This document shows, one piece after another, positions 1-64,000 of a stretch of DNA of 64,000 nucleotides. This DNA comes from Acidobacteriaceae bacterium (lineage in GTDB: Bacteria > Acidobacteriota > Terriglobia > Terriglobales > Acidobacteriaceae). The stretch is taken from positions 100,105 through 164,104 of the forward strand of contig PLDC01000011.1 in the NCBI GenBank assembly GCA_003134995.1, read 5' to 3'. Position numbers and translations under genes: made by a program. The notes under the pieces are model-generated. The model was not told the origin of the DNA, made no database searches, and saw only the letters and a program-made list of their open reading frames with translations. Position 1 is the first letter of the stretch. Each line of letters starts with the position of its first letter.

Positions 1-78
1 CCTGGGGCGACTCTGATTTTTGAAGTGGAGCTGCTTTCGATTCAGGATAAGGATAAGGATAAGGATCAGAAGAAGTAG
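1..78 (+). CDS. FKBP-type peptidyl-prolyl isomerase, C-terminal end (partial)
   Basis: The first 25 codons in frame 1 read PGATLIFEVELLSI followed by a charged tail that ends at TAG (76-78). PGATLIFEVELL is the characteristic last strand of FKBP-type cis-trans prolyl isomerases, which catalyse proline isomerisation during protein folding. The domain upstream lies outside the window. The tail QDKDKDKDQKK comes from a 6-base GATAAG tandem repeat (46-66), which probably varies in copy number and adds a hydrophilic extension after the fold is complete. The family call is quite secure despite the short fragment; cellular location cannot be judged. Confidence 0.8.
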   Translation, partial: PGATLIFEVELLSIQDKDKDKDQKK

Positions 79-132
79 GCTTCGGAATTCCGGCTTCCGG
101 CTTCCGGTTTCCGGTTTTGGGCTTCGGGCCCC
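78..132. repeat. GGCTTCCGG-type intergenic repeat (family A)
   Basis: Successive units of CCGGCTT and TTCCGG run just after the FKBP stop codon and end in GGCTTCGGGCC. The same vocabulary recurs at 889-925 and inside prmC at 50698-50746. The rest of 133-458 shows no gene or RNA that I can support. Confidence 0.6.
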
Positions 133-458
133 GCCTTTGGCGCTGACTTTAGAATTGCGTTTGCGGGATTTTGTTTATCAAGATCCCGCTCGTGATTCTT
201 GTTGGAGGTTGGTGATTTGGTTCTTGTCTAGATTTCGTTCTAGGTCACGCTTGCCCATTTTTGGGGGCGCGGAAGAGGATACTGGAGCGCTAGATTCGAT
301 TCAGCGCCGCCCAAGTTGAGGCCCGATAGCCGAAGCTCCGTTGCAGCTTCATGATTAACCACTTTGAGGCGTCCCGGCTTCGCTTTATTGACAGGGTTTC
401 TGCGGCGAGGGTAGCGTCTTTTCAGTCCTGTAACGCCGTTACTTCGGAGGCTACTTAA

Positions 459-887
459 TTGTTCAGACTCTTCCCCGCAGTTGTGATTGTGTGCTTGGTG
501 GCGAATTTTGCCGCGGCACAAGACCCTACCAAGGTGGAACCCAAGCATTACAAACTGCACTTTGAAAACGATCGGGTGCAAGTGGTCGATGTGCACTATG
601 GTCCTCACGAGAAATCAGAAATGCATGACCATCCTGCTGGCGTTTCGGTTAGCGTGACTGGTGGACACCTGCGGTTCACGGACCAGAACGGCAAGGTCAC
701 GGAGGTTTATGCCAAGGCCGGGGAGGCGCGGTGGTTCCCGGCGCACAAGCATACAGTCGAGAATATTGGCGATGAGCCTTACAACGGGGTTTACATCGGG
801 ATCAAAGGCAAAGCGGAGGGGGCTGCTGGCGATCGGGGATCGGATGCTGAGCAGATTGCGAAGATCCTGGCAGGTCACGACCGATAA
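459..887 (+). CDS. Secreted small cupin-domain protein
   Basis: This is a 142-residue protein with a TTG start at 459, preceded by GGAGG at 446-450 with good spacing. Residues 1-20 form a signal peptide ending in AAAQ, so the mature protein is probably periplasmic. The rest is a single cupin barrel: the first motif is around H-D-H-P (near residues 57-60) and the second around FPAHKHTVEN (near residues 94-103), giving histidine ligands for one metal. Such small cupins are often annotated as quercetin-dioxygenase-like, but the substrate cannot be inferred. It stands alone between repeat-filled intergenic regions. Confidence 0.8.
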   Translation: MFRLFPAVVIVCLVANFAAAQDPTKVEPKHYKLHFENDRVQVVDVHYGPHEKSEMHDHPAGVSVSVTGGHLRFTDQNGKVTEVYAKAGEARWFPAHKHTVENIGDEPYNGVYIGIKGKAEGAAGDRGSDAEQIAKILAGHDR

Positions 888-888
888 A

Positions 889-925
889 CCGGCTTCCGGC
901 TTCGGGCCTCGGGCCTCCGGCCTCG
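889..925. repeat. GGCTTCCGG-type intergenic repeat (family A)
   Basis: This stretch, directly after the cupin stop codon, consists of CCGGCTTCCGGCTTCGGGCC and close variants. It shares its units with 78-132 and with the insert in prmC. Confidence 0.55.
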
Positions 926-976
926 ATTCTTGCTGGGTCGCTGTCATTCGTTGTGGTGCTGTTTGAATTTCTCCCT

Positions 977-1030
977 CAGCGGCTAAAGCCGGGTGATTTT
1001 GATGCGTTTGCGGCGCGGCTGAAGCCGCGC
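977..1030. repeat. Palindromic intergenic repeat with GCGGCT/AGCCGC arms
   Basis: CAGCGGCTAAAGCCG (977-991) is followed by a perfect palindrome, GCGCGGCT-GA-AGCCGCGC (1013-1030). The element can form two adjacent hairpins. The remaining bases to 1205 hold imperfect repeats built on CGGATTC and CGCAA; I see no gene in them. Confidence 0.6.
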
Positions 1031-1205
1031 CCTTTCAAAGCGAATTGCGGCTGCACGAAAACGGATTCCCGCTTTACTACGGCGGATTCTCACTGCGCAA
1101 CGGCGAATTCCAGATGCGCAATTACGATGTGGCCGGCGCCCTTATCGTGCCGCGGTTTCCTGTAGTACTCTTAAATGTTGATCAACCTCTGATTGAAGGA
1201 CGTGT

Positions 1206-1481
1206 ATGGCGCACACTGTGTTTTGCGTGAAGTTTAAGAGAGAGATGCCTGGGCTGGACGAGCCTCCGTTTGACAATGACCTGGGGCGCAAGGTTTATGA
1301 CAATGTTTCGCAGGAAGCCTGGAGGGCTTGGGGCGAGCATTGCAAGATGCTGCTGAACGAGTACCGGCTGAACCCGGCGCGGCGTGAGGATCAGGAAGTG
1401 ATTGTGAAGCAGATGGAGCAGTATTTTTTTGGCGAAGGTTCGGCTGCGCCGAAGGAGTATGTGCCGCCGGCGGCGAAGTGA
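1206..1481 (+). CDS. yggX: Fe(2+)-trafficking protein, YggX family
   Basis: This 91-residue protein matches the YggX family along its length. It has the conserved start (A/S)HTVFC with Cys7, the block LGRKVYDNVSQEAWRAWGEH, and a C-terminal KMLLNEYRLNP segment. YggX is a small cytosolic protein linked to iron trafficking and protection of iron-sulfur clusters from oxidation. Length is typical (about 90 residues). It starts with ATG, with a weak upstream GAAGGA signal, and appears monocistronic. Confidence 0.92.
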   Translation: MAHTVFCVKFKREMPGLDEPPFDNDLGRKVYDNVSQEAWRAWGEHCKMLLNEYRLNPARREDQEVIVKQMEQYFFGEGSAAPKEYVPPAAK

Positions 1482-1674
1482 CGGCTGTGGTTGTGCGTGT
1501 AGATGGTGGTGCGACCACGGGCTAGAATCTACGAACTGATCCTTGCTGTTGTCTCTAGCCAGGATCGGCATTTTTCGAGACGGGCCCGAGAAGAGCCTGA
1601 ACGCCCGACTTCCCGCTCTTTGTCCCACGCACTGAGGGTTTGAGTGGGATGGCCTGTTTGCTACAGTTGGCCGC

Positions 1675-2421
1675 TTGTTATACTTCATCACCTTGATTCG
1701 AATCTTGAAAACCCTGAGTCGTAGCGTCGTGCTAAAACGGCGGCTTCCGCGAGAATTTTCAAGTGCTCCAATATTCGTGTCGCCCGACTCTGCCCTTGGA
1801 TATTGGCGACGCGACATTTCAAAAGTCGATCCATTCCTGCTTTCAATGGTTCGTGAGCTAGTTCGCCCCAAAATGAACGTGTGGGATATAGGAGCAAACG
1901 TCGGATTGTTCTCCTTCGCTGCGGCTTCGCTCGGTGCGCAAGTTGTTGCTGTCGAAGCCGACCTTTGGTTAGCCAATCTAATGCATCGCTCTGCCTCGCT
2001 CAACAAATTGCCTGTGACTGTGCTTCCTGCGGCTGTGTCGGACCGTGAGGGAGTTTCCAAGCTCTATCTTTCTGATCACGGAAAATCCTCTAATTCGCTG
2101 AGTGGCAGCGGCCTTGCGCAGACGATCATTACCGTTACGCTGGATTGGATGCTCAACTATTTTCCAGCGCCTCAGGTTCTAAAAATAGATGTCGAAGGCT
2201 TGGAGTATGCGGTTTTGACAGGGGCGCGAAAGGTATTTCAATCTCGGCCTCTTATTTTTTGCGAGGTTACTGAACAGCACGACTTGGTAGGGGAATTGTT
2301 GAGAGGCGCTGAGTACGAGTTCTACGCTGCTCGGACGAACGTCCGCCAACCGCTGCACCGCCCATCCCGAGACACTTTAGCCGTGCCTAAGGCCCTCAGC
2401 ACAATGAGGCAGGTGGATTGA
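1675..2421 (+). CDS. FkbM family methyltransferase
   Basis: The product is about 248 residues. It contains a class I SAM-binding motif, WDIGANVGLFSFAAA (near residues 64-78), then an acidic VEAD loop, and the FkbM signature LKIDVEGLEYAVLTGA (near residues 167-182). FkbM enzymes methylate hydroxyl groups on sugars, polyketides or small molecules; the acceptor here is unknown. The TTG start at 1675 lacks a clear ribosome-binding site, and no better start is obvious before the Rossmann fold. There is no glycosyltransferase context to suggest a sugar substrate. Confidence 0.82.
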   Translation: MLYFITLIRILKTLSRSVVLKRRLPREFSSAPIFVSPDSALGYWRRDISKVDPFLLSMVRELVRPKMNVWDIGANVGLFSFAAASLGAQVVAVEADLWLANLMHRSASLNKLPVTVLPAAVSDREGVSKLYLSDHGKSSNSLSGSGLAQTIITVTLDWMLNYFPAPQVLKIDVEGLEYAVLTGARKVFQSRPLIFCEVTEQHDLVGELLRGAEYEFYAARTNVRQPLHRPSRDTLAVPKALSTMRQVD

Positions 2422-2472
2422 CCGAGACTTCAACTGTCGCAAAATCGCCATAACGCTCATTGAACTGTGGGT

Positions 2473-2958
2473 CTAGGTACTGCTCGGTGTCAACGGAGAC
2501 GCCGCGACCGTCATACCGTGTCTCCGAAATACATCCATCATCTTCTGGCGGTCGGGCGGACCTCCTGCGGAGGCGCTGATTACTTCTGCAGCTTCTCGGA
2601 AAAACGCGGGACCCATGATCGCTGGAGATATAACGGCGAGCTGTTTGACGTCCTCGTTACCGAAATTATCGAAGCGGTGCACCGCGCCTCGCGGGATACA
2701 CAGGGCCTGCCCCGGACCAACCTCGATTGGCGTGTCATCAACCGTCCAGGTCAGCACACCTTGGATACCATAAAGAATCTCCTCATAGGCGTCATTCTTG
2801 TGCGCCGGGGCGGCCAACTTCTGCCCCGCTGGCACGCGGACCTCGAACACGGATACGCTGTCCTGCGAATCTTCGCCAGTAACGACGAACCGGATCCCTA
2901 GTGGACCAATCTTGATCGTCTCTTCCGAAGGATTGACTCTAGTTGTGTGCTGCTGCAT
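2473..2958 (-). CDS. Cupin-domain protein
   Basis: The product has 161 residues and no signal peptide, so it is probably cytosolic. A cupin barrel covers residues 25-115: the first motif includes PAHKNDAYEEILYGI with a conserved glutamate, and the second includes PGQALCIPRGAVHRFDN. It resembles quercetin-2,3-dioxygenase-like and related sugar-binding cupins, but the first-motif histidine pair is reduced, so metal binding is uncertain. The gene converges with the FkbM gene. Confidence 0.8.
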   Translation of the reverse strand: MQQHTTRVNPSEETIKIGPLGIRFVVTGEDSQDSVSVFEVRVPAGQKLAAPAHKNDAYEEILYGIQGVLTWTVDDTPIEVGPGQALCIPRGAVHRFDNFGNEDVKQLAVISPAIMGPAFFREAAEVISASAGGPPDRQKMMDVFRRHGMTVAASPLTPSST

Positions 2959-3129
2959 AAACCGCCTCCTGCACGAAGTTATCCTACACTTCGTATCTTT
3001 AGTCGAGGGGCGTAATCAGGTCAGAATCGAGTTCGCTGATCTGCGAACGGGAAAGGGTGCGGCCGCAAATTGTGAGTTGGCGAAACATCGGCATAGCGCT
3101 CATCGATCGCGTTTTCTGCTGGCGTTCGT

Positions 3130-3170
3130 GGGTCCCAGTTCTCGTCACGGACGCGAGAACTGGGGCACCC
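3130..3170. repeat. Palindromic intergenic repeat
   Basis: The arms CCCAGTTCTCG (left) and CGAGAACTGGG (right) are complementary around a 9-base loop, with a further partly complementary GGG/CCC edge. The element lies between the divergent cupin and sigma-factor genes. It may be a dispersed repeat rather than an operator. Confidence 0.6.
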
Positions 3171-3248
3171 TATCTACTTCGCCTGTAATTAGACAAATGC
3201 TGCGGACTCGCGTGTCTTACTATTGAGACCCTGCTATTGAGGCCCCGC

Positions 3249-3752
3249 ATGGACCAAGCGCACGAGAGCGTTGCCGAGATTGAGTTGCTGTATCGCCAGC
3301 ACGGCTCCGCGCTCCTGTTATTTGCATTGGCCATCACGGGCGAACGGGCGCGAGCCCAGGACGCAGTCCATCACGTATTCCTGACGCTGCTTGAGAATGG
3401 GAAGCTTCGGCGAGCCAGCGATAAGAAAGCTTACCTGTTCGGCTGCGTGCGCAACGCCATTCTCAACGAGCGCAGACGCCTGGAGCGCAATACGCGGCTT
3501 GATGATGCGGCATGGTTTGCTCCTCCAGAGCAGGACTATGCGGCGGAGCAAAACTTGCGGCGCGCACTCGCCGCGCTTCCGGACGACCAGAGAGAGGTAG
3601 TTGTCCTGCACTTGTGGGGCGAGCTTACATTTTCGCAAATTGGCGATCTGTTGGGAGTCAGTTCAAATACGGCCGCCTCGCGATACCGGTATGCACTCGG
3701 CAAGTTACGAGATTTAATGCTGCCCAAGGAGAATTCCTGTGCCGCCAGATGA
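3249..3752 (+). CDS. RNA polymerase sigma factor, ECF subfamily
   Basis: The product has 167 residues. Region 2 occupies about residues 10-75 (YRQHGSALLLFALAITG, then AYLFGCVRNAILNERRR), and region 4 about residues 105-160 (LPDDQREVVVLHLWGELTFS, then a helix-turn-helix with GVSSNTAASRYRYAL). The ATG at 3249 is preferred over an in-frame TTG at 3237 because GAGG sits at a proper distance before it. The stop overlaps the next gene by 14 bases, so the two are probably translationally coupled. It should direct RNA polymerase to a small regulon, under control of the downstream membrane protein if that is its anti-sigma factor. Confidence 0.9.
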   Translation: MDQAHESVAEIELLYRQHGSALLLFALAITGERARAQDAVHHVFLTLLENGKLRRASDKKAYLFGCVRNAILNERRRLERNTRLDDAAWFAPPEQDYAAEQNLRRALAALPDDQREVVVLHLWGELTFSQIGDLLGVSSNTAASRYRYALGKLRDLMLPKENSCAAR

Positions 3753-4164
3753 TGAACGATTTGAAATCTATTTGAAGAAATTTCGTCCGCTGATGCCGGA
3801 CGCCTTGCTTGTAAGTGAGCGCAGGCCAGTGCCGCGCCGTCGTTTCGTCCTCGCGATCGGAGTTGCTGGCGCGCTGGCGATGGTGATCATCGGAATAGCA
3901 AGCCTCCGGATTTTCCATCACCCGATGGCCGTTGACTCCGATCGTTCTGGCTCGCTTCGTTCTAGCTCGCTGCGTTCTAGCTCGCTGCAGTGGCCGGCGC
4001 CAACGCCACCACTTACTATGCGCGACGCCAATGCGCTGCTGGCGAAAGCTCCGTCGTACAAGGCACTTATGAACGAGTTGGCGCTTCGACCAAACGGTTC
4101 GACCCCTTCAAAGAAAAAGCAAAGTGCATTCGCTGTGCTTGGCAAGGAGAAAATTAAATTATGA
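3739..4164 (+). CDS. Single-pass membrane protein, possible anti-sigma factor
   Basis: This 141-residue protein begins at GTG 3739 inside the sigma-factor gene. It has a short cytosolic N-terminus, a basic stretch RRPVPRRR, one membrane helix (about residues 35-57) and a periplasmic tail. Position and topology fit an anti-sigma factor, but I see no zinc-binding anti-sigma motif (HxxxCxxC), so this is inference. Residues 69-83 are encoded by a 15-base unit repeated three times (3944-3988), giving SGSLR/SSSLR/SSSLQ just outside the membrane. The stop overlaps the next start as ATGA. Confidence 0.6.
   Translation: MPPDDERFEIYLKKFRPLMPDALLVSERRPVPRRRFVLAIGVAGALAMVIIGIASLRIFHHPMAVDSDRSGSLRSSSLRSSSLQWPAPTPPLTMRDANALLAKAPSYKALMNELALRPNGSTPSKKKQSAFAVLGKEKIKL
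3944..3988 (+). repeat. 15-base tandem repeat, three copies, within coding sequence
   Basis: The units are GTTCTGGCTCGCTTC, then GTTCTAGCTCGCTGC twice. The last two copies are identical, which points to recent duplication. The unit is divisible by three and keeps the reading frame. Confidence 0.85.
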
Positions 4165-5030
4165 AACGAATCAGTGGGATGGCATCGACGGCGGTAATGC
4201 TGCTGCTCGTGATTGGAACGGCAGTCGGCCAGCGCGCGCCGCTGGCCGATAACGCGGCACTGCGCTACTGGGCGGCATTCTCCCAACTGCAGGACGCTGC
4301 AATCACGGACCAGGAGGCGAAGGAACTCGAGACCGTGCTCGACAAAATGGGGCCGTTCGACATTTCACGCTACAACGATTTGATTCAGAAGAACACTCCG
4401 GCACTTGAAATCATGGCTCGCGGTACCTTGCTGCCGAACTGCGATTGGGGATTGGATTACGGGCTGGGAGAAAACGTTCCCGTCGATTATGCGAGAAAGG
4501 CATTGGTGCTGGGGCGATTGAATATCCTGTACGTGATGCACCTGTATCACAGTGGCAATCGAGATGGAGCGATTGACGCGCTCGCCGCGGGAATGCGATT
4601 TTCACAAGATGTGGCCAATGGCGGGTCGCTCTTTCCAACTCTTGTGGCGAAAGATCTTCTTGTCACTCACTTCATGGCCGCGAGCGATGCGCTTCGGATG
4701 GGGACGCTTTCTGCGGGGCAGCGGTCCCGGTTGCAGGGCGCGGTCTCGGCAATGGGTAACGGTCTTGACTGGCCAGCGGCCGCTAAACGAGACCTGGAAT
4801 CGCTCGAGCCACGCTATGCTTCGGACTCGCGAGCCTCCGCGGCGCTGAGCCGTATCATTTCAGCGTACGGTGCGTTTCTTAAGGACGAATCCAATCTGAC
4901 AAGCGTGACGAATGCGATCAATCAGGCGCCGCCGGAGATTCAGGGCTTGATTCCGAATCCGAAGCGGATCGAGGAACAGAAGCAGGAATTCACTGCCAAG
5001 CTTCAGCAACTGCGCGCGCGCCTGCAATGA
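4161..5030 (+). CDS. Secreted protein of unknown function in the sigma-factor operon
   Basis: The product has 289 residues with a signal peptide (residues 1-23, ending VGQ). The mature part is mostly helical and rich in Ala and Leu, with one cysteine near residue 94 and a block VLGRLNILYVMHLYHSGNRD that resembles helix-repeat proteins. I do not recognise a family. The ATGA overlap with the membrane protein and the upstream sigma factor make a compact three-gene unit, so the protein may act with the membrane protein in the periplasm as a sensor or effector. Confidence 0.7.
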   Translation: MKRISGMASTAVMLLLVIGTAVGQRAPLADNAALRYWAAFSQLQDAAITDQEAKELETVLDKMGPFDISRYNDLIQKNTPALEIMARGTLLPNCDWGLDYGLGENVPVDYARKALVLGRLNILYVMHLYHSGNRDGAIDALAAGMRFSQDVANGGSLFPTLVAKDLLVTHFMAASDALRMGTLSAGQRSRLQGAVSAMGNGLDWPAAAKRDLESLEPRYASDSRASAALSRIISAYGAFLKDESNLTSVTNAINQAPPEIQGLIPNPKRIEEQKQEFTAKLQQLRARLQ

Positions 5031-5091
5031 GGGATCGCGCGCCGATTGCGGCGTGGGTGAGATCACGGTCAAAGGCAAATGCTGCTCGGGC

Positions 5092-5097
5092 TATAAT
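5092..5097 (+). promoter_or_regulatory. Candidate -10 box (TATAAT) close to a start codon
   Basis: The perfect hexamer TATAAT in the context GGGCTATAATTG ends only 11 bases before the ATG at 5109. Transcription would therefore begin about 5 bases before the start codon, giving an almost leaderless message. No convincing -35 box is visible. Confidence 0.45.
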
Positions 5098-5108
5098 TGC
5101 GGCGACGC

Positions 5109-7241
5109 ATGGACCGTACTTCTGGCACGATACGTGGTTTGCATGAAGTCGCGGCGGCGGAGTTAATCGCTTGGGTTCCCGCGATTGCGGTTGTTTTGGG
5201 TGTGCTGTTTTTCGGTTCGATGCTGGCCGCGCAGCAGAAACCGTTTCCGGTTACTTCGGTTGTGGATGAACCAAGCATCGCGGGTCGTCCCGTGAATTTG
5301 GATGCGCAGGGAAAATTGCTGCCCTGGCCGATGCCGGAGAATATTGGCTATTCGTATTCGTCGCACTTTCTCACGCAGTGGACGATCCTGTGGGATCAGT
5401 ACAATCGCCAGCGACTACCTTATTTCTATTGCTGTTTCGATTTTGACCGCGCTACGTTTGAACTGGCGCCCGACGAGCATTGGGCGAACTCTACTGGCTA
5501 CCTGCGCGCCATGATGCAGGGTTTTGTCGAACGTCTTTATCCCTACACTGGCGACGACCGGACTGTTACATTCCTCGAGAGCTTTGTCGATTACGAACTG
5601 GAAAACGGACTCACGCCGGAGAGCTATGCATGGGCGCTGGTGCCGTACGCGTCGGCGAATCCCGGCGCGAAACGTTATACCGGATGGAGCCAGCTTGGCG
5701 AAGATTACATTGAGCCGCATGTGGTTGGTGAGGATGGGTATGGCTACCTCCGGCTCTATGAGGTGACGGGCAACACCAAATATTTGCGGGCTGCGATTCA
5801 CTGCGCCGATGCGCTGGTGAAGAATTACAAGGCAGGGGATGCGGATCATTCGCCGTGGCCGGTGCGCCTGACGGCACGCGACGGAAAAGCCGAAGGGAAG
5901 GCGATGGGACCGTATTCGGCAAACGTGATCGAGCCCATCATGCTGTTCGATGAGCTTATTCGTCTGGGGCAGGGCGATGTTGCGGGGTATGTGCGCGTGC
6001 GGGCCGCTTGCTGGGAGTGGTTTCAGAAATATCCTTTGGCCAACAATGTTTGGGTTGGCTACTTCGAAGATACGACTCCGAGCATGGACAATATGAACCA
6101 GGTCATTCCTCTCGAGTTTGCGCGCTATATTCTGTTGCATCCGGAAAAAGATTTGCAATGGCGCGAACATGCGCGGCAACTCATTGAGTGGGTGAAGACG
6201 ACTCCGAAATGGCCTAAGTACATTGTGCATGGGGCGACGGTTACGACCGAGCAAGGGGATGGCGTGCACTTCTGCTGCAATGCGCCGAATCAATGTTGCG
6301 ATAGCCACACCTCGCGGCTGGCTGCGGTCGAGGCTTTTTACTTTGCGAAGACGGACGACGTCACCTACAGAGATGCCGCGTTTCGCTCGTACAATTGGGT
6401 TACTTATTTTCAGGGGCTTTCGCGAGGTGCTCATGCTCCGTTTTCAAACCAGTGGTGGTTTACCGACGAATTTGCGGACGGTCCGCGAAGAATGATGGAC
6501 GCTTTCTGGGCGGTGCCGGAGTGGGCACCGGCAGATGAATCGCATTTGCTCGGATCGAGTTCCGTGATTACGAAGATTCGCTATGGCAAAGGTTCTGTCA
6601 CTTATTCGACCTTCGATCCGCAGTCGTGGGATGTGCTTCGACTGGATTTCGTGCCTGAATTCGTTACGGCGGACGGGAAGCAGCTCGCCCGTCGCAAGAA
6701 CAGCGGTAGCAACGATCGCGGAAAGGACCCCGATCGAGCGGGTTTCACGTTCGACGATTCGACACGCGTGCTGCGCATCCGGCACGACGACGCGCGGGAT
6801 ATCGATATTCAAGGCAAAGGTGGAAACGCTCCTCCACAGTATGTGTCGTTTGACGATCCGCACATTTCAGCAGGAACGGTGTTGAAGGGCCAGTATCCAT
6901 CCGGTGCGATCGACTGGGGTACGGGTCAGTGGCGAATCAATGTGCCGGAGGGCGCGTTCGGAACCTTCAACCTTGCTTTTGTCGACCCCGAGGCCACGAC
7001 TGCGGAGTTTCGTTTTTACTGGCCTCGCATCTTCGTGGGCGTCGATGTCTACAACGGCGGAGCGTCGGAGGCGACAGTCACTTTTCGTTCTCCAGAGACT
7101 CGCGAGATCTCGTTTATTGTTAAGCCCGGACAATTGCGGCGCGTGCGAACGGAATGGCGAGAGCTTAGTTCGAGCGTCACCTTCGAGTTGAAAAATGGAG
7201 AGGGCGTACGGTTCGATAATCTGGCGTATGTGCGAGAGTGA
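5109..7241 (+). CDS. Large secreted protein with predicted six-hairpin glycosidase-like domain
   Basis: The product has 710 residues. The N-terminus has a hydrophobic segment (about residues 22-42) ending AAQQ, so it is exported or membrane-anchored. Residues 70-480 have the alternating helix and aromatic-loop pattern of an (alpha/alpha)6 barrel (for example WANSTGYLRAMMQGF and GEDGYGYLRLYEVTGNTKYL), and the last 200 residues look like beta-sandwich. A cysteine-rich loop, HFCCNAPNQCCDSH, near residue 390 is distinctive. I cannot name the glycoside hydrolase family or substrate, and catalytic acids cannot be assigned. The ATG at 5109 is preferred over the in-frame TTG at 5097, which overlaps the -10 box. 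Confidence 0.62.
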   Translation: MDRTSGTIRGLHEVAAAELIAWVPAIAVVLGVLFFGSMLAAQQKPFPVTSVVDEPSIAGRPVNLDAQGKLLPWPMPENIGYSYSSHFLTQWTILWDQYNRQRLPYFYCCFDFDRATFELAPDEHWANSTGYLRAMMQGFVERLYPYTGDDRTVTFLESFVDYELENGLTPESYAWALVPYASANPGAKRYTGWSQLGEDYIEPHVVGEDGYGYLRLYEVTGNTKYLRAAIHCADALVKNYKAGDADHSPWPVRLTARDGKAEGKAMGPYSANVIEPIMLFDELIRLGQGDVAGYVRVRAACWEWFQKYPLANNVWVGYFEDTTPSMDNMNQVIPLEFARYILLHPEKDLQWREHARQLIEWVKTTPKWPKYIVHGATVTTEQGDGVHFCCNAPNQCCDSHTSRLAAVEAFYFAKTDDVTYRDAAFRSYNWVTYFQGLSRGAHAPFSNQWWFTDEFADGPRRMMDAFWAVPEWAPADESHLLGSSSVITKIRYGKGSVTYSTFDPQSWDVLRLDFVPEFVTADGKQLARRKNSGSNDRGKDPDRAGFTFDDSTRVLRIRHDDARDIDIQGKGGNAPPQYVSFDDPHISAGTVLKGQYPSGAIDWGTGQWRINVPEGAFGTFNLAFVDPEATTAEFRFYWPRIFVGVDVYNGGASEATVTFRSPETREISFIVKPGQLRRVRTEWRELSSSVTFELKNGEGVRFDNLAYVRE

Positions 7242-7282
7242 TCGACTGCGACTCTGAGGAAAACCTGTAGAGCGTTCATATT

Positions 7283-7315
7283 CCCACTCAAGCCAAAAGC
7301 AGGCTTGAGCGGGCC
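7283..7315. repeat. Hairpin CTCAAGCC/GGCTTGAG after the glycosidase-like gene
   Basis: A perfect 8-base stem (7287-7294 and 7302-7309) encloses a 7-base loop. There is no T-run, so it is either a factor-dependent end point or another dispersed repeat. Confidence 0.55.
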
Positions 7316-7365
7316 ACCGAGTTATTAATCCTGATGGGTAATTTGAGTGCGAAGACTTTGCGTAC

Positions 7366-7560
7366 TCAGGCCGCCCGCTTTTTTTTCTGTCCTCGATGCT
7401 CTTTCGTCAGAGAATCTTTGTTCGCGGCCGGACGCTTTTTGGTGTCCATTGCCGTTACTTTATCTTCACCATCTTCACTGACTGAGACGCCGTCGTACTT
7501 TTTCCCGGCTCTGCGTTCCGACTCGTGAATGGTTTCGAGCCACACGTCTTCCATGCTCAT
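7366..7560 (-). CDS. Small basic hydrophilic protein of unknown function
   Basis: This is a 64-residue protein with a strong ribosome-binding site (AAGGAG six bases before ATG), which is the main reason to accept it. It is rich in Lys, Arg, Glu and Asp, has no membrane segment, and ends in QKKKRAA. The middle (KYDGVSVSEDGED) is acidic. Composition suggests a disordered or nucleic-acid-associated small protein, but no family is recognised. Confidence 0.6.
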   Translation of the reverse strand: MSMEDVWLETIHESERRAGKKYDGVSVSEDGEDKVTAMDTKKRPAANKDSLTKEHRGQKKKRAA

Positions 7561-7649
7561 TGGACACTCCTTAGCACATGTAGTGCGTTCTTAAGATGAG
7601 AAACAGGGGAGTAGAGTTGTCGGGTGGTTGCGATTGTGGGTTTTGCGAA

Positions 7650-8660
7650 TCAGCGCGGTGAAGGTGCGGCGGCGAAGAACGCCAGCACCGCGCTGCGAAA
7701 CTGCTCAGGTTTTTGGATGTGCGGTATGTGGCCGCAATCCGGAACCTCGACCAAGGTTGAGCCCTTGATGGCGGCATGAGCTTTGCGGCCGAGTTCGGGG
7801 AATTGTCCTGCGACGGATTGCAAGTTGGATGGCAAGCGAGTTTTGCCGACGACCGTGCGATCGGCTTGCCCGATGATCAGCAGCGTTGGGCGGCTGATGT
7901 CGGCGAGTTCGTAAACTACGGGCTGTTCGTAGATCATCGCGTAGGTGAGCGCCGAAGACCACGCATCGCGCGGATATTCGCCCGTGCCGAGAACGCTGGC
8001 TTGATCGCGCACGTAGATTTCGTATTCCGGCTTCCATGCTCCCGGATAATAGGTCTTTTGGTAATCGCGCATCTTCTCGTAGGTCTGACTCAACTCCGCC
8101 TCATACTGCTGTTGCAGTGGAAGGTAAGGGACGAGTTTGCGGTAGTCTTCGAGGCCCAGCGGATTTTCCAAGACTAGCTTCTCGACAGTCTCGGGGAACA
8201 GCAGCGCGAAGCGCACGCCCAGCATCCCGCCCATCGAATGCGCGATCACGTAAACCCGCTGGATGCCGAGATAATCGAGCAGCGCTTTAGTATTGTTTGC
8301 CATCTGGTGAAAGCTGTAATGAATGTCGGGGCGGGACGAAGCGCCGAAGCCCAACTGGTCAGGGGCAATCACGCGATAGCCTTGCTGCGCGAGAAACTCG
8401 ATAGTGGGTTCCCAGTAAAATCCGGAGAAATTCTTTCCGTGCAGCAGGAGCACGGTCTTTCCGTTGGAAGTGGCCGTGGGTTGCACGTCACGGAAGGCGA
8501 TGCGGAGATCCTGGTTTTCGACCTGCAACGGGAAAAAGTGCACGTTGTATTTGGGGTGAAGCGCGGCGTCCTGCTGCGCGGACGACAGCGGTGCCCAGAT
8601 TGCCGCGAGCAGGAAGAATGCGAGCATCATGCGAGTTTGGAATTGATGGAAATGGAACAT
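7650..8660 (-). CDS. Secreted alpha/beta-hydrolase
   Basis: The product has 336 residues with a signal peptide (residues 1-28, ending SSAQ). The alpha/beta-hydrolase fold is clear: the oxyanion motif LLLHGKNFSG near residue 73, nucleophile elbow AHSMGG near residue 144, acid in GQADRTV and catalytic histidine in DCGHIPH near residue 312. The elbow has Ala in place of the usual Gly, which is tolerated in the family. A long lid lies between the nucleophile and the acid. The substrate is unknown; an ester, lactone or amide is possible. It is divergent from coaD. Confidence 0.85.
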   Translation of the reverse strand: MFHFHQFQTRMMLAFFLLAAIWAPLSSAQQDAALHPKYNVHFFPLQVENQDLRIAFRDVQPTATSNGKTVLLLHGKNFSGFYWEPTIEFLAQQGYRVIAPDQLGFGASSRPDIHYSFHQMANNTKALLDYLGIQRVYVIAHSMGGMLGVRFALLFPETVEKLVLENPLGLEDYRKLVPYLPLQQQYEAELSQTYEKMRDYQKTYYPGAWKPEYEIYVRDQASVLGTGEYPRDAWSSALTYAMIYEQPVVYELADISRPTLLIIGQADRTVVGKTRLPSNLQSVAGQFPELGRKAHAAIKGSTLVEVPDCGHIPHIQKPEQFRSAVLAFFAAAPSPR

Positions 8661-8843
8661 GAATCTTCACCCCAGTTTCAGTTTCCCGCGTTTTCGTTGA
8701 TGCTGTCGCGGGAACCCTGTGGCGCCGAAAAAATCATATCCGAAAATCATAGGTTCCCTTGGCTCTGTTTGCGGATGGAGCTTGATTGTGTGGTGACTGC
8801 CCGTTCGATCAACTCATGATTGCCATTCATGCTCCCGCCCGCT

Positions 8844-8849
8844 TAGAAT
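8844..8849 (+). promoter_or_regulatory. Candidate -10 box (TAGAAT) for coaD operon
   Basis: The hexamer lies in the context CCGCTTAGAATCTTG, 34 bases before the coaD TTG. It resembles other candidate boxes in the window (GCTATAATTG, GCTATAATGC). An inverted repeat TCCCGCG/CGCGGGA (8684-8690, 8707-8713) sits further upstream in the divergent region and could be an operator. Confidence 0.35.
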
Positions 8850-8883
8850 CTTGTATTCAGCCCCGCCTGTGCTGTGAGGACTA

Positions 8884-9450
8884 TTGAACAGAGGACTTGC
8901 GATTTATCCTGGGTCGTTCGATCCGCCAACCAACGGTCACCTCGACCTGATGGAGCGAGGCGCCAAGATTTTCGAGAAGTTGGTGGTGGCGATCCTGCGC
9001 AACTCGGAGAAGAGCCCGATGTTCAGCGTGGCGGAGCGGTTGGAAATGTTGCGGTCGCTGACGGGGCATCTGGAGAATGTGCGCATCGATACGTTTGATG
9101 GGCTGATGGTGCAGTACGCGAAATCCATGGAAGCGATTTGCATTTTGCGGGGCATTCGGGCGATCAGCGATTATGAATATGAATTGCAGATGGCACTGAT
9201 GAACCGCAAGCTCGAGCCGACGCTGGAGACCGTGTTCATGATGCCGGCGGATAAGTACTCGTATGTGAGTTCGCGGCTGGTGCGCGAGGTGGCGCAGGCG
9301 GGCGGTCCGGTAAAGGGACTGGTGCCGGAAATCGTGGAGCAGCGGCTGCGCGAGAAACTGGATCCGGCCTACAAGTTCCACGATGAGCCGGAGGAAATCA
9401 GTCCGCAGATTGCGGCTGGGCGGGAAAAGAAAAGGAAAAAAAGAGCATGA
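8884..9450 (+). CDS. coaD: Phosphopantetheine adenylyltransferase
   Basis: This enzyme transfers AMP from ATP to 4'-phosphopantetheine to form dephospho-CoA, the penultimate step of coenzyme A synthesis. The nucleotidyltransferase motif GSFDPPTNGHLD lies at residues 10-21, and the C-terminal SSR loop (YSYVSSRLVREVA) near residue 128. The length of 188 exceeds the usual 160 because of a basic tail ending EKKRKKRA. The TTG start is 4 bases after GAGG, somewhat close. The stop overlaps the aminotransferase start as ATGA, so the two genes form an operon. Confidence 0.93.
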   Translation: MNRGLAIYPGSFDPPTNGHLDLMERGAKIFEKLVVAILRNSEKSPMFSVAERLEMLRSLTGHLENVRIDTFDGLMVQYAKSMEAICILRGIRAISDYEYELQMALMNRKLEPTLETVFMMPADKYSYVSSRLVREVAQAGGPVKGLVPEIVEQRLREKLDPAYKFHDEPEEISPQIAAGREKKRKKRA

Positions 9451-10643
9451 CCACTGCGACCACGGAAGCGCTGAAACTTACCGACCGGATTAACCGCATT
9501 GAGCCCTCAGCCACGATGGCGGTGGTGGCTGAGGCGGACAAGCTGCGCGCGCAGGGTATCGACGTGGTGGATTTCGGCGCGGGCGAGCCGCATTTCGCAA
9601 CGCCGCAGCATATAAAGGATGCGGCGATTGCGGCCATCCAGGGCAACTTTACGAAGTATACGGCTGTGCCGGGCACGGCGGAGTTGCGCGACGCGATTGT
9701 GCACCGTCATGCCGTCGACTTCGATTCCGATTACCGGCGCGAAGAAGCGATCGCCTCGACCGGCGGCAAGCATGCTTTGTTCAACGCGATTCAGGTGCTG
9801 GTGGATCATGGCGACGAAGTGATTCTGCCGGTGCCTTACTGGGTTTCGTTCAAAGACATTGTTCGCTATGCGGGCGGCGAGTGCGTGCTGTTGCACTCGG
9901 ACGAGTCGCAGGGCTTCCGGGTTACGGCGGAGATGGTTGCTGCGCTGATTACTCCGCGGACGAAAGTGATCATTTTGAATTCGCCATCGAATCCTTCGGG
10001 CGCGGTGATGAGCGCGAAGGATCTTACGGAAGTCGTGCGGCTGGCGCACGAGCGCGGAATCTGGGTGCTCTCTGATGAATGCTACGTCTACCTGAATTAC
10101 ACGAGCAGGAATTTTTCCGTGGGATCGTTGCGCGAGTTCAAAGAACGCGTGGTCGTGCTGGGGTCGCTTTCGAAAACTTATGCGATGACGGGATGGCGGT
10201 TGGGATATGCGCTGGGTCCGGCTGCGGTGGTGAGTGCGATGTCGAAACTGCAGAGTCAGTCGACGTCGAATCCGACATCGATTGTGCAGAAGGCGGCGGT
10301 GGCGGCGTTGAAGGGGCCGCAGGAGTGCGTCGATAAAATGCGGCTGGAATATATTGAGCTTCGCGATCACGTGGTGAAGGGATTGCGTTCGATTCCGGGC
10401 ATGACCTGCACTTTGCCGGAGGGCGCGTTCTATGCTTACCCGAACATCTCGGCGTTTCTGGGACGTGGGGGCGTGAAGTCCGCGGCTGACGTGGCGGGAC
10501 GTCTGCTTCGCGAAGCGCATGTGGCCACCGTGCCGGGGGAGGGATTTGGTACGGGCGATCACATCCGCGTTTCTTACGCGACTTCGAAGGCGGAGTTGGA
10601 TCGCGGGCTGGAGCGCATGCGGAAGTTTTTTGGCGCGCTGTAG
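9447..10643 (+). CDS. PLP-dependent aminotransferase, class I (aspartate aminotransferase type)
   Basis: The product has 398 residues and is cytosolic. The pyridoxal-phosphate lysine is near residue 243 in SLSKTYAMTGWRLGYA, the typical aspartate aminotransferase (subgroup Ib) motif. Other family marks are NSPSNPSGAV, the SDECYVYLNY segment that contacts the cofactor, and a C-terminal arginine in GDHIRVSYATS that binds the substrate carboxylate. The likely reaction is aspartate plus 2-oxoglutarate to oxaloacetate plus glutamate, but related acceptors are possible. It is coupled to coaD and followed by a terminator. Confidence 0.9.
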   Translation: MTTATTEALKLTDRINRIEPSATMAVVAEADKLRAQGIDVVDFGAGEPHFATPQHIKDAAIAAIQGNFTKYTAVPGTAELRDAIVHRHAVDFDSDYRREEAIASTGGKHALFNAIQVLVDHGDEVILPVPYWVSFKDIVRYAGGECVLLHSDESQGFRVTAEMVAALITPRTKVIILNSPSNPSGAVMSAKDLTEVVRLAHERGIWVLSDECYVYLNYTSRNFSVGSLREFKERVVVLGSLSKTYAMTGWRLGYALGPAAVVSAMSKLQSQSTSNPTSIVQKAAVAALKGPQECVDKMRLEYIELRDHVVKGLRSIPGMTCTLPEGAFYAYPNISAFLGRGGVKSAADVAGRLLREAHVATVPGEGFGTGDHIRVSYATSKAELDRGLERMRKFFGAL

Positions 10644-10692
10644 GCTACGATTCCTGCGCTGGGATTTCCGGTTGATGATTAGGTTCGGCTGA

Positions 10693-10720
10693 GGCCGTCC
10701 GTTCGCGAGCGGCCTTTTTT
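10693..10720 (+). terminator. Rho-independent terminator of the coaD-aminotransferase operon
   Basis: The stem GGCCG...CGGCC (10693-10697 and 10710-10714), with further pairing inside (CCG/CGG-like), is followed at once by six T residues. It lies 50 bases after the aminotransferase stop. Confidence 0.8.
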
Positions 10721-10727
10721 GTTGGGC

Positions 10728-10815
10728 AGGTCTTAGGTGTCAGGTGTGTTAGGTCATAGGTTCGTACCTTAGCATTTCCGTTGCTGTCCGGTTTAAGGCC
10801 TAAGACCTGAGTCCT
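10728..10815. repeat. Inverted repeat AGGTCTTAGG...CCTAAGACCT
   Basis: The outer arms (10728-10737, 10799-10808) are perfect complements. Inside the left arm are further TCAGGTGTGTTAGGTC units, and GAGTCCTAAC follows the right arm. The element fills the space between the terminator and manA. Confidence 0.7.
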
Positions 10816-10836
10816 AACATCCAGACGGCAGTTACT

Positions 10837-11838
10837 ATGGGCAATCTGTATCCACTATTGATGCTTCCGGGGTTTGATCCGCGGCCTTGGGGCACGCTTG
10901 ATTTGTCGCCGATTTATCCGAATCGTCAATTTGAGGAAAAGATTGGCGAGGCTTGGCTTACTGGGGACGATTGCAAAGTGGCGAACGGTCCGCTGGCCGG
11001 GCAGACGCTGACGCAGGTGAGCGGGAAATATCAGCGGGAGCTTGTAGGAGACGCTGCGCGCGACGCGAAGCGATTTCCTTTGCTGCTGAAGTTTCTTTTT
11101 CCGCATGAGAAACTTTCGGTGCAGGTTCATCCTGATGATGAGCAGGCGCGCCGTGTGGGGCAGCCTTGGGGTAAGACGGAATGCTGGTATGTGGCGCATG
11201 CTAAGGCGGGCGCGCAAATTGCTTTAGGATTGAAACCGGGCGTGAGCGTGGCGCAGTTGGAACAGGCGATCCACGAGAAGCGGGCTGAGGAAGTGCTGAA
11301 CTGGCTGAACGTTTTTACCGGCGACATGATTTATGTTTGCGGCGGCACGGTGCACACGCTGGGGCCCGGGTCGGTGATTGTGGAGACACAACAGCAGTCT
11401 GATACGACGTATCGTTTGTATGATTATGGACGGCCGCGGGAGTTGCATTTGAAAGAGGGACTCGCCGCGGTGAGGTTGAACGGTGCTTCGGGAAAAGTGT
11501 TGAGGCCAGCTCCTGCGCAAGTGGCGGGAAGCAGCAATCGGCGGGCTCCGCTGGTGGCTGCTCCTTATTTTGTGGTGGATATGTTTGAGATGAAGGACGC
11601 GCAGGAATTGAACACGCGCGATGAGACGGGCAAGAGTTCAGCGCAGATTCTGGTCGCCGTTGAGGGATGCGGAGTGGTCGAAGCTGCGGGGGCTGAGTCT
11701 GTAACGTTTGCCAAGGGCGATGCGGTGGTCGTGCCGGCGTCGGTAGAGAAATTTACTGTACGGCCGCAGTGGACTTTGGAGTTTTTGATAGCGCGGGTTC
11801 CGGGTGAGGAATTGCGGGAGCCGGAAACGCGAATGTGA
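10837..11838 (+). CDS. manA: Mannose-6-phosphate isomerase, class I
   Basis: The enzyme interconverts fructose-6-phosphate and mannose-6-phosphate, feeding GDP-mannose synthesis. The cupin-type zinc site is visible in LSVQVHPDDEQA (Gln and His) near residue 95 and GGTVHTLGPG near residue 170. The 333-residue length matches the short bacterial form. The next gene starts within its stop codon (GTGA overlap), so isomerase and guanylyltransferase are coupled. Together with the phosphohexomutase at 13062 the three steps lead from fructose-6-phosphate to GDP-mannose for polysaccharide synthesis. Confidence 0.9.
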   Translation: MGNLYPLLMLPGFDPRPWGTLDLSPIYPNRQFEEKIGEAWLTGDDCKVANGPLAGQTLTQVSGKYQRELVGDAARDAKRFPLLLKFLFPHEKLSVQVHPDDEQARRVGQPWGKTECWYVAHAKAGAQIALGLKPGVSVAQLEQAIHEKRAEEVLNWLNVFTGDMIYVCGGTVHTLGPGSVIVETQQQSDTTYRLYDYGRPRELHLKEGLAAVRLNGASGKVLRPAPAQVAGSSNRRAPLVAAPYFVVDMFEMKDAQELNTRDETGKSSAQILVAVEGCGVVEAAGAESVTFAKGDAVVVPASVEKFTVRPQWTLEFLIARVPGEELREPETRM

Positions 11839-12968
11839 GCGAGTGGAATCGAAAAACTTTGGCTAAGAATTCAAATTTCTATCCCGTGATTCTTGCTGGC
11901 GGGCGGGGCACGCGCTTCTGGCCGTTGAGCCGGAAAAAACGCGCGAAGCAGTTGCTGGCGCTCGATGGCAAGCAGACGATGATCCAGCAGACCGTCGGAC
12001 GATTGCTACCGCTGGCTTCGGCGAAATCTTTTTGGATCATCACCAACGATGATCTGCGTCCTGCGATTTTGAAGCAGCTTCCTAAGTTGCCGAAGGCGCA
12101 GGTGCTGGCCGAACCGCTGGGACGCAATACTGCGCCGGCAATCGGTCTTGCCGCGTTTCTTCTGTGGCGCGAACAGCCCGACGCGGTGATTGGAATGTTT
12201 CCTTCCGACCATGTGATCGCCGATGAGAAAACTTATCGCTCGACGATTGAACGCGGAGCGGAGATCGCGGCTGGGGGTGAGAATATTGTAGTGCTCGGCA
12301 TCCGGCCGAATCGAGCGGAGACCGGGTACGGTTACATTGAGGCGGGCAGCGGATTCGGCGGAGACGCTTTGCGCGTGCGCCGATTTACCGAGAAGCCAGA
12401 CGCTGAGACGGCTGCGGCCTTTGTGGCTGCGGGGAATTATTTCTGGAACAGCGGGATGTTTTTGTGGAGCGCCCGCACGCTGTCCAATGCGTTGCGCGAG
12501 CATCTTCCAAAAACCGCACCCATTCTGGAAGAGATTGCCGCGAGCTTCGGCACACGCAAGTTTGCTGGCACTTTTCGCAGGCTGTATCCAAAGTGTGAAA
12601 ATATCAGCGTCGACTATGCGGTGCTGGAACCGCGTTCGGCGAAGGGCGAACACGCTGGAAATATTTTCTGCCTGCCCGCGGACTTCGGCTGGAACGATCT
12701 GGGATCATGGACCGCGCTGCACGAACATCACACGGCGAAGAGCAGTCCGGCTGAGGGCAATCTTATTAATGGTGAGGGAGTATTCGTGCTGAACGCGCAT
12801 GGCAATTATGTGCATGCACCGGGCAAATTTGTTGCCGTTGTAGGAGTGAGCGATCTGGTAGTGGTTGAAACGCCGGACGCTTTGCTGATCACGACTCGGC
12901 AGCACGCGCAGGACGTTGGTAAAGTGGTGAAGCATTTGGATCAGAAGAAGCTGCATAGGCTGACATAA
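11835..12968 (+). CDS. manC: Mannose-1-phosphate guanylyltransferase
   Basis: The enzyme makes GDP-mannose from GTP and mannose-1-phosphate. The nucleotide-binding signature LAGGRGTRFWPLSRKKRAKQ lies at residues 20-39, followed by FPSDHVI near residue 120 and FTEKPD near residue 185. The 377 residues cover the transferase and a short left-handed beta-helix tail, without the cupin isomerase domain of two-function enzymes. That fits with the separate manA gene immediately upstream. The GTG start overlaps the manA stop. Confidence 0.92.
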   Translation: MSEWNRKTLAKNSNFYPVILAGGRGTRFWPLSRKKRAKQLLALDGKQTMIQQTVGRLLPLASAKSFWIITNDDLRPAILKQLPKLPKAQVLAEPLGRNTAPAIGLAAFLLWREQPDAVIGMFPSDHVIADEKTYRSTIERGAEIAAGGENIVVLGIRPNRAETGYGYIEAGSGFGGDALRVRRFTEKPDAETAAAFVAAGNYFWNSGMFLWSARTLSNALREHLPKTAPILEEIAASFGTRKFAGTFRRLYPKCENISVDYAVLEPRSAKGEHAGNIFCLPADFGWNDLGSWTALHEHHTAKSSPAEGNLINGEGVFVLNAHGNYVHAPGKFVAVVGVSDLVVVETPDALLITTRQHAQDVGKVVKHLDQKKLHRLT

Positions 12969-13055
12969 GTCGTTGGTCGTTGGTCGATAGTCGTCGGCCG
13001 GCCCGCCACAGTGAGCTTTTCGGCGAACGACTAACGACCAGCGGCTAACGACGAC
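12969..13055. repeat. Inverted repeat built on GTCGTTGGTC (family B, no gene inside)
   Basis: The left arm (12969-13000) has GTCGTTGGTCGTTGGTCG and the right arm (13021-13055) is its approximate complement, with CGAACGACTAACGACC and CTAACGACGAC. The loop is about 20 bases. The same arms flank the four-helix-bundle gene at 47066-47100 and 47525-47562. Confidence 0.8.
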
Positions 13056-13061
13056 TTTCCA

Positions 13062-14477
13062 ATGGCTCAGGAAATCAAATTCGGAACCGACGGCTGGCGC
13101 GGAATTATTGCCGATGACTTTACGTTTGAGAACGTGCGTCGCGTCGCGGGCGCAATCGCTTCTTATGTATTGAAATACGAAGACGCGCAGCGCGGTGTGT
13201 TCGTCGGCTATGACACGCGTTTCGTTTCGGGGCGCGCGGCACAGATTGCTGCTGAGGTAATTGCCGCTGCTGGTATTCCGGTGAAGCTGGCCAATGATTA
13301 CACGCCGACCCCGGCCGTTTCCTACGCAGTGAAAGACAATGGGGCAGCGGGTGGAGTGATGATTACATCCAGCCATAATCCGTGGAACTGGAATGGAGTG
13401 AAGTTCAAAGGGAAATTTGGCGGGTCGGCCACGCCCGCGATCATGAAAAAGATTGAAGAGGAGATGAGCGCCGGGGCGATGCCGCAGGGAGCGAAAGCGG
13501 CGATCGAAGAAGCTGACCTGAAGACGCCTTATGTCGCCGCGGTCTGCCGATTCGCCGACATGGATCTCATCGGCAAGACCAAGTTCAAGTTTGCCGTCGA
13601 CTCGATGTATGGTTCTGGCAGAGGAGTTCTTGCCGGAATCTTTCAGGAGCGCGGCGTTCCGTTCGTTGCGATCCGGCAGGAAGTCAATCCTCTTTTTCCT
13701 GGTATCAATCCTGAGCCGATCCAACCGCACATCGCTCTGCTGCAGGAAACTGTTGTGAAAGAGAAGTGCGATGCGGGCCTCGCTACTGACGGCGACGCCG
13801 ACCGCATCGGCGCGGTCGCCGAGGATGGCAGCTTTGTGGATTCGCACAAAATATTCTGTGTGCTGCTCCACTGGCTTCTTGTGCACAAGAAATGGTCGGG
13901 AGACGTGGTGCGCGCTTTTAACACGACGCGCATGCTCGACCGCATTGCCGCCAAGTATGGGCGCAAGCTTTACGAAACGCCGATCGGATTCAAGTACACC
14001 GCCGATATGATGATGGAACATGACATCCTGATCGGCGGCGAAGAATCTGGCGGCATTGGCTATTCGCGTTTTCTTCCGGAGCGGGATGGAATTTTGAATT
14101 GCCTGCTGCTGGCCAACGTTATGGCCGAGGAAGGCAAGCCGCTGGGCCAACTTGTTGCGGATCTGCAGCGCGAGTTCGGACCTCATTATTACGGCAGGCG
14201 CGACCTGCACATTGCGGAAGAGATCAAGCAGAGCGCGATCCAGCGGGCGCGCGCAGAAAGCACGCAGAGCCTCGGGCGCTATCGCGTGCTGAAGAAAGAA
14301 GATCTCGACGGCATCAAGTTCTTTCTTGATGCGCCGACGAACGGCAACGGGGCGGAAGCGTGGATCCTGTTCCGCGCCTCGGGAACGGAACCGCTGTTGC
14401 GCCTGTACTCGGAGGCTGCGTCGCCGGAGTTGGTGGAAGAAATCCTGACGGCTGCGGAGAAATTCGTCAGGGGCTAA
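13062..14477 (+). CDS. Phosphoglucomutase/phosphomannomutase family protein
   Basis: The product has 471 residues of the alpha-D-phosphohexomutase family. The catalytic serine loop is TSSHNPWNWNGVKFK near residue 105, the metal loop DGDADR near residue 245, and the sugar-binding loop GGEESGGIG near residue 325; the phosphate-binding domain (RASGTEPLLRLY) is near residue 438. It converts hexose-6-phosphate to hexose-1-phosphate. Its position after manA-manC favours mannose-1-phosphate production, but glucose or glucosamine phosphates cannot be excluded. Confidence 0.88.
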   Translation: MAQEIKFGTDGWRGIIADDFTFENVRRVAGAIASYVLKYEDAQRGVFVGYDTRFVSGRAAQIAAEVIAAAGIPVKLANDYTPTPAVSYAVKDNGAAGGVMITSSHNPWNWNGVKFKGKFGGSATPAIMKKIEEEMSAGAMPQGAKAAIEEADLKTPYVAAVCRFADMDLIGKTKFKFAVDSMYGSGRGVLAGIFQERGVPFVAIRQEVNPLFPGINPEPIQPHIALLQETVVKEKCDAGLATDGDADRIGAVAEDGSFVDSHKIFCVLLHWLLVHKKWSGDVVRAFNTTRMLDRIAAKYGRKLYETPIGFKYTADMMMEHDILIGGEESGGIGYSRFLPERDGILNCLLLANVMAEEGKPLGQLVADLQREFGPHYYGRRDLHIAEEIKQSAIQRARAESTQSLGRYRVLKKEDLDGIKFFLDAPTNGNGAEAWILFRASGTEPLLRLYSEAASPELVEEILTAAEKFVRG

Positions 14478-14501
14478 GAGCGGCGCTGCGCGGGCCAAAA
14501 G

Positions 14502-14526
14502 CAAGTTCCCTTCGGCTTCGCTCAGG
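14502..14526. repeat. Repeat GTTCCCTTCGGCTTCGCTCA (family F)
   Basis: This short element lies between the mutase and the M48 protease. Its reverse complement resembles the insert inside the DUF1385 gene at 46340-46377 (CCCTGAGCTTGCCGAACGGG). Confidence 0.5.
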
Positions 14527-14592
14527 GCCGGCTCCGGTCGGAATGGCAAAAGGCTATTACCGGTGCCGCCAAAACTCCACATTTGACGCGGC

Positions 14593-14598
14593 TATAAT
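14593..14598 (+). promoter_or_regulatory. Candidate -10 box (TATAAT) for the M48 protease gene
   Basis: TATAAT in the context GCTATAATGC ends 19 bases before the ATG at 14618, so the message would have a leader of about 13 bases. A TTGACG lies only 4 bases upstream and is too close to serve as -35. Confidence 0.45.
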
Positions 14599-14617
14599 GC
14601 GATACTTCTAAGTACGC

Positions 14618-15763
14618 ATGGCCTTCGCCGAAAACACGAGCTCGGCCCCCGATTCGCCTGAGGCGCGCCGTTACAACCGGATTCACCGCTGGCTCGGGTT
14701 AGCCGATTTTGTCGTGGGTTCCGCTTTTTTGGTGGTTCTGCTGGTCACGGGCTGGACGGGATGGTTGCGTGATCTTGCGTTGCGGCGTGGGTTCCAGAAC
14801 TACACGCTGGCCGTGTTCCTCTATCTGTTCTTTCTGCTTCTGATCAGCAAGGTGCTGGGCTTCGGACTTGACTACTACGGTTTCCGGCTGGAGCGAAAGT
14901 TCCAGCTCTCGACGCAAAAACTTCGGTCGTGGCTTTGGGATGAAGCTAAAGGTTTTTTACTGGGATTGGTGCTGGGGGGAATCGTAGTGGAGTTGCTGTA
15001 TTTCATGATTCGCCAATCTCCGCAGCATTGGTGGGTGATTACATGGGCGCTGTTCATGGGGCTTTTCATTTTGCTGGCGCAGCTGGCTCCGGTTGTGCTG
15101 TTCCCGATCTTCTACAAGTTCGAGCCGCTGGAGAATGAAGACCTGCGGCGGCGGCTGGTATTGCTCAGCGAACATGCAGGCACGCGCGTGCGCGGAGTTT
15201 ATCGTTGGAAGCTTTCGGAAAAGAGCAAGAAGGCAAACGCGGCTCTTACGGGACTCGGCAACACGCGGCGGATCATTCTGGCCGACACGCTGCTGGATAA
15301 TTATGCTCCGGAAGAGATCGAGGCGGTGCTGGCCCATGAACTCGGCCATCATGTTCACCGGCACATTTTGAAAAGCATTTTTGTGCAAGCCGGAATTACG
15401 CTGCTTGGTTTTTGGGTAGCTAACTTTGTGCTGCATTACGCGGTCGACCGGCACGTGTTCGAGGAGCTTTCCGATTTCGCGAACCTGCCTTTGCTGGCGC
15501 TAACCGCGACTGCGCTTTCGCTGCTGCTTATGCCCGCGCTCAACGCCTACTCGCGTTTCAACGAGCGGCAGGCTGATCGCTATGCTTTTGAATCGATTAC
15601 CAGCGTGGAGCCGTTCATCTCGTCCATGAACAAGTTGGCGCAGCAGAATCTGGCCGAGCGGACGCCGTCGAAGTGGATTGAGGTGTTGTTCCACTCGCAT
15701 CCCGCGATTTCGAAGCGGGTTGCCGCGGCAGAGGCCTGGCGGCGGGCGCAAGGGCAAGCTTAG
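14618..15763 (+). CDS. M48 family membrane metalloprotease (Ste24/HtpX-like)
   Basis: The product has 381 residues with several membrane helices (about residues 27-45, 65-88, 110-132, 145-165 and two later). The zinc motif HELGHHVHRH lies near residue 242 (VLAHELGHH), with a downstream glutamate in RQADRYAFE as third ligand. The overall plan matches CAAX-protease-1 (Ste24)-type M48 enzymes; in bacteria these act in membrane protein quality control. It sits between a repeat and a convergent kdsB, with no operon partner. Confidence 0.88.
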   Translation: MAFAENTSSAPDSPEARRYNRIHRWLGLADFVVGSAFLVVLLVTGWTGWLRDLALRRGFQNYTLAVFLYLFFLLLISKVLGFGLDYYGFRLERKFQLSTQKLRSWLWDEAKGFLLGLVLGGIVVELLYFMIRQSPQHWWVITWALFMGLFILLAQLAPVVLFPIFYKFEPLENEDLRRRLVLLSEHAGTRVRGVYRWKLSEKSKKANAALTGLGNTRRIILADTLLDNYAPEEIEAVLAHELGHHVHRHILKSIFVQAGITLLGFWVANFVLHYAVDRHVFEELSDFANLPLLALTATALSLLLMPALNAYSRFNERQADRYAFESITSVEPFISSMNKLAQQNLAERTPSKWIEVLFHSHPAISKRVAAAEAWRRAQGQA

Positions 15764-15774
15764 AAGCGGCCTCG

Positions 15775-15795
15775 AGTACCTGGTACCTAGTACCC
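15775..15795. repeat. GTACC tandem/palindromic repeat (family E)
   Basis: AGTACCTGGTACCTAGTACC contains three GTACC units and is self-complementary around GGTACC. It fills the short gap between convergent M48 protease and kdsB genes. Confidence 0.65.
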
Positions 15796-15809
15796 AGCAA
15801 ACTTGAATG

Positions 15810-16529
15810 TCAACGATTCCCCAAGATTTTCGCCGCACGTTGTAGATCTTCTTCTGTATCTACGCCCACCGAGTCGTACGGCGTTTCGCCCACGTAGATT
15901 GCGATTCCATTTGCCAGAAAACGCAGTTGTTCTAAGCGCTCACTTTTCTCGAGCGTCGATTCCGGTTGGCTCACAAAAAAGTCGAGCGCTGGCTTGCGGT
16001 AGGCGTAGAGGCCTAGATGCTTGAAGTAGCGCGGTTCGGTTTTATCGCGATCAAAAGGAATTGTGGCGCGAGAAAAATAAAGAGCGCGTCCGTCAGGCGC
16101 AGTCACGACTTTAACCGCATTAGGATTGCCGATTTCTTCCCGCGGGCAGGGAGTTTTCACGGTTCCCACCTGGATTGCGGGATCCTTCATCACATCGAGC
16201 AGCGTGGCAATTTGTTCGGGACGGACGAGTGGTTCGTCGCCTTGCACGTTCACGTAGACATCTCCGGCGATTGAGTTCGAGATTTCGTGGACGCGCTCAG
16301 TGCCGCTGCGGTGAGTGGATGAAGTCATGCGCGCGTTCCAGCCGTGGCTGCGGCAAACCATCTGTATTTCTTCAGAATCGGTGGCGATGATTACGTCGGA
16401 GAGAAGCGGCGACAAGCGTACAGCTTCATACACCCAGCCGACCAGTGGCTTGCCCGCGATTTCGCGCAACATTTTGCGCGGCAGGCGGGTGGATGCCACG
16501 CGGGCGGGGATGATGGCAATCGATTTCAT
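15810..16529 (-). CDS. kdsB: 3-deoxy-manno-octulosonate cytidylyltransferase
   Basis: The enzyme activates KDO to CMP-KDO for lipopolysaccharide synthesis. The 239 residues match the family length. Diagnostic segments are IPARVASTRLPRKML at the N-terminus, VQGDEPL near residue 96, and LYAYRKPALDFF near residue 172. The gene shows that the organism makes KDO-containing lipopolysaccharide, which fits a diderm. Whether it is co-transcribed with the receptor upstream (49 bases apart, same strand) is unknown. Confidence 0.94.
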   Translation of the reverse strand: MKSIAIIPARVASTRLPRKMLREIAGKPLVGWVYEAVRLSPLLSDVIIATDSEEIQMVCRSHGWNARMTSSTHRSGTERVHEISNSIAGDVYVNVQGDEPLVRPEQIATLLDVMKDPAIQVGTVKTPCPREEIGNPNAVKVVTAPDGRALYFSRATIPFDRDKTEPRYFKHLGLYAYRKPALDFFVSQPESTLEKSERLEQLRFLANGIAIYVGETPYDSVGVDTEEDLQRAAKILGNR

Positions 16530-16577
16530 GGTCGATTGACATCATAAGGCCTAAAGAAATCCCGGCCGACAAATATG

Positions 16578-19500
16578 TCAGAAATAAAACTTCAATGCGA
16601 ACTGAATCTGACGAGGCGGGCGCGCTGCCAGCGGGAAGCCGAAGCCGGGCTGGCCAAGCTCCAGTGGAGTGGGCTCCGCGCTGATCGCGCCGAACTGTCC
16701 GAACAAATAATTTACATGATTGAGAATGTTGAAGAATTCCGCGCGGAATTCGAATTTCTTCTGTTCGCTGATGGGGAATTGCTTCATCACAGCAGTGTCC
16801 CAGGTCTTGTATCCCGGACCTTCGATGATGTTGCGTCCGGCGTTGCCAAAGGTTCCGAGGTTCGTGTTGTCGGCAAAAGCGCAGGTGTTGAAGAGCGTTC
16901 CTGGGGCACACGGCTTGGCGTTAGGATTGCCAACCAAATTAGGGCGCGAGCAATAGTAGCCCACGGTGCCGCCGCAATCTCCGCCGGAGACGTCGTTAAT
17001 ATCCGTGGCGGTGTAGTAATTGCCGGTGGCGGCCGAAGCGACGCCTGAGATTTGCCAGTTGCCAATAATCTGATTCACAGCGCCGGTTGCGCCTGCGGCG
17101 AACCTGCGTCCGCGACCGAATGGCAAGTCGTAGACGTAACTGAATACGAGGCGCTGGCGAACATCGAAGTCGGAATTGCCGTAGTTCGCCTGGGGAAATC
17201 GCTGGTCCTGGAAATCTCCGTTGTTCACCGAGCCCAGGCTGGCGCTGGACGCGTTGTCGAGCGCGTGCGCCCAGGTATAAGCAAGTTCGTACTGGAGCCC
17301 GTGCGAGTAACGCTTCTCAAGCCGAGCCTGCAATGAATCGTAATTCGAAAACGTATTCGAACGGAAAGTGTCGATGGCGACATCGAGCGCAGGATTGCAA
17401 TTGCTCGCGTCCGCATAGTTATTCGCAGGATTCAGATCGCATGGTCCGGCAGCTCCGGGCCAATTATTATTCTGCGCGGGACGCCGCGGTGCCGTTGGAA
17501 GCGAGTCGGTACCAACGACGGGAACGGCTTGATTGCCGTTGTAGAACGCGAAGAGCTTCAGTCCGCGCGACCCACCGTAAGAAATTTCAAGAACAGTGTC
17601 GGAGGGAAGCTGATATTCGAAACCGAGATGCCACTGCTGAGTGTAGGGCGTGACCAGACGCGGGTCGAGCGAGTAGAGCTCAGGCGAGTTCGGGTCGCTG
17701 AGCGATTGCGAGGGAAAGCCCTGCGACAAAACGTTAAGCGGCAGGCCTCCGTTATTCGTGGCTGAGATTGAGCAATCTGTCTGCGATGAATTTGCGGTTG
17801 GCGCGGTGCAAGGAGTGTTGAACGCCTCTGAAGACAAGAACGGAGGATTGAAGCCGGGACTGGGATTCGAGAACGGGCCGTTTTCCTGCCCGCCATAAAA
17901 AATGCCATAACCGCCGCGGAAAACGAGCTTGCCCGAGATTTGGTAGGCCAGTCCGACGCGCGGCGCGAAATTATTGAGATCAGGACTGATGATTCCAGAA
18001 GTGCCAGTGTCCTGAATGGCAAGTTCGGTGCCGAGCGTGGGCGTCAGAGGCGTAGTTTGCCCATGCGGAGCAATCAGCGAGAGCGTGTTGAAATTGAACG
18101 TGGCTTGGTGATTGTTGGCCTCTTTGATCGTGGTGAAGAGTTCGTAGCGCAGGCCGAGGTTCAATGTGAGGCGCGAAGTTGCTTTGAAATCGTCGAGCGC
18201 ATAGATCGCGTAAATCTGCCGGTTGTAAATAATATTCGGGGTCACACTGGTGATCGACCCGCCATCGCTAATTCCCTGCATGAAACTGGCGAAGGCCTCG
18301 CCGCCGGTGCCGGGAGCCGCGAGATTGTCGTTGATAAGGAAGTTGCCGCCGAAGTCCATTGCGCCGCGCGCGGCGGCCGGTTCGAGGATGGTGAATTGCT
18401 CGAACCGAAGTTCGCCGCCGAACTTCGCGGCGTGGCGTCCGTGAACCCAGCTCAGATTGTCGGTAAAAACGTAGCTGTGCTGGTGCTCGATAGCCGGCAA
18501 GTATTCCGACGCGCCAATGGCTGCGGTGCCATCCCCAAAACTAAGATAAGGCAGGCCGCCGATGTTCTGGCCCGCCTCGAACGGAACTCCGGGGAAAGGA
18601 ATGGCGAGCTGTGCCGAAACGTTTTGGTTGGAATACAGGTTGTAGCGATGCGAACTCAGGTGATTGAGACCGAAGCGGAATTCGTTGATCAGATTATTGC
18701 GAAATGTATGGATCTCACTGGCGGCCAGGCCCTCCGCTGTGTTGTTGCTGGTGCCATCTTGAAAACTACCGCCGTCGAGCACGTTGCTGAATGGCGAAGG
18801 AAGAAAGTTACTGTCGTTGCCGTAACTGAAGCGGGCGAAAAAATTATCTTTGGCGCTGATGGTCTGGTCGATGCGAATGTCGAACTTGTTTTCCGTCTCG
18901 CTGCGTTCAGGATCAGAGAGGTAATTGCCCGCGGCAAGAAAAGTACTAACGTTAACGTTGGGCGCGGGAAATAAATTTGCCAGCTCCTGTGCCAGCGGAT
19001 CGATTGCCGTATTTGTGCCGCTGTTACCCTGGAAGATGTTCGTCGGTCCCCCAGCGGAGGTAGTGCCGATGGGAGAACTGCAACCCGCGCCGCCGTTTGC
19101 CGAGTTAGTCTGCGCCAGAAGTGGATTAAATATCTCTCCCTGATAAGTCGGATTCCCGCTGCAGTCGACTATGCCCGGGATTGGGCTACTGAGTTGAAGA
19201 AACGAAGAAAAATCTCCGCTGACTTCGGCGGGCGTAGGAACCGTGGAGAGTTGAGGCAGTGCCTGACGAATGCGAAGGCCTTCGTAATCCCCGAAGAAAA
19301 ACAGTTTGTTTTTGACGACGGGGCCTCCCAGCGTAAAGCCGAACTGGTTTTGCTTATAGGGCTGCTGGCCGAAGAGGTCAAAGGCATTGATGGCGTCGAA
19401 TTTGTCGTTGCGCAAAAACTCCCAGAGATCGCCGTGGAACTGGTTGCTGCCAGACTTGATGACGGCGTTCATGATCGCGCCGTTGCCGCGGCCGAATTCC

Positions 19501-20207
19501 GCGCTGTAGGAATTGGTTTCGACCTTGAACTCGGCGATGGCATCCACTGCGGGCTGCACCACGTAAGCCGCGCCGTTGAGCACGTCGCCAAGATTCGCGT
19601 TGTTATCGATGCCGTCGAGCAGAAAGTTATTTTGCAGAGAGCGAGCGCCGTTCGAACTGAACCCGTAAGAAGTTTCGACGCGCGAACCCGGCTCGGCGGC
19701 GGCGACGCCCGCGCCCAGTAGAGCGAGTTGCGCATAGTTGCGTCCATTCAACGGAAGCGCGTTGATGCGGCGGCTGTCCACCACCTGCCCGAGGTCGGAG
19801 GTTTCGGTTTCGAGTTGAGTACCCTCGGCGTTGACGGTCACGGTCTCCGTTGCCTTGCCGGGTTCCAGCTTCAGGTCCACGCTCACGCGATCCTGAATGT
19901 TCAGTTCCACCGGGCCAGCAATGGCCTTCTTGAATCCTTGCCTCTCGACGGTAACGGTGTAATGGCCAATCTTGAGCGGGCCGGCAACGTACTCTCCTTC
20001 GTGATTTGTGGAGAGCGTTAGCTGAGTGCCGTGATCAATATCCGTCACAGTAACCTTGGCATCGGCGACCACTGCGCCGGAAGAATCGCGCACCACACCC
20101 ACAATGGCGCCAGCATCTTTCTGCGCCCACAGTGGCGCTGCAATGCTCATGGCTGCAACGAGTACAACGGCCCCAAAAATTTGTCGAGTATAGAAAGGAA
20201 TGGGCAT
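16578..20207 (-). CDS. TonB-dependent receptor with N-terminal carboxypeptidase-regulatory domain
   Basis: The 1209-residue outer-membrane protein has a signal peptide (residues 1-28, ending LWAQ), a carboxypeptidase-regulatory beta-sandwich (about residues 32-115), a plug domain (about 120-260, with INALPLNGRNYAQL) and a long beta-barrel ending in an aromatic residue (FALKFYF). This Oar-like form is expanded in Acidobacteria and usually imports oligosaccharides or binds peptides, powered by TonB-ExbBD. The start is supported by AGGAGA eight bases upstream. It lies beside a GatZ-type protein, GH36 enzyme and AgaS-type isomerase, so a galactosaminide or galactoside ligand is a reasonable guess. 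Confidence 0.9.
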   Translation of the reverse strand: MPIPFYTRQIFGAVVLVAAMSIAAPLWAQKDAGAIVGVVRDSSGAVVADAKVTVTDIDHGTQLTLSTNHEGEYVAGPLKIGHYTVTVERQGFKKAIAGPVELNIQDRVSVDLKLEPGKATETVTVNAEGTQLETETSDLGQVVDSRRINALPLNGRNYAQLALLGAGVAAAEPGSRVETSYGFSSNGARSLQNNFLLDGIDNNANLGDVLNGAAYVVQPAVDAIAEFKVETNSYSAEFGRGNGAIMNAVIKSGSNQFHGDLWEFLRNDKFDAINAFDLFGQQPYKQNQFGFTLGGPVVKNKLFFFGDYEGLRIRQALPQLSTVPTPAEVSGDFSSFLQLSSPIPGIVDCSGNPTYQGEIFNPLLAQTNSANGGAGCSSPIGTTSAGGPTNIFQGNSGTNTAIDPLAQELANLFPAPNVNVSTFLAAGNYLSDPERSETENKFDIRIDQTISAKDNFFARFSYGNDSNFLPSPFSNVLDGGSFQDGTSNNTAEGLAASEIHTFRNNLINEFRFGLNHLSSHRYNLYSNQNVSAQLAIPFPGVPFEAGQNIGGLPYLSFGDGTAAIGASEYLPAIEHQHSYVFTDNLSWVHGRHAAKFGGELRFEQFTILEPAAARGAMDFGGNFLINDNLAAPGTGGEAFASFMQGISDGGSITSVTPNIIYNRQIYAIYALDDFKATSRLTLNLGLRYELFTTIKEANNHQATFNFNTLSLIAPHGQTTPLTPTLGTELAIQDTGTSGIISPDLNNFAPRVGLAYQISGKLVFRGGYGIFYGGQENGPFSNPSPGFNPPFLSSEAFNTPCTAPTANSSQTDCSISATNNGGLPLNVLSQGFPSQSLSDPNSPELYSLDPRLVTPYTQQWHLGFEYQLPSDTVLEISYGGSRGLKLFAFYNGNQAVPVVGTDSLPTAPRRPAQNNNWPGAAGPCDLNPANNYADASNCNPALDVAIDTFRSNTFSNYDSLQARLEKRYSHGLQYELAYTWAHALDNASSASLGSVNNGDFQDQRFPQANYGNSDFDVRQRLVFSYVYDLPFGRGRRFAAGATGAVNQIIGNWQISGVASAATGNYYTATDINDVSGGDCGGTVGYYCSRPNLVGNPNAKPCAPGTLFNTCAFADNTNLGTFGNAGRNIIEGPGYKTWDTAVMKQFPISEQKKFEFRAEFFNILNHVNYLFGQFGAISAEPTPLELGQPGFGFPLAARPPRQIQFALKFYF

Positions 20208-20339
20208 AGGACAAGTCTCCTGAGCTGAATGAAAGCCGCGAGGCTGCTGTGAAATATTACGAACGATTACTTTTACTTGCGTTTCATGGCCTTTGTCAAC
20301 TGGGATATTCAGATCGGAAGCATCTTGAAAGTGATTTGC

Positions 20340-21680
20340 CTACTTCTTCATCCCACATGCCGCCGCGTAAGTTCGCAGCACCAGCTGAATGTGGTATCGA
20401 ATGATCGCCTTTCCGGTCTGCTCGATCTGTCCCGCTCGAATCGCAACGTATTCTCGGGGTAGGAACTGGCTGACGAGTGTCAGGGGAAATGTGTGCGTTT
20501 CGAGGTTGCTGAGCAGGCGTTCGATCTCCGCTTGCACAGCGGGTTCGTGCCAGTAGTAGCGGCAGCGGTCGCTGTAACTGTAGGCCCGCGCGAGGCGTAA
20601 GTGGTTTTTATTCCCGGCATAGTAGGAGCGCCAGTCAATAGGTTGCCGCCGCATAGCCTGATCGAGAGCTTCCCGAACGCGCGATAGCTTACTGCTTTTG
20701 CTCCCGCCAAGCAGTTCTCTTTCGATCGCGCTCAAGGCGAAGACAGCCTCGCGAAACGCGAAGGTTAACCACGGGCCCACTTTCAGAATAGCGAAGTGAC
20801 CTTCGACCATTTGCGCGAGAGCGGCAGGAGATTGGTAATCCGTTGAGTGCGCCTCATAAACGAGCGCAGGGCTGCGTGGCAATGCTGCTGAGAGTGATTG
20901 CGCCCGCTCGGGATCGAAGTCAATTACAAAGTCGTTTCCAAACTCAACTCCGGGCTGCACGACGATGCCAATCACACGTTGCCAGGCCGCCGATAAGTCT
21001 TTGTGTTCAAAAGCGCGCCGAAAAATTTGCAGAGTCTCATTGAGGTTGTCGACCGTAGTTATGACGGGAGGTTCGCCGGCAGCCAACTCGCCGCCCGGGA
21101 CTGGCACCTCGGTTCCGATGACATACAGAGGAGCGGCCGCGCTGCGCGGCAAATCCTTCAGTGCTTGCTCAGCAGCCTCGCAAAGCATGGCTGCCCGCTC
21201 CGCGACGATGTTTTCGGGGACGATTTTTCCATCACCAACGCATGCCATGCTCGCATCCAGATGGATTTTTCCGTATCCGGCGAGCACACAGGCTCGGACT
21301 AGGTCGACAGCCTTTTTCAAAGCGCGACCCGATGCCTCGGCTCTCCACGGAAATGGACCGAGATGATCCCCGCCCAGCAATATTCGATCTTTTGGGAGCC
21401 CGATGCGCCGCGCCGCGGAATGAACAAAATCTGCGAACTGGGATGGCGTCTGCCCCGTGTAACCGCCGAGTTGATTTACCTGGCTGGAAGTAGACTCGAC
21501 AAGAAGCAGGGAATCGTCTTCGAGGGCCTGATGGATCACCGCATCGATGACCCAGGGATGCGCGGAGCAGACCGCGTAGACTCCGCCCTTACCCGAGGCG
21601 CGATTGCTCTTCACAATATTTTGCAACTCGGCGCTGGAACTTCGGCGCAGAATCTCCGGGTTTGAATCTCGTTTCTTCAA
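20340..21680 (-). CDS. GatZ/KbaZ (AgaZ)-type tagatose-1,6-bisphosphate aldolase subunit
   Basis: The product has about 446 residues. Family segments include VYAVCSAHPWVIDA, LLLVESTSSQVNQLGGYTG, RILLGGDHLGP (near residue 100) and LVYEAHSTDYQSP. These proteins stabilise the class II aldolase GatY/KbaY or are annotated as tagatose-6-phosphate kinases in galactitol, galactosamine and N-acetylgalactosamine pathways. I chose TTG 21680, preceded by GAGGGA, because the reading frame upstream (to 21782) extends beyond the family's usual 420-430 residues. No GatY-type catalytic subunit lies in the window. Confidence 0.87.
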   Translation of the reverse strand: MKKRDSNPEILRRSSSAELQNIVKSNRASGKGGVYAVCSAHPWVIDAVIHQALEDDSLLLVESTSSQVNQLGGYTGQTPSQFADFVHSAARRIGLPKDRILLGGDHLGPFPWRAEASGRALKKAVDLVRACVLAGYGKIHLDASMACVGDGKIVPENIVAERAAMLCEAAEQALKDLPRSAAAPLYVIGTEVPVPGGELAAGEPPVITTVDNLNETLQIFRRAFEHKDLSAAWQRVIGIVVQPGVEFGNDFVIDFDPERAQSLSAALPRSPALVYEAHSTDYQSPAALAQMVEGHFAILKVGPWLTFAFREAVFALSAIERELLGGSKSSKLSRVREALDQAMRRQPIDWRSYYAGNKNHLRLARAYSYSDRCRYYWHEPAVQAEIERLLSNLETHTFPLTLVSQFLPREYVAIRAGQIEQTGKAIIRYHIQLVLRTYAAACGMKK

Positions 21681-21795
21681 GAGTCGTCCCTCAAACTCGC
21701 GACAGTTTGTTGCGGATAGGTTGATGCGCACATTATGAACTCGGAAGTGCTCGCGCAATCGAATTCTTGACAACGCCTGCAATTAGAAAGTAAAA

Positions 21796-21821
21796 CGAAT
21801 TAATTCGCAATATTTCGCAAT
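21796..21821. promoter_or_regulatory. Candidate operator between the GatZ and GH36 genes
   Basis: A perfect 12-base palindrome CGAATTAATTCG (21796-21807) overlaps a direct repeat TTCGCAA (21804-21810, 21814-21820) with 10-base spacing, one helical turn. The sequence TATTTCGCAAT (21811-21821) matches 10 of 11 bases in the AgaS-gene promoter (25883-25893). A DeoR-family regulator encoded nearby is the natural candidate to bind. Confidence 0.5.
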
Positions 21822-21886
21822 CGCGGCAGCAGCTCCGCGATGTGGGATATGACGAGAGATATCATAAGAGCGAGGTGTGGGAACCC

Positions 21887-23983
21887 ATGATCACGCGCCG
21901 GCAAGCTTTGGCTCAAACCTGCTGTGCGTTGCTCGGCCTAGCCCTACCTCGCTGGTGCTCAGCGCAGAACGGTCTTGCCGACAATTCTAGTTCCGCCACG
22001 CCCGACGGTTCCCCTGATCTTGAGATCGAAAGTTCGGTTTTGCGGATTGAGTTCGACCGTAGGATGCGCGGCCGCGTAGTTGCCTTGATGGGCCCAGAGC
22101 CGAAAATTCTGGCTCCGTTTTCTGCATCGGAAACGCTGACCGGAGTTCGCACATGGAGCGACTTTGCCCTTACTGCGAGCCACCACGAACATGTTACCGA
22201 CGCGTTCGGTGCGGGCGAGCGACTGTCCTTGACTGGCAAGTCCGGCGACTTGCGCAAGGATGTGTCGGTCACGATTTATTCTGAGTTTCCCTCCTTCGCC
22301 ATCTTTGAGGTTGCGTATACGAATGAAGGTGCAGCTCCAATTGCAATTCGCAGCTGGGCCAACCATAAATATTCGCTGAGCGCTGTGGGGGCCGCGCACG
22401 GACCAGCTTTCTGGTCTTACCAGAGCGGCTCATACGAGAAGCGGCCGGATTGGGTGCTTCCGTTGCGCGCCGGATTCAGTCAGAACAATTTTCTCGGTAT
22501 GAATGCCAGCGACTATGGCGGTGGTACTCCCGTGATCGATGTGTGGCGCAAAGACCTTGGACTCGCGGTCGGCCACCTTGAGCCTGGGCCGCGGCTTATC
22601 TCACTCCCAGTTTCCATGCCCGACGCGAGTCATGCTCATGTGGCGGTCCATGGCACGCACAAGCGAAACCTGGATCCGGGTGAGACTTTCCATACTCTTC
22701 GCACTTTTGTGTCGGTGCATCAGGGGGACTACTTTCGCACGCTCGCCGAATATCGCCGCCTGATGGCGCGGCAGGGATTTCAAATGGCTTCTGCGCCCGA
22801 CAGCGCCTACGGCCCGATCTGGTGTGCGTGGGGCTATGGCCGCTCGGTAAAACTGAAACAGGTTTACGACACGCTGCCGACGGTCAAGAAGATGGGATTC
22901 TCGTGGGTCACGCTGGACGATGGCTGGCAGAATAACTACGGCGATTGGAATCTCGACGCCAAGAAGTTTCCGCATGGCGACGCGGACATGAAAGCGCTTG
23001 TAGATCGCGTGCATGATGAGGGATTCAAAGCGCAGTTGTGGTGGTCGCCGCTGAGCGCGGTCGCGGCTTCGCAGGTGCTCAAGAATCATCCTGACTTTCT
23101 TCTGTTGAATCGCGATGGATCACGGCGGAAGATCTCGTGGTGGAATTCGTTTTATCTTTGCCCGGCTGATAAAGACGTTGTGGAATATCACAAGGCGCTC
23201 GTGCGGAAGATCCTCGGCGAGTGGGGATACGACGGGCTGAAACTTGATGGCCAGCACATGAACGCCGTTCCGCCTTGCTACAATCCCGCGCATTATCACA
23301 AGCGTCCGGAGGATTCGGTTGAGGCGCTGCCTGATTTCTTCAAGGAGCTTTACGAAACTGCGCGCAGCGTGAAGCCGGATGCGATGGTGGAGTTCTGTCC
23401 GTGCGGCACCGGCTACTCGTTCTTCACGATGCCGCAGTTCAATATGTCGGTCGCGTCCGATCCGGAAAGTTCGTTTCAGGTTCGTTCCAAAGGAAAGACG
23501 TTGAAGGCGCTGATGGGAGATAACATTCCCTACTTTGGCGATCACGTTGAGTTGAGCGACGGGGCGACTGATTTCGCATCGACTGTTGGCGTGGGCGGAG
23601 TTGTTGGAACGCAATTCGTGCTGCCGAATCTGGTCACGAGACACGACAAGTTTGACCTCACGCCACAGCGCGAGAAGGTCTTTGAGAAGTGGCTGACGAT
23701 TTACAAAGACAAGATGCTGTCGCGAGGCGAGTATTTGGGAGATCTTTACGACATTGGGTTCGATCGTCCGGAGGCGCATGTTATCCGCAAAGGCGGCGAA
23801 CTTTACTATGCGTTCTTTGCCCGCACGTGGAGCGGGCCGATTGAGTTGCGCGGACTTGAGGACCGCGCCTATCGCGTCGTCGATTATGTGAATGACAAAG
23901 ATCTCGGAAGCGTACGCGGCCCAAAGGCTACAATTGCCGCGGAGTTCCATCAACATCTGCTCGTCGAGGCTCGGCCCGCGTAA
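21887..23983 (+). CDS. GH36-type alpha-galactosidase (or alpha-N-acetylgalactosaminidase), exported
   Basis: The product has 698 residues. The N-terminus MITRRQALAQTCCALLGLAL has a twin-arginine-like pair, suggesting Tat export; cleavage would fall after CSAQ. A beta-sandwich domain (about 40-310) precedes a (beta/alpha)8 barrel. The predicted nucleophile is Asp454 in LKLDGQ, and the acid/base is the aspartate in ASDPESS near residue 525; WVTLDDGWQ is another GH36/27 mark. It would release terminal alpha-linked galactose or N-acetylgalactosamine. The DeoR gene follows 14 bases later, so the two form an operon. ATG 21887 is favoured over GTG 21842 by the signal sequence. Confidence 0.87.
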   Translation: MITRRQALAQTCCALLGLALPRWCSAQNGLADNSSSATPDGSPDLEIESSVLRIEFDRRMRGRVVALMGPEPKILAPFSASETLTGVRTWSDFALTASHHEHVTDAFGAGERLSLTGKSGDLRKDVSVTIYSEFPSFAIFEVAYTNEGAAPIAIRSWANHKYSLSAVGAAHGPAFWSYQSGSYEKRPDWVLPLRAGFSQNNFLGMNASDYGGGTPVIDVWRKDLGLAVGHLEPGPRLISLPVSMPDASHAHVAVHGTHKRNLDPGETFHTLRTFVSVHQGDYFRTLAEYRRLMARQGFQMASAPDSAYGPIWCAWGYGRSVKLKQVYDTLPTVKKMGFSWVTLDDGWQNNYGDWNLDAKKFPHGDADMKALVDRVHDEGFKAQLWWSPLSAVAASQVLKNHPDFLLLNRDGSRRKISWWNSFYLCPADKDVVEYHKALVRKILGEWGYDGLKLDGQHMNAVPPCYNPAHYHKRPEDSVEALPDFFKELYETARSVKPDAMVEFCPCGTGYSFFTMPQFNMSVASDPESSFQVRSKGKTLKALMGDNIPYFGDHVELSDGATDFASTVGVGGVVGTQFVLPNLVTRHDKFDLTPQREKVFEKWLTIYKDKMLSRGEYLGDLYDIGFDRPEAHVIRKGGELYYAFFARTWSGPIELRGLEDRAYRVVDYVNDKDLGSVRGPKATIAAEFHQHLLVEARPA

Positions 23984-23997
23984 GCGAGGATGAACGA

Positions 23998-24759
23998 ATG
24001 CTAAGCGAAGAACGGCAAAGAGCGATCCTCGAGCTACTGCATCGCGACGGGCGCGTGCTGGTCATCGATCTCGCCAGGCAGTTCCATACTTCGCAGGTCA
24101 CGATCCGCAAAGACCTGGAGATTCTGCATGTCAAAGGCCGCGTTCATCGCACTCATGGGGGAGCGCTGCCAGCGAGCGACGGAGCTCTCGAAGATCCCAC
24201 GCTGCGAGAAAAGGAAAAGCTGCATCGCAAGGAGAAGTTGCAGATCGCCGCCGCTGCCGCGCGCATGGTGACGGAAGGGCAAGTCGTCATTCTCGATTCC
24301 GGCACTACGACCACCGCCATCGCGCGCGCCCTGCGCAACCATCAGCACACCACCATCATTACCAACGCGGTGAACATCGCCGCTGAACTTTCTGGATCCG
24401 CGCTGGAAGTGATTCTTACCGGCGGCAGTCTTAGAAAGAACTCGTTTTCTCTGGTCGGTCCCATCGCCGAAGAGACGCTGCACAAATTGCATGCCGACAT
24501 TCTGTTTCTGGGAGTCGATGGATTCGATGTGCAGTATGGGCTTAGCACTCCTAACCTCTTGGAGTCGAAGGTGAACCGCGCGATGATCGAGATCTCGAAG
24601 ACGACCGTCGCGGTTTGCGATTCCAGTAAATTTGGGAAGCGCAGCCTTTCGTTGATCGCTCCTACTTCTTCTCTGCATCATGTGATCACCGACTCGAACA
24701 TTCCCAAGGCGGCTTTGAGCGCGCTGAAAAAGTCCGGAGTTGCGGTCACGATTGCGTGA
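23998..24759 (+). CDS. DeoR/GlpR-family transcriptional regulator
   Basis: The product has 253 residues. The N-terminal winged helix (residues 5-60, with FHTSQVTIRKDLEILHVKGR and THGGA) is the DeoR signature. The C-terminal domain senses a phosphorylated sugar (VILDSGTTTTAIA near residue 97, TGGSLRKNSFSLVGP near residue 140). These are usually repressors released by a sugar phosphate from the pathway they control. Context makes it AgaR-like, controlling the GH36, GatZ, kinase and isomerase genes. It converges with, and overlaps by 14 bases, the kinase gene. Confidence 0.92.
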   Translation: MLSEERQRAILELLHRDGRVLVIDLARQFHTSQVTIRKDLEILHVKGRVHRTHGGALPASDGALEDPTLREKEKLHRKEKLQIAAAAARMVTEGQVVILDSGTTTTAIARALRNHQHTTIITNAVNIAAELSGSALEVILTGGSLRKNSFSLVGPIAEETLHKLHADILFLGVDGFDVQYGLSTPNLLESKVNRAMIEISKTTVAVCDSSKFGKRSLSLIAPTSSLHHVITDSNIPKAALSALKKSGVAVTIA

Positions 24760-25711
24760 CGCCCTTGCGTCGCAGGAATTTCTCTAGACTCTTCAAGTCG
24801 GGCTGGCCGGCTGTGCCTCCTACCTGTTGCGTGGATAGGGCGCCGCAGGCGTTGCCTTCGACCAGGCATCCGTGGAGATTGCGGCCGCAGAGGAAGGCGT
24901 GGACGAAGCCTGCCGCGAAGGAGTCTCCGGCGCCGGTTGTGTCTACGGGGCGAACCTTGAACGGCGGCGCGGAGACTACCTGGCCGTCGGCCGCGGCGAT
25001 GGCTCCGCGGGGGCCTAGCTTGACTACTACGCAGGGCGCTCTTTCGGCTAACTGCTGGAGCGCTTCGCGGACATTTTTCTTCCTCGTGAGATGAAGCGCT
25101 TCATCCTGATTGATAAAAAGAATGGTGGCTTCATCGACCACGCGCCAAACGTCGGGGCCCCACGATGACATGGGGTCTGAGTTGGGATCGAACGACGTGG
25201 TTAGGCCCAGCTTTCTGGCCCGGCGCAGAATTTGCGGGAAGGCCGGGCGCAGAGCTGTTTGCAGAAAGAAGGAAGTCATGTGCAGGTGGCTGTGTCCGCG
25301 CAGGGCTCGCAGATCGAGATCTTTTTGGCGCAGCTCGGAGATTGCTCCGAGGACTGTTACGAGGGCGCGATCTTTGCGCGTGCTTAGCGAAATGGTTACG
25401 CCTGTTTTTGACGTGGGAACGGTGGACACATTCTTCGTGGAGATGCCGGCCTTTTGAAGGGCATTCAGGCAGAAACTTCCGTAGTCGTCGTCTCCTACTT
25501 TGCTGAAGAAGCTTACGGGATGGCCCAGGCGGGCTGCTCCACAGGCGAAGATTGCGGAGGCGCTGCCTAGGACTGTCTGGAAATCTTCGGCTAGGACTTC
25601 TTGGCCCAGGACTGGGGCGGAGGTTAGTCCGCTGGCGATCAGGTCTACGTTCAGTTCGCCGATTACGGCGACTGCGCGCGCTCGTTGCTGCTGCATTTTT
25701 TCATTCCGCAT
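24746..25711 (-). CDS. PfkB-family carbohydrate kinase
   Basis: The product has 321 residues. The PfkB signatures are the N-terminal GELNVDLIASG, the glycine-rich FFSKVGDDDYG and the C-terminal anion hole with catalytic aspartate, DTTGAGDSFAAGF near residue 240. The family phosphorylates sugars such as fructose-1-P, tagatose-6-P, ribose or hexosamines. In this locus tagatose-6-phosphate or N-acetylgalactosamine is the likely substrate, by context only. Its 3' end overlaps the DeoR gene on the opposite strand. Confidence 0.88.
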   Translation of the reverse strand: MRNEKMQQQRARAVAVIGELNVDLIASGLTSAPVLGQEVLAEDFQTVLGSASAIFACGAARLGHPVSFFSKVGDDDYGSFCLNALQKAGISTKNVSTVPTSKTGVTISLSTRKDRALVTVLGAISELRQKDLDLRALRGHSHLHMTSFFLQTALRPAFPQILRRARKLGLTTSFDPNSDPMSSWGPDVWRVVDEATILFINQDEALHLTRKKNVREALQQLAERAPCVVVKLGPRGAIAAADGQVVSAPPFKVRPVDTTGAGDSFAAGFVHAFLCGRNLHGCLVEGNACGALSTQQVGGTAGQPDLKSLEKFLRRKGVTQS

Positions 25712-25740
25712 GCTTAGCCTGCTGGCTTTCTGCTCAGAGT

Positions 25741-25785
25741 CCGCCTCGCTTGGCTCGGTGGGACAGCCGAGGCGGCTGTTCCCAC
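25741..25785. repeat. Palindromic intergenic repeat CCGCCTCG...CGAGGCGG
   Basis: Two nested pairings are seen: CCGCCTCG (25741-25748) with CGAGGCGG (25768-25775), and GTGGGACAGCC with GGCTGTTCCCAC. It lies between the divergent kinase and isomerase genes, immediately behind the kinase start. Confidence 0.6.
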
Positions 25786-25842
25786 ATGACTATTGCAGGT
25801 GATCCTTAAGGCACAACTGCTAATTTCGGATGTTTGATGCGG

Positions 25843-25893
25843 TTTCGTTTTGTTGCTATATTTGTTGCTAAACATTTCTATATATTTCGCGAT
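25843..25893. promoter_or_regulatory. Candidate operator region before the AgaS-type gene
   Basis: TTTCGTTTTGTTGC (25843-25856) resembles the published AgaR-type TTTC/TTT direct-repeat operator. A perfect 10-base direct repeat TTTGTTGCTA occurs at 25849-25858 and 25861-25870 (period 12). TATTTCGCGAT (25883-25893) matches the motif at 21811-21821. Together these suggest DeoR-family control of this promoter. Confidence 0.5.
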
Positions 25894-25940
25894 GGCTCAC
25901 CAGTATATTGCAGTAGGATGCGCGTTAGGAAGGAGTGAGA

Positions 25941-27185
25941 TTGGTTCAGGGGCGCGTAATCGATGGACTTCAGGCCCTACTTGGCGCTAGCGACGCGGAA
26001 AAAGACGCGCGGGGTACGCGCTACACTCCGCGGGAAATTCGGCGTCAGCCCGCCTCGTGGCAAACGACTTATTCGATTTGCGCAGAGCGGCGGCCTGAGC
26101 TGACGCAGTTCTTGCTGCAGTCGCGGATCGCTGTCGAGGCGGAGAAGGGCGCGGAGCCGTTGCCTCGTCCAACCGTATTTCTTGTGGGTGCAGGGACATC
26201 CGATTATGTGGGCCAGGCTCTCGCTCCCTTGCTGCGCAGGTTGTGGGGATGCGAGGTGTGGGCCGTTCCAAGCACCGATCTGCTGACGAACTTCGACGAC
26301 CTTGTTTTTCGGGACCGGCCCTATCTCTGGATTTCGTTTTCGCGTTCGGGTGAGAGTTCCGAGGGATTGGCCGTCCTCGATGCCGCACTCGAGAAACATC
26401 CTAACGTGCGGCACCTGCTGGTGACTTGTAACGCGTCCGGCCAGATGGCTGCGGTTTGTGAAAAGGCTCCTGACCGCGCTTTCGTGCTGGCTCTCGACGA
26501 CTCCGCCAATGACCGCGGGTTGGCGATGACGAGTTCTTTCACAAATATGGTCGTCGCCGGACACTGCATTGCGCACACGTTTACTCCCGCTGATTACGAT
26601 GAGCAATTTTCTTTGTTGCGGAGCGCGGGAGAACGCTTCCTGGAATGTGCGCAGGAAAGTGCCGCAACGATTGCGCAGGAAGATTTCACGAAGGCATGTT
26701 TTGTAGGTTCGGGAGTACTGCGGGCAGTGGCGAGGGAATCCGCGCTGAAGGTGCTGGAACTGACGGCGGGTAATATCCAGGCAATGTCGGAATCCGCTCT
26801 GGGCCTGCGGCACGGACCGATGTCAGCGCTGGACGGAAATACGCTCTTCGTGAGCTTTCTTTCGCAGGATCGGCGGCGGCGGAGTTATGAACTCGATTTG
26901 CTGGAGGAAGTGCACAGGAAGCGACTTGGGAGGGTGCGCGTCGTGGTGACGCCGGAATCCACCGAGCGGCTCGACTCGACCGCGGATCATGTTCTTTCGT
27001 TGGATGCGCCGGGAAGTTTGCGGGAACATTCGCAGGAGCTCGGCGACGAATACCGCGCACCGATCGACGTGATGCTGGCCCAGTTGGTGGGATTGTTCTG
27101 TTCGCTGCGGCTGGGGCTGAAGCCGGATAGTCCGAGTCCGAATGGCGCGATCAGCCGCGTGGTGTCGCATGTGAATATTTACTGA
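25941..27185 (+). CDS. AgaS-type SIS-domain aldose/ketose isomerase (sugar-phosphate deaminase)
   Basis: The product has about 414 residues with two SIS domains: the first from near residue 75 (VFLVGAGTSDYVG, ISFSRSGESSEG) and the second from near residue 245 (CFVGSGVLRAVARESALKVLEL, SESALGLRHGPMS). This pattern is typical of AgaS, which deaminates or isomerises galactosamine-6-phosphate to tagatose-6-phosphate. TTG 25941 is preferred over GTG 25935 because AAGGAG ends five bases before it. The product of this step would feed the nearby PfkB kinase and GatZ-type aldolase. Confidence 0.87.
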   Translation: MVQGRVIDGLQALLGASDAEKDARGTRYTPREIRRQPASWQTTYSICAERRPELTQFLLQSRIAVEAEKGAEPLPRPTVFLVGAGTSDYVGQALAPLLRRLWGCEVWAVPSTDLLTNFDDLVFRDRPYLWISFSRSGESSEGLAVLDAALEKHPNVRHLLVTCNASGQMAAVCEKAPDRAFVLALDDSANDRGLAMTSSFTNMVVAGHCIAHTFTPADYDEQFSLLRSAGERFLECAQESAATIAQEDFTKACFVGSGVLRAVARESALKVLELTAGNIQAMSESALGLRHGPMSALDGNTLFVSFLSQDRRRRSYELDLLEEVHRKRLGRVRVVVTPESTERLDSTADHVLSLDAPGSLREHSQELGDEYRAPIDVMLAQLVGLFCSLRLGLKPDSPSPNGAISRVVSHVNIY

Positions 27186-27405
27186 AGATTTACGCTTGTG
27201 CGAACAGCACTCGACGAACATTACTTGCCAAATGGTATTTGCCTACCAACGACGCGACGACGTTGCAGCTACTCCGACTCACCGTTTACAATCTCAAGTA
27301 ACGTTCTGACGGATGTAAACCATCCCGAGTTTCGCAAACGTAGCCGCGCGGTGGTCAGGGTGCGGTACCTATGTCGGGATTCCTTTCAAGCAGTTGCTAA
27401 AATGT

Positions 27406-27482
27406 GGCGGCGTAGCTCAGGTGGCTAGAGCGACGGTCTCATAATCCGTAGGTCCGTGGTTCGAGTCCACGCGCCGCCACCA
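27406..27482 (+). tRNA. tRNA-Met (anticodon CAT)
   Basis: The 77-base gene has a 7-pair acceptor stem (GGCGGCG with CGCCGCC), D arm GTAGCTCAG, anticodon loop CTCATAA with CAT, T arm with GTTCGAGTC, and an encoded CCA (27480-27482). The T-T pair at the top of the anticodon stem (31-39) is a mismatch. Similarity to elongator tRNA-Met (CTCATAAT loop) is strong; a lysidine-modified tRNA-Ile2 also carries CAT in DNA and cannot be fully excluded. Confidence 0.93.
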
Positions 27483-27563
27483 ATCTCCACAACAACTTGC
27501 AGGCCGATGGATCTTTTCGAAGCCTGTTTCTGGATGGGTTCCGAATTACTAACGAATTGGGGC

Positions 27564-28823
27564 TTAATCGCCGGCTAGGCGCGCTGCTTGCGTCATGAGA
27601 TAATTTCGTTCCGGAATGCTCGTCGTTGCGGCGGCTGCGATTCGGTAGTGTTTGATGGCAGCTTCGTGATCTCCCGTTTGTTCCAGCAGGTGGGCACGAA
27701 CCGCGGCGAGACGATAGTGAGTGGCGAGGCGCGGGTCGGTGTCGAGCGCCGTCAGCAGTTGCAGTCCCTCGGCTGGGCCATGCACCATGGCGGCTGCGAT
27801 TGCGTGATTCAGAGTGACCATTGGACCAGGAGAGACTCGTTTCAATAACTCGTAGAGAGCGAGAATCTGTGGCCAGTCTGTGTCCTCGGCACGCCTGGCC
27901 TCGTCGTGAACGGCGGCGATTGCTGCCTGAAGTTGATACAGTCCGACCGCCCCTTTCGCCAGCGCGGAGGTGAGAAGCCCAGTGCCTTCGGAAATCTCCA
28001 CGCGATCCCACAAACTTCGATCTTGTTTATCCAGGGGGATGAGTTCTTCGTCGGGCCCGGTGCGAGCTGCACGCCGAGCGTCGGTTAGCAGCATGAGCGC
28101 GAGAAGACCTGCGACCTCGGCATTGTCGGGAATTAGCGTTCTCGCGTTACGCATCAGGCGAATCGCTTCCCGTGACAGGTCGAATCGTTGCAGATGCGAA
28201 CCGATGCTGCTGGTGTATCCCTCGTTGAAGATGAGGTAGAGGGTGTGCAGAACTGCGGGCAGCTGTTCAGCGCGCTCGTGCCGGTGGGGAAGACGGAACG
28301 GCGTGCCTGAAGTTTTGATGGTTTGCTTCGCGCGGCTGATTCGCTGCGCCATCGTGGCTTCCGGCACCAGAAAGGCGTTGGCGATTTCAGCCGTGGTCAA
28401 ACCGCCAACCGCCCGCAACGTCAGCGCGATTGCCGAGGACGGAGTGAGCGAGGGATGGCAGCACATGAACAACAAAATCAGAGTGTCGTCGGGATCCATG
28501 TCGGCCTCGATCTCGAGAGGCGATGCCACGATTTCTTTTTCAGCGGCGACTGCCGTTTCTCGTTCGCGGCGGGCAATTTCGCTGCGCGCCTGGTCCGTCA
28601 TGCGGCGGCACGCCACCTGAATCAGCCAGCCTCGAGGATTTTCGGGAACTCCCTGCTGCGGCCATTGGCTGAAAGCGGCGATCATCGCTTCCTGCACCGC
28701 ATCTTCGGCCGCGGAAAAATCGCGGAAGCGGCGCGCGACGGCGCCGAGCACCTGCGGCGCAAGTTCGCGCAACAAGTGCTCGGACGTCGCATCCCACGTC
28801 TTCGTCATCGGCACTCCGGTCAT
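27564..28823 (-). CDS. ECF42-type RNA polymerase sigma factor with C-terminal extension
   Basis: The product has about 419 residues, much longer than ordinary ECF factors. Region 2 (HLLRELAPQVLGAVARRF, DAVQEAMIAAF) and region 4 (LTLRAVGGLTTAEIANAFLV) occupy the first 190 residues; the rest is the helical, TPR-like extension of this group (DUF6596-type, e.g. LYLIFNEGYTSS). The family is known for genetic linkage to YCII/DGPF proteins, as here, and the extension is thought to regulate it instead of an anti-sigma factor. The ribosome-binding site and start are duplicated (28804-28833); starts at 28829, 28823 or 28808 are all possible. Confidence 0.92.
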   Translation of the reverse strand: MTGVPMTKTWDATSEHLLRELAPQVLGAVARRFRDFSAAEDAVQEAMIAAFSQWPQQGVPENPRGWLIQVACRRMTDQARSEIARRERETAVAAEKEIVASPLEIEADMDPDDTLILLFMCCHPSLTPSSAIALTLRAVGGLTTAEIANAFLVPEATMAQRISRAKQTIKTSGTPFRLPHRHERAEQLPAVLHTLYLIFNEGYTSSIGSHLQRFDLSREAIRLMRNARTLIPDNAEVAGLLALMLLTDARRAARTGPDEELIPLDKQDRSLWDRVEISEGTGLLTSALAKGAVGLYQLQAAIAAVHDEARRAEDTDWPQILALYELLKRVSPGPMVTLNHAIAAAMVHGPAEGLQLLTALDTDPRLATHYRLAAVRAHLLEQTGDHEAAIKHYRIAAAATTSIPERNYLMTQAARLAGD

Positions 28824-28833
28824 CGGCACTCCG
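28804..28833 (-). repeat. Perfect 15-base tandem duplication containing ribosome-binding site and ATG
   Basis: On the coding strand the unit CGGAGTGCCGATGAC occurs twice without mismatch. Each copy carries a GGAG and an ATG five bases later, in the same frame, so the ECF42 gene has two equivalent starts. Confidence 0.9.
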
Positions 28834-29229
28834 TTAGAGCATTTCCGGCGGCGGTCCGCTCATAATCGGGCGTACTTCAATCGGCATGTTCAACGGCGCA
28901 CCGCCGGGGCCGGGCGCGGCCGACATCTTCGCGGCAATCTCATAGGCTCGCTGTGAACTGTCGACATCGATGATCCAGAAGCCGGCCAGAAATTCTTTGG
29001 ACTCCGGAAACACGCCGTCTGTCACGGGCCGGCCGTCTTTGCCAGCCCGCACCTGCTTCGCCTGATCAGGAAACGACAGACCTTCCGCCGACACTAGTTC
29101 CCCACGCTCATGCAGTTCTTTATTGGCAGCTATCATGAAGGCAATATGTGCCTGAAGATCCTTCCGCGGCCATTCTGGCACGCCGTGCCCACTCTTCATT
29201 GTGTTCATCATCAAAATGTATTTCATCAT
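28834..29229 (-). CDS. YCII-related (DGPF-type) domain protein
   Basis: The product has 131 residues with a ferredoxin-like fold: MMKYILMMNTMKSGHGVPEW at the start, TDGVFPESKEFLAGFWIIDV in the middle and IEVRPIM at the end. YCII domains carry a conserved His/Asp pair, but the biochemical role of the DGPF group is unsettled. It is the gene next to the ECF42 factor, 10 bases upstream of its likely ATG, with AAGGAG before its own start. It is a paralogue of the next gene in the operon. Confidence 0.87.
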   Translation of the reverse strand: MMKYILMMNTMKSGHGVPEWPRKDLQAHIAFMIAANKELHERGELVSAEGLSFPDQAKQVRAGKDGRPVTDGVFPESKEFLAGFWIIDVDSSQRAYEIAAKMSAAPGPGGAPLNMPIEVRPIMSGPPPEML

Positions 29230-29314
29230 CTCGCTCCTTTATTTTATTAGGCGCCCACTTCCGGTGCCTTCAGGTGGAAGTCGTAGCCAGCACTCCGTTC
29301 TCGACATTCGTCAA

Positions 29315-29686
29315 TCAAGATTTGGCTTCATAGGTTGCGAACTGCCGCACCTCAATCGGCATGTTTCCAGATGCGGAGGAGATCCGTCCCGCGATGGCGT
29401 ACGCGCGCTCGGCGTTCGGAACGTCGACGATCCAGTAGCCCAGCAGAAATTCCTTCGATTCGGGGAAGATGCCGTCGGTGACGGGGACGCCGTCCTTTTC
29501 GCCGCGCACGACCTTGGCTTCTTTCGGTTGGGCTAAACCTTGGGTGGCGACAAATTCTCCGGACTCGGTTAGATCTTGGTTGATGCGATGCAGAACTGCC
29601 ATGTGCGCCTGAATATTTTGTTTCGGCCGGGCGCGATATCCCTCAACGCCGGCATTCGTTCCTGACATCAGCAAAATGTATTTCAT
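29315..29686 (-). CDS. YCII-related (DGPF-type) domain protein
   Basis: The product has 123 residues, clearly paralogous to the YCII protein at 28834 (MKYILLMSG, TDGIFPESKEFLLGYWIVDV, MPIEVRQF). The AGGAG eight bases before ATG supports the start. Tandem DGPF-type genes upstream of an ECF42 sigma factor are a known arrangement and are the likely targets of that factor. Confidence 0.87.
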   Translation of the reverse strand: MKYILLMSGTNAGVEGYRARPKQNIQAHMAVLHRINQDLTESGEFVATQGLAQPKEAKVVRGEKDGVPVTDGIFPESKEFLLGYWIVDVPNAERAYAIAGRISSASGNMPIEVRQFATYEAKS

Positions 29687-29719
29687 GCTTTCTGCTCCTG
29701 TGCTGGTTTTATTTTCCTT

Positions 29720-30130
29720 CTACTTCGCCTGGGTATGAAACATCCATCGGACGCCGAACTGGTCGTTGAGTGCTCCGTACATGCCAAAGAATTGCTGGCT
29801 CAGAGGATCTGTGACCTCGCCTCCCTGGGAAAGTTTTTCGAATAGAGACTTTAATTCCTGAGTTGTGCCTCCGCTGAGAAAGAGACAAGCCGTGTTGCCA
29901 CGAACCGGCGTGCGATCAGGCCGCAGCCAGTCCGATGCCGAAATATCCGCGCCGCTAGCTGTCAGCCGGGCATTCAGAATTTTGTCGTGTTGGGAGGCTG
30001 GAATTCGATTTTTCTCGGGAGTGTCTTTCACCGCAGTCAGAATCAGCTCTCCGCCGAAGCACGATTTGTAAAACTCCATTGCTTGCCGGCAATTGCCTTC
30101 GAACAGCAGGTATGGGGTTAGGGTTGTCAT
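29720..30130 (-). CDS. VOC-family (PhnB/glyoxalase-like) protein
   Basis: The product has 136 residues of the vicinal-oxygen-chelate superfamily: TLTPYLLFEGNCRQAMEFYK at the N-terminus, GADISASDWL and GTTQELKSLFEKLSQGGEV in the middle, and FGVRWMFH near the end. PhnB-like members have no single established function, and some lack metal ligands. The gene heads the ECF42 operon, with AAGGAGA before the ATG. Confidence 0.88.
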   Translation of the reverse strand: MTTLTPYLLFEGNCRQAMEFYKSCFGGELILTAVKDTPEKNRIPASQHDKILNARLTASGADISASDWLRPDRTPVRGNTACLFLSGGTTQELKSLFEKLSQGGEVTDPLSQQFFGMYGALNDQFGVRWMFHTQAK

Positions 30131-30298
30131 TTTTTGTCTCCTTGTTTGTTGCCGCGCCTGCGATCTGCGCTTTCATCCTGTAGTCGGAGCTGTCCAGCCA
30201 TTCTCTACATTTTCTTTAGAAACATTTCATGGGGCAAAAATCGCCGCCCGATGTAGATTTAGGAACGGCAGAACCGACATCGCAGTGGAGGCGAGAAA

Positions 30299-31066
30299 GT
30301 GAAAACCGATGAAATGGTAGTGGACGTTAGCCAGGACTGGGTGCTGGCCTGCAATGTGCAAGAGGCGTTTATGCAGGCGCCGCATACGGCTAGCGCTTCG
30401 TTAGACTATAGCGCCCGCTGTCGTCAGGTCCGGGCACTCGGCGGCGATTGCTACAATTTCATCCCCCTGAAACAGGACGGCCTAGGCTTGGTCGTTGGAG
30501 ACGCGTCGGGCAAGGGCCTGGCCGGTGCGCTCATGATCGCCAACGTGCAATCCTCCCTCAGAACGGCGGCATTGTTTACGGGAGATGACTTGGCCGCTCT
30601 ACTGAAGGTAGTGAATGGGCAGACGTGCGTTTCGTTCGCCGAAGGCCGGTATGCGACGTTGTTCTACGGAGTGTTCGACGGCTCGACCTGCACTCTGCGG
30701 TATGTGAATGCCGGACATAATCCGCCGATCGTCATTCGGCAGGACGGTTCAACGCACTGGCTGGAGACAGGCGGCGCCCCGGTGGGATTGTTCGCAGATT
30801 CGGAGTATCGGGAGGGCACCGTAAGACTCGAAACCGGTCATTTGCTAATCGCCTTTACTGATGGACTTATTGAAGCGGAAAATCAGGACGGTCAGGAATG
30901 GGGAGTTGAAGGCTTAGTGAAAGCAGCGGCTAGCGGAGCGCAATGCATTCAAGGCGCTGGAGATCTCGTTAATTCAATCTTCAGCACCATGGATGACTTC
31001 TGCCAGGGACGCCAAACCGACGATGCAACCTTGGCGGTGATACGGGTTGGCCCGCGGGCCCTCTGA
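30299..31066 (+). CDS. SpoIIE/PP2C-type serine phosphatase (RsbU-like catalytic domain)
   Basis: The 255-residue protein is mostly one SpoIIE phosphatase domain. Metal-binding aspartates lie in LGGDCYNF (near residue 51), GDASGKGLAGA (near residue 69), LLIAFTDGLIEA (near residue 184) and the C-terminal QTDDATLAVI. There is no sensor or membrane domain, so it depends on a partner for regulation. Such enzymes dephosphorylate anti-sigma antagonists in partner-switching pathways. The GTG start follows GGAGG. No anti-sigma antagonist is adjacent. Confidence 0.88.
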   Translation: MKTDEMVVDVSQDWVLACNVQEAFMQAPHTASASLDYSARCRQVRALGGDCYNFIPLKQDGLGLVVGDASGKGLAGALMIANVQSSLRTAALFTGDDLAALLKVVNGQTCVSFAEGRYATLFYGVFDGSTCTLRYVNAGHNPPIVIRQDGSTHWLETGGAPVGLFADSEYREGTVRLETGHLLIAFTDGLIEAENQDGQEWGVEGLVKAAASGAQCIQGAGDLVNSIFSTMDDFCQGRQTDDATLAVIRVGPRAL

Positions 31067-31103
31067 ACATTGGGTTAGAGAGGACTCTCTGACGAGCCGA
31101 TTC

Positions 31104-31439
31104 TCAGCTCTGTGCACGGCGTTCGCGCGTCGCAGCGCCTTTGGCGGCGGCCGCTCCCCTATTCTTTTGGGGATGAACGCCCAAGTCGTGCCAGGACGTT
31201 TCCGCAAGGTTGACGCCGAAATAGCCTGCGGCCTTCTCGATGTTTGCGAAAGCCAAAGCGCGGTCGGCATCGGAGACGTCGATGACTTGATCGAACCGCG
31301 CAACGGCGTTGCGCACATGTTGTGCGTCGGTCATTGGTTCTTTACGCTGCTTCGGAAACGCGTAGACGCTGTCGGGAAGGTCACTCTGCGTGGTCAACGT
31401 TCCGTGTTTCTCGTGGGATTTCCAAGTTGCTTCCGGCAT
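31104..31439 (-). CDS. Small DUF6582-like protein
   Basis: The product has 111 residues. The segment GTLTTQSDLPDSVYAFPKQR followed by an (H)VRNAVARFDQV helix resembles DUF6582-type proteins, also seen beside phage and stress genes; this is from memory of the family pattern and is tentative. No membrane segment is present, and the C-terminus is Ala/Arg-rich. A ribosome-binding site AAAGGA precedes the ATG. Function unknown. Confidence 0.6.
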   Translation of the reverse strand: MPEATWKSHEKHGTLTTQSDLPDSVYAFPKQRKEPMTDAQHVRNAVARFDQVIDVSDADRALAFANIEKAAGYFGVNLAETSWHDLGVHPQKNRGAAAAKGAATRERRAQS

Positions 31440-31487
31440 TTCTTTGCCATCCTTTCTTTCAATTGTCGTATGGTCCAGAAAACAGAA

Positions 31488-31841
31488 CTAATTCAGCAAC
31501 GATTCCCAGTTGGCCGGCACCCTGCCTGCGGGTCCAGGTACGGGCTGACTGGCGGGATGAGAATGCGGCGGAGGCAACTCCCCGCCCCTGACCATTCCCT
31601 TCTTCTCGTAATCGTAGAACCAATCCTCGCCCGGCTCAAAGCTGGCGATGATCTGATGACCTGTGGCTGCCGCGTGCTTGGACGCATGCTGGCTCGGAGA
31701 ACTGTCACAGCATCCGATGTGCCCACACTCCGCACAGCGGCGGAGATGAAACCACCAACTTTTCGGTGACGCCAGGCATTCGACACATCCGTCGCCGCTT
31801 GGCTTCGAAGCGGGATTAATTCCGGGACGATCTTTTTTCAT
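31488..31841 (-). CDS. UBP-type zinc-finger protein
   Basis: The product has 117 residues. The cysteine/histidine pattern (CVECL, CAECGHIGCCDSS, HASKHAAATGH) is the UBP zinc finger first known from ubiquitin hydrolases, followed by a DWFYDYEKKGMV tail. Bacteria have no ubiquitin, so these stand-alone fingers are thought to bind peptides or act in redox or stress roles; the true role is unknown. It begins with ATG, with GAGGA upstream. Confidence 0.85.
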   Translation of the reverse strand: MKKDRPGINPASKPSGDGCVECLASPKSWWFHLRRCAECGHIGCCDSSPSQHASKHAAATGHQIIASFEPGEDWFYDYEKKGMVRGGELPPPHSHPASQPVPGPAGRVPANWESLLN

Positions 31842-31881
31842 TTTCGATTTTCCTCTCGATGTTTTATGTGAAGCGACGAGT

Positions 31882-32793
31882 TCACGCTACCAGCAAAATT
31901 TTACCGCTGCTGCCCTTTTCTGCCGCTGCCTGGGCCTCGGCCGCTTCGCTGAGTGGCAGCTTCTGGCTGATCGGGATTATCAGCTTGCCATCTCGTACAG
32001 CTTCGGCCATGAACTCGAGTGTTTTCCTGTCGAAATGCGAGAACACGTGCGTTACCTTCACAGATGGATATGTCGCGGCGTTCTGCGGCGCCTCGACAAC
32101 AGATGCATACACTCCTCCCGGCTTGACCCTGGCGATCAGCTTCTCGGCGAGTTTTCCGCCGACCGTATCAGCCACTGCATCGAGCGGCGGAAGATTCGCA
32201 ATCTCGGTGTCGTCGTCGGTTGCGACCACCTGGTCCGCGCCCACGGTCTTCGCGTCGTCTGTCTGCATCTGCTTCTTTAGAACACCCGCGATTACAGTCG
32301 CCCCGCGTTGCTTCGCGGTGAATGCCGCTGAACGCCCGACACTTCCTACAGCACCTACGACCAAAACCGTCTGGCCTGCTTTGATCTCCGTAGCGGCCAT
32401 GAGTTGGTTGCCGGTCACCGTGACCAGCGGCAGCGCGGCCGCCTGGATCAAATCGAGCCCCTTGGGAACTTTCGCCAGAGCCGCAGCTTTTACGACGCAA
32501 AGCTCGGCGTAAGTGTTATCCGCCATCGCGAACACCTGGTCGCCAACCGAAAAGTCCTCTACCCGAGATTCAACTTTCGCTACGGTCCCCGCGATGTCGA
32601 CCCCTATGAGGCTTGGGAAGTGCATGGGATAAAAATCTTTCGTTAACCCAGCGCGCCGTTTGTAGTCGATGGGATTCACGCTGCTGGCGGCGACGCGCAC
32701 CAGCACTTCGCCGGGTCCCGGAACCGGGTCAGGGTATTGCTCGAACTTGAGTACTTCTGGACCACCATATTGGTGGACGACGATTGCGTTCAT
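31882..32793 (-). CDS. NADP-dependent quinone-oxidoreductase-like protein (medium-chain dehydrogenase family)
   Basis: The product has 303 residues with the zinc-free quinone oxidoreductase plan: GroES-like domain (VVHQYGGPEVLKFEQYP, VAASSVNPIDYKRR) and Rossmann domain (VLVVGAVGSVGRSAAFTAKQ). No catalytic zinc cysteine/histidine set is present. Enzymes of this type reduce quinones or enoyl compounds with NADPH. A near-perfect GGAGGTGA precedes the ATG. It is divergent from phosphoketolase. Confidence 0.88.
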   Translation of the reverse strand: MNAIVVHQYGGPEVLKFEQYPDPVPGPGEVLVRVAASSVNPIDYKRRAGLTKDFYPMHFPSLIGVDIAGTVAKVESRVEDFSVGDQVFAMADNTYAELCVVKAAALAKVPKGLDLIQAAALPLVTVTGNQLMAATEIKAGQTVLVVGAVGSVGRSAAFTAKQRGATVIAGVLKKQMQTDDAKTVGADQVVATDDDTEIANLPPLDAVADTVGGKLAEKLIARVKPGGVYASVVEAPQNAATYPSVKVTHVFSHFDRKTLEFMAEAVRDGKLIIPISQKLPLSEAAEAQAAAEKGSSGKILLVA

Positions 32794-33116
32794 AATTCAC
32801 CTCCAAGTTGGAAGACAAGCCTTAAAGAACAGTTGGATGTAGAAAGCCGCGATTGGTCGCACAGTTCACTTTTCGACTGAACGCTTGCGGAAGGCGACGC
32901 GCGTTCCCAGTTCCGCATCATCCGCTATTTAGCACGAACCGTGGTGAAGAATCTATTGGACGATGGTATCGGCTGACACTTTTTGCGATCGGTGTGGCGA
33001 CAAAGTGGTGTGCCAATCCGAATTCCTAAGTCTTTTCATAATCCCGTAGCATCACAGGTTTATGCTTTAAGCAGGTCATCCTCAAAGATGGCGAATTGGA
33101 GTTTCCGGAGAACCGA
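32794..33116. other. Intergenic region between divergent oxidoreductase and phosphoketolase genes
   Basis: These 323 bases hold the two divergent promoters, but no box I would name. There is no coding region, clear palindrome or RNA gene that I can support. Confidence 0.5.
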
Positions 33117-35513
33117 ATGGCTGGCGCAACTGAGGTTTCGGCTGAAATCCTGACGCCGCTCAGCGCTGATGAGTTGAGAAAGATCGACGCTTACTGGCAT
33201 GCCTGCAATTATTTAGCGGCTGGAATGATCTATCTTCGCGCGAATCCTCTGCTGCGCGAGCCCTTGAAGCCGGAGCACATCAAGAATCGGCTGCTTGGCC
33301 ATTGGGGATCAGATCCAGGACAGTCTTTGATCTGGATTCACCTGAACCGTCTGATTAAGAAATACGACCTGAATGTGATGTACATCGCGGGCCCGGGCCA
33401 CGGCGCGCCGGCAACTTTGGCCAACTGCTACCTTGAAGGCTACTACTCCGAGATTTATCCCGATAAGAGTCGCGATGAAGCTGGCCTGCTCAAGTTCTTT
33501 CAGCAGTTTTCGTTTCCCGGCGGGATCGGCTCGCACTGTACGCCGGAAACACCCGGCTCGATTCACGAAGGCGGCGAACTGGGCTATTCCATCTCGCATG
33601 CGTACGGAGCGGCATTCGACAATCCTGATCTCATCGTTGCTGTCGCGGTAGGAGACGGCGAAGCCGAGACCGGTCCGCTTGCAACAGCCTGGCACTCGAA
33701 TAAATTCCTGAATCCCATTCGCGATGGAGCTGTGCTGCCCGTGCTGCATCTCAACGGCTACAAGATCGCGAATCCCACGATCCTGGCGCGCATCCCGCAT
33801 GAAGAATTGGAAGCGCTTCTGATCGGATACGGGCACAAACCTTATTTCGTCGAGGGCGACGACCCGCTTGCCATGCATCAGCAAATGGCTTCGACCCTCG
33901 AGCAATGCGTTCTGGAAATTCGCTCGATTCAGCAGCGCGCCCGCTCCACCGGCGATGCTACGCGGCCGCGCTGGCCCATGATCGTACTTCGCTCTCCCAA
34001 GGGATGGACTGGACCGAAAGTTGTGAACGGCCACAAAGTCGAGGGATCGTGGCGGGCGCATCAGATTCCCGTGTCCGACCCAGCGACGAATAAGAAAGAT
34101 CTGACGCTTGTCGAAGACTGGTTGCGCAGTTACAAGCCCGAAGAATTATTCGACGCCAACGGTACGCTCGTTCCCGAACTGCAGGAGCTTGCGCCTTTAG
34201 GTCCACGGCGCATCTCCGCCAATCCGCACGCCAACGGCGGAGTGCTGCGAAGAGAACTCGAACTGCCAGACTTTCGCGACTACGCGGTCGAAGTCAAAGC
34301 GCCGGGTGGAATTTACGCGCAGCCCACCGATGTGCTCGCGCACTTTCTCGCCGAGGTAATGCGCCGTAACATGAGTTCCTTCCGTGTGTTTGGACCCGAT
34401 GAGACTGCGTCCAACAGGCTCACAGCCATCTATGCCGCCTCGAAGAAAACCTGGTTGGCCGAATTCAGGCCGGATGACGCCGACGGTGGCGAACTCGATA
34501 TCGCCGGGCGCGTGATGGAAATGTTGAGCGAGCACACGCTGCAAGGATGGTTTGAAGGCTACGTTCTGACGGGCCGCCACGGCCTCTTTTCAAGTTATGA
34601 AGCTTTCATTCACGTCATTGATTCCATGTTCAACCAGCACGCCAAATGGCTGGAGAAATCCAAGAAAGAACTCGATTGGCGGGCGCCTGTGCCGTCGATC
34701 AACCTCCTCATTACTTCTCTGGTGTGGCGGCAGGATCACAACGGCTTCACGCATCAAGACCCCGGATTTCTTGACGTAGTCACCAACAAGAGTCCCGATG
34801 TCGTGCGAATTTATTTACCGCCGGACGCGAACTGCCTGCTCAGCGTGACGGACCACTGCCTTCGGTCGCGCGATTACGTCAACGTAATCGTCGCGGATAA
34901 GCAGGAGCATTTGCAGTACCTCAACATGGAAGATGCGGTCACGCATTGCACCAAGGGCATTGGCATCTGGGACTGGGCGTCGAGCGACGACGGTGAAGAG
35001 CCTGACATAGTGATGGCCTGTGCCGGCGACATCCCGACGATGGAGTCGCTGGCGGCGGTCGCAATCTTGAAAGCACACTTCGCCGATTTGAAGATACGAT
35101 TCGTCAACGTTGTGGATCTTTTCCGCCTCATGCCGGCGACTGAGCATCCGCATGGACTCTCGGATCGCGATTTCGATTCGCTCTTCACCGCCGACAAGCC
35201 GGTCATCTTCAACTTCCATTCCTATCCTTCGCTCATTCACAAGCTAAGTTACCGGCGCAAGAATCACGACAACTTCCATGTGCGCGGATACAAGGAAAAG
35301 GGCAGCATCAACACACCGCTCGAACTCGCGATTCTGAATCAGATCGACCGCTTTAATCTGGCGATTGACGTCATCGATCGTGTCCCGCGTCTGCGCTCCG
35401 TCGGCGCGCACGTCAAGGAATGGCTGAAGGGCCAGATCATCGAGAGCATTCACTACGCTCACACCGAAGGCATCGACAAAGAAGAAATTCGAAAGTGGAA
35501 GTGGCCCGGATAG
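33117..35513 (+). CDS. xfp: Phosphoketolase
   Basis: The product has 798 residues, the usual length. It is a thiamine-diphosphate enzyme that splits xylulose-5-phosphate (or fructose-6-phosphate) into acetyl phosphate and glyceraldehyde-3-phosphate (or erythrose-4-phosphate). Family marks are [11 protein letters not shown] near residue 88, [23 protein letters not shown] (shortened here to its outer residues) near residue 137, the ThDP site [20 protein letters not shown] near residue 180, and the C-terminal [14 protein letters not shown] 33117 with GGAG is the start. Acetate kinase follows after 2 bases and would use the acetyl phosphate. Confidence 0.95.
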
Positions 35514-35515
35514 CG

Positions 35516-36694
35516 ATGGCAAGAAAAACGAAAGGCATGGCGAACCAGTTACGGGAGCACGACGGACCCATCCTGGCGCTCAACAGTGGCTCGTCTTCAC
35601 TGAAATTCGGCATCTACCGGCGCAGTGTGACGGACCTTGGGGTGACGGATGAAGAGCCTCTGCTGACTGGCAGCGCCGATGGCATTGGACGTGACAGTGG
35701 ATCCCTGCGCATTCTTTCCTCGGATGGAAAACCGCTCGTGGAGCGCGACTGCGTTCACGAGTCGCAGAGCGATGCGCTCAATACTCTGGCTGGGGCAATA
35801 CGAGAACACAGTGACGACGCACCGGTCGCCGTGGGTCATCGCGTAGTGCATGGCGGCCCCAATCTCCGCACACACCAAATCATTACCCCGCAGGTTCTCG
35901 ATCAACTGCGTTCGGCAACACACTTTGCGCCTTTGCATATTCCTCAGGCTCTGTCGCTGATCGCAGCCGCTCAATCAATTTTTCCTGCGGCTGCACAATT
36001 CGCCTGCTTCGACGATGCTTTTCACCAGACGATCCCGGAGGTAGCTTCGCATTTTCCGCTTCCGCAGCGCTATTCCGACGAAGGCATTCGCCGTTATGGT
36101 TTCCATGGAATTTCTTACGAATCGCTGGTGCATCACTTCGGCGCAAAGCTCCCCGAGCGAGCCATCTTCGCGCACCTGGGCAACGGATCGAGCCTGTGTG
36201 CGCTCCATAACGGGATGTCGATCGATACCACGATGGGTCTCACGCCTACTGGCGGCATTCCGATGGGGACGCGCTCTGGAGATCTCGACCCCGGCGTCAT
36301 CGTCTATTTGTTGCGTAATGAGAAGCTCGATGCCGACAGCCTGGAGAATCTGCTCAATCATCAATGCGGCCTTTTCGCGCTCTCATCCGGCGAGAGCGAT
36401 GTGAAAACGCTGGAAGAACATGTGCAAGCTGGAGACCCAAACGCCCGGCTTGCGCTGGACATCTTTGCCGTTGCAGTACGAAAAACAATCGGCGCCTACA
36501 TGGCGCTGCTCGGCGGCGTTGACCTGCTTGTTTTCACCGGCGGAATCGGAGAGCACGGCAGCCACATTCGATCTGCGGCAACCGACGGACTCGATTCTCT
36601 TGGGTTGACTCCAGACAAGATTCAAGTTGTCTCGACACAGGAAGAGCAACAGATCGCGCGCCGCTGCCGCGAGATGATGAACTTTTCCCGCTAA
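35516..36694 (+). CDS. ackA: Acetate kinase
   Basis: The enzyme converts acetyl phosphate and ADP to acetate and ATP. Signatures are LALNSGSSSLKFGIY near the N-terminus, HRVVHGG near residue 108, GFHGISYE near residue 198 and TGGIGEHG near residue 343. The product is 392 residues from ATG 35516, two bases after the phosphoketolase stop; ATG 35537 is an alternative start. Coupling to xfp gives a direct route from pentose or hexose phosphate to acetate with ATP gain. Confidence 0.94.
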   Translation: MARKTKGMANQLREHDGPILALNSGSSSLKFGIYRRSVTDLGVTDEEPLLTGSADGIGRDSGSLRILSSDGKPLVERDCVHESQSDALNTLAGAIREHSDDAPVAVGHRVVHGGPNLRTHQIITPQVLDQLRSATHFAPLHIPQALSLIAAAQSIFPAAAQFACFDDAFHQTIPEVASHFPLPQRYSDEGIRRYGFHGISYESLVHHFGAKLPERAIFAHLGNGSSLCALHNGMSIDTTMGLTPTGGIPMGTRSGDLDPGVIVYLLRNEKLDADSLENLLNHQCGLFALSSGESDVKTLEEHVQAGDPNARLALDIFAVAVRKTIGAYMALLGGVDLLVFTGGIGEHGSHIRSAATDGLDSLGLTPDKIQVVSTQEEQQIARRCREMMNFSR

Positions 36695-36778
36695 ATGCTC
36701 GTATGCTGTTCCCAGCGAACCGCGGGTGTCACGCTGGATCTCTAAGAAGATTTGTGAGGAAACAGGAGGAGTTCAATC

Positions 36779-37390
36779 ATGCGTTCTGATATTGTGCCCG
36801 GAGGAATTTTCCCCGACTACGAACTGCCCGATCACACGGACAAATTGCAAAAGCTCAGTGAGATACAGGGCGATGATCCGCTGATCCTTACGCTGGCGCG
36901 CGGCCACTATTGCCCAAAGGAGCATCAGCAGCATTTGGAGATCGCCGCGTTCTACCCGAAGATCGCGGTGGCATACACCCAGATCGCCACGATCGCCACC
37001 GACGATCACCACACACTTCAGGAATTTCGCGCGTCGGTCGGAGCCCAGTGGCCATTCCTTTCCGACCCCAAGCGAAAGGTTCAGAAGGATCTCGACATCG
37101 CGGAATATACAGACCCCGAGCACAATCCGATGATCCCGTATACGCTCGTGCTCAAGCCAGGCCTTGTGATTCACAGCATCTACAACGGCTACTGGTTCTG
37201 GGGACGTCCATCGATCAGCGATCTTTGGAGCGATCTGCGCGCCGTGACGCGTGAAATCCGCCCCGACTGGGATCTAAGTGCCCCTGGATTGCGCCAAGCA
37301 TGGAATGCGGGTGATCTCTCGCGTTTCCACGGGTGGAACAAAAAAAAGAAGACTAAAGTGAGACATGCCTCGAAGGGGCGGAAGAAATAG
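36779..37390 (+). CDS. Peroxiredoxin-like (AhpC/TSA-type) protein
   Basis: The product has 203 residues of thioredoxin fold: FPDYELPDHTDK at the N-terminus, then LTLARGHYCPKEH with the presumed peroxidatic cysteine near residue 45, and a QWPFLSDPKRKVQKDLDIAE block. The usual PxxxC of peroxiredoxins is changed (the cysteine is followed by proline), so peroxidase activity is not certain. The C-terminus is very basic (KKKKTKVRHASKGRKK). A perfect AGGAGG precedes the ATG. Confidence 0.75.
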   Translation: MRSDIVPGGIFPDYELPDHTDKLQKLSEIQGDDPLILTLARGHYCPKEHQQHLEIAAFYPKIAVAYTQIATIATDDHHTLQEFRASVGAQWPFLSDPKRKVQKDLDIAEYTDPEHNPMIPYTLVLKPGLVIHSIYNGYWFWGRPSISDLWSDLRAVTREIRPDWDLSAPGLRQAWNAGDLSRFHGWNKKKKTKVRHASKGRKK

Positions 37391-37467
37391 TGGTGGCATT
37401 GTGATACTGGACGGGGAATTGGTTTCAGCGAGGATTTGACGCGAGCGTGGCAGATTACACCAAGCTG

Positions 37468-38921
37468 TTACCACTCGCCGGAGGTGAGATAGTCGTTAAT
37501 CGACTTTGCGGCGCGCCGTCCAGCGCCCATGGCCAGGATCACGGTCGCACTCCCGGTGACGATGTCGCCGCCGGCAAAAACGCCTTTCCGCGAGGTGCGC
37601 TGCGTTGCGGCGTCCGCCTGAATGTAGTTGCGCTTATTCGTATTCAGACCGGGCGTGGTGCTCTGCACAATCGGATTCGCACTCGTCCCGATCACGATGA
37701 CCGCGACGGACAGAGGAATTTCGTATTCGGAGCCTTCAATCGGAACTGGACGACGTCTACCGGAAGCATCGGGTTCGCCGAGCGCCATCTTCTGACAGCG
37801 CGCGCCGGCCAGCCATCCCTTGCCGTCGTCGAGAAACTCTATCGGTGCCGTGAGCACTTGAAATTCGATTCCTTCCTGCTGCGCGTGTTTCACTTCTTCT
37901 TTGCGCGCCGGCATCTCGGCCTCGCTACGGCGGTAGAGAACGAACGCCTTTCCCGCGCCCAGTCGCAACGCCGATCGGATCGAATCCAGCGCAGTGTTTC
38001 CACCACCGATCACAGCCACATTCTTGCCGCGGAAATCCACGATGGGCGCATCGTACTTCGGGAACTCGTAGGCATGCATGAGGTTGATGCGGGTCAAGAA
38101 TTCGTTCGCGGAGTAGACTCCGTTCAGATGTTCGCCGGGAATGCCCATGAACTGCGGCAGTCCCGCGCGGTGCCGATGAACACCGCGTCATAACCTTCCT
38201 CGTTCATCAGTTCGTCGATGGTGACGGTGCGTCCCACGACTACGTTGGTTTCGAACTCCACGCCCATGGCGCGCATGTAATCGATCTGCTCGCGGATGAT
38301 TTGCTTGGGTAGGCGAAACTCCGGAATGCCATAGACCAAAACTCCGCCCGGAGTGTGCAGCGCCTCGAACACGTGAACTTGATGTCCCTTCTGCACGAGA
38401 TCGCCCGCAGCGGTCAGGCCAGAAGGCCCGCTGCCCACGATGGCAACTTTCTTGCCAGTCGGTGCGGCCTTGGGCAGATTGCTGATATCGAGGTGGCGTT
38501 GCTCGTAGTCGGCAACGAAACGCTCTAGATATCCGATGCCGAGCGGTTGAACTTTCTTTCCCATCAGACATCCGCCTTCACAGTGATCTTCCTGCGGGCA
38601 GACGCGGCCAGTAATAGCAGGCAATACGTTGTCCTCGCGAATCTTGGCCGCCGCGCCCAGGTAGTCGCCGGCGACAATCAGCGCGACGAAGTCTTTCACT
38701 TTAACGCCGACAGGACAGTCATTGGTGCAGGCTGGCTTGGCGCATTCCAGGCAGCGCAAAGCTTCCTGCTGTGCCAGTTCTTCGGAGTAGCCCAGGTTAA
38801 CCTCGGTGAAATTATGGGCGCGTTCTTCCGCACATTGCTCCAGCATGTGTTGCCGGGGAATTTTCATCCGCTGTTTGAGCGGCAGAACATTTAACAAAGA
38901 AGACTTCGTTGGCTGGGTCAC
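37468..38921 (-). pseudogene. NfnB/GltD-type NADPH oxidoreductase, frameshifted
   Basis: The gene encodes the NADPH/FAD- and iron-sulfur-containing subunit related to glutamate synthase small subunit, NfnB and sulfide dehydrogenase SudA. The N-terminal two [4Fe-4S] cysteine sets are RCLECAKPACTNDCPV and GRVCPQEDHCEGGC; the FAD motif is VAIVGSGPSGLTAAG and the NADPH motif VAVIGGGNTALD. The frame is lost near 38164-38170: the first part reads DAVFIGT and then drifts to a stop at 38124, while the second frame resumes as MGIPGEHLNGVYSANEF. Adding one G (CACCGCGC to CACCGGCGC) restores IGTGAGLPQFMGIPGE. Start GTG 38921 overlaps the stop of the partner gene. It is real loss or a sequencing error. 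Confidence 0.87.
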
Positions 38922-39807
38922 CGGCCACCTCCATGCAGGGCGCATGTAGTTCTTTCCTGGGCAGGCACGGCATCGAGTAGTAACTTCTCGCGCTGAAATT
39001 CCTGCATCGACTTCTGCTCCGCCGCCCGGTACATCGAATTGCGCTGCACCAGCACGGAGAAATCCACGCGGTGCCCGTCGAACTCAGGACCGTCCACGCA
39101 GGCGAATTCGCTCTTTCCGTCGACCAGCACGCGGCAGCCGCCGCACATGCCGGTACCATCAATCATGATCGGATTGAGGCTGACGACGGTGCGGATGCGC
39201 TCTTTCCGCGTCATCTCCGCCACCGCTCGCATCATTGGGATGGGGCCAATGGCAAGAACCAAGTCAATGCGCGTGCCATTCTCGATTAACTGCCGCAGCT
39301 TGTCGGTGACGAAGCCTTTGTCGGCATAGGTGCCGTCATCTGTCGTGATCATCAGTGCATCGCTGACCTCGCGCAGTTCACGCTCCAGAATTACCAGTTC
39401 CTTGTTGCGCGCCCCGACGATGGAGATCACGCGATTCCCGGCCCGCTTCAGCGCCGCCGCCGTGGGATATGCCATTGCCGTGCCCACCCCGCCGCCCATC
39501 ACCACCACAGTCCCAAAGTTTTCTATCTCTGATGGTTTCCCCAGCGGACCCACCACATCCAGAATGCTGTCGCCGGTGTTCAACGAATTGAGAAGATTGG
39601 TGGTCTTACCGGCGGACTGAACGACAATGCCGATCGTGCCGCGCTCGGCATCGGAGTGTTCAATCGTAATCGGAATGCGTTCGCCCTGTTCGTTTAACCT
39701 AAGGATTACGAACTGCCCGGCTTCTGCTTGCGTGCAATGCGTGGCGCCTCGATCACGAACCGCTTGATGCCCGGTGCCAGAAATTCAGCGTGCAGAATTT
39801 TGAACAT
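38918..39807 (-). pseudogene. NfnA-type FAD/[2Fe-2S] oxidoreductase subunit, frameshifted
   Basis: This is the partner flavoprotein related to dihydroorotate dehydrogenase electron-transfer subunit PyrK and NfnA/SudB. From ATG 39807 it reads MFKILHAEFLAPGIKRFVIE, then KQKPG, and hits a stop just after 39714-39718. Inserting one G (CCGGGC to CCGGGGC) restores QFVILRLNEQGERIPITIEH and joins the rest, VVVMGGGVGTAMAYPTAAAL, and the [2Fe-2S] cysteines MCGGCRV and FACVDGPEF. An unbroken protein would have about 295 residues. It sits directly upstream of the NfnB-like gene, with which it overlaps by 4 bases. Confidence 0.87.
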
Positions 39808-39874
39808 GTTTCCCCATGCCTGCCAAAGTGTTTGGTCGTAAAGGCTTATTGTCGGTGACGCGAAGCCACGCGGC

Positions 39875-39890
39875 TGTGACATTGGTCACA
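39875..39890. promoter_or_regulatory. CRP/FNR-type operator, TGTGA-N6-TCACA
   Basis: TGTGACATTGGTCACA matches the CRP consensus exactly, and the full palindrome GCTGTGAC-ATTG-GTCACAGC spans 39873-39892. It is 68 bases upstream of the NfnA-like start and 238 bases upstream of the HD-GYP gene, in a 321-base divergent region. Nothing shows which regulator binds it. Confidence 0.65.
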
Positions 39891-39985
39891 GCTGAGTAGG
39901 AGCAAGATCACCGAGAGCAGCGGCTAGTCCAGGTTTGTGGTCGCCATCCGCTGACACGGGAAGTACTCAAAAAGTTGTATCGAAA

Positions 39986-40008
39986 TCAGTAATGTGAGGC
40001 ATTACTGA
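39986..40008. promoter_or_regulatory. Perfect 9-base hairpin/palindrome in the divergent region
   Basis: TCAGTAATG and CATTACTGA are exact complements around a 5-base loop TGAGG. There is no T-run, so an operator or leader hairpin is more likely than a terminator. The HD-GYP gene starts 121 bases later. Confidence 0.55.
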
Positions 40009-40128
40009 AGTTTCCGGCAAGCCTTACAAATCATTGTTACTAAAGCTGTTAGCTGGCTATCCTTATACAGCGGGAGTTCGCGCGCTGGGCCCAGGTCAGC
40101 GTGGCGTAATTCTTCTGTTTGCGGATAT

Positions 40129-42900
40129 ATGTCCACTAGCGCGCAGTCGTGGAAGGGCTTGTCTTCGGGCGCCAAGGTGTTTGTCGCCTTGGTGATTGCC
40201 GCTGGTATGGCGTCGCTGTTACGGGGCGCGATCCACCAGGAGAGCAAGAACATCGCGGAGTTCATCTGCTACCTGGGCATCGCAATTTTGGCGTCGCGGC
40301 TGCGCGTGACTCTGCCCGGCATCACGGGCACGCTCTCGGTGAACTTCCTGTTTATCCTGGTGGGCGTTGCGGAGCTGAGCTACTCAGAAGCGATTACGCT
40401 GGGCGCAATCTCAATGCTGGCGCAGTGTTGGTCCGCGAAACGCCCCGGAGCGATTCAGTTGACGTTCAACGTTTGCGCGGGCTCGCTTTCGACCGCCGCG
40501 GCTTACCTGGTGTATCACAGCTTTCTTGTGAACGAGCTGATCGTAAACCGCCCTCTGATTCTTTGCCTGGCAGCCTCGGTTTATTTCATTGTTAACGCGG
40601 GTTCCATCGCGATTGTGATTTCGTTCAGCGAAGGCAAACCGCTTCGCCGCATTCTGGTCGATTGTTATTTCTGGTCTTTCCCTTATTACCTGCTCGGAGC
40701 CGGCATTGCAGGCGCGATTGCCTGGTTCAACCACGCATTCAACTGGGAAACTTCACTGTTGTTCGTTCCCGCGATTTACCTCATCTACCGTTCCTATCGT
40801 TTGTATCTCGGGAAACTTGAGGACGAGAAGCGGCATGTCGAAGAGATGGCTGATCTGCATCTGAGAACCATCGAGGCTTTGGCGCTGGCCATTGAGGCAA
40901 AAGACCAGACGACGCACGATCACTTGCAGCGAGTTCGCATTTATGCCATCGAGGTAGCGAAAGAATTGGGCATGAAGGGAAGTGACCTCGAGGCCCTGCA
41001 TGCGGCCGCGCTGTTGCACGACATCGGCAAGCTCGCAGTGCCCGAACACATCATCGCGAAACCTGGCCGGCTCACGCCGGAAGAGTTCGAGAAGATGAAG
41101 ATTCACACCGTGGTGGGAGCGGAAATTCTGGAACGAGTCCGCTTCCCGTATCCGGTGGTGCCGATCGTGCGCGCGCACCATGAAAAATGGGATGGATCGG
41201 GTTATCCCTACGGATTGAAAGGCGCGGAGATTCCCATCGGGGCGCGCATTCTCTCCGCCGTCGACTACCTCGATGCGTTGGCTTCAGACCGGCAATACCG
41301 CCGCGCGATGCCGCTCGATGAAGTAATGAAGAACTTAGTGGGAGAGTCGGGCAAAGCATTTGATCCGAAGGTGGTGGAGGTTCTGCAGAAGCGTTACCGC
41401 AGTCTCGAAAACCTGGCCGTGGCGCAGTCGGTGGCAACGCCCGCGCTGCCGGCAGAACTGAAAGTAACACGCGGTCCGTCGCCAGATGCGGGATTTGAGA
41501 ATTCGAGAGTCTCGGATGCGCCCGGGCGCGAAGCGACTTTTCTGTCGTCGATTGCGGCGGCGCGTCAGGAAGCTCAGTCACTGTTCGAGTTGAGTCAGGA
41601 TCTCGGAGCGTCGTTGAGCCTGGGTGAAACGCTTTCTGTCTTCTCCGTGAAACTGCGACCGATGGTTCCCTATGACGCCATCGCGATTTACATTCTGCGC
41701 GACGGCATTTTGTTCCCCGAATATGTGAATGGCGACAACTATCGCCTGTTCTCGTCGTTGCGAATTCCCTTTGGTGACGGGCTTTCGGGATGGGTGGCGC
41801 AGAATAAGAAGCCCATTGTGAACGGAAACCCTTCGGTCGAGCCGGGCTATCTGAACGATCCCGATAAATTCAGCACGTTGCGATCGGCGCTGGCCTTGCC
41901 TCTCGAAGGTGTTTCCGGTGTGATCGGAGTTCTCGCGCTCTACCGCGCCGAGAAAGATGCATTCACATCCGATCATTTGCGCATTCTTCTGGCGGTGAGC
42001 GGCAAGATGGCCCTCGCCATTGAAAACGCTCTGAAGTTTCAGCAGGCGGAAAACTCTGCCACCACCGATTACCTTACCGGCCTGCCGAATGCCCGGTCGC
42101 TGTTTCTGCAGCTCGACCGCGAACTGGCCCGCTGCAAGCGCGATAATCTTTCGCTCACCCTGATGGTCTGCGACATGAACGGATTCAAGAAGATCAACGA
42201 CCGCTTCGGGCACCTGGAAGGGAATCGCGTCTTGCGACTGTTTGCCCAGGCGCTGAAAGATAGCTGCCGCGAGTACGACTACGTTGCGCGCATGGGCGGA
42301 GATGAATTTGTGGTGATTGCTGCCGGCCTGGCTGCGGGCGATGCGGCCAAGAGGGTGGAGCAGTTGCGTCCTCTGGCGCGGCAGGCGGGGTTCGATGTTT
42401 GCGGAGAAGAAATTCTTTCTCTGAGCGTAGGCATCGCCGCGTCTCCCGAGGACGGCAGCGACGCCGAGCAGCTTCTTGCCCAAGCCGACCGCCGTATGTA
42501 CATCGAGAAAGAAAAACAGCCCTCGCGCAAAGATCAGCGGCTGCATGCGCGCATGAACTGCCGGCTCACCATCGAACTGCATCCTCAGGCGGGCGGCGGA
42601 CCGATCTTCGGTAATCTGATCGACATCAGCCTGGGCGGTTGCTATGTCGAGACCAGCGTAATTCTGACTCCGGGATCTGACATCAAGCTGGTCTTTTCTC
42701 TGGATAACACCGGGCCGAATGCCGCGGGCGCTCTGAGCGCGGAAGGAACGGTTGCCAGAATTCATCCTGGATCGGGCGTGGCAGTGCAGTTCAAGGAGAT
42801 GAGCCGCGACTCGCGCGAAAAGATGCACCGCATTCTAGAATTCGTTCAGAGTACAACCACGGCCTACAACGAGCGCTACATGCAGAATATCCGGCGCTAA
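40129..42900 (+). CDS. Membrane HD-GYP/GAF/GGDEF/PilZ cyclic-di-GMP protein
   Basis: The product has 923 residues. Residues 1-225 form about seven or eight membrane helices. HD-GYP follows, with HD at 297-298 in LLHDIGKLA and GYP at 358-360 in GSGYP. GAF lies at about 485-645. GGDEF is intact (ARMGGDEFVVIA, residues 723-727), with an RxxD inhibitory site five residues upstream (714-717). PilZ lies at the C-terminus, with RxxxR near 804 and DISLGG near 832. The protein can in principle make, break and bind cyclic-di-GMP. It is divergent from the NfnAB genes across a CRP-type site. Confidence 0.92.
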   Translation: MSTSAQSWKGLSSGAKVFVALVIAAGMASLLRGAIHQESKNIAEFICYLGIAILASRLRVTLPGITGTLSVNFLFILVGVAELSYSEAITLGAISMLAQCWSAKRPGAIQLTFNVCAGSLSTAAAYLVYHSFLVNELIVNRPLILCLAASVYFIVNAGSIAIVISFSEGKPLRRILVDCYFWSFPYYLLGAGIAGAIAWFNHAFNWETSLLFVPAIYLIYRSYRLYLGKLEDEKRHVEEMADLHLRTIEALALAIEAKDQTTHDHLQRVRIYAIEVAKELGMKGSDLEALHAAALLHDIGKLAVPEHIIAKPGRLTPEEFEKMKIHTVVGAEILERVRFPYPVVPIVRAHHEKWDGSGYPYGLKGAEIPIGARILSAVDYLDALASDRQYRRAMPLDEVMKNLVGESGKAFDPKVVEVLQKRYRSLENLAVAQSVATPALPAELKVTRGPSPDAGFENSRVSDAPGREATFLSSIAAARQEAQSLFELSQDLGASLSLGETLSVFSVKLRPMVPYDAIAIYILRDGILFPEYVNGDNYRLFSSLRIPFGDGLSGWVAQNKKPIVNGNPSVEPGYLNDPDKFSTLRSALALPLEGVSGVIGVLALYRAEKDAFTSDHLRILLAVSGKMALAIENALKFQQAENSATTDYLTGLPNARSLFLQLDRELARCKRDNLSLTLMVCDMNGFKKINDRFGHLEGNRVLRLFAQALKDSCREYDYVARMGGDEFVVIAAGLAAGDAAKRVEQLRPLARQAGFDVCGEEILSLSVGIAASPEDGSDAEQLLAQADRRMYIEKEKQPSRKDQRLHARMNCRLTIELHPQAGGGPIFGNLIDISLGGCYVETSVILTPGSDIKLVFSLDNTGPNAAGALSAEGTVARIHPGSGVAVQFKEMSRDSREKMHRILEFVQSTTTAYNERYMQNIRR

Positions 42901-42908
42901 AGAACAGT

Positions 42909-43033
42909 AGTCAGGGGTCAGTAATCAGGGGCCAGTGGTATTAGTGGTATCAGTGGTCAGCGTTTGTCAGCGTTCAATGACCAGCCGAAGCCAGTTGTTT
43001 TGCTGACCCCTGACCCCTAACCCCTGACCCCTG
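42909..43033. repeat. Inverted repeat of AGGGGTCAG / CTGACCCCT units (family D)
   Basis: The left side (42909-42938) has TCAGGGGTCAG and ATCAGGGGCCAG; the right side (43003-43033) has CTGACCCCTGACCCCTAACC and CCTGACCCC. A central part holds GTGGTATTAGTGGTATCAG. The arms could pair into a long hairpin between the two genes. Confidence 0.8.
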
Positions 43034-43071
43034 CTCTTGAAGCCTGCTGCCGCCGCCCTTACACTTAGAGA

Positions 43072-44013
43072 ATGCACGTGCACGTTCATGGCGCAGGCAG
43101 TCCCAAGCGTGTGCTTAAAATCTCGCTGGGCGTGACACTTGCCTACATCGTGCTGCTGGTGGTTGCCGGTATTCGTGCTCATTCGCTGGCGCTGCTCTCT
43201 GAAGCTGGACACAATCTCTCGGACTTTCTCGCGTTAGCGCTGTCTCTGGTCGCAGTGTATTTGCAGTCGCGTCCCGCCAGTTCTACCAAGACCTACGGCT
43301 ACCATCGCGCGGGAGTGCTGGCCGCGCTGGTCAACGCCGTGTCGCTGGTTGCGGTTGCATTCTTCATCTTCTACGAGGCGTTTCGCCGCCTGCAGCATCC
43401 CGAGCACGTTCAGGCGACGGTGATGATGTGGGTCGCCGCTACGGGCGTAGTGATGAACGGAGTGATCGCGCTGCTGCTCTACCGCTCCAGCGGCGGGGCT
43501 GGACACGACGTGAACATTCGCAGCGCGCTGATGCATGAAGTGGGCGACACACTTTCAACCGCCGCCGTTATTGCAGGAGGCTGGGCGATTCTGGCCACGG
43601 GCGATTATTGGATCGATTCCGCGCTTTCATTTGGAATTGGAGCGTTGATTCTCTGGTCAGGATTCGGCATTGTGCGCGAGACGCTGAACATTCTGCTCGA
43701 AGGCACGCCGCGCGGAGTAAAGCTCGAACTCGTTGCGACCGCGATCCGGTCGATCGAGGGCGTCAACGACGTCCACGACCTGCACTGCTGGAGCATCGGC
43801 TCCGAAACTCGCGCGCTCTCCTGCCACATCGCGATTGCCGATATTCCGCCCTCAGTCAGCGAGCGCATCCTGCGCGACGTGAAAGAGTGCCTGCACCATG
43901 ACTTCCGCATCGACCACACGACGATTCAGTTCGAGCATGTGGAATGTGAAGTGGCGCATGGATGCGTGATTCCGGTGGGTGAGAGCGAAGAGCATCATCA
44001 CCACAGCCGCTAG
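43072..44013 (+). CDS. Cation diffusion facilitator family transporter
   Basis: The product has 313 residues with six membrane helices. Metal-site residues are HNLSDFLAL in helix 2 (near residues 47-55) and HEVGDTLSTAA in helix 5 (near residue 155), typical of zinc/cobalt/cadmium proton antiporters (CzcD/ZitB type). Both ends are histidine-rich (MHVHVHGAG and EEHHHHSR), probably gathering zinc. It exports divalent cations from the cytosol. It converges with the DNA ligase gene. Confidence 0.93.
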   Translation: MHVHVHGAGSPKRVLKISLGVTLAYIVLLVVAGIRAHSLALLSEAGHNLSDFLALALSLVAVYLQSRPASSTKTYGYHRAGVLAALVNAVSLVAVAFFIFYEAFRRLQHPEHVQATVMMWVAATGVVMNGVIALLLYRSSGGAGHDVNIRSALMHEVGDTLSTAAVIAGGWAILATGDYWIDSALSFGIGALILWSGFGIVRETLNILLEGTPRGVKLELVATAIRSIEGVNDVHDLHCWSIGSETRALSCHIAIADIPPSVSERILRDVKECLHHDFRIDHTTIQFEHVECEVAHGCVIPVGESEEHHHHSR

Positions 44014-44014
44014 C

Positions 44015-45739
44015 TCAGTGGTCTTGCCGCTCGTAAATCTCCCGCACCCGCTCAATCGTGTCCGCCTCTTCTGCCGTCTTATCCGGACGCAGCCGTACGA
44101 TTCTCGGGAAGCGCAGCGCGTAGCCGCTGTCGTGACGGTCCGAGAGCATCATGTTGTTGAATGCGACTTCCAGCACAATCTTCGGCTCGACGGTGCGGCG
44201 GAAGCCTTGATCCTCAATCGTGTGATCGAGAAACCACTTCGTCATTTCGGCGATCTCGACGTCGGTCAATCCTGAATATGCTTTGCCGATATTGACCAGC
44301 CTGTCTTTATTCGTATCGGTATCCCACACGGCAAACGTATAGTCACTGAGCACGCCGACACGCTTGCCGTGACCGTACTCGACCGCCGTCACGACCACAT
44401 CAAGCGTGGCCAGTTCGCGTTTCATCTTCAGCCAAGCCTTGCCGCGCTTCCCCGGCGAGTAAGAAGACTCAAGGTCTTTGATCATCAAGCCTTCATTGCC
44501 CCGAGCCTGCGCGGCCGCGAAAAGTTCTTCAAGTTCCTCAGGCGAAGCCGCGCGGAAAACTGGCGCGCGGACGATGCGAGCTGCAGAAAGTTCCGGCTCA
44601 GTTTCAAATGTCAGTTTCCCCTGCGATCCAGCTTTACCCCGTGTTCCCCCGTGTACTCCGTGGTAAAGGTTTTCCCCCGCCAGCAGCTCATCCAAAATCC
44701 GCGCCCGCTCCCGCAGCGGACGATCAATCATCAACTCCCCACCCGCGTAAAGAACATCGAACACCAGGTAAGCAACAGGAACCTCGCGCAGCATGCGATC
44801 ACTGACTTTCTTCCGTCCCAGCCGTTGCTGCAGCACGCTGAACGGACGCGCCCGCCCCGGCTGCTCCCACGCAGCAATCTCGCCATCGAGAATCGCATCT
44901 TCGCGCAATCCGCGCAGCGCATCTGGTAACTCTGGAAAAGATTCGGTGATCTCGTCCCGCGTGCGCGAAAAGAATTTCACTTCACCGCCAGCGACATGCG
45001 CCTGCGCGCGAATGCCATCGTATTTGTCTTCCACGGCGGCGTCGGAAAAATAACTTAACCCTTCTTCGGGCGATTCGATTGGACTCGCCAGCATGAAGCC
45101 AAAGGGATGGAACAATCGCATCTTCGCCTCGGTCAGCTTGCCCCCGACTGCCAGCCGGAGCGTCTCGCCAATATCCCCGAGCAGCATGTTCGCGCGCTGG
45201 ACGTCTTTCAGCGAACCCGCTCGCCCGCCGCTGTAAGCCTGAGCAATGGCCTCTTCCACCAGGCTTTCTTTCAGTCCAATTCGCAGATCGCCGGTCATGA
45301 TTTTCACAATGTATTTGGCTTCGAGAGGCGTCGCCCGCGCCAGCAAATCGCGGACCAGCGCCGACTTCGCAGCCGGACCGCGTGTCGCCGCGATCTCACG
45401 AAAAACTTTGCCCACCTCAAGAACGCCTAAACCTTGCCCGGATTTTTCCGGCAGCAACTCTCCGGCGACCGCTCCAAGGTCGCCATGCTTGCGATACGCC
45501 GCCGTAAGCGCGGCTTCATCTTTCGCAGAAAGATCGGCTACGACGCGCGACAAAAGCGCCCCGCCCACTTGCAGCGTAGTTTCTTCCCACGCAGGAAACG
45601 CTTTGCCGGAAAGAAAAACGGCGGAGATGGCGGCCTCGTCGATCATGCACGACTTCAAATAGTCGGCAACGAGGGCGGTCTTCCGCAGCTTCTTGGTCGT
45701 GGCGGCGATGGCCTCGCAAGTTTCGGCAAGCGTTCGCAT
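44015..45739 (-). CDS. ATP-dependent DNA ligase
   Basis: The product has 574 residues from ATG 45739; a longer frame upstream to 46126 has no homology and overlaps the DUF1385 gene. The N-terminal DNA-binding domain (1-200) is followed by the nucleotidyltransferase core with the AMP-bound lysine near residue 239 in VEDKYDGIRAQ, and DGEIAAW near residue 296. The OB-fold ends with KRVGVLSDYTFAVWD and the motif LRFPRIVRLRPDK. It is archaeal/eukaryal-type and probably works in repair beside an NAD-dependent ligase elsewhere. Residues about 356-368 may derive from a dispersed repeat. Confidence 0.92.
   Translation of the reverse strand: MRTLAETCEAIAATTKKLRKTALVADYLKSCMIDEAAISAVFLSGKAFPAWEETTLQVGGALLSRVVADLSAKDEAALTAAYRKHGDLGAVAGELLPEKSGQGLGVLEVGKVFREIAATRGPAAKSALVRDLLARATPLEAKYIVKIMTGDLRIGLKESLVEEAIAQAYSGGRAGSLKDVQRANMLLGDIGETLRLAVGGKLTEAKMRLFHPFGFMLASPIESPEEGLSYFSDAAVEDKYDGIRAQAHVAGGEVKFFSRTRDEITESFPELPDALRGLREDAILDGEIAAWEQPGRARPFSVLQQRLGRKKVSDRMLREVPVAYLVFDVLYAGGELMIDRPLRERARILDELLAGENLYHGVHGGTRGKAGSQGKLTFETEPELSAARIVRAPVFRAASPEELEELFAAAQARGNEGLMIKDLESSYSPGKRGKAWLKMKRELATLDVVVTAVEYGHGKRVGVLSDYTFAVWDTDTNKDRLVNIGKAYSGLTDVEIAEMTKWFLDHTIEDQGFRRTVEPKIVLEVAFNNMMLSDRHDSGYALRFPRIVRLRPDKTAEEADTIERVREIYERQDH
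44636..44670. repeat. Possible repeat-derived segment within the ligase gene
   Basis: On the coding strand CCACGGAGTACACGGGGG is like a common dispersed bacterial repeat (ACGGAGTACACGG type). It encodes YHGVHGGTRG between the ligase core and the OB-fold. Only the sequence style supports it. Confidence 0.3.
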
Positions 45740-45950
45740 GTTGTTCAATGCACTTTCCCCGAGAATAAACGAAAGTGATCGGATGCCGAAACTTACCGGA
45801 TCAGCCGTTTGGAGCGCTTTCGCTGGGTCAATCTCCGGATAAATCCTGCAATCGCTGCAGCTTGGCTCGCCCCAGCCAGTGCAGGAACGCCGCTGCCCCT
45901 GTGGTAACCTAGTAGTTGGTGCGTTTCCGCGCCTGGAGCATCCAACTACT

Positions 45951-47063
45951 GTGCATTCTCTGCGAAATTTCGTGCGTTTCCTGGTGGCCGTGCAGCTTTT
46001 GCCCGCGCTTGAAAGTGGCGAAGAAACCCTGGTCGGCGGGCAAGCCGTGCTTGAAGGCGTGATGATGCGTTCGCCGCACGCCTGGGCAATCGCCTGCCGC
46101 AAACCTTCGGGCGAAGTCGTCACCATGAGCGAACCGCTCGCGCGTCCTTCGGAAAAACATAAATGGATGGCATGGCCTATCGTCCGCGGAGTGATGACAC
46201 TCGGCTACGCGATGTCGCTAGGCTACCGCGCGCTACGCTTCTCGGCCAACGTCGCAATCGAAGACGTAATGCAAAGTGATAAAGACGCCGATGTGAGCAA
46301 GGGCCATGTGGAGACGGCCGCCTCGGTCGTCCCGCCGAAGCTTGCCCTGAGCTTGCCGAACGGGCGAAGCGAGGTGGAAGCTACAAACTCCTCCAAATCG
46401 CAATCCCGCGAAAAAGCCGCCACCATCAGCGGATGGCTGGCCGCAGTCAACGTAATCATCTCGCTGGCCTTCTTCATCTTCATGTACAAATACCTGCCGC
46501 TGCTCGCGGCCACCGAACTCAAGAAGGCGAATCCCGCGCTGGGCGGCCAGATCGCCTTCAACTTGGTTGACGGCGCGGTACGCCTGATCCTGTTCCTGCT
46601 GTTCATCTGGGGAGTCTCGCTATTCCCCGACATTCGCCGCGTGTACCAGTATCACGGCGCCGAGCACAAAACCGTATTCGCCTTCGAGAACGGAGACCCG
46701 CTCGAAACCGCAGCGGTGCAAAAGTATTCCACGTTCCATCCGCGCTGCGGCACCAGCTTCTTGATGACCGTGATGCTGATCTCGATCGGCTTCTACATGC
46801 TGGTTCCATTCACCACATTCTGGGCGCGTTTCGCATCGCGCATTGCGCTGCTGCCGCTGATCGCCGGCGTGTCCTACGAAATCATCCGCTTCGCCGCCAA
46901 GCATCGCGGCTCGCTCTTTGCCCTGATGACAGCTCCCGGCCTGTGGCTGCAGCGCATCACCACGCAGCCTCCGTCGGACGAAATGGCTCAATGTGCCATC
47001 ACCGCCCTCGATCACGCCATGGTTCTGGAAAAAGAGCAGGGCGGCGAGCTGGTGATTGCATAG
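45951..47063 (+). CDS. DUF1385 family membrane protein
   Basis: The product has 370 residues with about four membrane helices. It opens with LESGEETLVGGQAVLEGVMM, the family's N-terminal signature, and continues with YQYHGAEHKTVFAFENGDPL and FHPRCGTSFLMTVM. The function is not established; conserved histidines and the single cysteine may bind a ligand. The GTG 45951 start is a choice among several (the frame is open from 45879). Residues 130-142 (46340-46377) are repeat-like and lie in a variable cytosolic loop. Confidence 0.87.
   Translation: MHSLRNFVRFLVAVQLLPALESGEETLVGGQAVLEGVMMRSPHAWAIACRKPSGEVVTMSEPLARPSEKHKWMAWPIVRGVMTLGYAMSLGYRALRFSANVAIEDVMQSDKDADVSKGHVETAASVVPPKLALSLPNGRSEVEATNSSKSQSREKAATISGWLAAVNVIISLAFFIFMYKYLPLLAATELKKANPALGGQIAFNLVDGAVRLILFLLFIWGVSLFPDIRRVYQYHGAEHKTVFAFENGDPLETAAVQKYSTFHPRCGTSFLMTVMLISIGFYMLVPFTTFWARFASRIALLPLIAGVSYEIIRFAAKHRGSLFALMTAPGLWLQRITTQPPSDEMAQCAITALDHAMVLEKEQGGELVIA
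46340..46377 (+). repeat. Repeat-like segment within the DUF1385 gene (family F)
   Basis: The sequence GCCCTGAGCTTGCCGAACGG resembles the intergenic element at 14502-14526 in reverse complement. It codes for KLALSLPNGRSEV between membrane segments, in frame. Confidence 0.4.
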
Positions 47064-47065
47064 GA

Positions 47066-47100
47066 GCCGTCATTGGTCGTTGGCCCTCTTCGTTGGTCAT
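47066..47100. repeat. Left arm of family B repeat flanking the four-helix-bundle gene
   Basis: The stretch holds CATTGGTCGTTGGCCCTCTT and CGTTGGTCAT. It is the approximate reverse complement of the arm at 47525-47562 and is similar to 12969-13000. Confidence 0.75.
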
Positions 47101-47154
47101 CCGTCACATACATCTTGGCAGGCGATCCCATAGCGTACATCCCGGAGGTGTCAC

Positions 47155-47484
47155 ATGGCTGCATCATCTTTTCGGGATTTGAGAGTCTGGCAAGAAGCGA
47201 TGAAACTGACAGCGGAGATCTACAAGAGCACATTGGTCTTCCCGAAGCATGAGCTGTACGGATTAACTCAGCAGATTCGCCGTGCAGCGGTATCTGTGCC
47301 CAGCAATATCGCAGAAGGCAAGGGTCACCGCTCCGACAAAGAATTCGTCCCTTTCTTGTTGCGCGCGCGGGGATCACTTTTGGAACTTCAAGCCCAATTG
47401 TTGATCTCTGAGGAATTACAATATGTCCGTCAGGAAGAAGCGCGACGCCTGCTGACGTTAGCCGAGGGAGTGGCCGTGCCCTGA
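47155..47484 (+). CDS. Four-helix-bundle (S23/IVP-type) protein, C-terminal frameshift
   Basis: The product has 109 residues as read. FRDLRVWQEAMKLTAEIYK at the start, YGLTQQIRRAAVSVPSNIAE near residue 42 and EEARRLLTLAEGV near the end are typical of the four-helix-bundle family related to rRNA intervening-sequence proteins and to the diversity-generating-element accessory protein Avd. The final part is lost by a one-base deletion near 47472-47477: with one extra C the frame would give GVARALSGLINSMSEKAA and stop at 47522, which is the usual family ending. GGAGG precedes the ATG. The gene is enclosed by inverted family B arms. Confidence 0.87.
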   Translation: MAASSFRDLRVWQEAMKLTAEIYKSTLVFPKHELYGLTQQIRRAAVSVPSNIAEGKGHRSDKEFVPFLLRARGSLLELQAQLLISEELQYVRQEEARRLLTLAEGVAVP

Positions 47485-47524
47485 GCGGACTGATCAACTC
47501 GATGAGCGAGAAAGCTGCATGAAG

Positions 47525-47562
47525 CGAAGGGCCAACGACGAACGACGAACGGCCAACGACGA
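47525..47562. repeat. Right arm of family B repeat flanking the four-helix-bundle gene
   Basis: GCGAAGGGCCAACGACGAAC and AACGGCCAACGACGA pair with the left arm (47066-47100) in reverse complement, with one bulged base. The arm ends 5 bases before the prfA start. Confidence 0.75.
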
Positions 47563-47567
47563 TTTCC

Positions 47568-48647
47568 ATGTTTGAGAGACTAGACCAAACCGAAGCCCGC
47601 TACGAAGAGCTCACCAACGCTCTCGCTTCGCCGGATATCGTCAACGATTCGGCGCGATACCAGAAGACCGCCAAGGCCCACGCTGAAATCGCGCCCATCG
47701 TCGAGAAGTATCGCGAGTACAAAGATCTCACCCGCGGCATCGCCGAGAGCAAGGCCATGCTCGCCGACGAAAAAGATCCTGACATGCGCGCCTACGCTCA
47801 GGAAGAACTCGCGAAGCTGGAGCCGCGCGTCTCTACCGTCGAAGAAGAATTGAAAGTCCTGCTGCTGCCGAAAGATCCGAATGACGAGAAAAATATCATC
47901 CTCGAAATTCGCGCCGGCACCGGCGGAGACGAAGCCACTCTGTTCGCCGCCGAAATCTTCCGCATGTACACGCGTTACGCCGAAAACCAGCGCTGGAAGG
48001 TCGAAATCCTCTCTTCCTCGGATTCGTCGGCGGGAGGCCTGAAAGAAGTCATCGCCATCATCGAAGGGAAACGCGTCTTTTCCCAGCTCAAGTATGAAAG
48101 CGGTACGCATCGCGTGCAGCGCGTTCCCGCCACCGAGCAGCAGGGGCGCGTCCACACCTCGGCAGTCACCGTCGCAGTGCTGCCCGAGGCCGAAGATGTC
48201 GACATCAAGATCGAAGCCAAAGATCTGCGCATTGATACGTTCTGCTCTTCCGGTCCGGGCGGGCAGTCGGTGAATACGACGTACTCTGCCGTGCGTATCA
48301 CGCATATTCCGACGAACACGGTCGTCAGTTGTCAGGACGAAAAGTCGCAGATCAAGAACCGTGAGAAAGGCATGCGTGTGCTGCGCTCGCGGCTCTACGA
48401 GATCGAAATGGAGAAGCAGCAATCGGCTCTGGCTAAAGAGCGCAAAGCCATGGTCGGCTCCGGCGACCGGAGCGAGAAAATCCGAACCTACAACTTCCCG
48501 CAAAACCGCCTCACCGACCACCGCATCGGATTTACCATCCATCAGCTCGAACAAGTGATGGACGGCAAGCTCCAACCGCTCATTGAGGCGCTTACCACGC
48601 ATTATCAGGCAGAAAAATTAAAGCAGGAAGCTACAACGGCAGTATAA
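47568..48647 (+). CDS. prfA: Peptide chain release factor 1
   Basis: The product has 359 residues, the usual length. It reads UAA and UAG stop codons on the ribosome and triggers release. The GGQ loop is in [20 protein letters not shown] near residue 230, and the codon-reading PxT motif lies near residue 188 ([15 protein letters not shown]). The N-terminal domain has [15 protein letters not shown]. It sits directly downstream of the family B arm, so the arm forms part of its leader. Confidence 0.95.
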
Positions 48648-48661
48648 AAAGAAAGAGCGGC

Positions 48662-48889
48662 CTACCGGGACGAGGTTCTTGGTCGCAAGGTAACCGCAGG
48701 AAGAGAATCCGTCTCGAGTGTGGCTAAGTCCAGGATTTCGGACGCGTGTTGGATGTCAATTCCAACGATCTTTCCCTTCGCATCCACATCGATGACCACG
48801 CCGTCTTGAATCTCTCTGGAGTCGGCACTAGGGCGCGAGTTCAGGTCGATGTACAGCGAGTCAGTTTCGCCGTCATAGTTCAGTTTCAT
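48662..48889 (-). CDS. DUF2283 family small protein
   Basis: The product has 75 residues. MKLNYDGETDSLYIDLNSRP and DGVVIDVDAKGKIVGIDI are the DUF2283 pattern, a small beta-rich fold. Function is not established. It is 10 bases downstream of the next small gene on the same strand, so they form a two-gene unit resembling toxin-antitoxin pairs in size and spacing. Confidence 0.87.
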   Translation of the reverse strand: MKLNYDGETDSLYIDLNSRPSADSREIQDGVVIDVDAKGKIVGIDIQHASEILDLATLETDSLPAVTLRPRTSSR

Positions 48890-48899
48890 AAGCTATCCG

Positions 48900-49139
48900 T
48901 CACGACGATGCCTCGAAATCCCGGTCGGGGAAGGCATTGTGCACTGTCTCACCATCCGCCAAGGTGACGACCCGCAGCGCGCGATTTCCGAACTCTGGCA
49001 CCGTTCCCCACCACCTGATTCGCCCGTCCGGTTGCACTGCGCGGGCAATGGGGTTGGCCAGAATCCTCTCGCACCACTCTTCCCGGATGTAAGGTCTCTT
49101 GCGCAATACTTGCTCGCGAAAGTACCGGGTCGTTTTCAT
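48900..49139 (-). CDS. Small protein paired with DUF2283, possible DUF4258-like toxin
   Basis: The product has 79 residues. It begins MKTTRYFREQVLRKRPYIRE and continues WWGTVPEFGNRALRVVTLAD, a pattern I associate with small partners of DUF2283 genes. It has no cysteines beyond one (WCERI) and no membrane segment. A nuclease-like or RelE-like role is speculation from gene pairing. It is the first gene of the pair. Confidence 0.65.
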   Translation of the reverse strand: MKTTRYFREQVLRKRPYIREEWCERILANPIARAVQPDGRIRWWGTVPEFGNRALRVVTLADGETVHNAFPDRDFEASS

Positions 49140-49219
49140 GCCCTCCCACTATCCTGGGCTTACTTCGTTCATTATACTGTTGGCGACAAATTCTAATTTT
49201 GTTTCAAGGCCGGAATCCG

Positions 49220-49687
49220 ATGTCGAACGTTCGCTCGATCCTCATCGACTGTCTCACCGATCGTTACACAGCCAACGCAGCCAGAATCCGCGAGCTCGCC
49301 GCGCCCCTGACAAATGCCCAATTCTGGTCAAAACCTTTTCCGTTCGGAAACAGTTTCGGTCACCTCGTCCTGCACCTAACCGGTAATCTGAATTACTACA
49401 TCGGTGCACAGATTGCGGAGACTGGCTACGTGCGTGATCGCCCGCGCGAATTCCACGATCCAAATCCTCCATCGAAAGATGAGGCCCTAAAAAATTTCGA
49501 CGACGTTTTGCAGATGGTTCTCGGAACCATCCGAGCGCAGTCGCCGGAAGATTTGTCGTCGGAATATTCGGCTGTCGGCTCCGATTCCAAAACGCGCCTC
49601 GATATCGTAATCGTTTGCGCCGCCCACATGCAGCACCACATCGGCCAGATGATCTACTTAGGTTACGAAATCGCGCGTACGTCCTAA
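49220..49687 (+). CDS. DinB-family protein
   Basis: The product has 155 residues, a four-helix DinB/DUF664-like bundle. Histidine ligands for a metal are in GNSFGHLVLHLTGN (near residue 50) and AAHMQHHIGQMIYLGYEI near the C-terminus. Members include thiol-dependent transferases (bacillithiol, mycothiol) but this one is not assignable. ATG 49220 is preferred over the upstream TTG 49199. A possible -10 TATACT lies at 49175-49180. Confidence 0.82.
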   Translation: MSNVRSILIDCLTDRYTANAARIRELAAPLTNAQFWSKPFPFGNSFGHLVLHLTGNLNYYIGAQIAETGYVRDRPREFHDPNPPSKDEALKNFDDVLQMVLGTIRAQSPEDLSSEYSAVGSDSKTRLDIVIVCAAHMQHHIGQMIYLGYEIARTS

Positions 49688-49784
49688 GGCCGTTCTCATT
49701 GACGGGCGAAAATTTTACGGGCGAATACGAGGTTCGTCCACGCGAGAAACAACCCCGCGCGCGAATCCGGCACCGAACTTCATC

Positions 49785-50297
49785 ATGCCGCCCCGCCCTA
49801 TGAAATCTACGCGCTCATTACTTGCCCTCGCAGGCTTCGGCCTGGCAACTGCCGGTGCCGCCTGGTACGGCGCCCGATACAGCCGCAGCGGAGCCCGCAG
49901 TTCCTGGTACCGCTCGCTCAACAAGCCCAAGTTCACTCCACCGGATCAGGTTTTTCCCGTGGTCTGGACCACACTCTACGCCTTGATGGCATGGTCGGGA
50001 TACCGCGTCTGGAGCGCCGCTCCGTCGCGCCAGCGCAACACCGCACTGCGCCTATGGATGTCGCAACTCGCGGCCAATGCCAAATGGTCGAAGCTATTCT
50101 TTGGCGAACATCGTCCGGGGCTCGCGCTGGCCGACATCATCGCGCTCGAGGGAACCATCTTGTCTTACATTACTGCGGCGCGAAAAGTAGACCGAGCGGC
50201 CGCCAATGCATTCATTCCCTATGCCGCCTGGGTGGCATTCGCCACCGTGCTGAACGCTGAATTCGCGCGCCTCAACCCGCACGCGGCGGCCGCTTAA
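49785..50297 (+). CDS. tspO: TspO/MBR family protein
   Basis: The product has 170 residues with five membrane helices. Marks are LNKPKFTPPDQVFPVVWTTL near residue 45 and the tryptophan-rich WSGYRVW, plus KWSKLFFGEHRPGLALADI near residue 100. TspO proteins bind porphyrins and steroids in the membrane and respond to light or oxidative stress. The start could also be ATG 49800; no clear ribosome-binding site is seen for either. Confidence 0.9.
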   Translation: MPPRPMKSTRSLLALAGFGLATAGAAWYGARYSRSGARSSWYRSLNKPKFTPPDQVFPVVWTTLYALMAWSGYRVWSAAPSRQRNTALRLWMSQLAANAKWSKLFFGEHRPGLALADIIALEGTILSYITAARKVDRAAANAFIPYAAWVAFATVLNAEFARLNPHAAAA

Positions 50298-50355
50298 TCT
50301 GCACGCCGTGCGGATCTTCACCTCGGCTGCGCCGGCCATGTGTTGAAATGATGAG

Positions 50356-51246
50356 GTGCCACTGCAACTCAAAGACGCTCTAGCCGGAGCGGTCGCGCGC
50401 CTGACTGCCGCCAACGTTCCTTCGCCGCGAATGAACGCGGAGTTACTGTTGACCTTCACCCTCGATTGCGACCGCGCCTATTTTTTTGCCCACCCAGAGC
50501 GCGTACTCACTCAGGATGAAATCGTTCGCTACGACCATGCCCTCGCCGAGCGTTCCCGCGGAGTGCCCGCGCAGTACATTACGGGCCATCAGGAATTTTG
50601 GGGCATGGATCTTATCGTCACGCCAGCGGTGCTGATTCCACGTCCGGAGACAGAACATGTGATCGAAGCGGTGCTGGAACTGCGAGAGTCGGCGTCCGGC
50701 TTCCGGCGTTCGGCTCCCGGAAGCCAGAAGCCAGAAGCCGGGAGCCGAATTCTAGATGTAGGCACAGGTTCCGGCTGCATTGCGCTGGCTCTCGCGAAAG
50801 AATTGAAAGACGCGGAAATCTACGCCACGGACATTTCCGCCGCCGCGCTCGAAATCGCCCGCATCAACGCCGTCCGCAATCAACTCGAAAGCCGCATTCA
50901 ATTTCGCGAAGGTGACTTGCTTGCGGGCTTTGAAAACAACTCCTTCGATTTCATCGTCTCCAATCCGCCGTACGTGGGCGAATCGGAAGCAGACGATGTT
51001 CAACTCGAAGTCCGCAAATTCGAGCCGCGCAACGCTGTCTTTGCCGGGCCCAAAGGAGTTGAAGTGATCGAGCGCATGATTCTGCAAGCCCATGCCGCAC
51101 TCAAAGCTGGCGGCTGGCTGGTCATGGAAATCAGCGGAACAATTGCTGAGGAAGTAAGAAGTTTATTGCGCGATTGGAACGAAGTTTCGATCAGGCCCGA
51201 TCTTCAATCGATTCCGCGTGTAGTGCAAGCAAGAAAGTCCCTATAA
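50356..51246 (+). CDS. prmC: Peptide chain release factor N5-glutamine methyltransferase
   Basis: The enzyme methylates the GGQ glutamine of release factors, including the nearby prfA product. The product has 296 residues. N-terminal helices (to about 75) are followed by LIPRPETEHVIEA, the SAM motif ILDVGTGSGCIALAL near residue 132 and the catalytic NPPY in VSNPPYVGESEAD near residue 200. Residues 114-131 (SASGFRRSAPGSQKPEAG) are an extra segment encoded by an inverted repeat (50698-50746) between the two domains; orthologues have a short linker there. It starts with GTG after a GAGG overlap. Confidence 0.93.
   Translation: MPLQLKDALAGAVARLTAANVPSPRMNAELLLTFTLDCDRAYFFAHPERVLTQDEIVRYDHALAERSRGVPAQYITGHQEFWGMDLIVTPAVLIPRPETEHVIEAVLELRESASGFRRSAPGSQKPEAGSRILDVGTGSGCIALALAKELKDAEIYATDISAAALEIARINAVRNQLESRIQFREGDLLAGFENNSFDFIVSNPPYVGESEADDVQLEVRKFEPRNAVFAGPKGVEVIERMILQAHAALKAGGWLVMEISGTIAEEVRSLLRDWNEVSIRPDLQSIPRVVQARKSL
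50698..50746 (+). repeat. Family A palindromic repeat inserted in frame within prmC
   Basis: Two nested perfect inverted repeats are present: GGCTTCCGG/CCGGAAGCC (50698-50706, 50717-50725) and GGCTCCCGG/CCGGGAGCC (50712-50720, 50738-50746). The units match intergenic copies at 78-132 and 889-925. Confidence 0.8.
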
Positions 51247-51254
51247 CCAGGACT

Positions 51255-51345
51255 GGAGCCCCGGACGCCCTCGTCCGGGGAGCAGCACCCAAACTCTACC
51301 CACCGAAATTATCGCCGCCGGGCGGACGAGGGCGTCCGCCACTCC
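51255..51345. repeat. GGAGCCCCGGACG...CGTCCG repeat (family C) between convergent genes
   Basis: The left palindrome (51255-51280) has CCCCGGACG around CCCT and CGTCCGGGG; the right (51320-51345) has GGCGGACG around AGGG and CGTCCGCC. It occupies the gap between convergent prmC and purF and could stop transcription in both directions. Confidence 0.8.
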
Positions 51346-51401
51346 ACGAGCAGAAACGTTTCCCTTGGGTTTGATCGCAGAACTTTCGTGCCAACGGAGC
51401 C

Positions 51402-52829
51402 TTAAGGCTGGACGCTGGCCGGCAGAATCTCTTCCACGTCCACAATGCTCGTAGGATACTTGCCCGTGTAGCAAGCCGAGCAATAAGAAGTTTTCTCACC
51501 CTCGCCGCAAGCTTTCTTGAGTCCCTCGAGTGAGAGATAGGCAAGCGAATCGGCGCGAATGTATTCGCGAATCTCGTCGACGGATTTATTCGCGGCAATC
51601 AGTTGATTCTTCGAAGGCGTATCGACCCCGTAGTAGCACGGAGAAATCGTGGGCGGGCACGAGATGCGCATGTGCACTTCTTTTGCGCCCGCGCTGCGAA
51701 TCATGCGCACGATCTTGCGGCTGGTGGTGCCGCGCACGATCGAATCGTCGATCAGCACCACGCGCTTGCCTTCGAGCAGCGAACGCACCGGATTCAACTT
51801 GAGCTTGACTCCGAAATCGCGCACGCTCTGGCTGGGCTCGATAAACGTGCGGCCCACATAGTGATTGCGAATTAGGCCAAAGCGAAACGGAATGCCGCTC
51901 TCGGCCGCGAAGCCAACGGCGGCGGTCACTCCAGAATCTGGCACAGGGACCACGAGGTCGGCCTCCACCGGCGCTTCGCGCGCCAACTGCCTACCTAGCT
52001 CCTCGCGGCTAGCCTGCACTGCGCGGCCGAATACCACGCTGTCAGGGCGCGAAAAATAAACGTGCTCGAAGATGCAACTTGATTGCGGCGCGGCCGTCGA
52101 ATAAAAACGCGAACTGATGCCTTCCGGCCCAACGACGATCAGTTCGCCAGGCTTCACATCGCGCTCGTAAGTTGCGCCGATCAGGTCGAAGGCGCAAGTT
52201 TCAGAGGCGAAGACGATGGTGTCGCGCTTCTGGCCTTCGAGCGCCGGAATGCGCCCCATGGCGAGAGGACGGAAGCCGCGTGGATCGCGTGCCGCGATAA
52301 CGCGGTCGGGACTCATCACCACCAGAGAAAACGCGCCTTCCACGCGCCGCAGCGCGTCGGCAATCGCTTCGGGCAAAGTATGTTCCCGCGAAAGCGCAAT
52401 CAGATGCACGATCACTTCGGTATCGCTGTTCGTCTGAAAGATCGATCCCTGGCGCTCCAGGCGGCCGCGAACTTCCTGCGCATTGATCAGGTTGCCGTTG
52501 TGCGCGACTGCGATCGAACCTTTATTCGACTGCACAAGAATCGGCTGAGCATTCAATAGCGCTGAGTCGCCGGCAGTCGAGTAGCGCGTGTGCCCGATGG
52601 CCAGCGTACCCCGAATCTTCGAGAGCACTTCTTCTGTAAAGATGTCGGCGACCAGTCCCATCGCCTTGTGCACGCGCGAAGTCAGGCCATCGGAGGTGAC
52701 AATCCCCGCCGACTCCTGCCCGCGATGCTGGAGAGCGTGCAATCCCAAGTAAGCCAGCTTCTCCGCCTCAGGATGCGCGAAGATCGCCACCACCCCGCAC
52801 TCGTCGTGAAATTTGTCGGAAATCAGCAT
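51402..52829 (-). CDS. purF: Amidophosphoribosyltransferase
   Basis: The enzyme makes phosphoribosylamine from PRPP and glutamine, the first step of purine synthesis. The product has 475 residues. A ten-residue propeptide (MLISDKFHDE) precedes the nucleophile Cys11 in CGVVAIF, and the PRPP motif VVLIDDSIVRGTTS lies near residue 348. Cysteines in CPPTISPCYYG and YCSACYTGKYP suggest a [4Fe-4S] cluster, as in the Bacillus-type enzyme. It follows purL on the same strand. Its ATG directly abuts a repeat (52830-52900), so no normal ribosome-binding site is visible. Confidence 0.94.
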   Translation of the reverse strand: MLISDKFHDECGVVAIFAHPEAEKLAYLGLHALQHRGQESAGIVTSDGLTSRVHKAMGLVADIFTEEVLSKIRGTLAIGHTRYSTAGDSALLNAQPILVQSNKGSIAVAHNGNLINAQEVRGRLERQGSIFQTNSDTEVIVHLIALSREHTLPEAIADALRRVEGAFSLVVMSPDRVIAARDPRGFRPLAMGRIPALEGQKRDTIVFASETCAFDLIGATYERDVKPGELIVVGPEGISSRFYSTAAPQSSCIFEHVYFSRPDSVVFGRAVQASREELGRQLAREAPVEADLVVPVPDSGVTAAVGFAAESGIPFRFGLIRNHYVGRTFIEPSQSVRDFGVKLKLNPVRSLLEGKRVVLIDDSIVRGTTSRKIVRMIRSAGAKEVHMRISCPPTISPCYYGVDTPSKNQLIAANKSVDEIREYIRADSLAYLSLEGLKKACGEGEKTSYCSACYTGKYPTSIVDVEEILPASVQP

Positions 52830-52902
52830 TTAGCAATTAGCCTTTAGCACTTAGCTTTCTCTGCGAACTCCGCGGCAGTTCTCCGCAAACTCCGCGATCC
52901 AA
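52830..52902. repeat. Two repeat types in the purL-purF gap
   Basis: TTAGCAATTAGCC and TTTAGCACTTAGC form a tandem (52830-52855), followed by CTCTGCGAACTCCGCGG and CTCCGCAAACTCCGCG (52858-52896), another tandem type. The first abuts the purF start codon. Confidence 0.6.
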
Positions 52903-52906
52903 GCTT

Positions 52907-55303
52907 TTAATCAGCGCTCACCAACTCCGTATCAGTCCGCAAACTAGATTCCAGCGCAGACTCGTAAGCCTGATGCAAATCCGCGACCGCCGCCGAAACA
53001 ACCACATGCCCATCCAAAGAAATTTCCAGCCGCTCCGGAATCGTCTCTCCCAAAACATCCGCGCCGATTCCGTGCTCTTCCGCTATCTGTTGGATTCGCG
53101 AAACGTTAGCCGGGTCGCAAGAGAGCATGATGCGGCTCGCATCTTCGCCAAACAGCGCGAATTCCGCAGGAAGTCCATTCAACGCAAGATTCACGCGCGC
53201 ACCTACGCCCTTCGCGAATGCCTTCTCCGGCAGCGCGACCGCCAATCCGCCATCTGAGCAGTCATGCACCGAATCCACCAAGCCCTGCTGAATCAATTCG
53301 ATGACTGCTTTCTGCAGCGCGGCTTCCTTTTCTAAATCGAGTTCCGGAGGATATCCCCACAGCGCTCCCAGAATTTCTTTGGCGTATTCCGAGGATCCGA
53401 ACTCACTTTCTACATCGGTAATATCGGCTGCTTCGCCGGCGCGCAATAGCACGATCGTGCGTCCGGGCGCGGCGAAATACATCTTCACAGCTTTGCTGAC
53501 ATCGTCGAGCATTCCCACCACGCCCAGCACCGGCGTGGGATAAATTCCTTCGCCCAGCGTCTCGTTGTAAAAACTGACGTTGCCGCCGGTGATGGGAATC
53601 TCAAGTTCCTCGCACGCTTTCGTGATGCCATCGATGGTCTGCGAGAACTGCCACATGATGTGCGGCTTCTCGGGATTGCCGAAGTTGAGGCAATTCGTTG
53701 CGCCCACAGGAGTCGCTCCCGAACAAGCGACTTTTCGCGCGGCTTCTGCAACCGCATGCATCGCGCCCAACCGCGAATCGAGATAGCACCAGCGTCCATT
53801 GCCATCGAGCGCCATCGCAAGGCCGCGCTGCGGCGAGTCAGCATTCGGATTCTTGATGCGAATCACGCCCGCATCGCCCGCGCCCGGCGCTTCGACAGTG
53901 TTGGTCTGCACCATGTGATCGTATTGCTGCCAAACCCAGCGCTTGCCGCAGATGTTGGGGCTGGCGAGAAGTTGCTTGAGACTTTCGGTGAAGTCGTTGT
54001 CGCTGCTGAACCTAACGTGCTCTGGCATTTCGCGCGGTACTGGCGGTTCCCAGCGCGCCAGCGGACGTTTGTACACAGGCGCGTCGTCGGTGAGCGCCTG
54101 ATTCGAAATCTCGGCTACGACTTCGCCGTGGTGAAGCACGCGCAATTTATTGCCGGCGGTGACTGTGCCAACTTCGACTGCATCGAGTCCCCACTTTTCA
54201 AAGACGCGGAAGACTTCGTGCTCGCGGCCTTTCTCGGCGACCAGCAGCATGCGCTCCTGCGACTCGCTGAGCATGATTTCGTATGCGCTCATGCCAGTTT
54301 CGCGCTGCGGAACGCGATCGAGTTCGATCTCGACGCCAACGCCGCCGCGCGCGCCCATCTCGCAGGTTGAGCACGTGAGCCCAGCCGCGCCCATATCTTG
54401 GATGCCGACGATTGCTCCCGTCTGCATTGCTTCGAGGCAAGCTTCGAGCAGCAACTTCTCAAGAAACGGATCGCCGACCTGCACGTTCGGCCGCTTCGCC
54501 TCCGAAGCTTCACTGAATTCTTCGCTGGCCATGGTTGCGCCGTGAATGCCGTCGCGCCCGGTCTTTGCGCCGACGTAAATTACCGGATTGCCTTCGCCGG
54601 CGGCGCGCGCGTAAAAGATTTCGTCTTTGCGAACCAGTCCCATAGCGAATGCATTCACTAACGGGTTGCCGGAGTAACACGGCTCGAATTTGGTCTCGCC
54701 GCCCAGGTTGGGCACGCCGAAACAATTGCCGTAGGACGCGACGCCGCCGACCACGCCTTCGAGGATGGAGTGGTTGCGATGAATGTCGGCCTGTGTAGCC
54801 GCGGACGCATTCGTCCGCACGTCCCCATTTCCCTCTTGCCCCCGGACGAATGCGTCCGGGGCTCCATGTTTCGTAGTAGCGCTTGTAATCGGGCCGAACC
54901 TTAGCGAGTCCATCACTGCCACTGGCCTTGCGCCCATGGTGAAGATGTCGCGCAGAATTCCGCCAACGCCTGTCGTTGCTCCTTGAAACGGCTCGATGAA
55001 GCTTGGATGATTGTGCGACTCGATCTTGAAGGCGCAGGCCCAACCATCGCCGATGTCGATGATGCCGGCATTCTCTCCGGGACCTTGCAGCACGCGCTTG
55101 CTGCGCGTGGGCAGACGCTTCAGATGCACGCGCGAAGATTTATAGGAACAGTGCTCGCTCCACATCACGCTGAAGATGCCGAGTTCGGTGAGCGTAGGTT
55201 CGCGGTCGCCAAGAAGCTGTTTAATCTTTTCGTATTCGCCGGAAGTGAGGCCGTGCTGCCGGATGATCTCGGCAGAAAAGGCAGGGGTCATGGAGGTGGT
55301 CAT
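52907..55303 (-). CDS. purL: Phosphoribosylformylglycinamidine synthase subunit PurL
   Basis: The product has 798 residues (small-form PurL, acting with separate PurS and PurQ). ATP and substrate motifs are [19 protein letters not shown] near residue 49, [15 protein letters not shown] near residue 93 and [15 protein letters not shown] near residue 302. Residues about 147-168 ([20 protein letters not shown]) are encoded by a family C repeat (54800-54865) and interrupt a normally short segment between SLRFGPIT and [18 protein letters not shown]. The frame is kept. It is upstream of purF. Confidence 0.95.
54800..54865 (-). repeat. Family C repeat inserted in frame within purL
   Basis: The segment has GCGGACGCATTCGTCCGC (54801-54818) and CCCCGGACGAATGCGTCCGG (from 54840), the same pieces as 55761-55840, which lies outside genes only 900 bases away. 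The 66-base length is a multiple of three, so the frame is kept. Confidence 0.85.
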
Positions 55304-55760
55304 GGGGAAGTTCTATTGTAGCAAGTCGTTGGTCGTTCGCCGTTGGCCGTTGGCAAATACGCTCGAAGTCTCCGTTTTTCGCAAACGGCAGGTGACCGGC
55401 GGCCTGCAGACGAGTGTTTTCAACGACTTATCTAGTAGCTATTGCTCAATGGCAATTCAAATGCGCGAGTGAGGGCGCGACCCCCTTTGTTTTCATCGCG
55501 CGATTTGCAAGTTGTTGAAAACAGGTCCGGGCTGTGGATGGCAAGCCGATTTGCTCGGCCTGGCTCACATGCAGGATGCCTCTGGAACGCACAGAATTGG
55601 CTCCTGTGCGCTTCGGATTGCTTGGGTGGCGTCCAAGGTCGTCCGAGAATTTCGTGGGGCTTAAATCGCCTCTAATGCGAAATTCTTTGTAAGTCGTTGA
55701 AATAGTTTGTAACTTGTTGAACTTATCCAGAAGCTATTGAAAAGATTGAAGCACGCTCAT
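55304..55760. other. Repeat-rich, AT-leaning region between purL and selB
   Basis: A family B-like arm with GTCGTTGGTCGTTCGCCG lies at 55323-55352. A perfect 13-base inverted repeat, TTTCAACGACTTA (55418-55430) and TAAGTCGTTGAAA (55690-55702), encloses 259 bases. A 19-base direct repeat, ACTTATC(T/C)AG(T/A)AGCTATTG, occurs at 55426-55444 and 55721-55739 with two mismatches. I see no gene, tRNA-Sec or transposase. The second copy includes TTATCCAGA, one base from a DnaA box, but there is no other sign of an origin. Confidence 0.6.
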
Positions 55761-55840
55761 GGAGCCCCCGGACGCATTCGTCCGGGGTGCGCCACGGCCG
55801 CGCTTCGCGCAGGCCGGGCGGACGAGGCGTCCGCCACTCC
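55761..55840. repeat. Family C repeat upstream of selB
   Basis: GGAGCCCCCGGACGCATTCG and GTCCGGGG (55761-55787) are followed by GGGCGGACGAGGCGTCCGCC (from 55816) and ACTCC. It resembles the element in purL and the one at 51255-51345. Confidence 0.85.
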
Positions 55841-55870
55841 GTTTGTCGTTTCCGGTAAGATGCCAGCCAG

Positions 55871-57847
55871 ATGAAATCGATCATCGTAGGAACGGCGGGG
55901 CACATTGACCACGGGAAGACGGCGCTGGTGAAGGCGCTGACCGGGATCGATGCCGATCGCCTCGATGAAGAGAAGCGGCGGGGCATCACCATTGACCTCG
56001 GTTTCGCGCACATGGATCTGCCTGCCGGGGGTGAGGCGGCAAAGAATGACGGGGCAAAGAATGACCCAGCAAAGAATGGCGAGATACTGCGGCTGGGCTT
56101 TGTCGATGTTCCCGGGCACGAGCGTTTCGTGCGCAACATGCTGGCTGGCGTGGGCGGCATCGACCTGGTGCTGCTGGTGATTGCAGCGGATGAAGCCATC
56201 ATGCCGCAGACACGGGAACATTTTGACATTCTGCAACTGCTCGGAGTGCAGCGCGGAATTACGGTGCTGACGAAATCCGATGCGGTGGATGCGGAGACGC
56301 TCGAGGTGGTGCGGCTCGAAGTAGAAGAATTTCTGCGCGGGACATCTTTAGATAACCCAAAGTCCTTGAACGACCCAAAATCCTTGAACGACTCAAATTC
56401 GATTGTCGCTGTGAGCTCCTTGACCGGTGCGGGATTGGAAGAGTTGAAGCGGGCGATTGTTGCAGCAGCGGCCGAAGTGCAGCCGAGGGATTCGCGCGCG
56501 ATTGCGCGGCTGCCGATCGATCGCGTTTTTACCATGAAGGGTTTTGGCACGGTGGTGACTGGCACGCTGGTGGCGGGGACGATTCGCCGCGAAGATGAAA
56601 TGGAAGTTTTTCCGACGGGGCGTCGTGTGCGCGTGCGCGGCGTGCAGGTGCATGGGCAATCCGCGGAGTCGGCGGTCGCGGGCCAGAGGACTGCGTTGAA
56701 CATTGCGGGCGCGAGCACGGAAGACTTGTCGCGCGGCATGACTTTGACGCCTCCGGCAACGTTCGAGGTTACGCGGCGCGCTGATGTGCGATTGCGCTTG
56801 TTGTCTTCGGCGCCGCGGCCTTTGAAGAACCGCGCGCGGGTGCATTTTCATTCGTACGCGATGGAAGCTGTGGCTGAGGTTGTGCTGCACGAAGCGAAAC
56901 AGATCGCTCCCGGCGAGGAGGCGTTTGCGCGGCTGAAACTGCCGGAAGCCGCGCTGCTTCTGCCCGGGGACCGATTTATCATCCGGCAATTTTCTCCGGT
57001 GGTGACGATTGGTGGAGGAGTTGTACTCGACGCTGCGCCAATTCAGCGCATGTCGGGCTATGCCGATTTCTTGAAGGCGCTGGCCGGCGGCGATGCCGAG
57101 TCGATTTTGCAAGCTCGGATTGCGCGCAGGCGTCACAAGGGAATCTCGATCTCTCGACTAATTGCCGTGACTGGTTGGACGAAGAACGTAATCGAAACGC
57201 GACTGGCCCAGGCTCTTCGTGCGGGCGAAGTGGTGCGTGCCGGAGAGTTGCTCCTGCATGGGCCTGCGCTTGAAGCCTTGAAGGTGCACATCGTGAGCAC
57301 CGTTGCTGATTTTCATAAGAACAATCCTCTTGTCGGTGGAATCAGCAAGGAGGAGTTGCGGACGCAGGTGGATGCAGTTCCGCAAGTGTTCGAAACGGTG
57401 GCCGCAATGCTGGTGCGTGAAAAGAAACTCGAAGTCGCTGGAGAGCTGATGCGGCTGCCCGGACGCGGCGTGGCGATGAAAGATGAAGAGTCCGAGTCGA
57501 AAAAGAAGATCGAGGACGCATTCGCCTCGGCTGGGTTGAAGGTGCCTGCGCTGCAGGAAGTGATTGCGGGCCTCAAGGTCGATAAGGTGCGGGCGCAGAA
57601 GCTTGTGACTTTGCTGCTGCGCGAGAAAGTTCTCATCAAAGTTTCCGACGAATTGGTTTTTCATCGCAACGCGCTGGAGGAGTTACGGCGGCAGATGACG
57701 ACCTACAAAGCGAAGTCGGCGAAGATTGATGTCGCGAAATTCAAGGAGATGACAGGCGTGACCCGCAAGTATGCAATTCCGCTGCTGGAATATCTGGATC
57801 GGGAGCGGGTGACGAAGCGTGTGGGAGATGTGCGGGAAATCCTCTGA
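55871..57847 (+). CDS. selB: Selenocysteine-specific elongation factor
   Basis: The GTPase delivers selenocysteyl-tRNA to UGA codons marked by a SECIS hairpin. The product has 658 residues. G1 is [18 protein letters not shown]3 DVPGHERF (near residue 77) and G4 TKSD (near residue 134). The last 250 residues are winged helices that bind the SECIS RNA. Two spots in the GTPase domain have in-frame tandem repeats: residues 57-71 ([15 protein letters not shown]) and 160-177 ([18 protein letters not shown]). No selA, selD or tRNA-Sec is present in the window. Confidence 0.93.
56039..56083 (+). repeat. 15-base tandem repeat, three copies, in selB
   Basis: The units are GCAAAGAATGACGGG, GCAAAGAATGACCCA and GCAAAGAATGGCGAG, coding AKND/AKND/AKNG with small changes. 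They lie in the switch region before DVPGHERF. Confidence 0.85.
56348..56401 (+). repeat. 18-base tandem repeat, three copies, in selB
   Basis: TTAGATAACCCAAAGTCC, TTGAACGACCCAAAATCC and TTGAACGACTCAAATTCG code for six residues each. They lie between the G4 motif and [10 protein letters not shown]. Confidence 0.85.
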
Positions 57848-57848
57848 A

Positions 57849-57936
57849 GAATTGAGTCATTGGGCGATTTTGCGATTGGGCGATTGAAAATCCGGGGCCA
57901 AACGCACAATGGCCCGATCACTCAATCGCTCAATTC
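57849..57936. repeat. Inverted repeat GAATTGAG...CTCAATTC between convergent genes
   Basis: The 8-base ends are perfect complements (57849-57856 and 57929-57936). Inside are TTGGGCGATTTTGCGATTGG and ATGGCCCGATCACTCAATCG, partly complementary. It lies between selB and the AhpD-like gene and may serve both as a transcription stop. Confidence 0.75.
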
Positions 57937-58464
57937 CTAGATTTTTTCTTCGGGGAATTCCAGTTCCAGCCCCAGCGGGTCGGTTACGCGGTTGGTTAGG
58001 TTGGCGAGGCCGGCTAGCATGTGGATGTCGACGATCTCCGGCTCGGAGAAATGTTTCTTCAGTTCGTCGAAGTCCGCTTCTTTAATTTGATGCGGGGCTC
58101 GGGTCAGCTTTTCGATGTAATCCAGCGCTGCGCGCTCTTTCTCGGTGTAGCGCGAATAGTTTCCTGCCTTGAGCGCGGTCCAATCTTCGGCGGCCAGGCC
58201 GGCCCGCTTCGACGATGCGACGTGGTGCTGTGAGCAGTAGTGACATTCGTTGATCAAAGAGACGCAGAGGTAAATGAGTTCGTAAAGCTTGCGATCGAGG
58301 GAGCGGCCCACGCTGGAGTAGAAGGTTAGAAAATTCTTGAGCATCTCGGGGCGGTGAGCAAGCGCCTTCTGGACGTTGCCGGGCTTGCCGCGAAGCGTCT
58401 TCTCGTAAATCTCTTTCACTTCGGGACTTGCGTTTTCCGCGCTGATCAGACTGATGCGTGCCAT
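57937..58464 (-). CDS. AhpD-like (carboxymuconolactone decarboxylase family) peroxidase-related protein
   Basis: The product has 175 residues. The redox motif is CHYCSQHH near residue 84 (CxxC with a following His), typical of AhpD-type and peroxidase-related enzymes of the CMD fold. It may reduce peroxides using a lipoyl or thiol partner. ATG 58464 has an excellent GGAGGA upstream, so it is chosen over ATG 58500. Confidence 0.87.
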   Translation of the reverse strand: MARISLISAENASPEVKEIYEKTLRGKPGNVQKALAHRPEMLKNFLTFYSSVGRSLDRKLYELIYLCVSLINECHYCSQHHVASSKRAGLAAEDWTALKAGNYSRYTEKERAALDYIEKLTRAPHQIKEADFDELKKHFSEPEIVDIHMLAGLANLTNRVTDPLGLELEFPEEKI

Positions 58465-58597
58465 TGAATCCTCCGAGATGGTGAGCTTGTTCGTGTTCAT
58501 CATCGCAGATTGGGTGGTTTCGTGCAGAGGAGCGAGAGCAAGCGCTCAAGAAGAAAACGCCCCTGGCCGATAGTACTGGGTAAGGGGTGTGTGTGGA

Positions 58598-59038
58598 GTG
58601 AGGACGCTGATTTTGATTTCGCTATTGGCTTGGGCAGGGACATCGGCAGGCTACGCGCAGGCCGGTTTCGATGCCGACGCGGAATCGAAAATTGTTGCCA
58701 TGGAGCATGTGTGGGCCCAGGCCTACACGATCAAGGATCCAAAAGCACTGGCCGCGATTCTGGACGACGGATTCGTCTGCGTCACGTCCGAAGGCAAGGT
58801 GCTGAGCAAAGCGGAAGTCCTGGCGGACGTGAGGACATATACCGCACTACAGATTCTGACGGAATCGATGCTCGTACATCTGCACGGCGATACCGCAATC
58901 GTGAGCGGGATTTTTCGGACAAAGGGCGTGGAGCACGGAAAGCCCTATACCCGGAGGGAGCGTTTTGTGGATACGTGGATTTACAAGAATGGCCAATGGG
59001 TCTCAGTTACGACCATGGTAAGTTTTGCCGGCGACTAA
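58598..59038 (+). CDS. Secreted NTF2-like (DUF4440) protein, paralogue 1
   Basis: The product has 146 residues with a signal peptide (to about residue 20, ending GYAQ). The mature part is one NTF2-like cone fold (VWAQAYTIKDPKALAAILDD, then RRERFVDTWIYKNGQWVSVT). Such domains often serve as ligand-binding or enzyme scaffolds; no catalytic set is evident here. The start GTG 58598 is favoured over GTG 58589 by AAGGGG spacing. Three relatives follow in tandem. Confidence 0.8.
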   Translation: MRTLILISLLAWAGTSAGYAQAGFDADAESKIVAMEHVWAQAYTIKDPKALAAILDDGFVCVTSEGKVLSKAEVLADVRTYTALQILTESMLVHLHGDTAIVSGIFRTKGVEHGKPYTRRERFVDTWIYKNGQWVSVTTMVSFAGD

Positions 59039-59095
59039 GGCCCCGCGCACGGTGATTGGCCTTGCGTGCGATTCCCGGCGAAGGAAGCGAGTCTT

Positions 59096-59539
59096 ATGAG
59101 AACGACAGGCTGGTTGCTGATCCTCGTCTGCGCGGGATTGCTTCGGGTTCGGGCACAGGAAGGCGGCAAAGGCGGCGCTACAACAGCCGTTCTGGCTCAG
59201 GAGCAGGCATGGTCCGATGCGGAATCGCGCAACGACACTGGCGCGCTGGAGCAGATTTTCGATAATGCCCTGGTGTTTATCGAAGACGGCAGGTTAGCGA
59301 CGAAGGGGGAATGCCTGGCAAGGGTGCCGTTGGCGGGCTCACATCCGCGGCAGATCGTGGCCGCGGCCACGGCAGTGCATTTCTTTGGAAGCGCCGCCGT
59401 TGTTGTTGGGACTTATCACGAGTTGGCCGTGAAAGATGGGAAGGCCTCCCCGAAGGCGTGGCGCTTCATTGATACCTGGGTGAACAAGCAAGGCAGGTGG
59501 ATGCTGGTCGCGGCAGGAGCTTCGCCGTTGCCGAAGTGA
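59096..59539 (+). CDS. Secreted NTF2-like (DUF4440) protein, paralogue 2
   Basis: The product has 147 residues with a signal peptide (MRTTGWLLILVCAGLLRVRA). The NTF2-like fold shows AQEQAWSDAESRNDTGALEQ and WRFIDTWVNKQGRWMLVAAG. It diverges most from its neighbours in the middle segment (CLARVPLAGSHPRQIV). ATG 59096 follows AAGGAAG. The gene order is collinear with paralogues 1 and 3. Confidence 0.8.
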   Translation: MRTTGWLLILVCAGLLRVRAQEGGKGGATTAVLAQEQAWSDAESRNDTGALEQIFDNALVFIEDGRLATKGECLARVPLAGSHPRQIVAAATAVHFFGSAAVVVGTYHELAVKDGKASPKAWRFIDTWVNKQGRWMLVAAGASPLPK

Positions 59540-59562
59540 TTGGCCGCGAAGGGGGACGGCGA

Positions 59563-60009
59563 ATGAAGACTGCGTTGTGGGCGTTGCTGCTGCTGGCATG
59601 GATGGCGGGAAATGCGCAAAAGGCTGTTTCGCAGGACGCACAGCAGGACAGGGTCTTGGCACTGGAGAATGCCTGGAACCAGGCGACGCGGCAGAAAGAC
59701 CTGAAGGCGCTCGATCGGCTGCTGGCGGAAGGGTTGATCTACATCAACAACGAAGGCACCGAGATGAACAAGGCGCAATACCTGGCCAGTGTGAGCGCGC
59801 CGGAGCGCCGCTTCGACCACATCGTGAGCGAATCGATGCGGGTGCAGTTTTTCGGGCAGAGCGCGATGGTAGTTGGCGTGTTTCACGAAAAGGGCATCAT
59901 CAGCGGCAAGGAATATCTGCATAATGGGCGCTTCATCGACACTTGGATCCGCCGGGGGGACAGTTGGATGTGCGTCGCCAGCCAGTCAACGCTGATCCGC
60001 GAGAAATAA
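59563..60009 (+). CDS. Secreted NTF2-like (DUF4440) protein, paralogue 3
   Basis: The product has 148 residues with a signal peptide ending AVSQ. LENAWNQATRQKDLKALDRL and GRFIDTWIRRGDSWMCVASQ match the paralogues. It begins 23 bases after the stop of paralogue 2. Function unknown; the conserved DTW block suggests a shared ligand. Confidence 0.8.
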   Translation: MKTALWALLLLAWMAGNAQKAVSQDAQQDRVLALENAWNQATRQKDLKALDRLLAEGLIYINNEGTEMNKAQYLASVSAPERRFDHIVSESMRVQFFGQSAMVVGVFHEKGIISGKEYLHNGRFIDTWIRRGDSWMCVASQSTLIREK

Positions 60010-60080
60010 GGCTTGGATGAGAGTCGGCACCCGCGACGCCGGCGGATATAGATATTCCAACTGATGTATCCTTCCTGCTG

Positions 60081-60560
60081 ATGCTTCTGATTCGTCCTGC
60101 GACGGTGAATGATGTGGCGCTGTTGCGCACATTGATCCGCGAACTGGCGGAGTTTGAGCGTCAGTTGGAGCTGTGCGTGATTGAAGAAGCGACCTTGCTG
60201 CGGGATGGGTTTGGAGCGAAACCGAAGTTTCGCGCGCTGATTGCGGAGTGGAGCGGGCAGACTGCGGGGTATGCTCTTTTCTTTGGCTATTACTCGACGT
60301 GGGTTGGGCCCGGGCTTTATCTGGAAGACATTTTTGTGCGTCCCGAGTTTCGCGGGAAAGGTATTGGAATGGCGTTGCTGGCTGCGGTGGCGCGGATCGC
60401 CTTGCAGGAGAATTGCTGCGCGATGCGATGGGAAGTGCTCGATTGGAATGAGCGCGCGATTGAATTGTACAAATCGTTGGGAGTCGAGTTCCGCGACGAG
60501 TGGCGGCCGGTCCTGTTAACGGACGATGCGCTGCGAAGGTTGGCGGAGAGGGCACTGTGA
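60081..60560 (+). CDS. GNAT-family N-acetyltransferase
   Basis: The product has 159 residues. The acetyl-CoA binding loop is FRGKGIGMALLAAV near residue 93, and LYLEDIFVRPE precedes it. This resembles diamine (spermidine/spermine) acetyltransferase types with two conserved blocks (RPATVNDVALLRTLIRELAE at the start), but the substrate is uncertain. It interrupts the series of NTF2-like genes, on the same strand. Confidence 0.87.
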   Translation: MLLIRPATVNDVALLRTLIRELAEFERQLELCVIEEATLLRDGFGAKPKFRALIAEWSGQTAGYALFFGYYSTWVGPGLYLEDIFVRPEFRGKGIGMALLAAVARIALQENCCAMRWEVLDWNERAIELYKSLGVEFRDEWRPVLLTDDALRRLAERAL

Positions 60561-60648
60561 TCCCGGGATGTGAGTTGTCCGAAATTTAATTCTGCCTCGC
60601 TGGAAGAAAACGAACCACCAGCGACAAATCGGTTGGAGGAGACGCAAA

Positions 60649-61104
60649 ATGAAGTGTGCCGGTATCTTGATTGCCTTGTTGTGTGCAACGGCGTTGTCTG
60701 CGCCGGCGCAAGATGCGTCGGATTCCGCTACTCAGTCAAAAATTATCGCCATGGAGGGCGCATGGAATCAGGCGTACAAATCGGGCGACGCGAAGGCGCT
60801 GGATGCGCTGCTCGACAACGCCATCGTGCTGGTGAACGACGACGGCTCGGTGCAAACCAAAGTTGAATTTCTTGCCGGCGTGAAGTCGTCTCATCCGCAA
60901 GCCGGGCAGGAGCAACAGGTCGCGCCCGAATCATTCTCTGTGCACGTGTTTGGAAATACGGCGATCGCTACGGGAATATTTCGCGCGAAGGGAGTCGAGG
61001 GCGGAAAAGCATACTCGCGGCGCGAGCGGTTTATCGATACCTGGGTGGAAAAGGGCGGGCGTTGGGTGTGCGTCGCGACGGATGCCACTCCGATTCTGCA
61101 CTGA
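60649..61104 (+). CDS. Secreted NTF2-like (DUF4440) protein, paralogue 4
   Basis: The product has 151 residues with a signal peptide ending APAQ. It is closest to paralogue 1: MEGAWNQAYKSGDAKALDAL and RRERFIDTWVEKGGRWVCVA. The GAGGAG upstream supports the ATG. It separates the acetyltransferase from trmFO. Confidence 0.82.
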   Translation: MKCAGILIALLCATALSAPAQDASDSATQSKIIAMEGAWNQAYKSGDAKALDALLDNAIVLVNDDGSVQTKVEFLAGVKSSHPQAGQEQQVAPESFSVHVFGNTAIATGIFRAKGVEGGKAYSRRERFIDTWVEKGGRWVCVATDATPILH

Positions 61105-61138
61105 AATGATGAGCGAGGTTATGGACTAGTGTCGCATC

Positions 61139-62488
61139 ATGAAACCTAAGGTCAAGATTATCGGAGCGGGGCTTGCCGGAGCGGAAGCGGCGTGGCAGTG
61201 CGCGCGGCACGGCGTGGAGGTGGAACTGTTTGAGATGCGGCCCGTGCGATCGACGCCGGCGCATCAGACGGCGGATTTCGCGGAGCTGGTGTGCTCGAAT
61301 TCGCTGAAGTCCGATAGCGAAAATACCGCGCCGTGGTTGTTGAAGGAAGAAATGCGGAGAGCGGGCTCGCTGCTGTTGCAGATTGCGCGGGAGTGTGCGG
61401 TTCCGGCGGGGCATGCGCTGGCGGTGGATCGAGTGGCTTTTGCGGCGAAGGTGACGGAGGCGATTTCGCGCGAGCCAGCGATTACGGTGCGGCGCGAAGA
61501 AGTGAGTTTCGTTGATGAGTCGGATGGGGAGATTACCGTTATCGCGACTGGGCCTTTGACTTCGGAAGCGCTGGCGGGGGAGATTGCGCGGCTTAGCGCT
61601 GATCCCTCAACGGCGAATCCACATTTGTATTTTTATGATTCGATCAGCCCGATTGTGGAGGCGGATTCGATTGACATGTCGCGCGTGTACATGGCGGCGC
61701 GGTATGACAAAGGGTCGGCGGATTACATTAATTGTCCGATGACGGCGGACGATTACGGCCGGTTCTATGACGCGCTGTTGGCGGCGCAGTCGGTGGAAGA
61801 GCGCGATTGGGAGAAGTTGAATTACTTCGAAAGCTGCCTGCCGATTGAAGAAATCGCGCGGCGCGGGCGCGATACGCTGCGCTTTGGTCCGATGAAGCCG
61901 GTGGGGTTGAAAGATCCGCGTACGGGACGAATGCCATATGCGGTGGTGCAGTTGCGGCAGGAGAATTTGCGGGCGGATTCCTACAACCTGGTGGGATTTC
62001 AGAATCATTTGAAGTTTGGCGAGCAGGCGCGAGTGTTGCGACTAATTCCTGGGTTGGAGAACGCGCGGTTCCTGCGCTTCGGGCAGATTCATCGCAACAC
62101 CTATATCAATTCGCCGGCGTTGTTGCGGGAGACGCTGCAGATGAAGGCGCATCCGCGGATTTTGTTTGCGGGGCAGATTTGCGGCGTGGAAGGTTACGTG
62201 GAATCGATTGCCACTGGACTGATGGCGGGGATGCATGCGGCGGCGCTGGCGCTTGGCGATGAGATTGCGCCTCCGCCACGGGCTTCTGCGTTTGGTTCGC
62301 TCACCCATTATGTGACTCATGCCGACGCGAAAACTTTCCAGCCGGCGAACATCACGTTCGATCTTCTGCCGGCTCCGGAAAAGAAAATTCGCGACCGGAA
62401 AGAGCGGCACCGGTTGCAGTGTGAGCTGGCGCTGAAAGAATTTGACGCGTGGCTGGCCGGGACGGCGCTTGCGGCTGTTAAGCCCTGA
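61139..62488 (+). CDS. trmFO: tRNA (uracil-54-C5)-methyltransferase, folate- and FAD-dependent
   Basis: The enzyme makes ribothymidine at tRNA position 54 using methylenetetrahydrofolate and FADH2. The product has 449 residues. The FAD motif KIIGAGLAGAEAAWQCARHG is at the start, CSNSLKSDSENTAPWLLKEE near residue 58, and the family segment YINSPALLRETLQMKAHPRI near residue 322, with GVEGYVESIATG near residue 350. It appears monocistronic with a short promoter gap after the last NTF2-like gene. Confidence 0.93.
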   Translation: MKPKVKIIGAGLAGAEAAWQCARHGVEVELFEMRPVRSTPAHQTADFAELVCSNSLKSDSENTAPWLLKEEMRRAGSLLLQIARECAVPAGHALAVDRVAFAAKVTEAISREPAITVRREEVSFVDESDGEITVIATGPLTSEALAGEIARLSADPSTANPHLYFYDSISPIVEADSIDMSRVYMAARYDKGSADYINCPMTADDYGRFYDALLAAQSVEERDWEKLNYFESCLPIEEIARRGRDTLRFGPMKPVGLKDPRTGRMPYAVVQLRQENLRADSYNLVGFQNHLKFGEQARVLRLIPGLENARFLRFGQIHRNTYINSPALLRETLQMKAHPRILFAGQICGVEGYVESIATGLMAGMHAAALALGDEIAPPPRASAFGSLTHYVTHADAKTFQPANITFDLLPAPEKKIRDRKERHRLQCELALKEFDAWLAGTALAAVKP

Positions 62489-62717
62489 ATCGCCGAGGGC
62501 GCGAGAACGGCCGCGAGAGCGCGGAGTCACGTTACCTATCTCCACTTTTTTCGAGCGATATCTTGCTCACCTGTTCCATATAGCTCCGTGTCAGTAATTA
62601 CCTGCCGAGGGAGTGGGAGCCGACGTCAATTTGCTGGCGCTCACTTGCAAAATTCATTTGACCCGCTACGCGGTTTGCAGTACCTTCGTCCCCATTCCAC
62701 CGTGCAGAGGTGTACCC

Positions 62718-63842
62718 TTGCGATTTTCCGCCGTCGACGCGATTCATCCAGCCTTTGAACATACCAAGCGGCAACTTTTTCAGCCCTTTCGGCTCGGCCA
62801 ATGGTGGCGGCTCGCGTTAGTGGGATTGCTGGCCGGAGAACTTAGCTCCGGCGGATTTAAAATACCCAACCTCTCGAGCCTCAACCTTCCGCGGCGTCCG
62901 GGCACGGAGCATTTTATCGCTCCAGGTTTCGGTTCCCCGGACTTTGGGGGGATTGACCCGGTGATGGTCGCCGGATTGATTGCGGTGCTGGTGGTCGCTG
63001 CGTTCGTACTCGGGATTTTGCTGATGTACATAGGCAGCGTGATGCGTTTCATTTTGTTCGACAGCGTGCTGGCCAAGGAATGCCGCATCCGCGCGGGATG
63101 GAGCCGGCGGCAGGCGCCGGGGTTTCGCTATTTTCTGTGGAAGTTGGTTTACATGCTGGCGCTGCTTGGCGGTTTGGTCGTGCTGGTTGGAATTCCAGCG
63201 GGCGTCGCTCTCGCGGCGGGATGGTTTAACGATCCTGCGCAGCATATGGTTCCGCTCGTGCTGGGCGGTATCGCACTGTTTTTCGCGCTTGTGATCTTCT
63301 TGATCGCGATGTCGGTAATTTTTGTGCTGACCAAAGATTTTGTTGTGCCGCAAATGGCGCTGGAAGATATCGGCGCGATGGAAGCCTGGAGCCGGCTTTG
63401 GGCGATGATGAAAGCCGAGAAGGGCAGCTATGCGGGCTATGTTGGAATGAAGATCGTGCTGGCAATTGTGGCGTCGATCGTCATGGGCATTGTCGGATTT
63501 ATTCTTGCTCTGGTCATTTTGATTCCGGTCGCGGGAGTGGCGGTGGCCGCCGTGCTGGGCGGGAAAGCGGCAGGGCTGGGCTGGACCGTGGGCACTATCA
63601 CCCTGGCGGTGGTGGCCGGGTGCGTTGTGCTGGCGATTTTTCTTTTTGTGATGGCCCTGATTGCCGTCCCTGTAATTGTGTTCTTTCCCGCGTACTCTAT
63701 TTACTTTTTTGCGGCGCGTTATCCCGCGTTGAGCGTTGTGCTTTATCCCCCGCCGCCGGCACCGGCGGCGCCTCAAATTGCTGGTGCGGTTCCTCCGTAC
63801 GAGCCTCCGCCATTGCCGCCTGCGCCTTCGCCGATCGGATAG
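62718..63842 (+). CDS. Polytopic membrane protein of unknown function
   Basis: The product has 374 residues with a start at TTG 62718, preceded by AGAGG. The N-terminus is cytosolic (AVDAIHPAFEHTKRQLFQPF) and about five membrane helices follow (near residues 30, 95, 140, 180 and 250-310). The C-terminus is proline-rich (PPPPAPAAPQIAG and PYEPPPLPPAPSPIG). It resembles the membrane part of glycerophosphodiesterase-type proteins in layout, but I cannot confirm a family. Function unknown. Confidence 0.65.
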   Translation: MRFSAVDAIHPAFEHTKRQLFQPFRLGQWWRLALVGLLAGELSSGGFKIPNLSSLNLPRRPGTEHFIAPGFGSPDFGGIDPVMVAGLIAVLVVAAFVLGILLMYIGSVMRFILFDSVLAKECRIRAGWSRRQAPGFRYFLWKLVYMLALLGGLVVLVGIPAGVALAAGWFNDPAQHMVPLVLGGIALFFALVIFLIAMSVIFVLTKDFVVPQMALEDIGAMEAWSRLWAMMKAEKGSYAGYVGMKIVLAIVASIVMGIVGFILALVILIPVAGVAVAAVLGGKAAGLGWTVGTITLAVVAGCVVLAIFLFVMALIAVPVIVFFPAYSIYFFAARYPALSVVLYPPPPAPAAPQIAGAVPPYEPPPLPPAPSPIG

Positions 63843-63865
63843 CTCGTCGCCAATTAGCAAGAAGT

Positions 63866-63893
63866 TGTCATTCCGAGCGAAGCGAGGAATCTG
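63866..63893. repeat. GTCATTCCGAGCGAAGCGAG repeat
   Basis: The element has ATTCC and GGAAT ends (63870-63874, 63886-63890) around GAGCGAAGCGA. I recall this motif as a widespread intergenic repeat in acidobacterial genomes. Confidence 0.55.
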
Positions 63894-63985
63894 CTGTTTG
63901 CTTGCATTGCGGGAACTCTCACCACGACCCAGGTGTCTGATGTTGTAGACACGCGCGTGCCAAAGAAAAGCCGAGGAGTTTTCCC

Positions 63986-64000
63986 ATGTCTTTTTCAATG
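63986..64000 (+). CDS. Start of an unidentified gene (partial)
   Basis: Only MSFSM is visible. The start is supported by GAGGAG seven bases before the ATG. Nothing can be said about function. Confidence 0.4.

Follow-up and report, generated by a model that had tools for sequence, protein, structure and literature searches.

The S23/IVP gene studied here is, at a probability that we put at roughly 0.8, one copy of a widespread mobile cassette of about 470 bp, in which an S23/IVP gene lies between inverted arrays of lineage-specific seven- or eight-nucleotide words. Most other S23 genes examined have the same architecture, with words specific to the lineage of the gene; whole cassettes are present in some alleles and absent from others, truncated and gene-less derivatives occur, and solo hairpins carry the same words. 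The window, by which we mean the whole 64,000-nucleotide stretch of DNA that was analysed, is C21:100105-164104 of the 5.62-Mb acidobacterial genome that we call G000.

The cassette in the window

A preliminary description of this DNA had noted an S23/IVP-type gene between arms that are approximate reverse complements, a second pair of arms without a gene, and a lone arm, and all three are present. The gene is an open reading frame of 109 amino acids (47155-47484, plus strand) that profile searches assign to PF05635 (E 1.7e-35) and TIGR02436; its sole PDB sequence match at E <= 1 is 2GSC, the structure of Xcc0516. The left arm (approximately 47069-47104, plus strand) consists of degenerate GTCGTTG-type heptads, and the right arm (47525-47562, minus strand) reads in reverse complement as GTC/GCC cores at 7-nt spacing, five of which were counted. 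Aligned as an inverted pair the arms score 15.0, against 7.0 in direct orientation and a mean of 8.5 (maximum 12.5) over 60 shuffles.

The closest relative of the encoded protein, from the genome G023, is 90% identical. The window gene is one base shorter than this relative near its C-terminal end and therefore ends early, at GVAVP*, so that the C-terminus is shortened. Among 104 codons compared, 35 differ, 25 of them synonymously and 10 nonsynonymously, and the gene has thus been maintained as a protein, under purifying selection.

The cassette lies between an open reading frame at 45879-47063 and a gene at 47568-48647 (plus strand) which, going by its sequence, we take to be prfA, encoding peptide chain release factor 1. 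This gene is outside the element; being conserved, it serves to locate the orthologous site in other genomes. The sole Rfam match in the window at the gathering threshold is a tRNA, and there is no rRNA; an ordinary rRNA intervening sequence (IVS) is thereby ruled out for the window copy.

The gene-less GTCGTTG hairpin (12969-13055) is intergenic, and at the orthologous site other species have hairpins made of other words. The stretch 12968-13060 folds strongly (-55.8 kcal/mol, z = -8.25), while the overall fold of the 511-nt stretch that includes the gene is no better than that of shuffles (z = -1.23). The lone GTCGTTG arm is at 55324-55353 on the plus strand. Further solo hairpins carry the word CGGCTTC (50689-50748, in frame within the open reading frame 50356-51246, which from its protein sequence is presumably prmC-like), a CAGGGGT-like word of period 7 (42900-43038), and period-8 arms resembling ATTGAGTC (57851-57926), such as are found at second-subfamily S23 genes in relatives. 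Of the gene-less hairpins, those at 12969 and 50689 are best explained as non-autonomous derivatives of the window family and of a sister family, respectively. The window also contains, at 51254-51346 and 54794-54866, a further palindromic repeat family (TGGAGCC..CGGACGC..CGTCCG) with no 7/8 periodicity, and palindromes like these fill the prmC loop in other species.

Inverted arms as a rule for S23 genes

A profile search with PF05635 gave three matches in G000 and was positive in 50 of 61 genomes (G000 and 60 relatives). From among the matches listed we assembled 132 acidobacterial S23 loci, three of which were dropped, leaving 129 with at least 100 bp on each side. At an alignment score cut-off of 14, which was chosen after the first score distribution was known, inverted arms were present in 112 of the 129 loci (17 fell below the cut-off), against 11 of 129 in direct orientation and 17 of 584 when upstream and downstream flanks were paired across different genomes. 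Arm-positive loci made up 90 of 102 in the window's genus and 22 of 27 elsewhere; the second, divergent subfamily was positive in 19 of 19.

To look beyond the Acidobacteria we used a named set, obtained by scanning a genome collection with a fragment of Xcc0516 and keeping the best 80 of 571 confirmed relatives, and consequently biased toward Xcc0516-like genes. Seventy-nine of these loci could be scored (L221 was too short); inverted arms reached the cut-off in 58 and direct arms in 16 of these 79, with 21 below the cut-off for inverted arms. The named loci come from many phyla and include one from an ANME-1 archaeon.

As a general control we took 800 kb from G000 and 800 kb from a second genome, G018, and scored every ATG-initiated open reading frame between 270 and 1500 nt long, without removing spurious or overlapping frames. 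Only 10 of 1432 and 8 of 1518, respectively, reached the cut-off, so that the enrichment of arms beside this family that the preliminary description had proposed as a check is borne out in both S23 sets. Control frames with 7/8-periodic arms numbered five in G000 and two in G018. One of the five is itself an S23 gene, two are a single place read on both strands, which we take to be rpsM, and the other two we take to be rpsD and a chorismate mutase gene. The rpsD-reading gene has a solo hairpin on each side. At G000:C23:69600-71362, solo hairpins adjoin genes that read as the ribosomal protein genes rpsM and rpsD.

Chance inverted repeats are ruled out by the shuffle, direct-orientation, cross-locus and general open reading frame controls. 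Restriction of arms to S23 genes of the window type is likewise ruled out, as G000 has three S23 genes and each scores at least 14 with a word of its own; a scan for the window word alone finds arms at only one of the three. From outer arm end to outer arm end, the element has a median length of 471 bp (103 loci).

Arm words and their link to the protein

The arms are built of short tandem words. Over lags 3-10, 92 of the 112 arm-positive acidobacterial loci had a best internal period of 7 and 20 had one of 8, with L144 a weak case among the latter (0.46). Pooled over these loci, the match reached 0.64 for lag 7 and 0.60 for lag 14; every other lag between 3 and 16 gave 0.18-0.32. This periodicity is an independent result, because the arms were detected by complementarity alone. 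The 58 arm-positive named loci gave a best period of 7 in 49, 8 in seven and 9 in two, although one of the last (L271) is not truly periodic.

The words vary by S23 clade: GTCGTTG in the clade of the window gene, and AGCTNCT, AGTTCTC, CAGCTNT, AGTACCG and CGGACCT in others, with 8-mers such as ATTGAGTA. Across 87 period-7 loci, protein identity correlates with word similarity (Mantel rho 0.347; maximum of 999 permutations 0.132). The sequence of an S23 protein thus predicts the word of its arms, and the word is specific to the S23 lineage. By itself, the correlation could stem from common descent of the gene and its arms.

Five units per arm

S23 crystallises as a pentamer, according to the available text of PMC4990558, and for that reason we asked beforehand whether an arm holds about five units. 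Acidobacterial period-7 arms have a sharp length peak at 31-32 nt (57 of 174 arms), and period-8 arms peak at 36-38 nt (11 of 32). Among the named loci, the commonest length of a period-7 arm is 30 nt, and 53 of 98 such arms measure 30-34 nt; no length peak is seen in the 14 period-8 arms. Arm length is therefore about four periods plus a core, that is, five triplet cores and four spacers. Within a unit, the best three adjacent positions, a triplet picked for its conservation, are 0.91-0.96 conserved and the rest 0.65-0.83. The modal number of cores per arm was five in acidobacterial S23 arms (86 of 206), named arms (39 of 112) and solo hairpins (53 of 152). The length peak is the better measure, because the core count, which allows one mismatch and uses the best-conserved triplet, over-counts and gives values of 6-8; under a stricter count of whole units, 42 of 103 upstream arms and 51 of 103 downstream arms hold five. 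These numbers suggest that one unit may correspond to one subunit of the pentamer.

The window protein, modelled with AlphaFold (pLDDT 92), has four helices, in agreement with the four-helix bundle of the preliminary description. Foldseek matched the model to 2GSC and 2RLD, with chains A-E listed for each, and to the Avd protein in 4DWL and in the diversity-generating retroelement (DGR) ribonucleoprotein 8UB7 (probability 1.00, E 0.17-0.22). Five polar residues, Q34, R37, S41, N45 and E71 in domain numbering, are 98-100% conserved in 196 S23 proteins, the glutamate in all 196, and are candidates for a buried network, a binding site or an active site.

Solo hairpins and copy numbers

The word GTCGTTGGTCGTTGGYCGTTGGY has 112 matches in G000 at up to three mismatches, overlapping matches included, and its reversed control has none. 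Over all 61 genomes the reversed control gave zero matches in 59, one in G002 and 14 in G051; the G051 matches arise because the pattern read backwards is (TGGTTGC)n, the word of an S23 locus of that same genome (L052). A census of hairpins over 800 kb per genome found 122 in G000, 52 of them with 7/8-periodic arms, and 86 in G018, 24 of them with such arms, while a codon-shuffled G000 control gave 23 hairpins, one of them periodic. The periodic hairpins fall into 19 word families in G000 and 13 in G018, several with no cognate gene in the same genome. Most of the larger families match S23 arms better forward than reverse-complemented.

We compared copy numbers with and without a cognate S23 gene in 37 genomes of the window's genus. 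Median matches per genome were 61.5 with the gene (n=8) against 7 without (n=29) for GTCGTTG (p = 1.5e-4), 62.5 (n=4) against 10 (n=33) for AGTTCTC (p = 0.0024), and 38.5 (n=6) against 16 (n=31) for AGCTTCT (p = 0.027). Gene presence was taken from fetched loci, so an S23 gene that was not read may escape this comparison, and the AGTTCTC and AGCTTCT tests omit four genomes whose S23 arms were not read (G061-G064), including G063 with its 276 AGTTCTC matches. We set aside as evidence a post-hoc pooling of AGCT-like words (p 2.2e-4). Copy number follows the gene only in part: orphan hairpin families exist, G000 has 101 AGTTCTC matches, the most among the compared genomes that lack a known S23 gene of this kind, and G004 has a GTCGTTG gene and six matches.

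The GGGAATC repeats of Xanthomonas

The available text of PMC4692102 describes GGGAATC heptamers in Xanthomonas as forming 70 convergent inverted pairs in one genome and 75 in another, mostly intergenic, generally without association with mobile elements, and with 83% of the X. campestris (Xcc) repeats at the same place in Xac; it also gives a Nostoc heptamer repeat, GGGGA(T/C)T. The crystallised pentameric S23 protein of X. campestris is Xcc0516. Once arms were known at many loci, we predicted beforehand that GGGAATC arms would surround Xcc0516-like genes, and they do at five of five Xanthomonas loci. As these loci are orthologous and have identical upstream arms, they count as one case rather than five. 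Three loci from related genera (L198, L199 and L202) have words near-identical to GGGAATC.

Matches to GGGAATC number 374, 417, 463, 179 and 186 in the Xanthomonas genomes and 102, 249, 135 and 109 in four relatives, against one in the genome of L201; the reversed control over the genomes of L193-L202 gave none save five in one genome. The L201 arms have the word GTGATTS instead, which matches 74 times in the L201 genome and 3-11 times per Xanthomonas genome. Both words are plentiful in the genomes of L198 and L199. The published convergent pairs thus have the word of the Xanthomonas S23 arms, and for repeats reported in PMC4692102 without a mobile-element association we propose the S23 gene as owner.

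Filled and empty alleles on cyanobacterial plasmids

Searched against 72,556 plasmid records, the window S23 protein gave 26 matches, 24 of them cyanobacterial. Ten of the 13 plasmid loci that we read have clear 7-periodic inverted arms, including two pairs of near-identical copies; L433 and L435 have weaker or shorter arms and L436 has none. At L430 a direct repeat outscores the inverted arms. Flank searches, with one to four records fetched per site, revealed empty alleles at four sites, eight in total, and no S23 match was found in any of the eight.

At the first site, a filled allele on Trichormus plasmid C compares with empty alleles in Nostoc linckia NIES-25 (98.1% identical over the shared part) and N. 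carneum NIES-2107 (97.5%). The insert, of about 420 bp, consists of the arms and the S23 gene and lies between GTAATAAA and GTAATTAA, of which the empty allele has a single GTAATTAA; this amounts to an 8-bp target duplication with 7 of 8 positions matching. Two derivatives occur at the same site. Plasmid pC052_E of Nostoc C052 has a truncated copy that keeps a single arm and the N-terminal 40 residues of an S23 protein (72% identical). In Brasilonema the site holds a short gene-less hairpin with the same kind of word, scoring 12.5 and so under the cut-off of 14. The second site is filled in Calothrix brevissima (518 bp) and empty in two records (91-92%), the third is filled on pC052_D of Nostoc C052 and empty in three records, and the fourth, between annotated nrdB and nrdA genes, is filled in Nostoc edaphicum and empty in Calothrix NIES-4105 (86%). 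A target duplication at every site is not what we find: it is seen at one of the four, and sites 2-4 are ambiguous, with no clean duplication. The preliminary description had envisaged both filled and empty sites among relatives and deletion derivatives of the cassette; the former are clearest on these plasmids, with flanks 98% identical, and the latter are represented by the truncated copy and the gene-less hairpin.

At two of the S23 plasmid loci the gene has cas6 on one side and cas4 on the other, and at a third its neighbours are cas10 and a cmr3-family gene (L430, L431 and L435). Eighteen S23 genes within cas loci appear in the available text of PMC3936711, and such genes may be cassette insertions that were mistaken for CRISPR-associated genes. 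Phage carriage was also considered and was rejected, the Xcc0516 fragment giving no match in a phage collection.

Orthologous sites in the window's genus

Upstream of prfA, S23 with arms was present in seven of 20 readable loci (21 examined), and G012 has another by its coordinates. G006 has a decayed S23 copy that matches in two frames, and the remaining loci have arm remnants, AGTTCTC hairpins, other palindromes or nothing. Three genomes (G003, G013 and G016; L174, L179 and L166) have at this place GAGACGTA..TACGTCTC palindromes of another repeat family. Because the GTCGTTG gene sits mainly at this one conserved site in the genus, we regard the window copy as old and probably inherited vertically; among the 20 readable loci we saw no recent jump of this gene.

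At the site of the 12969 hairpin, 30 genomes including G000 divide into three with GTCGTTG, ten with AGTGGCC-like words, eight with GTTTC-type words and nine with another hairpin or none. At the prmC-like site of the 50689 hairpin, also in 30 genomes, six have the word CAGACCT and one has CGGCGTC, and the rest have non-heptad palindromes or short alleles. Words at all three sites were assigned by eye from the sequence. The differing words at orthologous sites indicate that the same places are used by different hairpin families, either because the place is a hot spot or because the word is rewritten where it stands. On the latter explanation the hairpins would be stationary, their words overwritten by gene conversion from other families, and the differences in word between species at each of the three sites are as it would predict; the same three sites, however, have hairpin-less alleles, and there are the empty plasmid sites as well, so we consider it improbable as the whole account, and it could act alongside insertion.

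Alternative explanations and a possible mechanism

It is about equally improbable that S23 is a nucleic-acid-binding regulator whose arms are autoregulatory and whose solo hairpins form a regulon, the words co-evolving with the protein and nothing moving. Purifying selection on S23 would be expected of a regulator, and solo hairpins do adjoin housekeeping genes, including those that read as rpsM and rpsD. The shared position of 83% of the Xcc GGGAATC repeats in Xac (PMC4692102, in its available text) is also in keeping with fixed operators. Operators would not, however, account for a whole cassette that one plasmid has and another lacks although their flanks are 98% identical, nor for hairpins within a coding frame, unrelated words at one orthologous site, or hairpin families that have no cognate gene. 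Least probable is that the tandem words are products of slippage or recombination moved by an ordinary transposase with S23 as passenger, a view that suits both the lack of a known transposase motif in S23 and the heptamer arms of solo hairpins without S23, but not an element too short (median 471 bp) to have room for a second gene, or a gene that is under purifying selection and whose sequence predicts the word.

In our preferred reading, that of a mobile cassette, the protein itself would recognise the element. Each subunit of the S23 pentamer ring would contact one of the five core triplets in an arm of its own cassette, with the arms presented as single-stranded DNA or RNA or as a folded hairpin, and binding would thereby mark both the cassette and gene-less hairpins for movement. 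Cutting and joining could fall to a host enzyme that S23 recruits, whether nuclease, transposase or reverse transcriptase, or alternatively to S23 itself through its near-invariant Q/R/S/N/E residues. No recognised transposase is present inside the cassette, and no catalytic domain was recognised in S23: three proteins scanned gave PF05635 alone in Pfam, and TIGR02436 and related models in NCBIfam. A DivGenRetAVD match reached 25.6 bits against a cut-off of 80 for one of these three (L106) and was not listed for the window protein.

More speculatively, at somewhat less than even odds, S23 rings may be a new kind of mobility protein, in which the pentamer reads five copies of a lineage-specific word and moves the hairpin, either as a transposase with a new fold or, after the manner of its structural relative Avd, by passing folded RNA or DNA to a reverse transcriptase of the host. 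The rRNA IVSs, the GGGAATC repeats and probably the cyanobacterial heptamer repeats would then be products of one pan-prokaryotic system.

Relation to known systems

The closest parallel in logic is the REP/REPIN-RAYT system as presented in the available text of PMC2817692 and PMC3116915, where there are likewise a gene between two inverted repeats, dispersed solo copies, hairpin doublets, co-evolution of repeat and gene, and a repeat abundance that tracks the gene, which here it does imperfectly and with orphan families. RAYT, however, is an IS200/IS605-like tyrosine transposase, to which the S23 four-helix bundle is unrelated, and a REP/RAYT arm holds a single REP, in contrast to the tandem 7- and 8-mers found here.

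The 23S rRNA IVS of Coxiella burnetii, as the available text of PMC4990558 describes it, is about 430 nt long and has an S23p open reading frame between terminal inverted repeats, with three (in some strains two) tandem heptamers and a degenerate one upstream; mobility of IVSs had been proposed by earlier authors cited there. The cassettes share with it the S23 gene within terminal inverted repeats and the tandem heptamers. Unlike the rRNA IVS, they lie outside rRNA genes where this was checked, the window copy included, and have lineage-specific words in both arms, dispersed solo hairpins, and filled and empty alleles.

Terminal inverted repeats recall MITEs and insertion sequences; as to target duplication, one of 8 bp was seen at one of the four plasmid sites and the other three sites are ambiguous. 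The likeness to DGR Avd (4DWL, 8UB7; PMC10053308, in its available text) is one of fold, by Foldseek at probability 1.00 with E above 0.1, but no reverse transcriptase fits inside the cassettes. The TAACTGA heptamers of Beggiatoaceae (PMC4679880, available text) are also intergenic, tandem and without a known owner, although they are direct repeats with a single inverted one in that genome, whereas the arms here are inverted.

Among the literature matches listed in a search that took in few subscription papers and no preprints, none connects heptamer arms with S23 genes. What appears to be new is the general architecture, together with the code, the match to the pentamer and the filled and empty alleles. 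Because no known mobility protein is involved, we rate the cassette as a new class of mobile element, with a REP/RAYT-like logic.

For a large protein family with solved structures but no known role, these results provide a context. They suggest an owner for a heptamer repeat that was published without one, could explain several orphan bacterial repeat families, and offer a likely reason for the presence of S23 genes in rRNA genes and cas loci. The more than 100 protein-word pairs (103) are also a natural data set of an evolving nucleic-acid recognition code.
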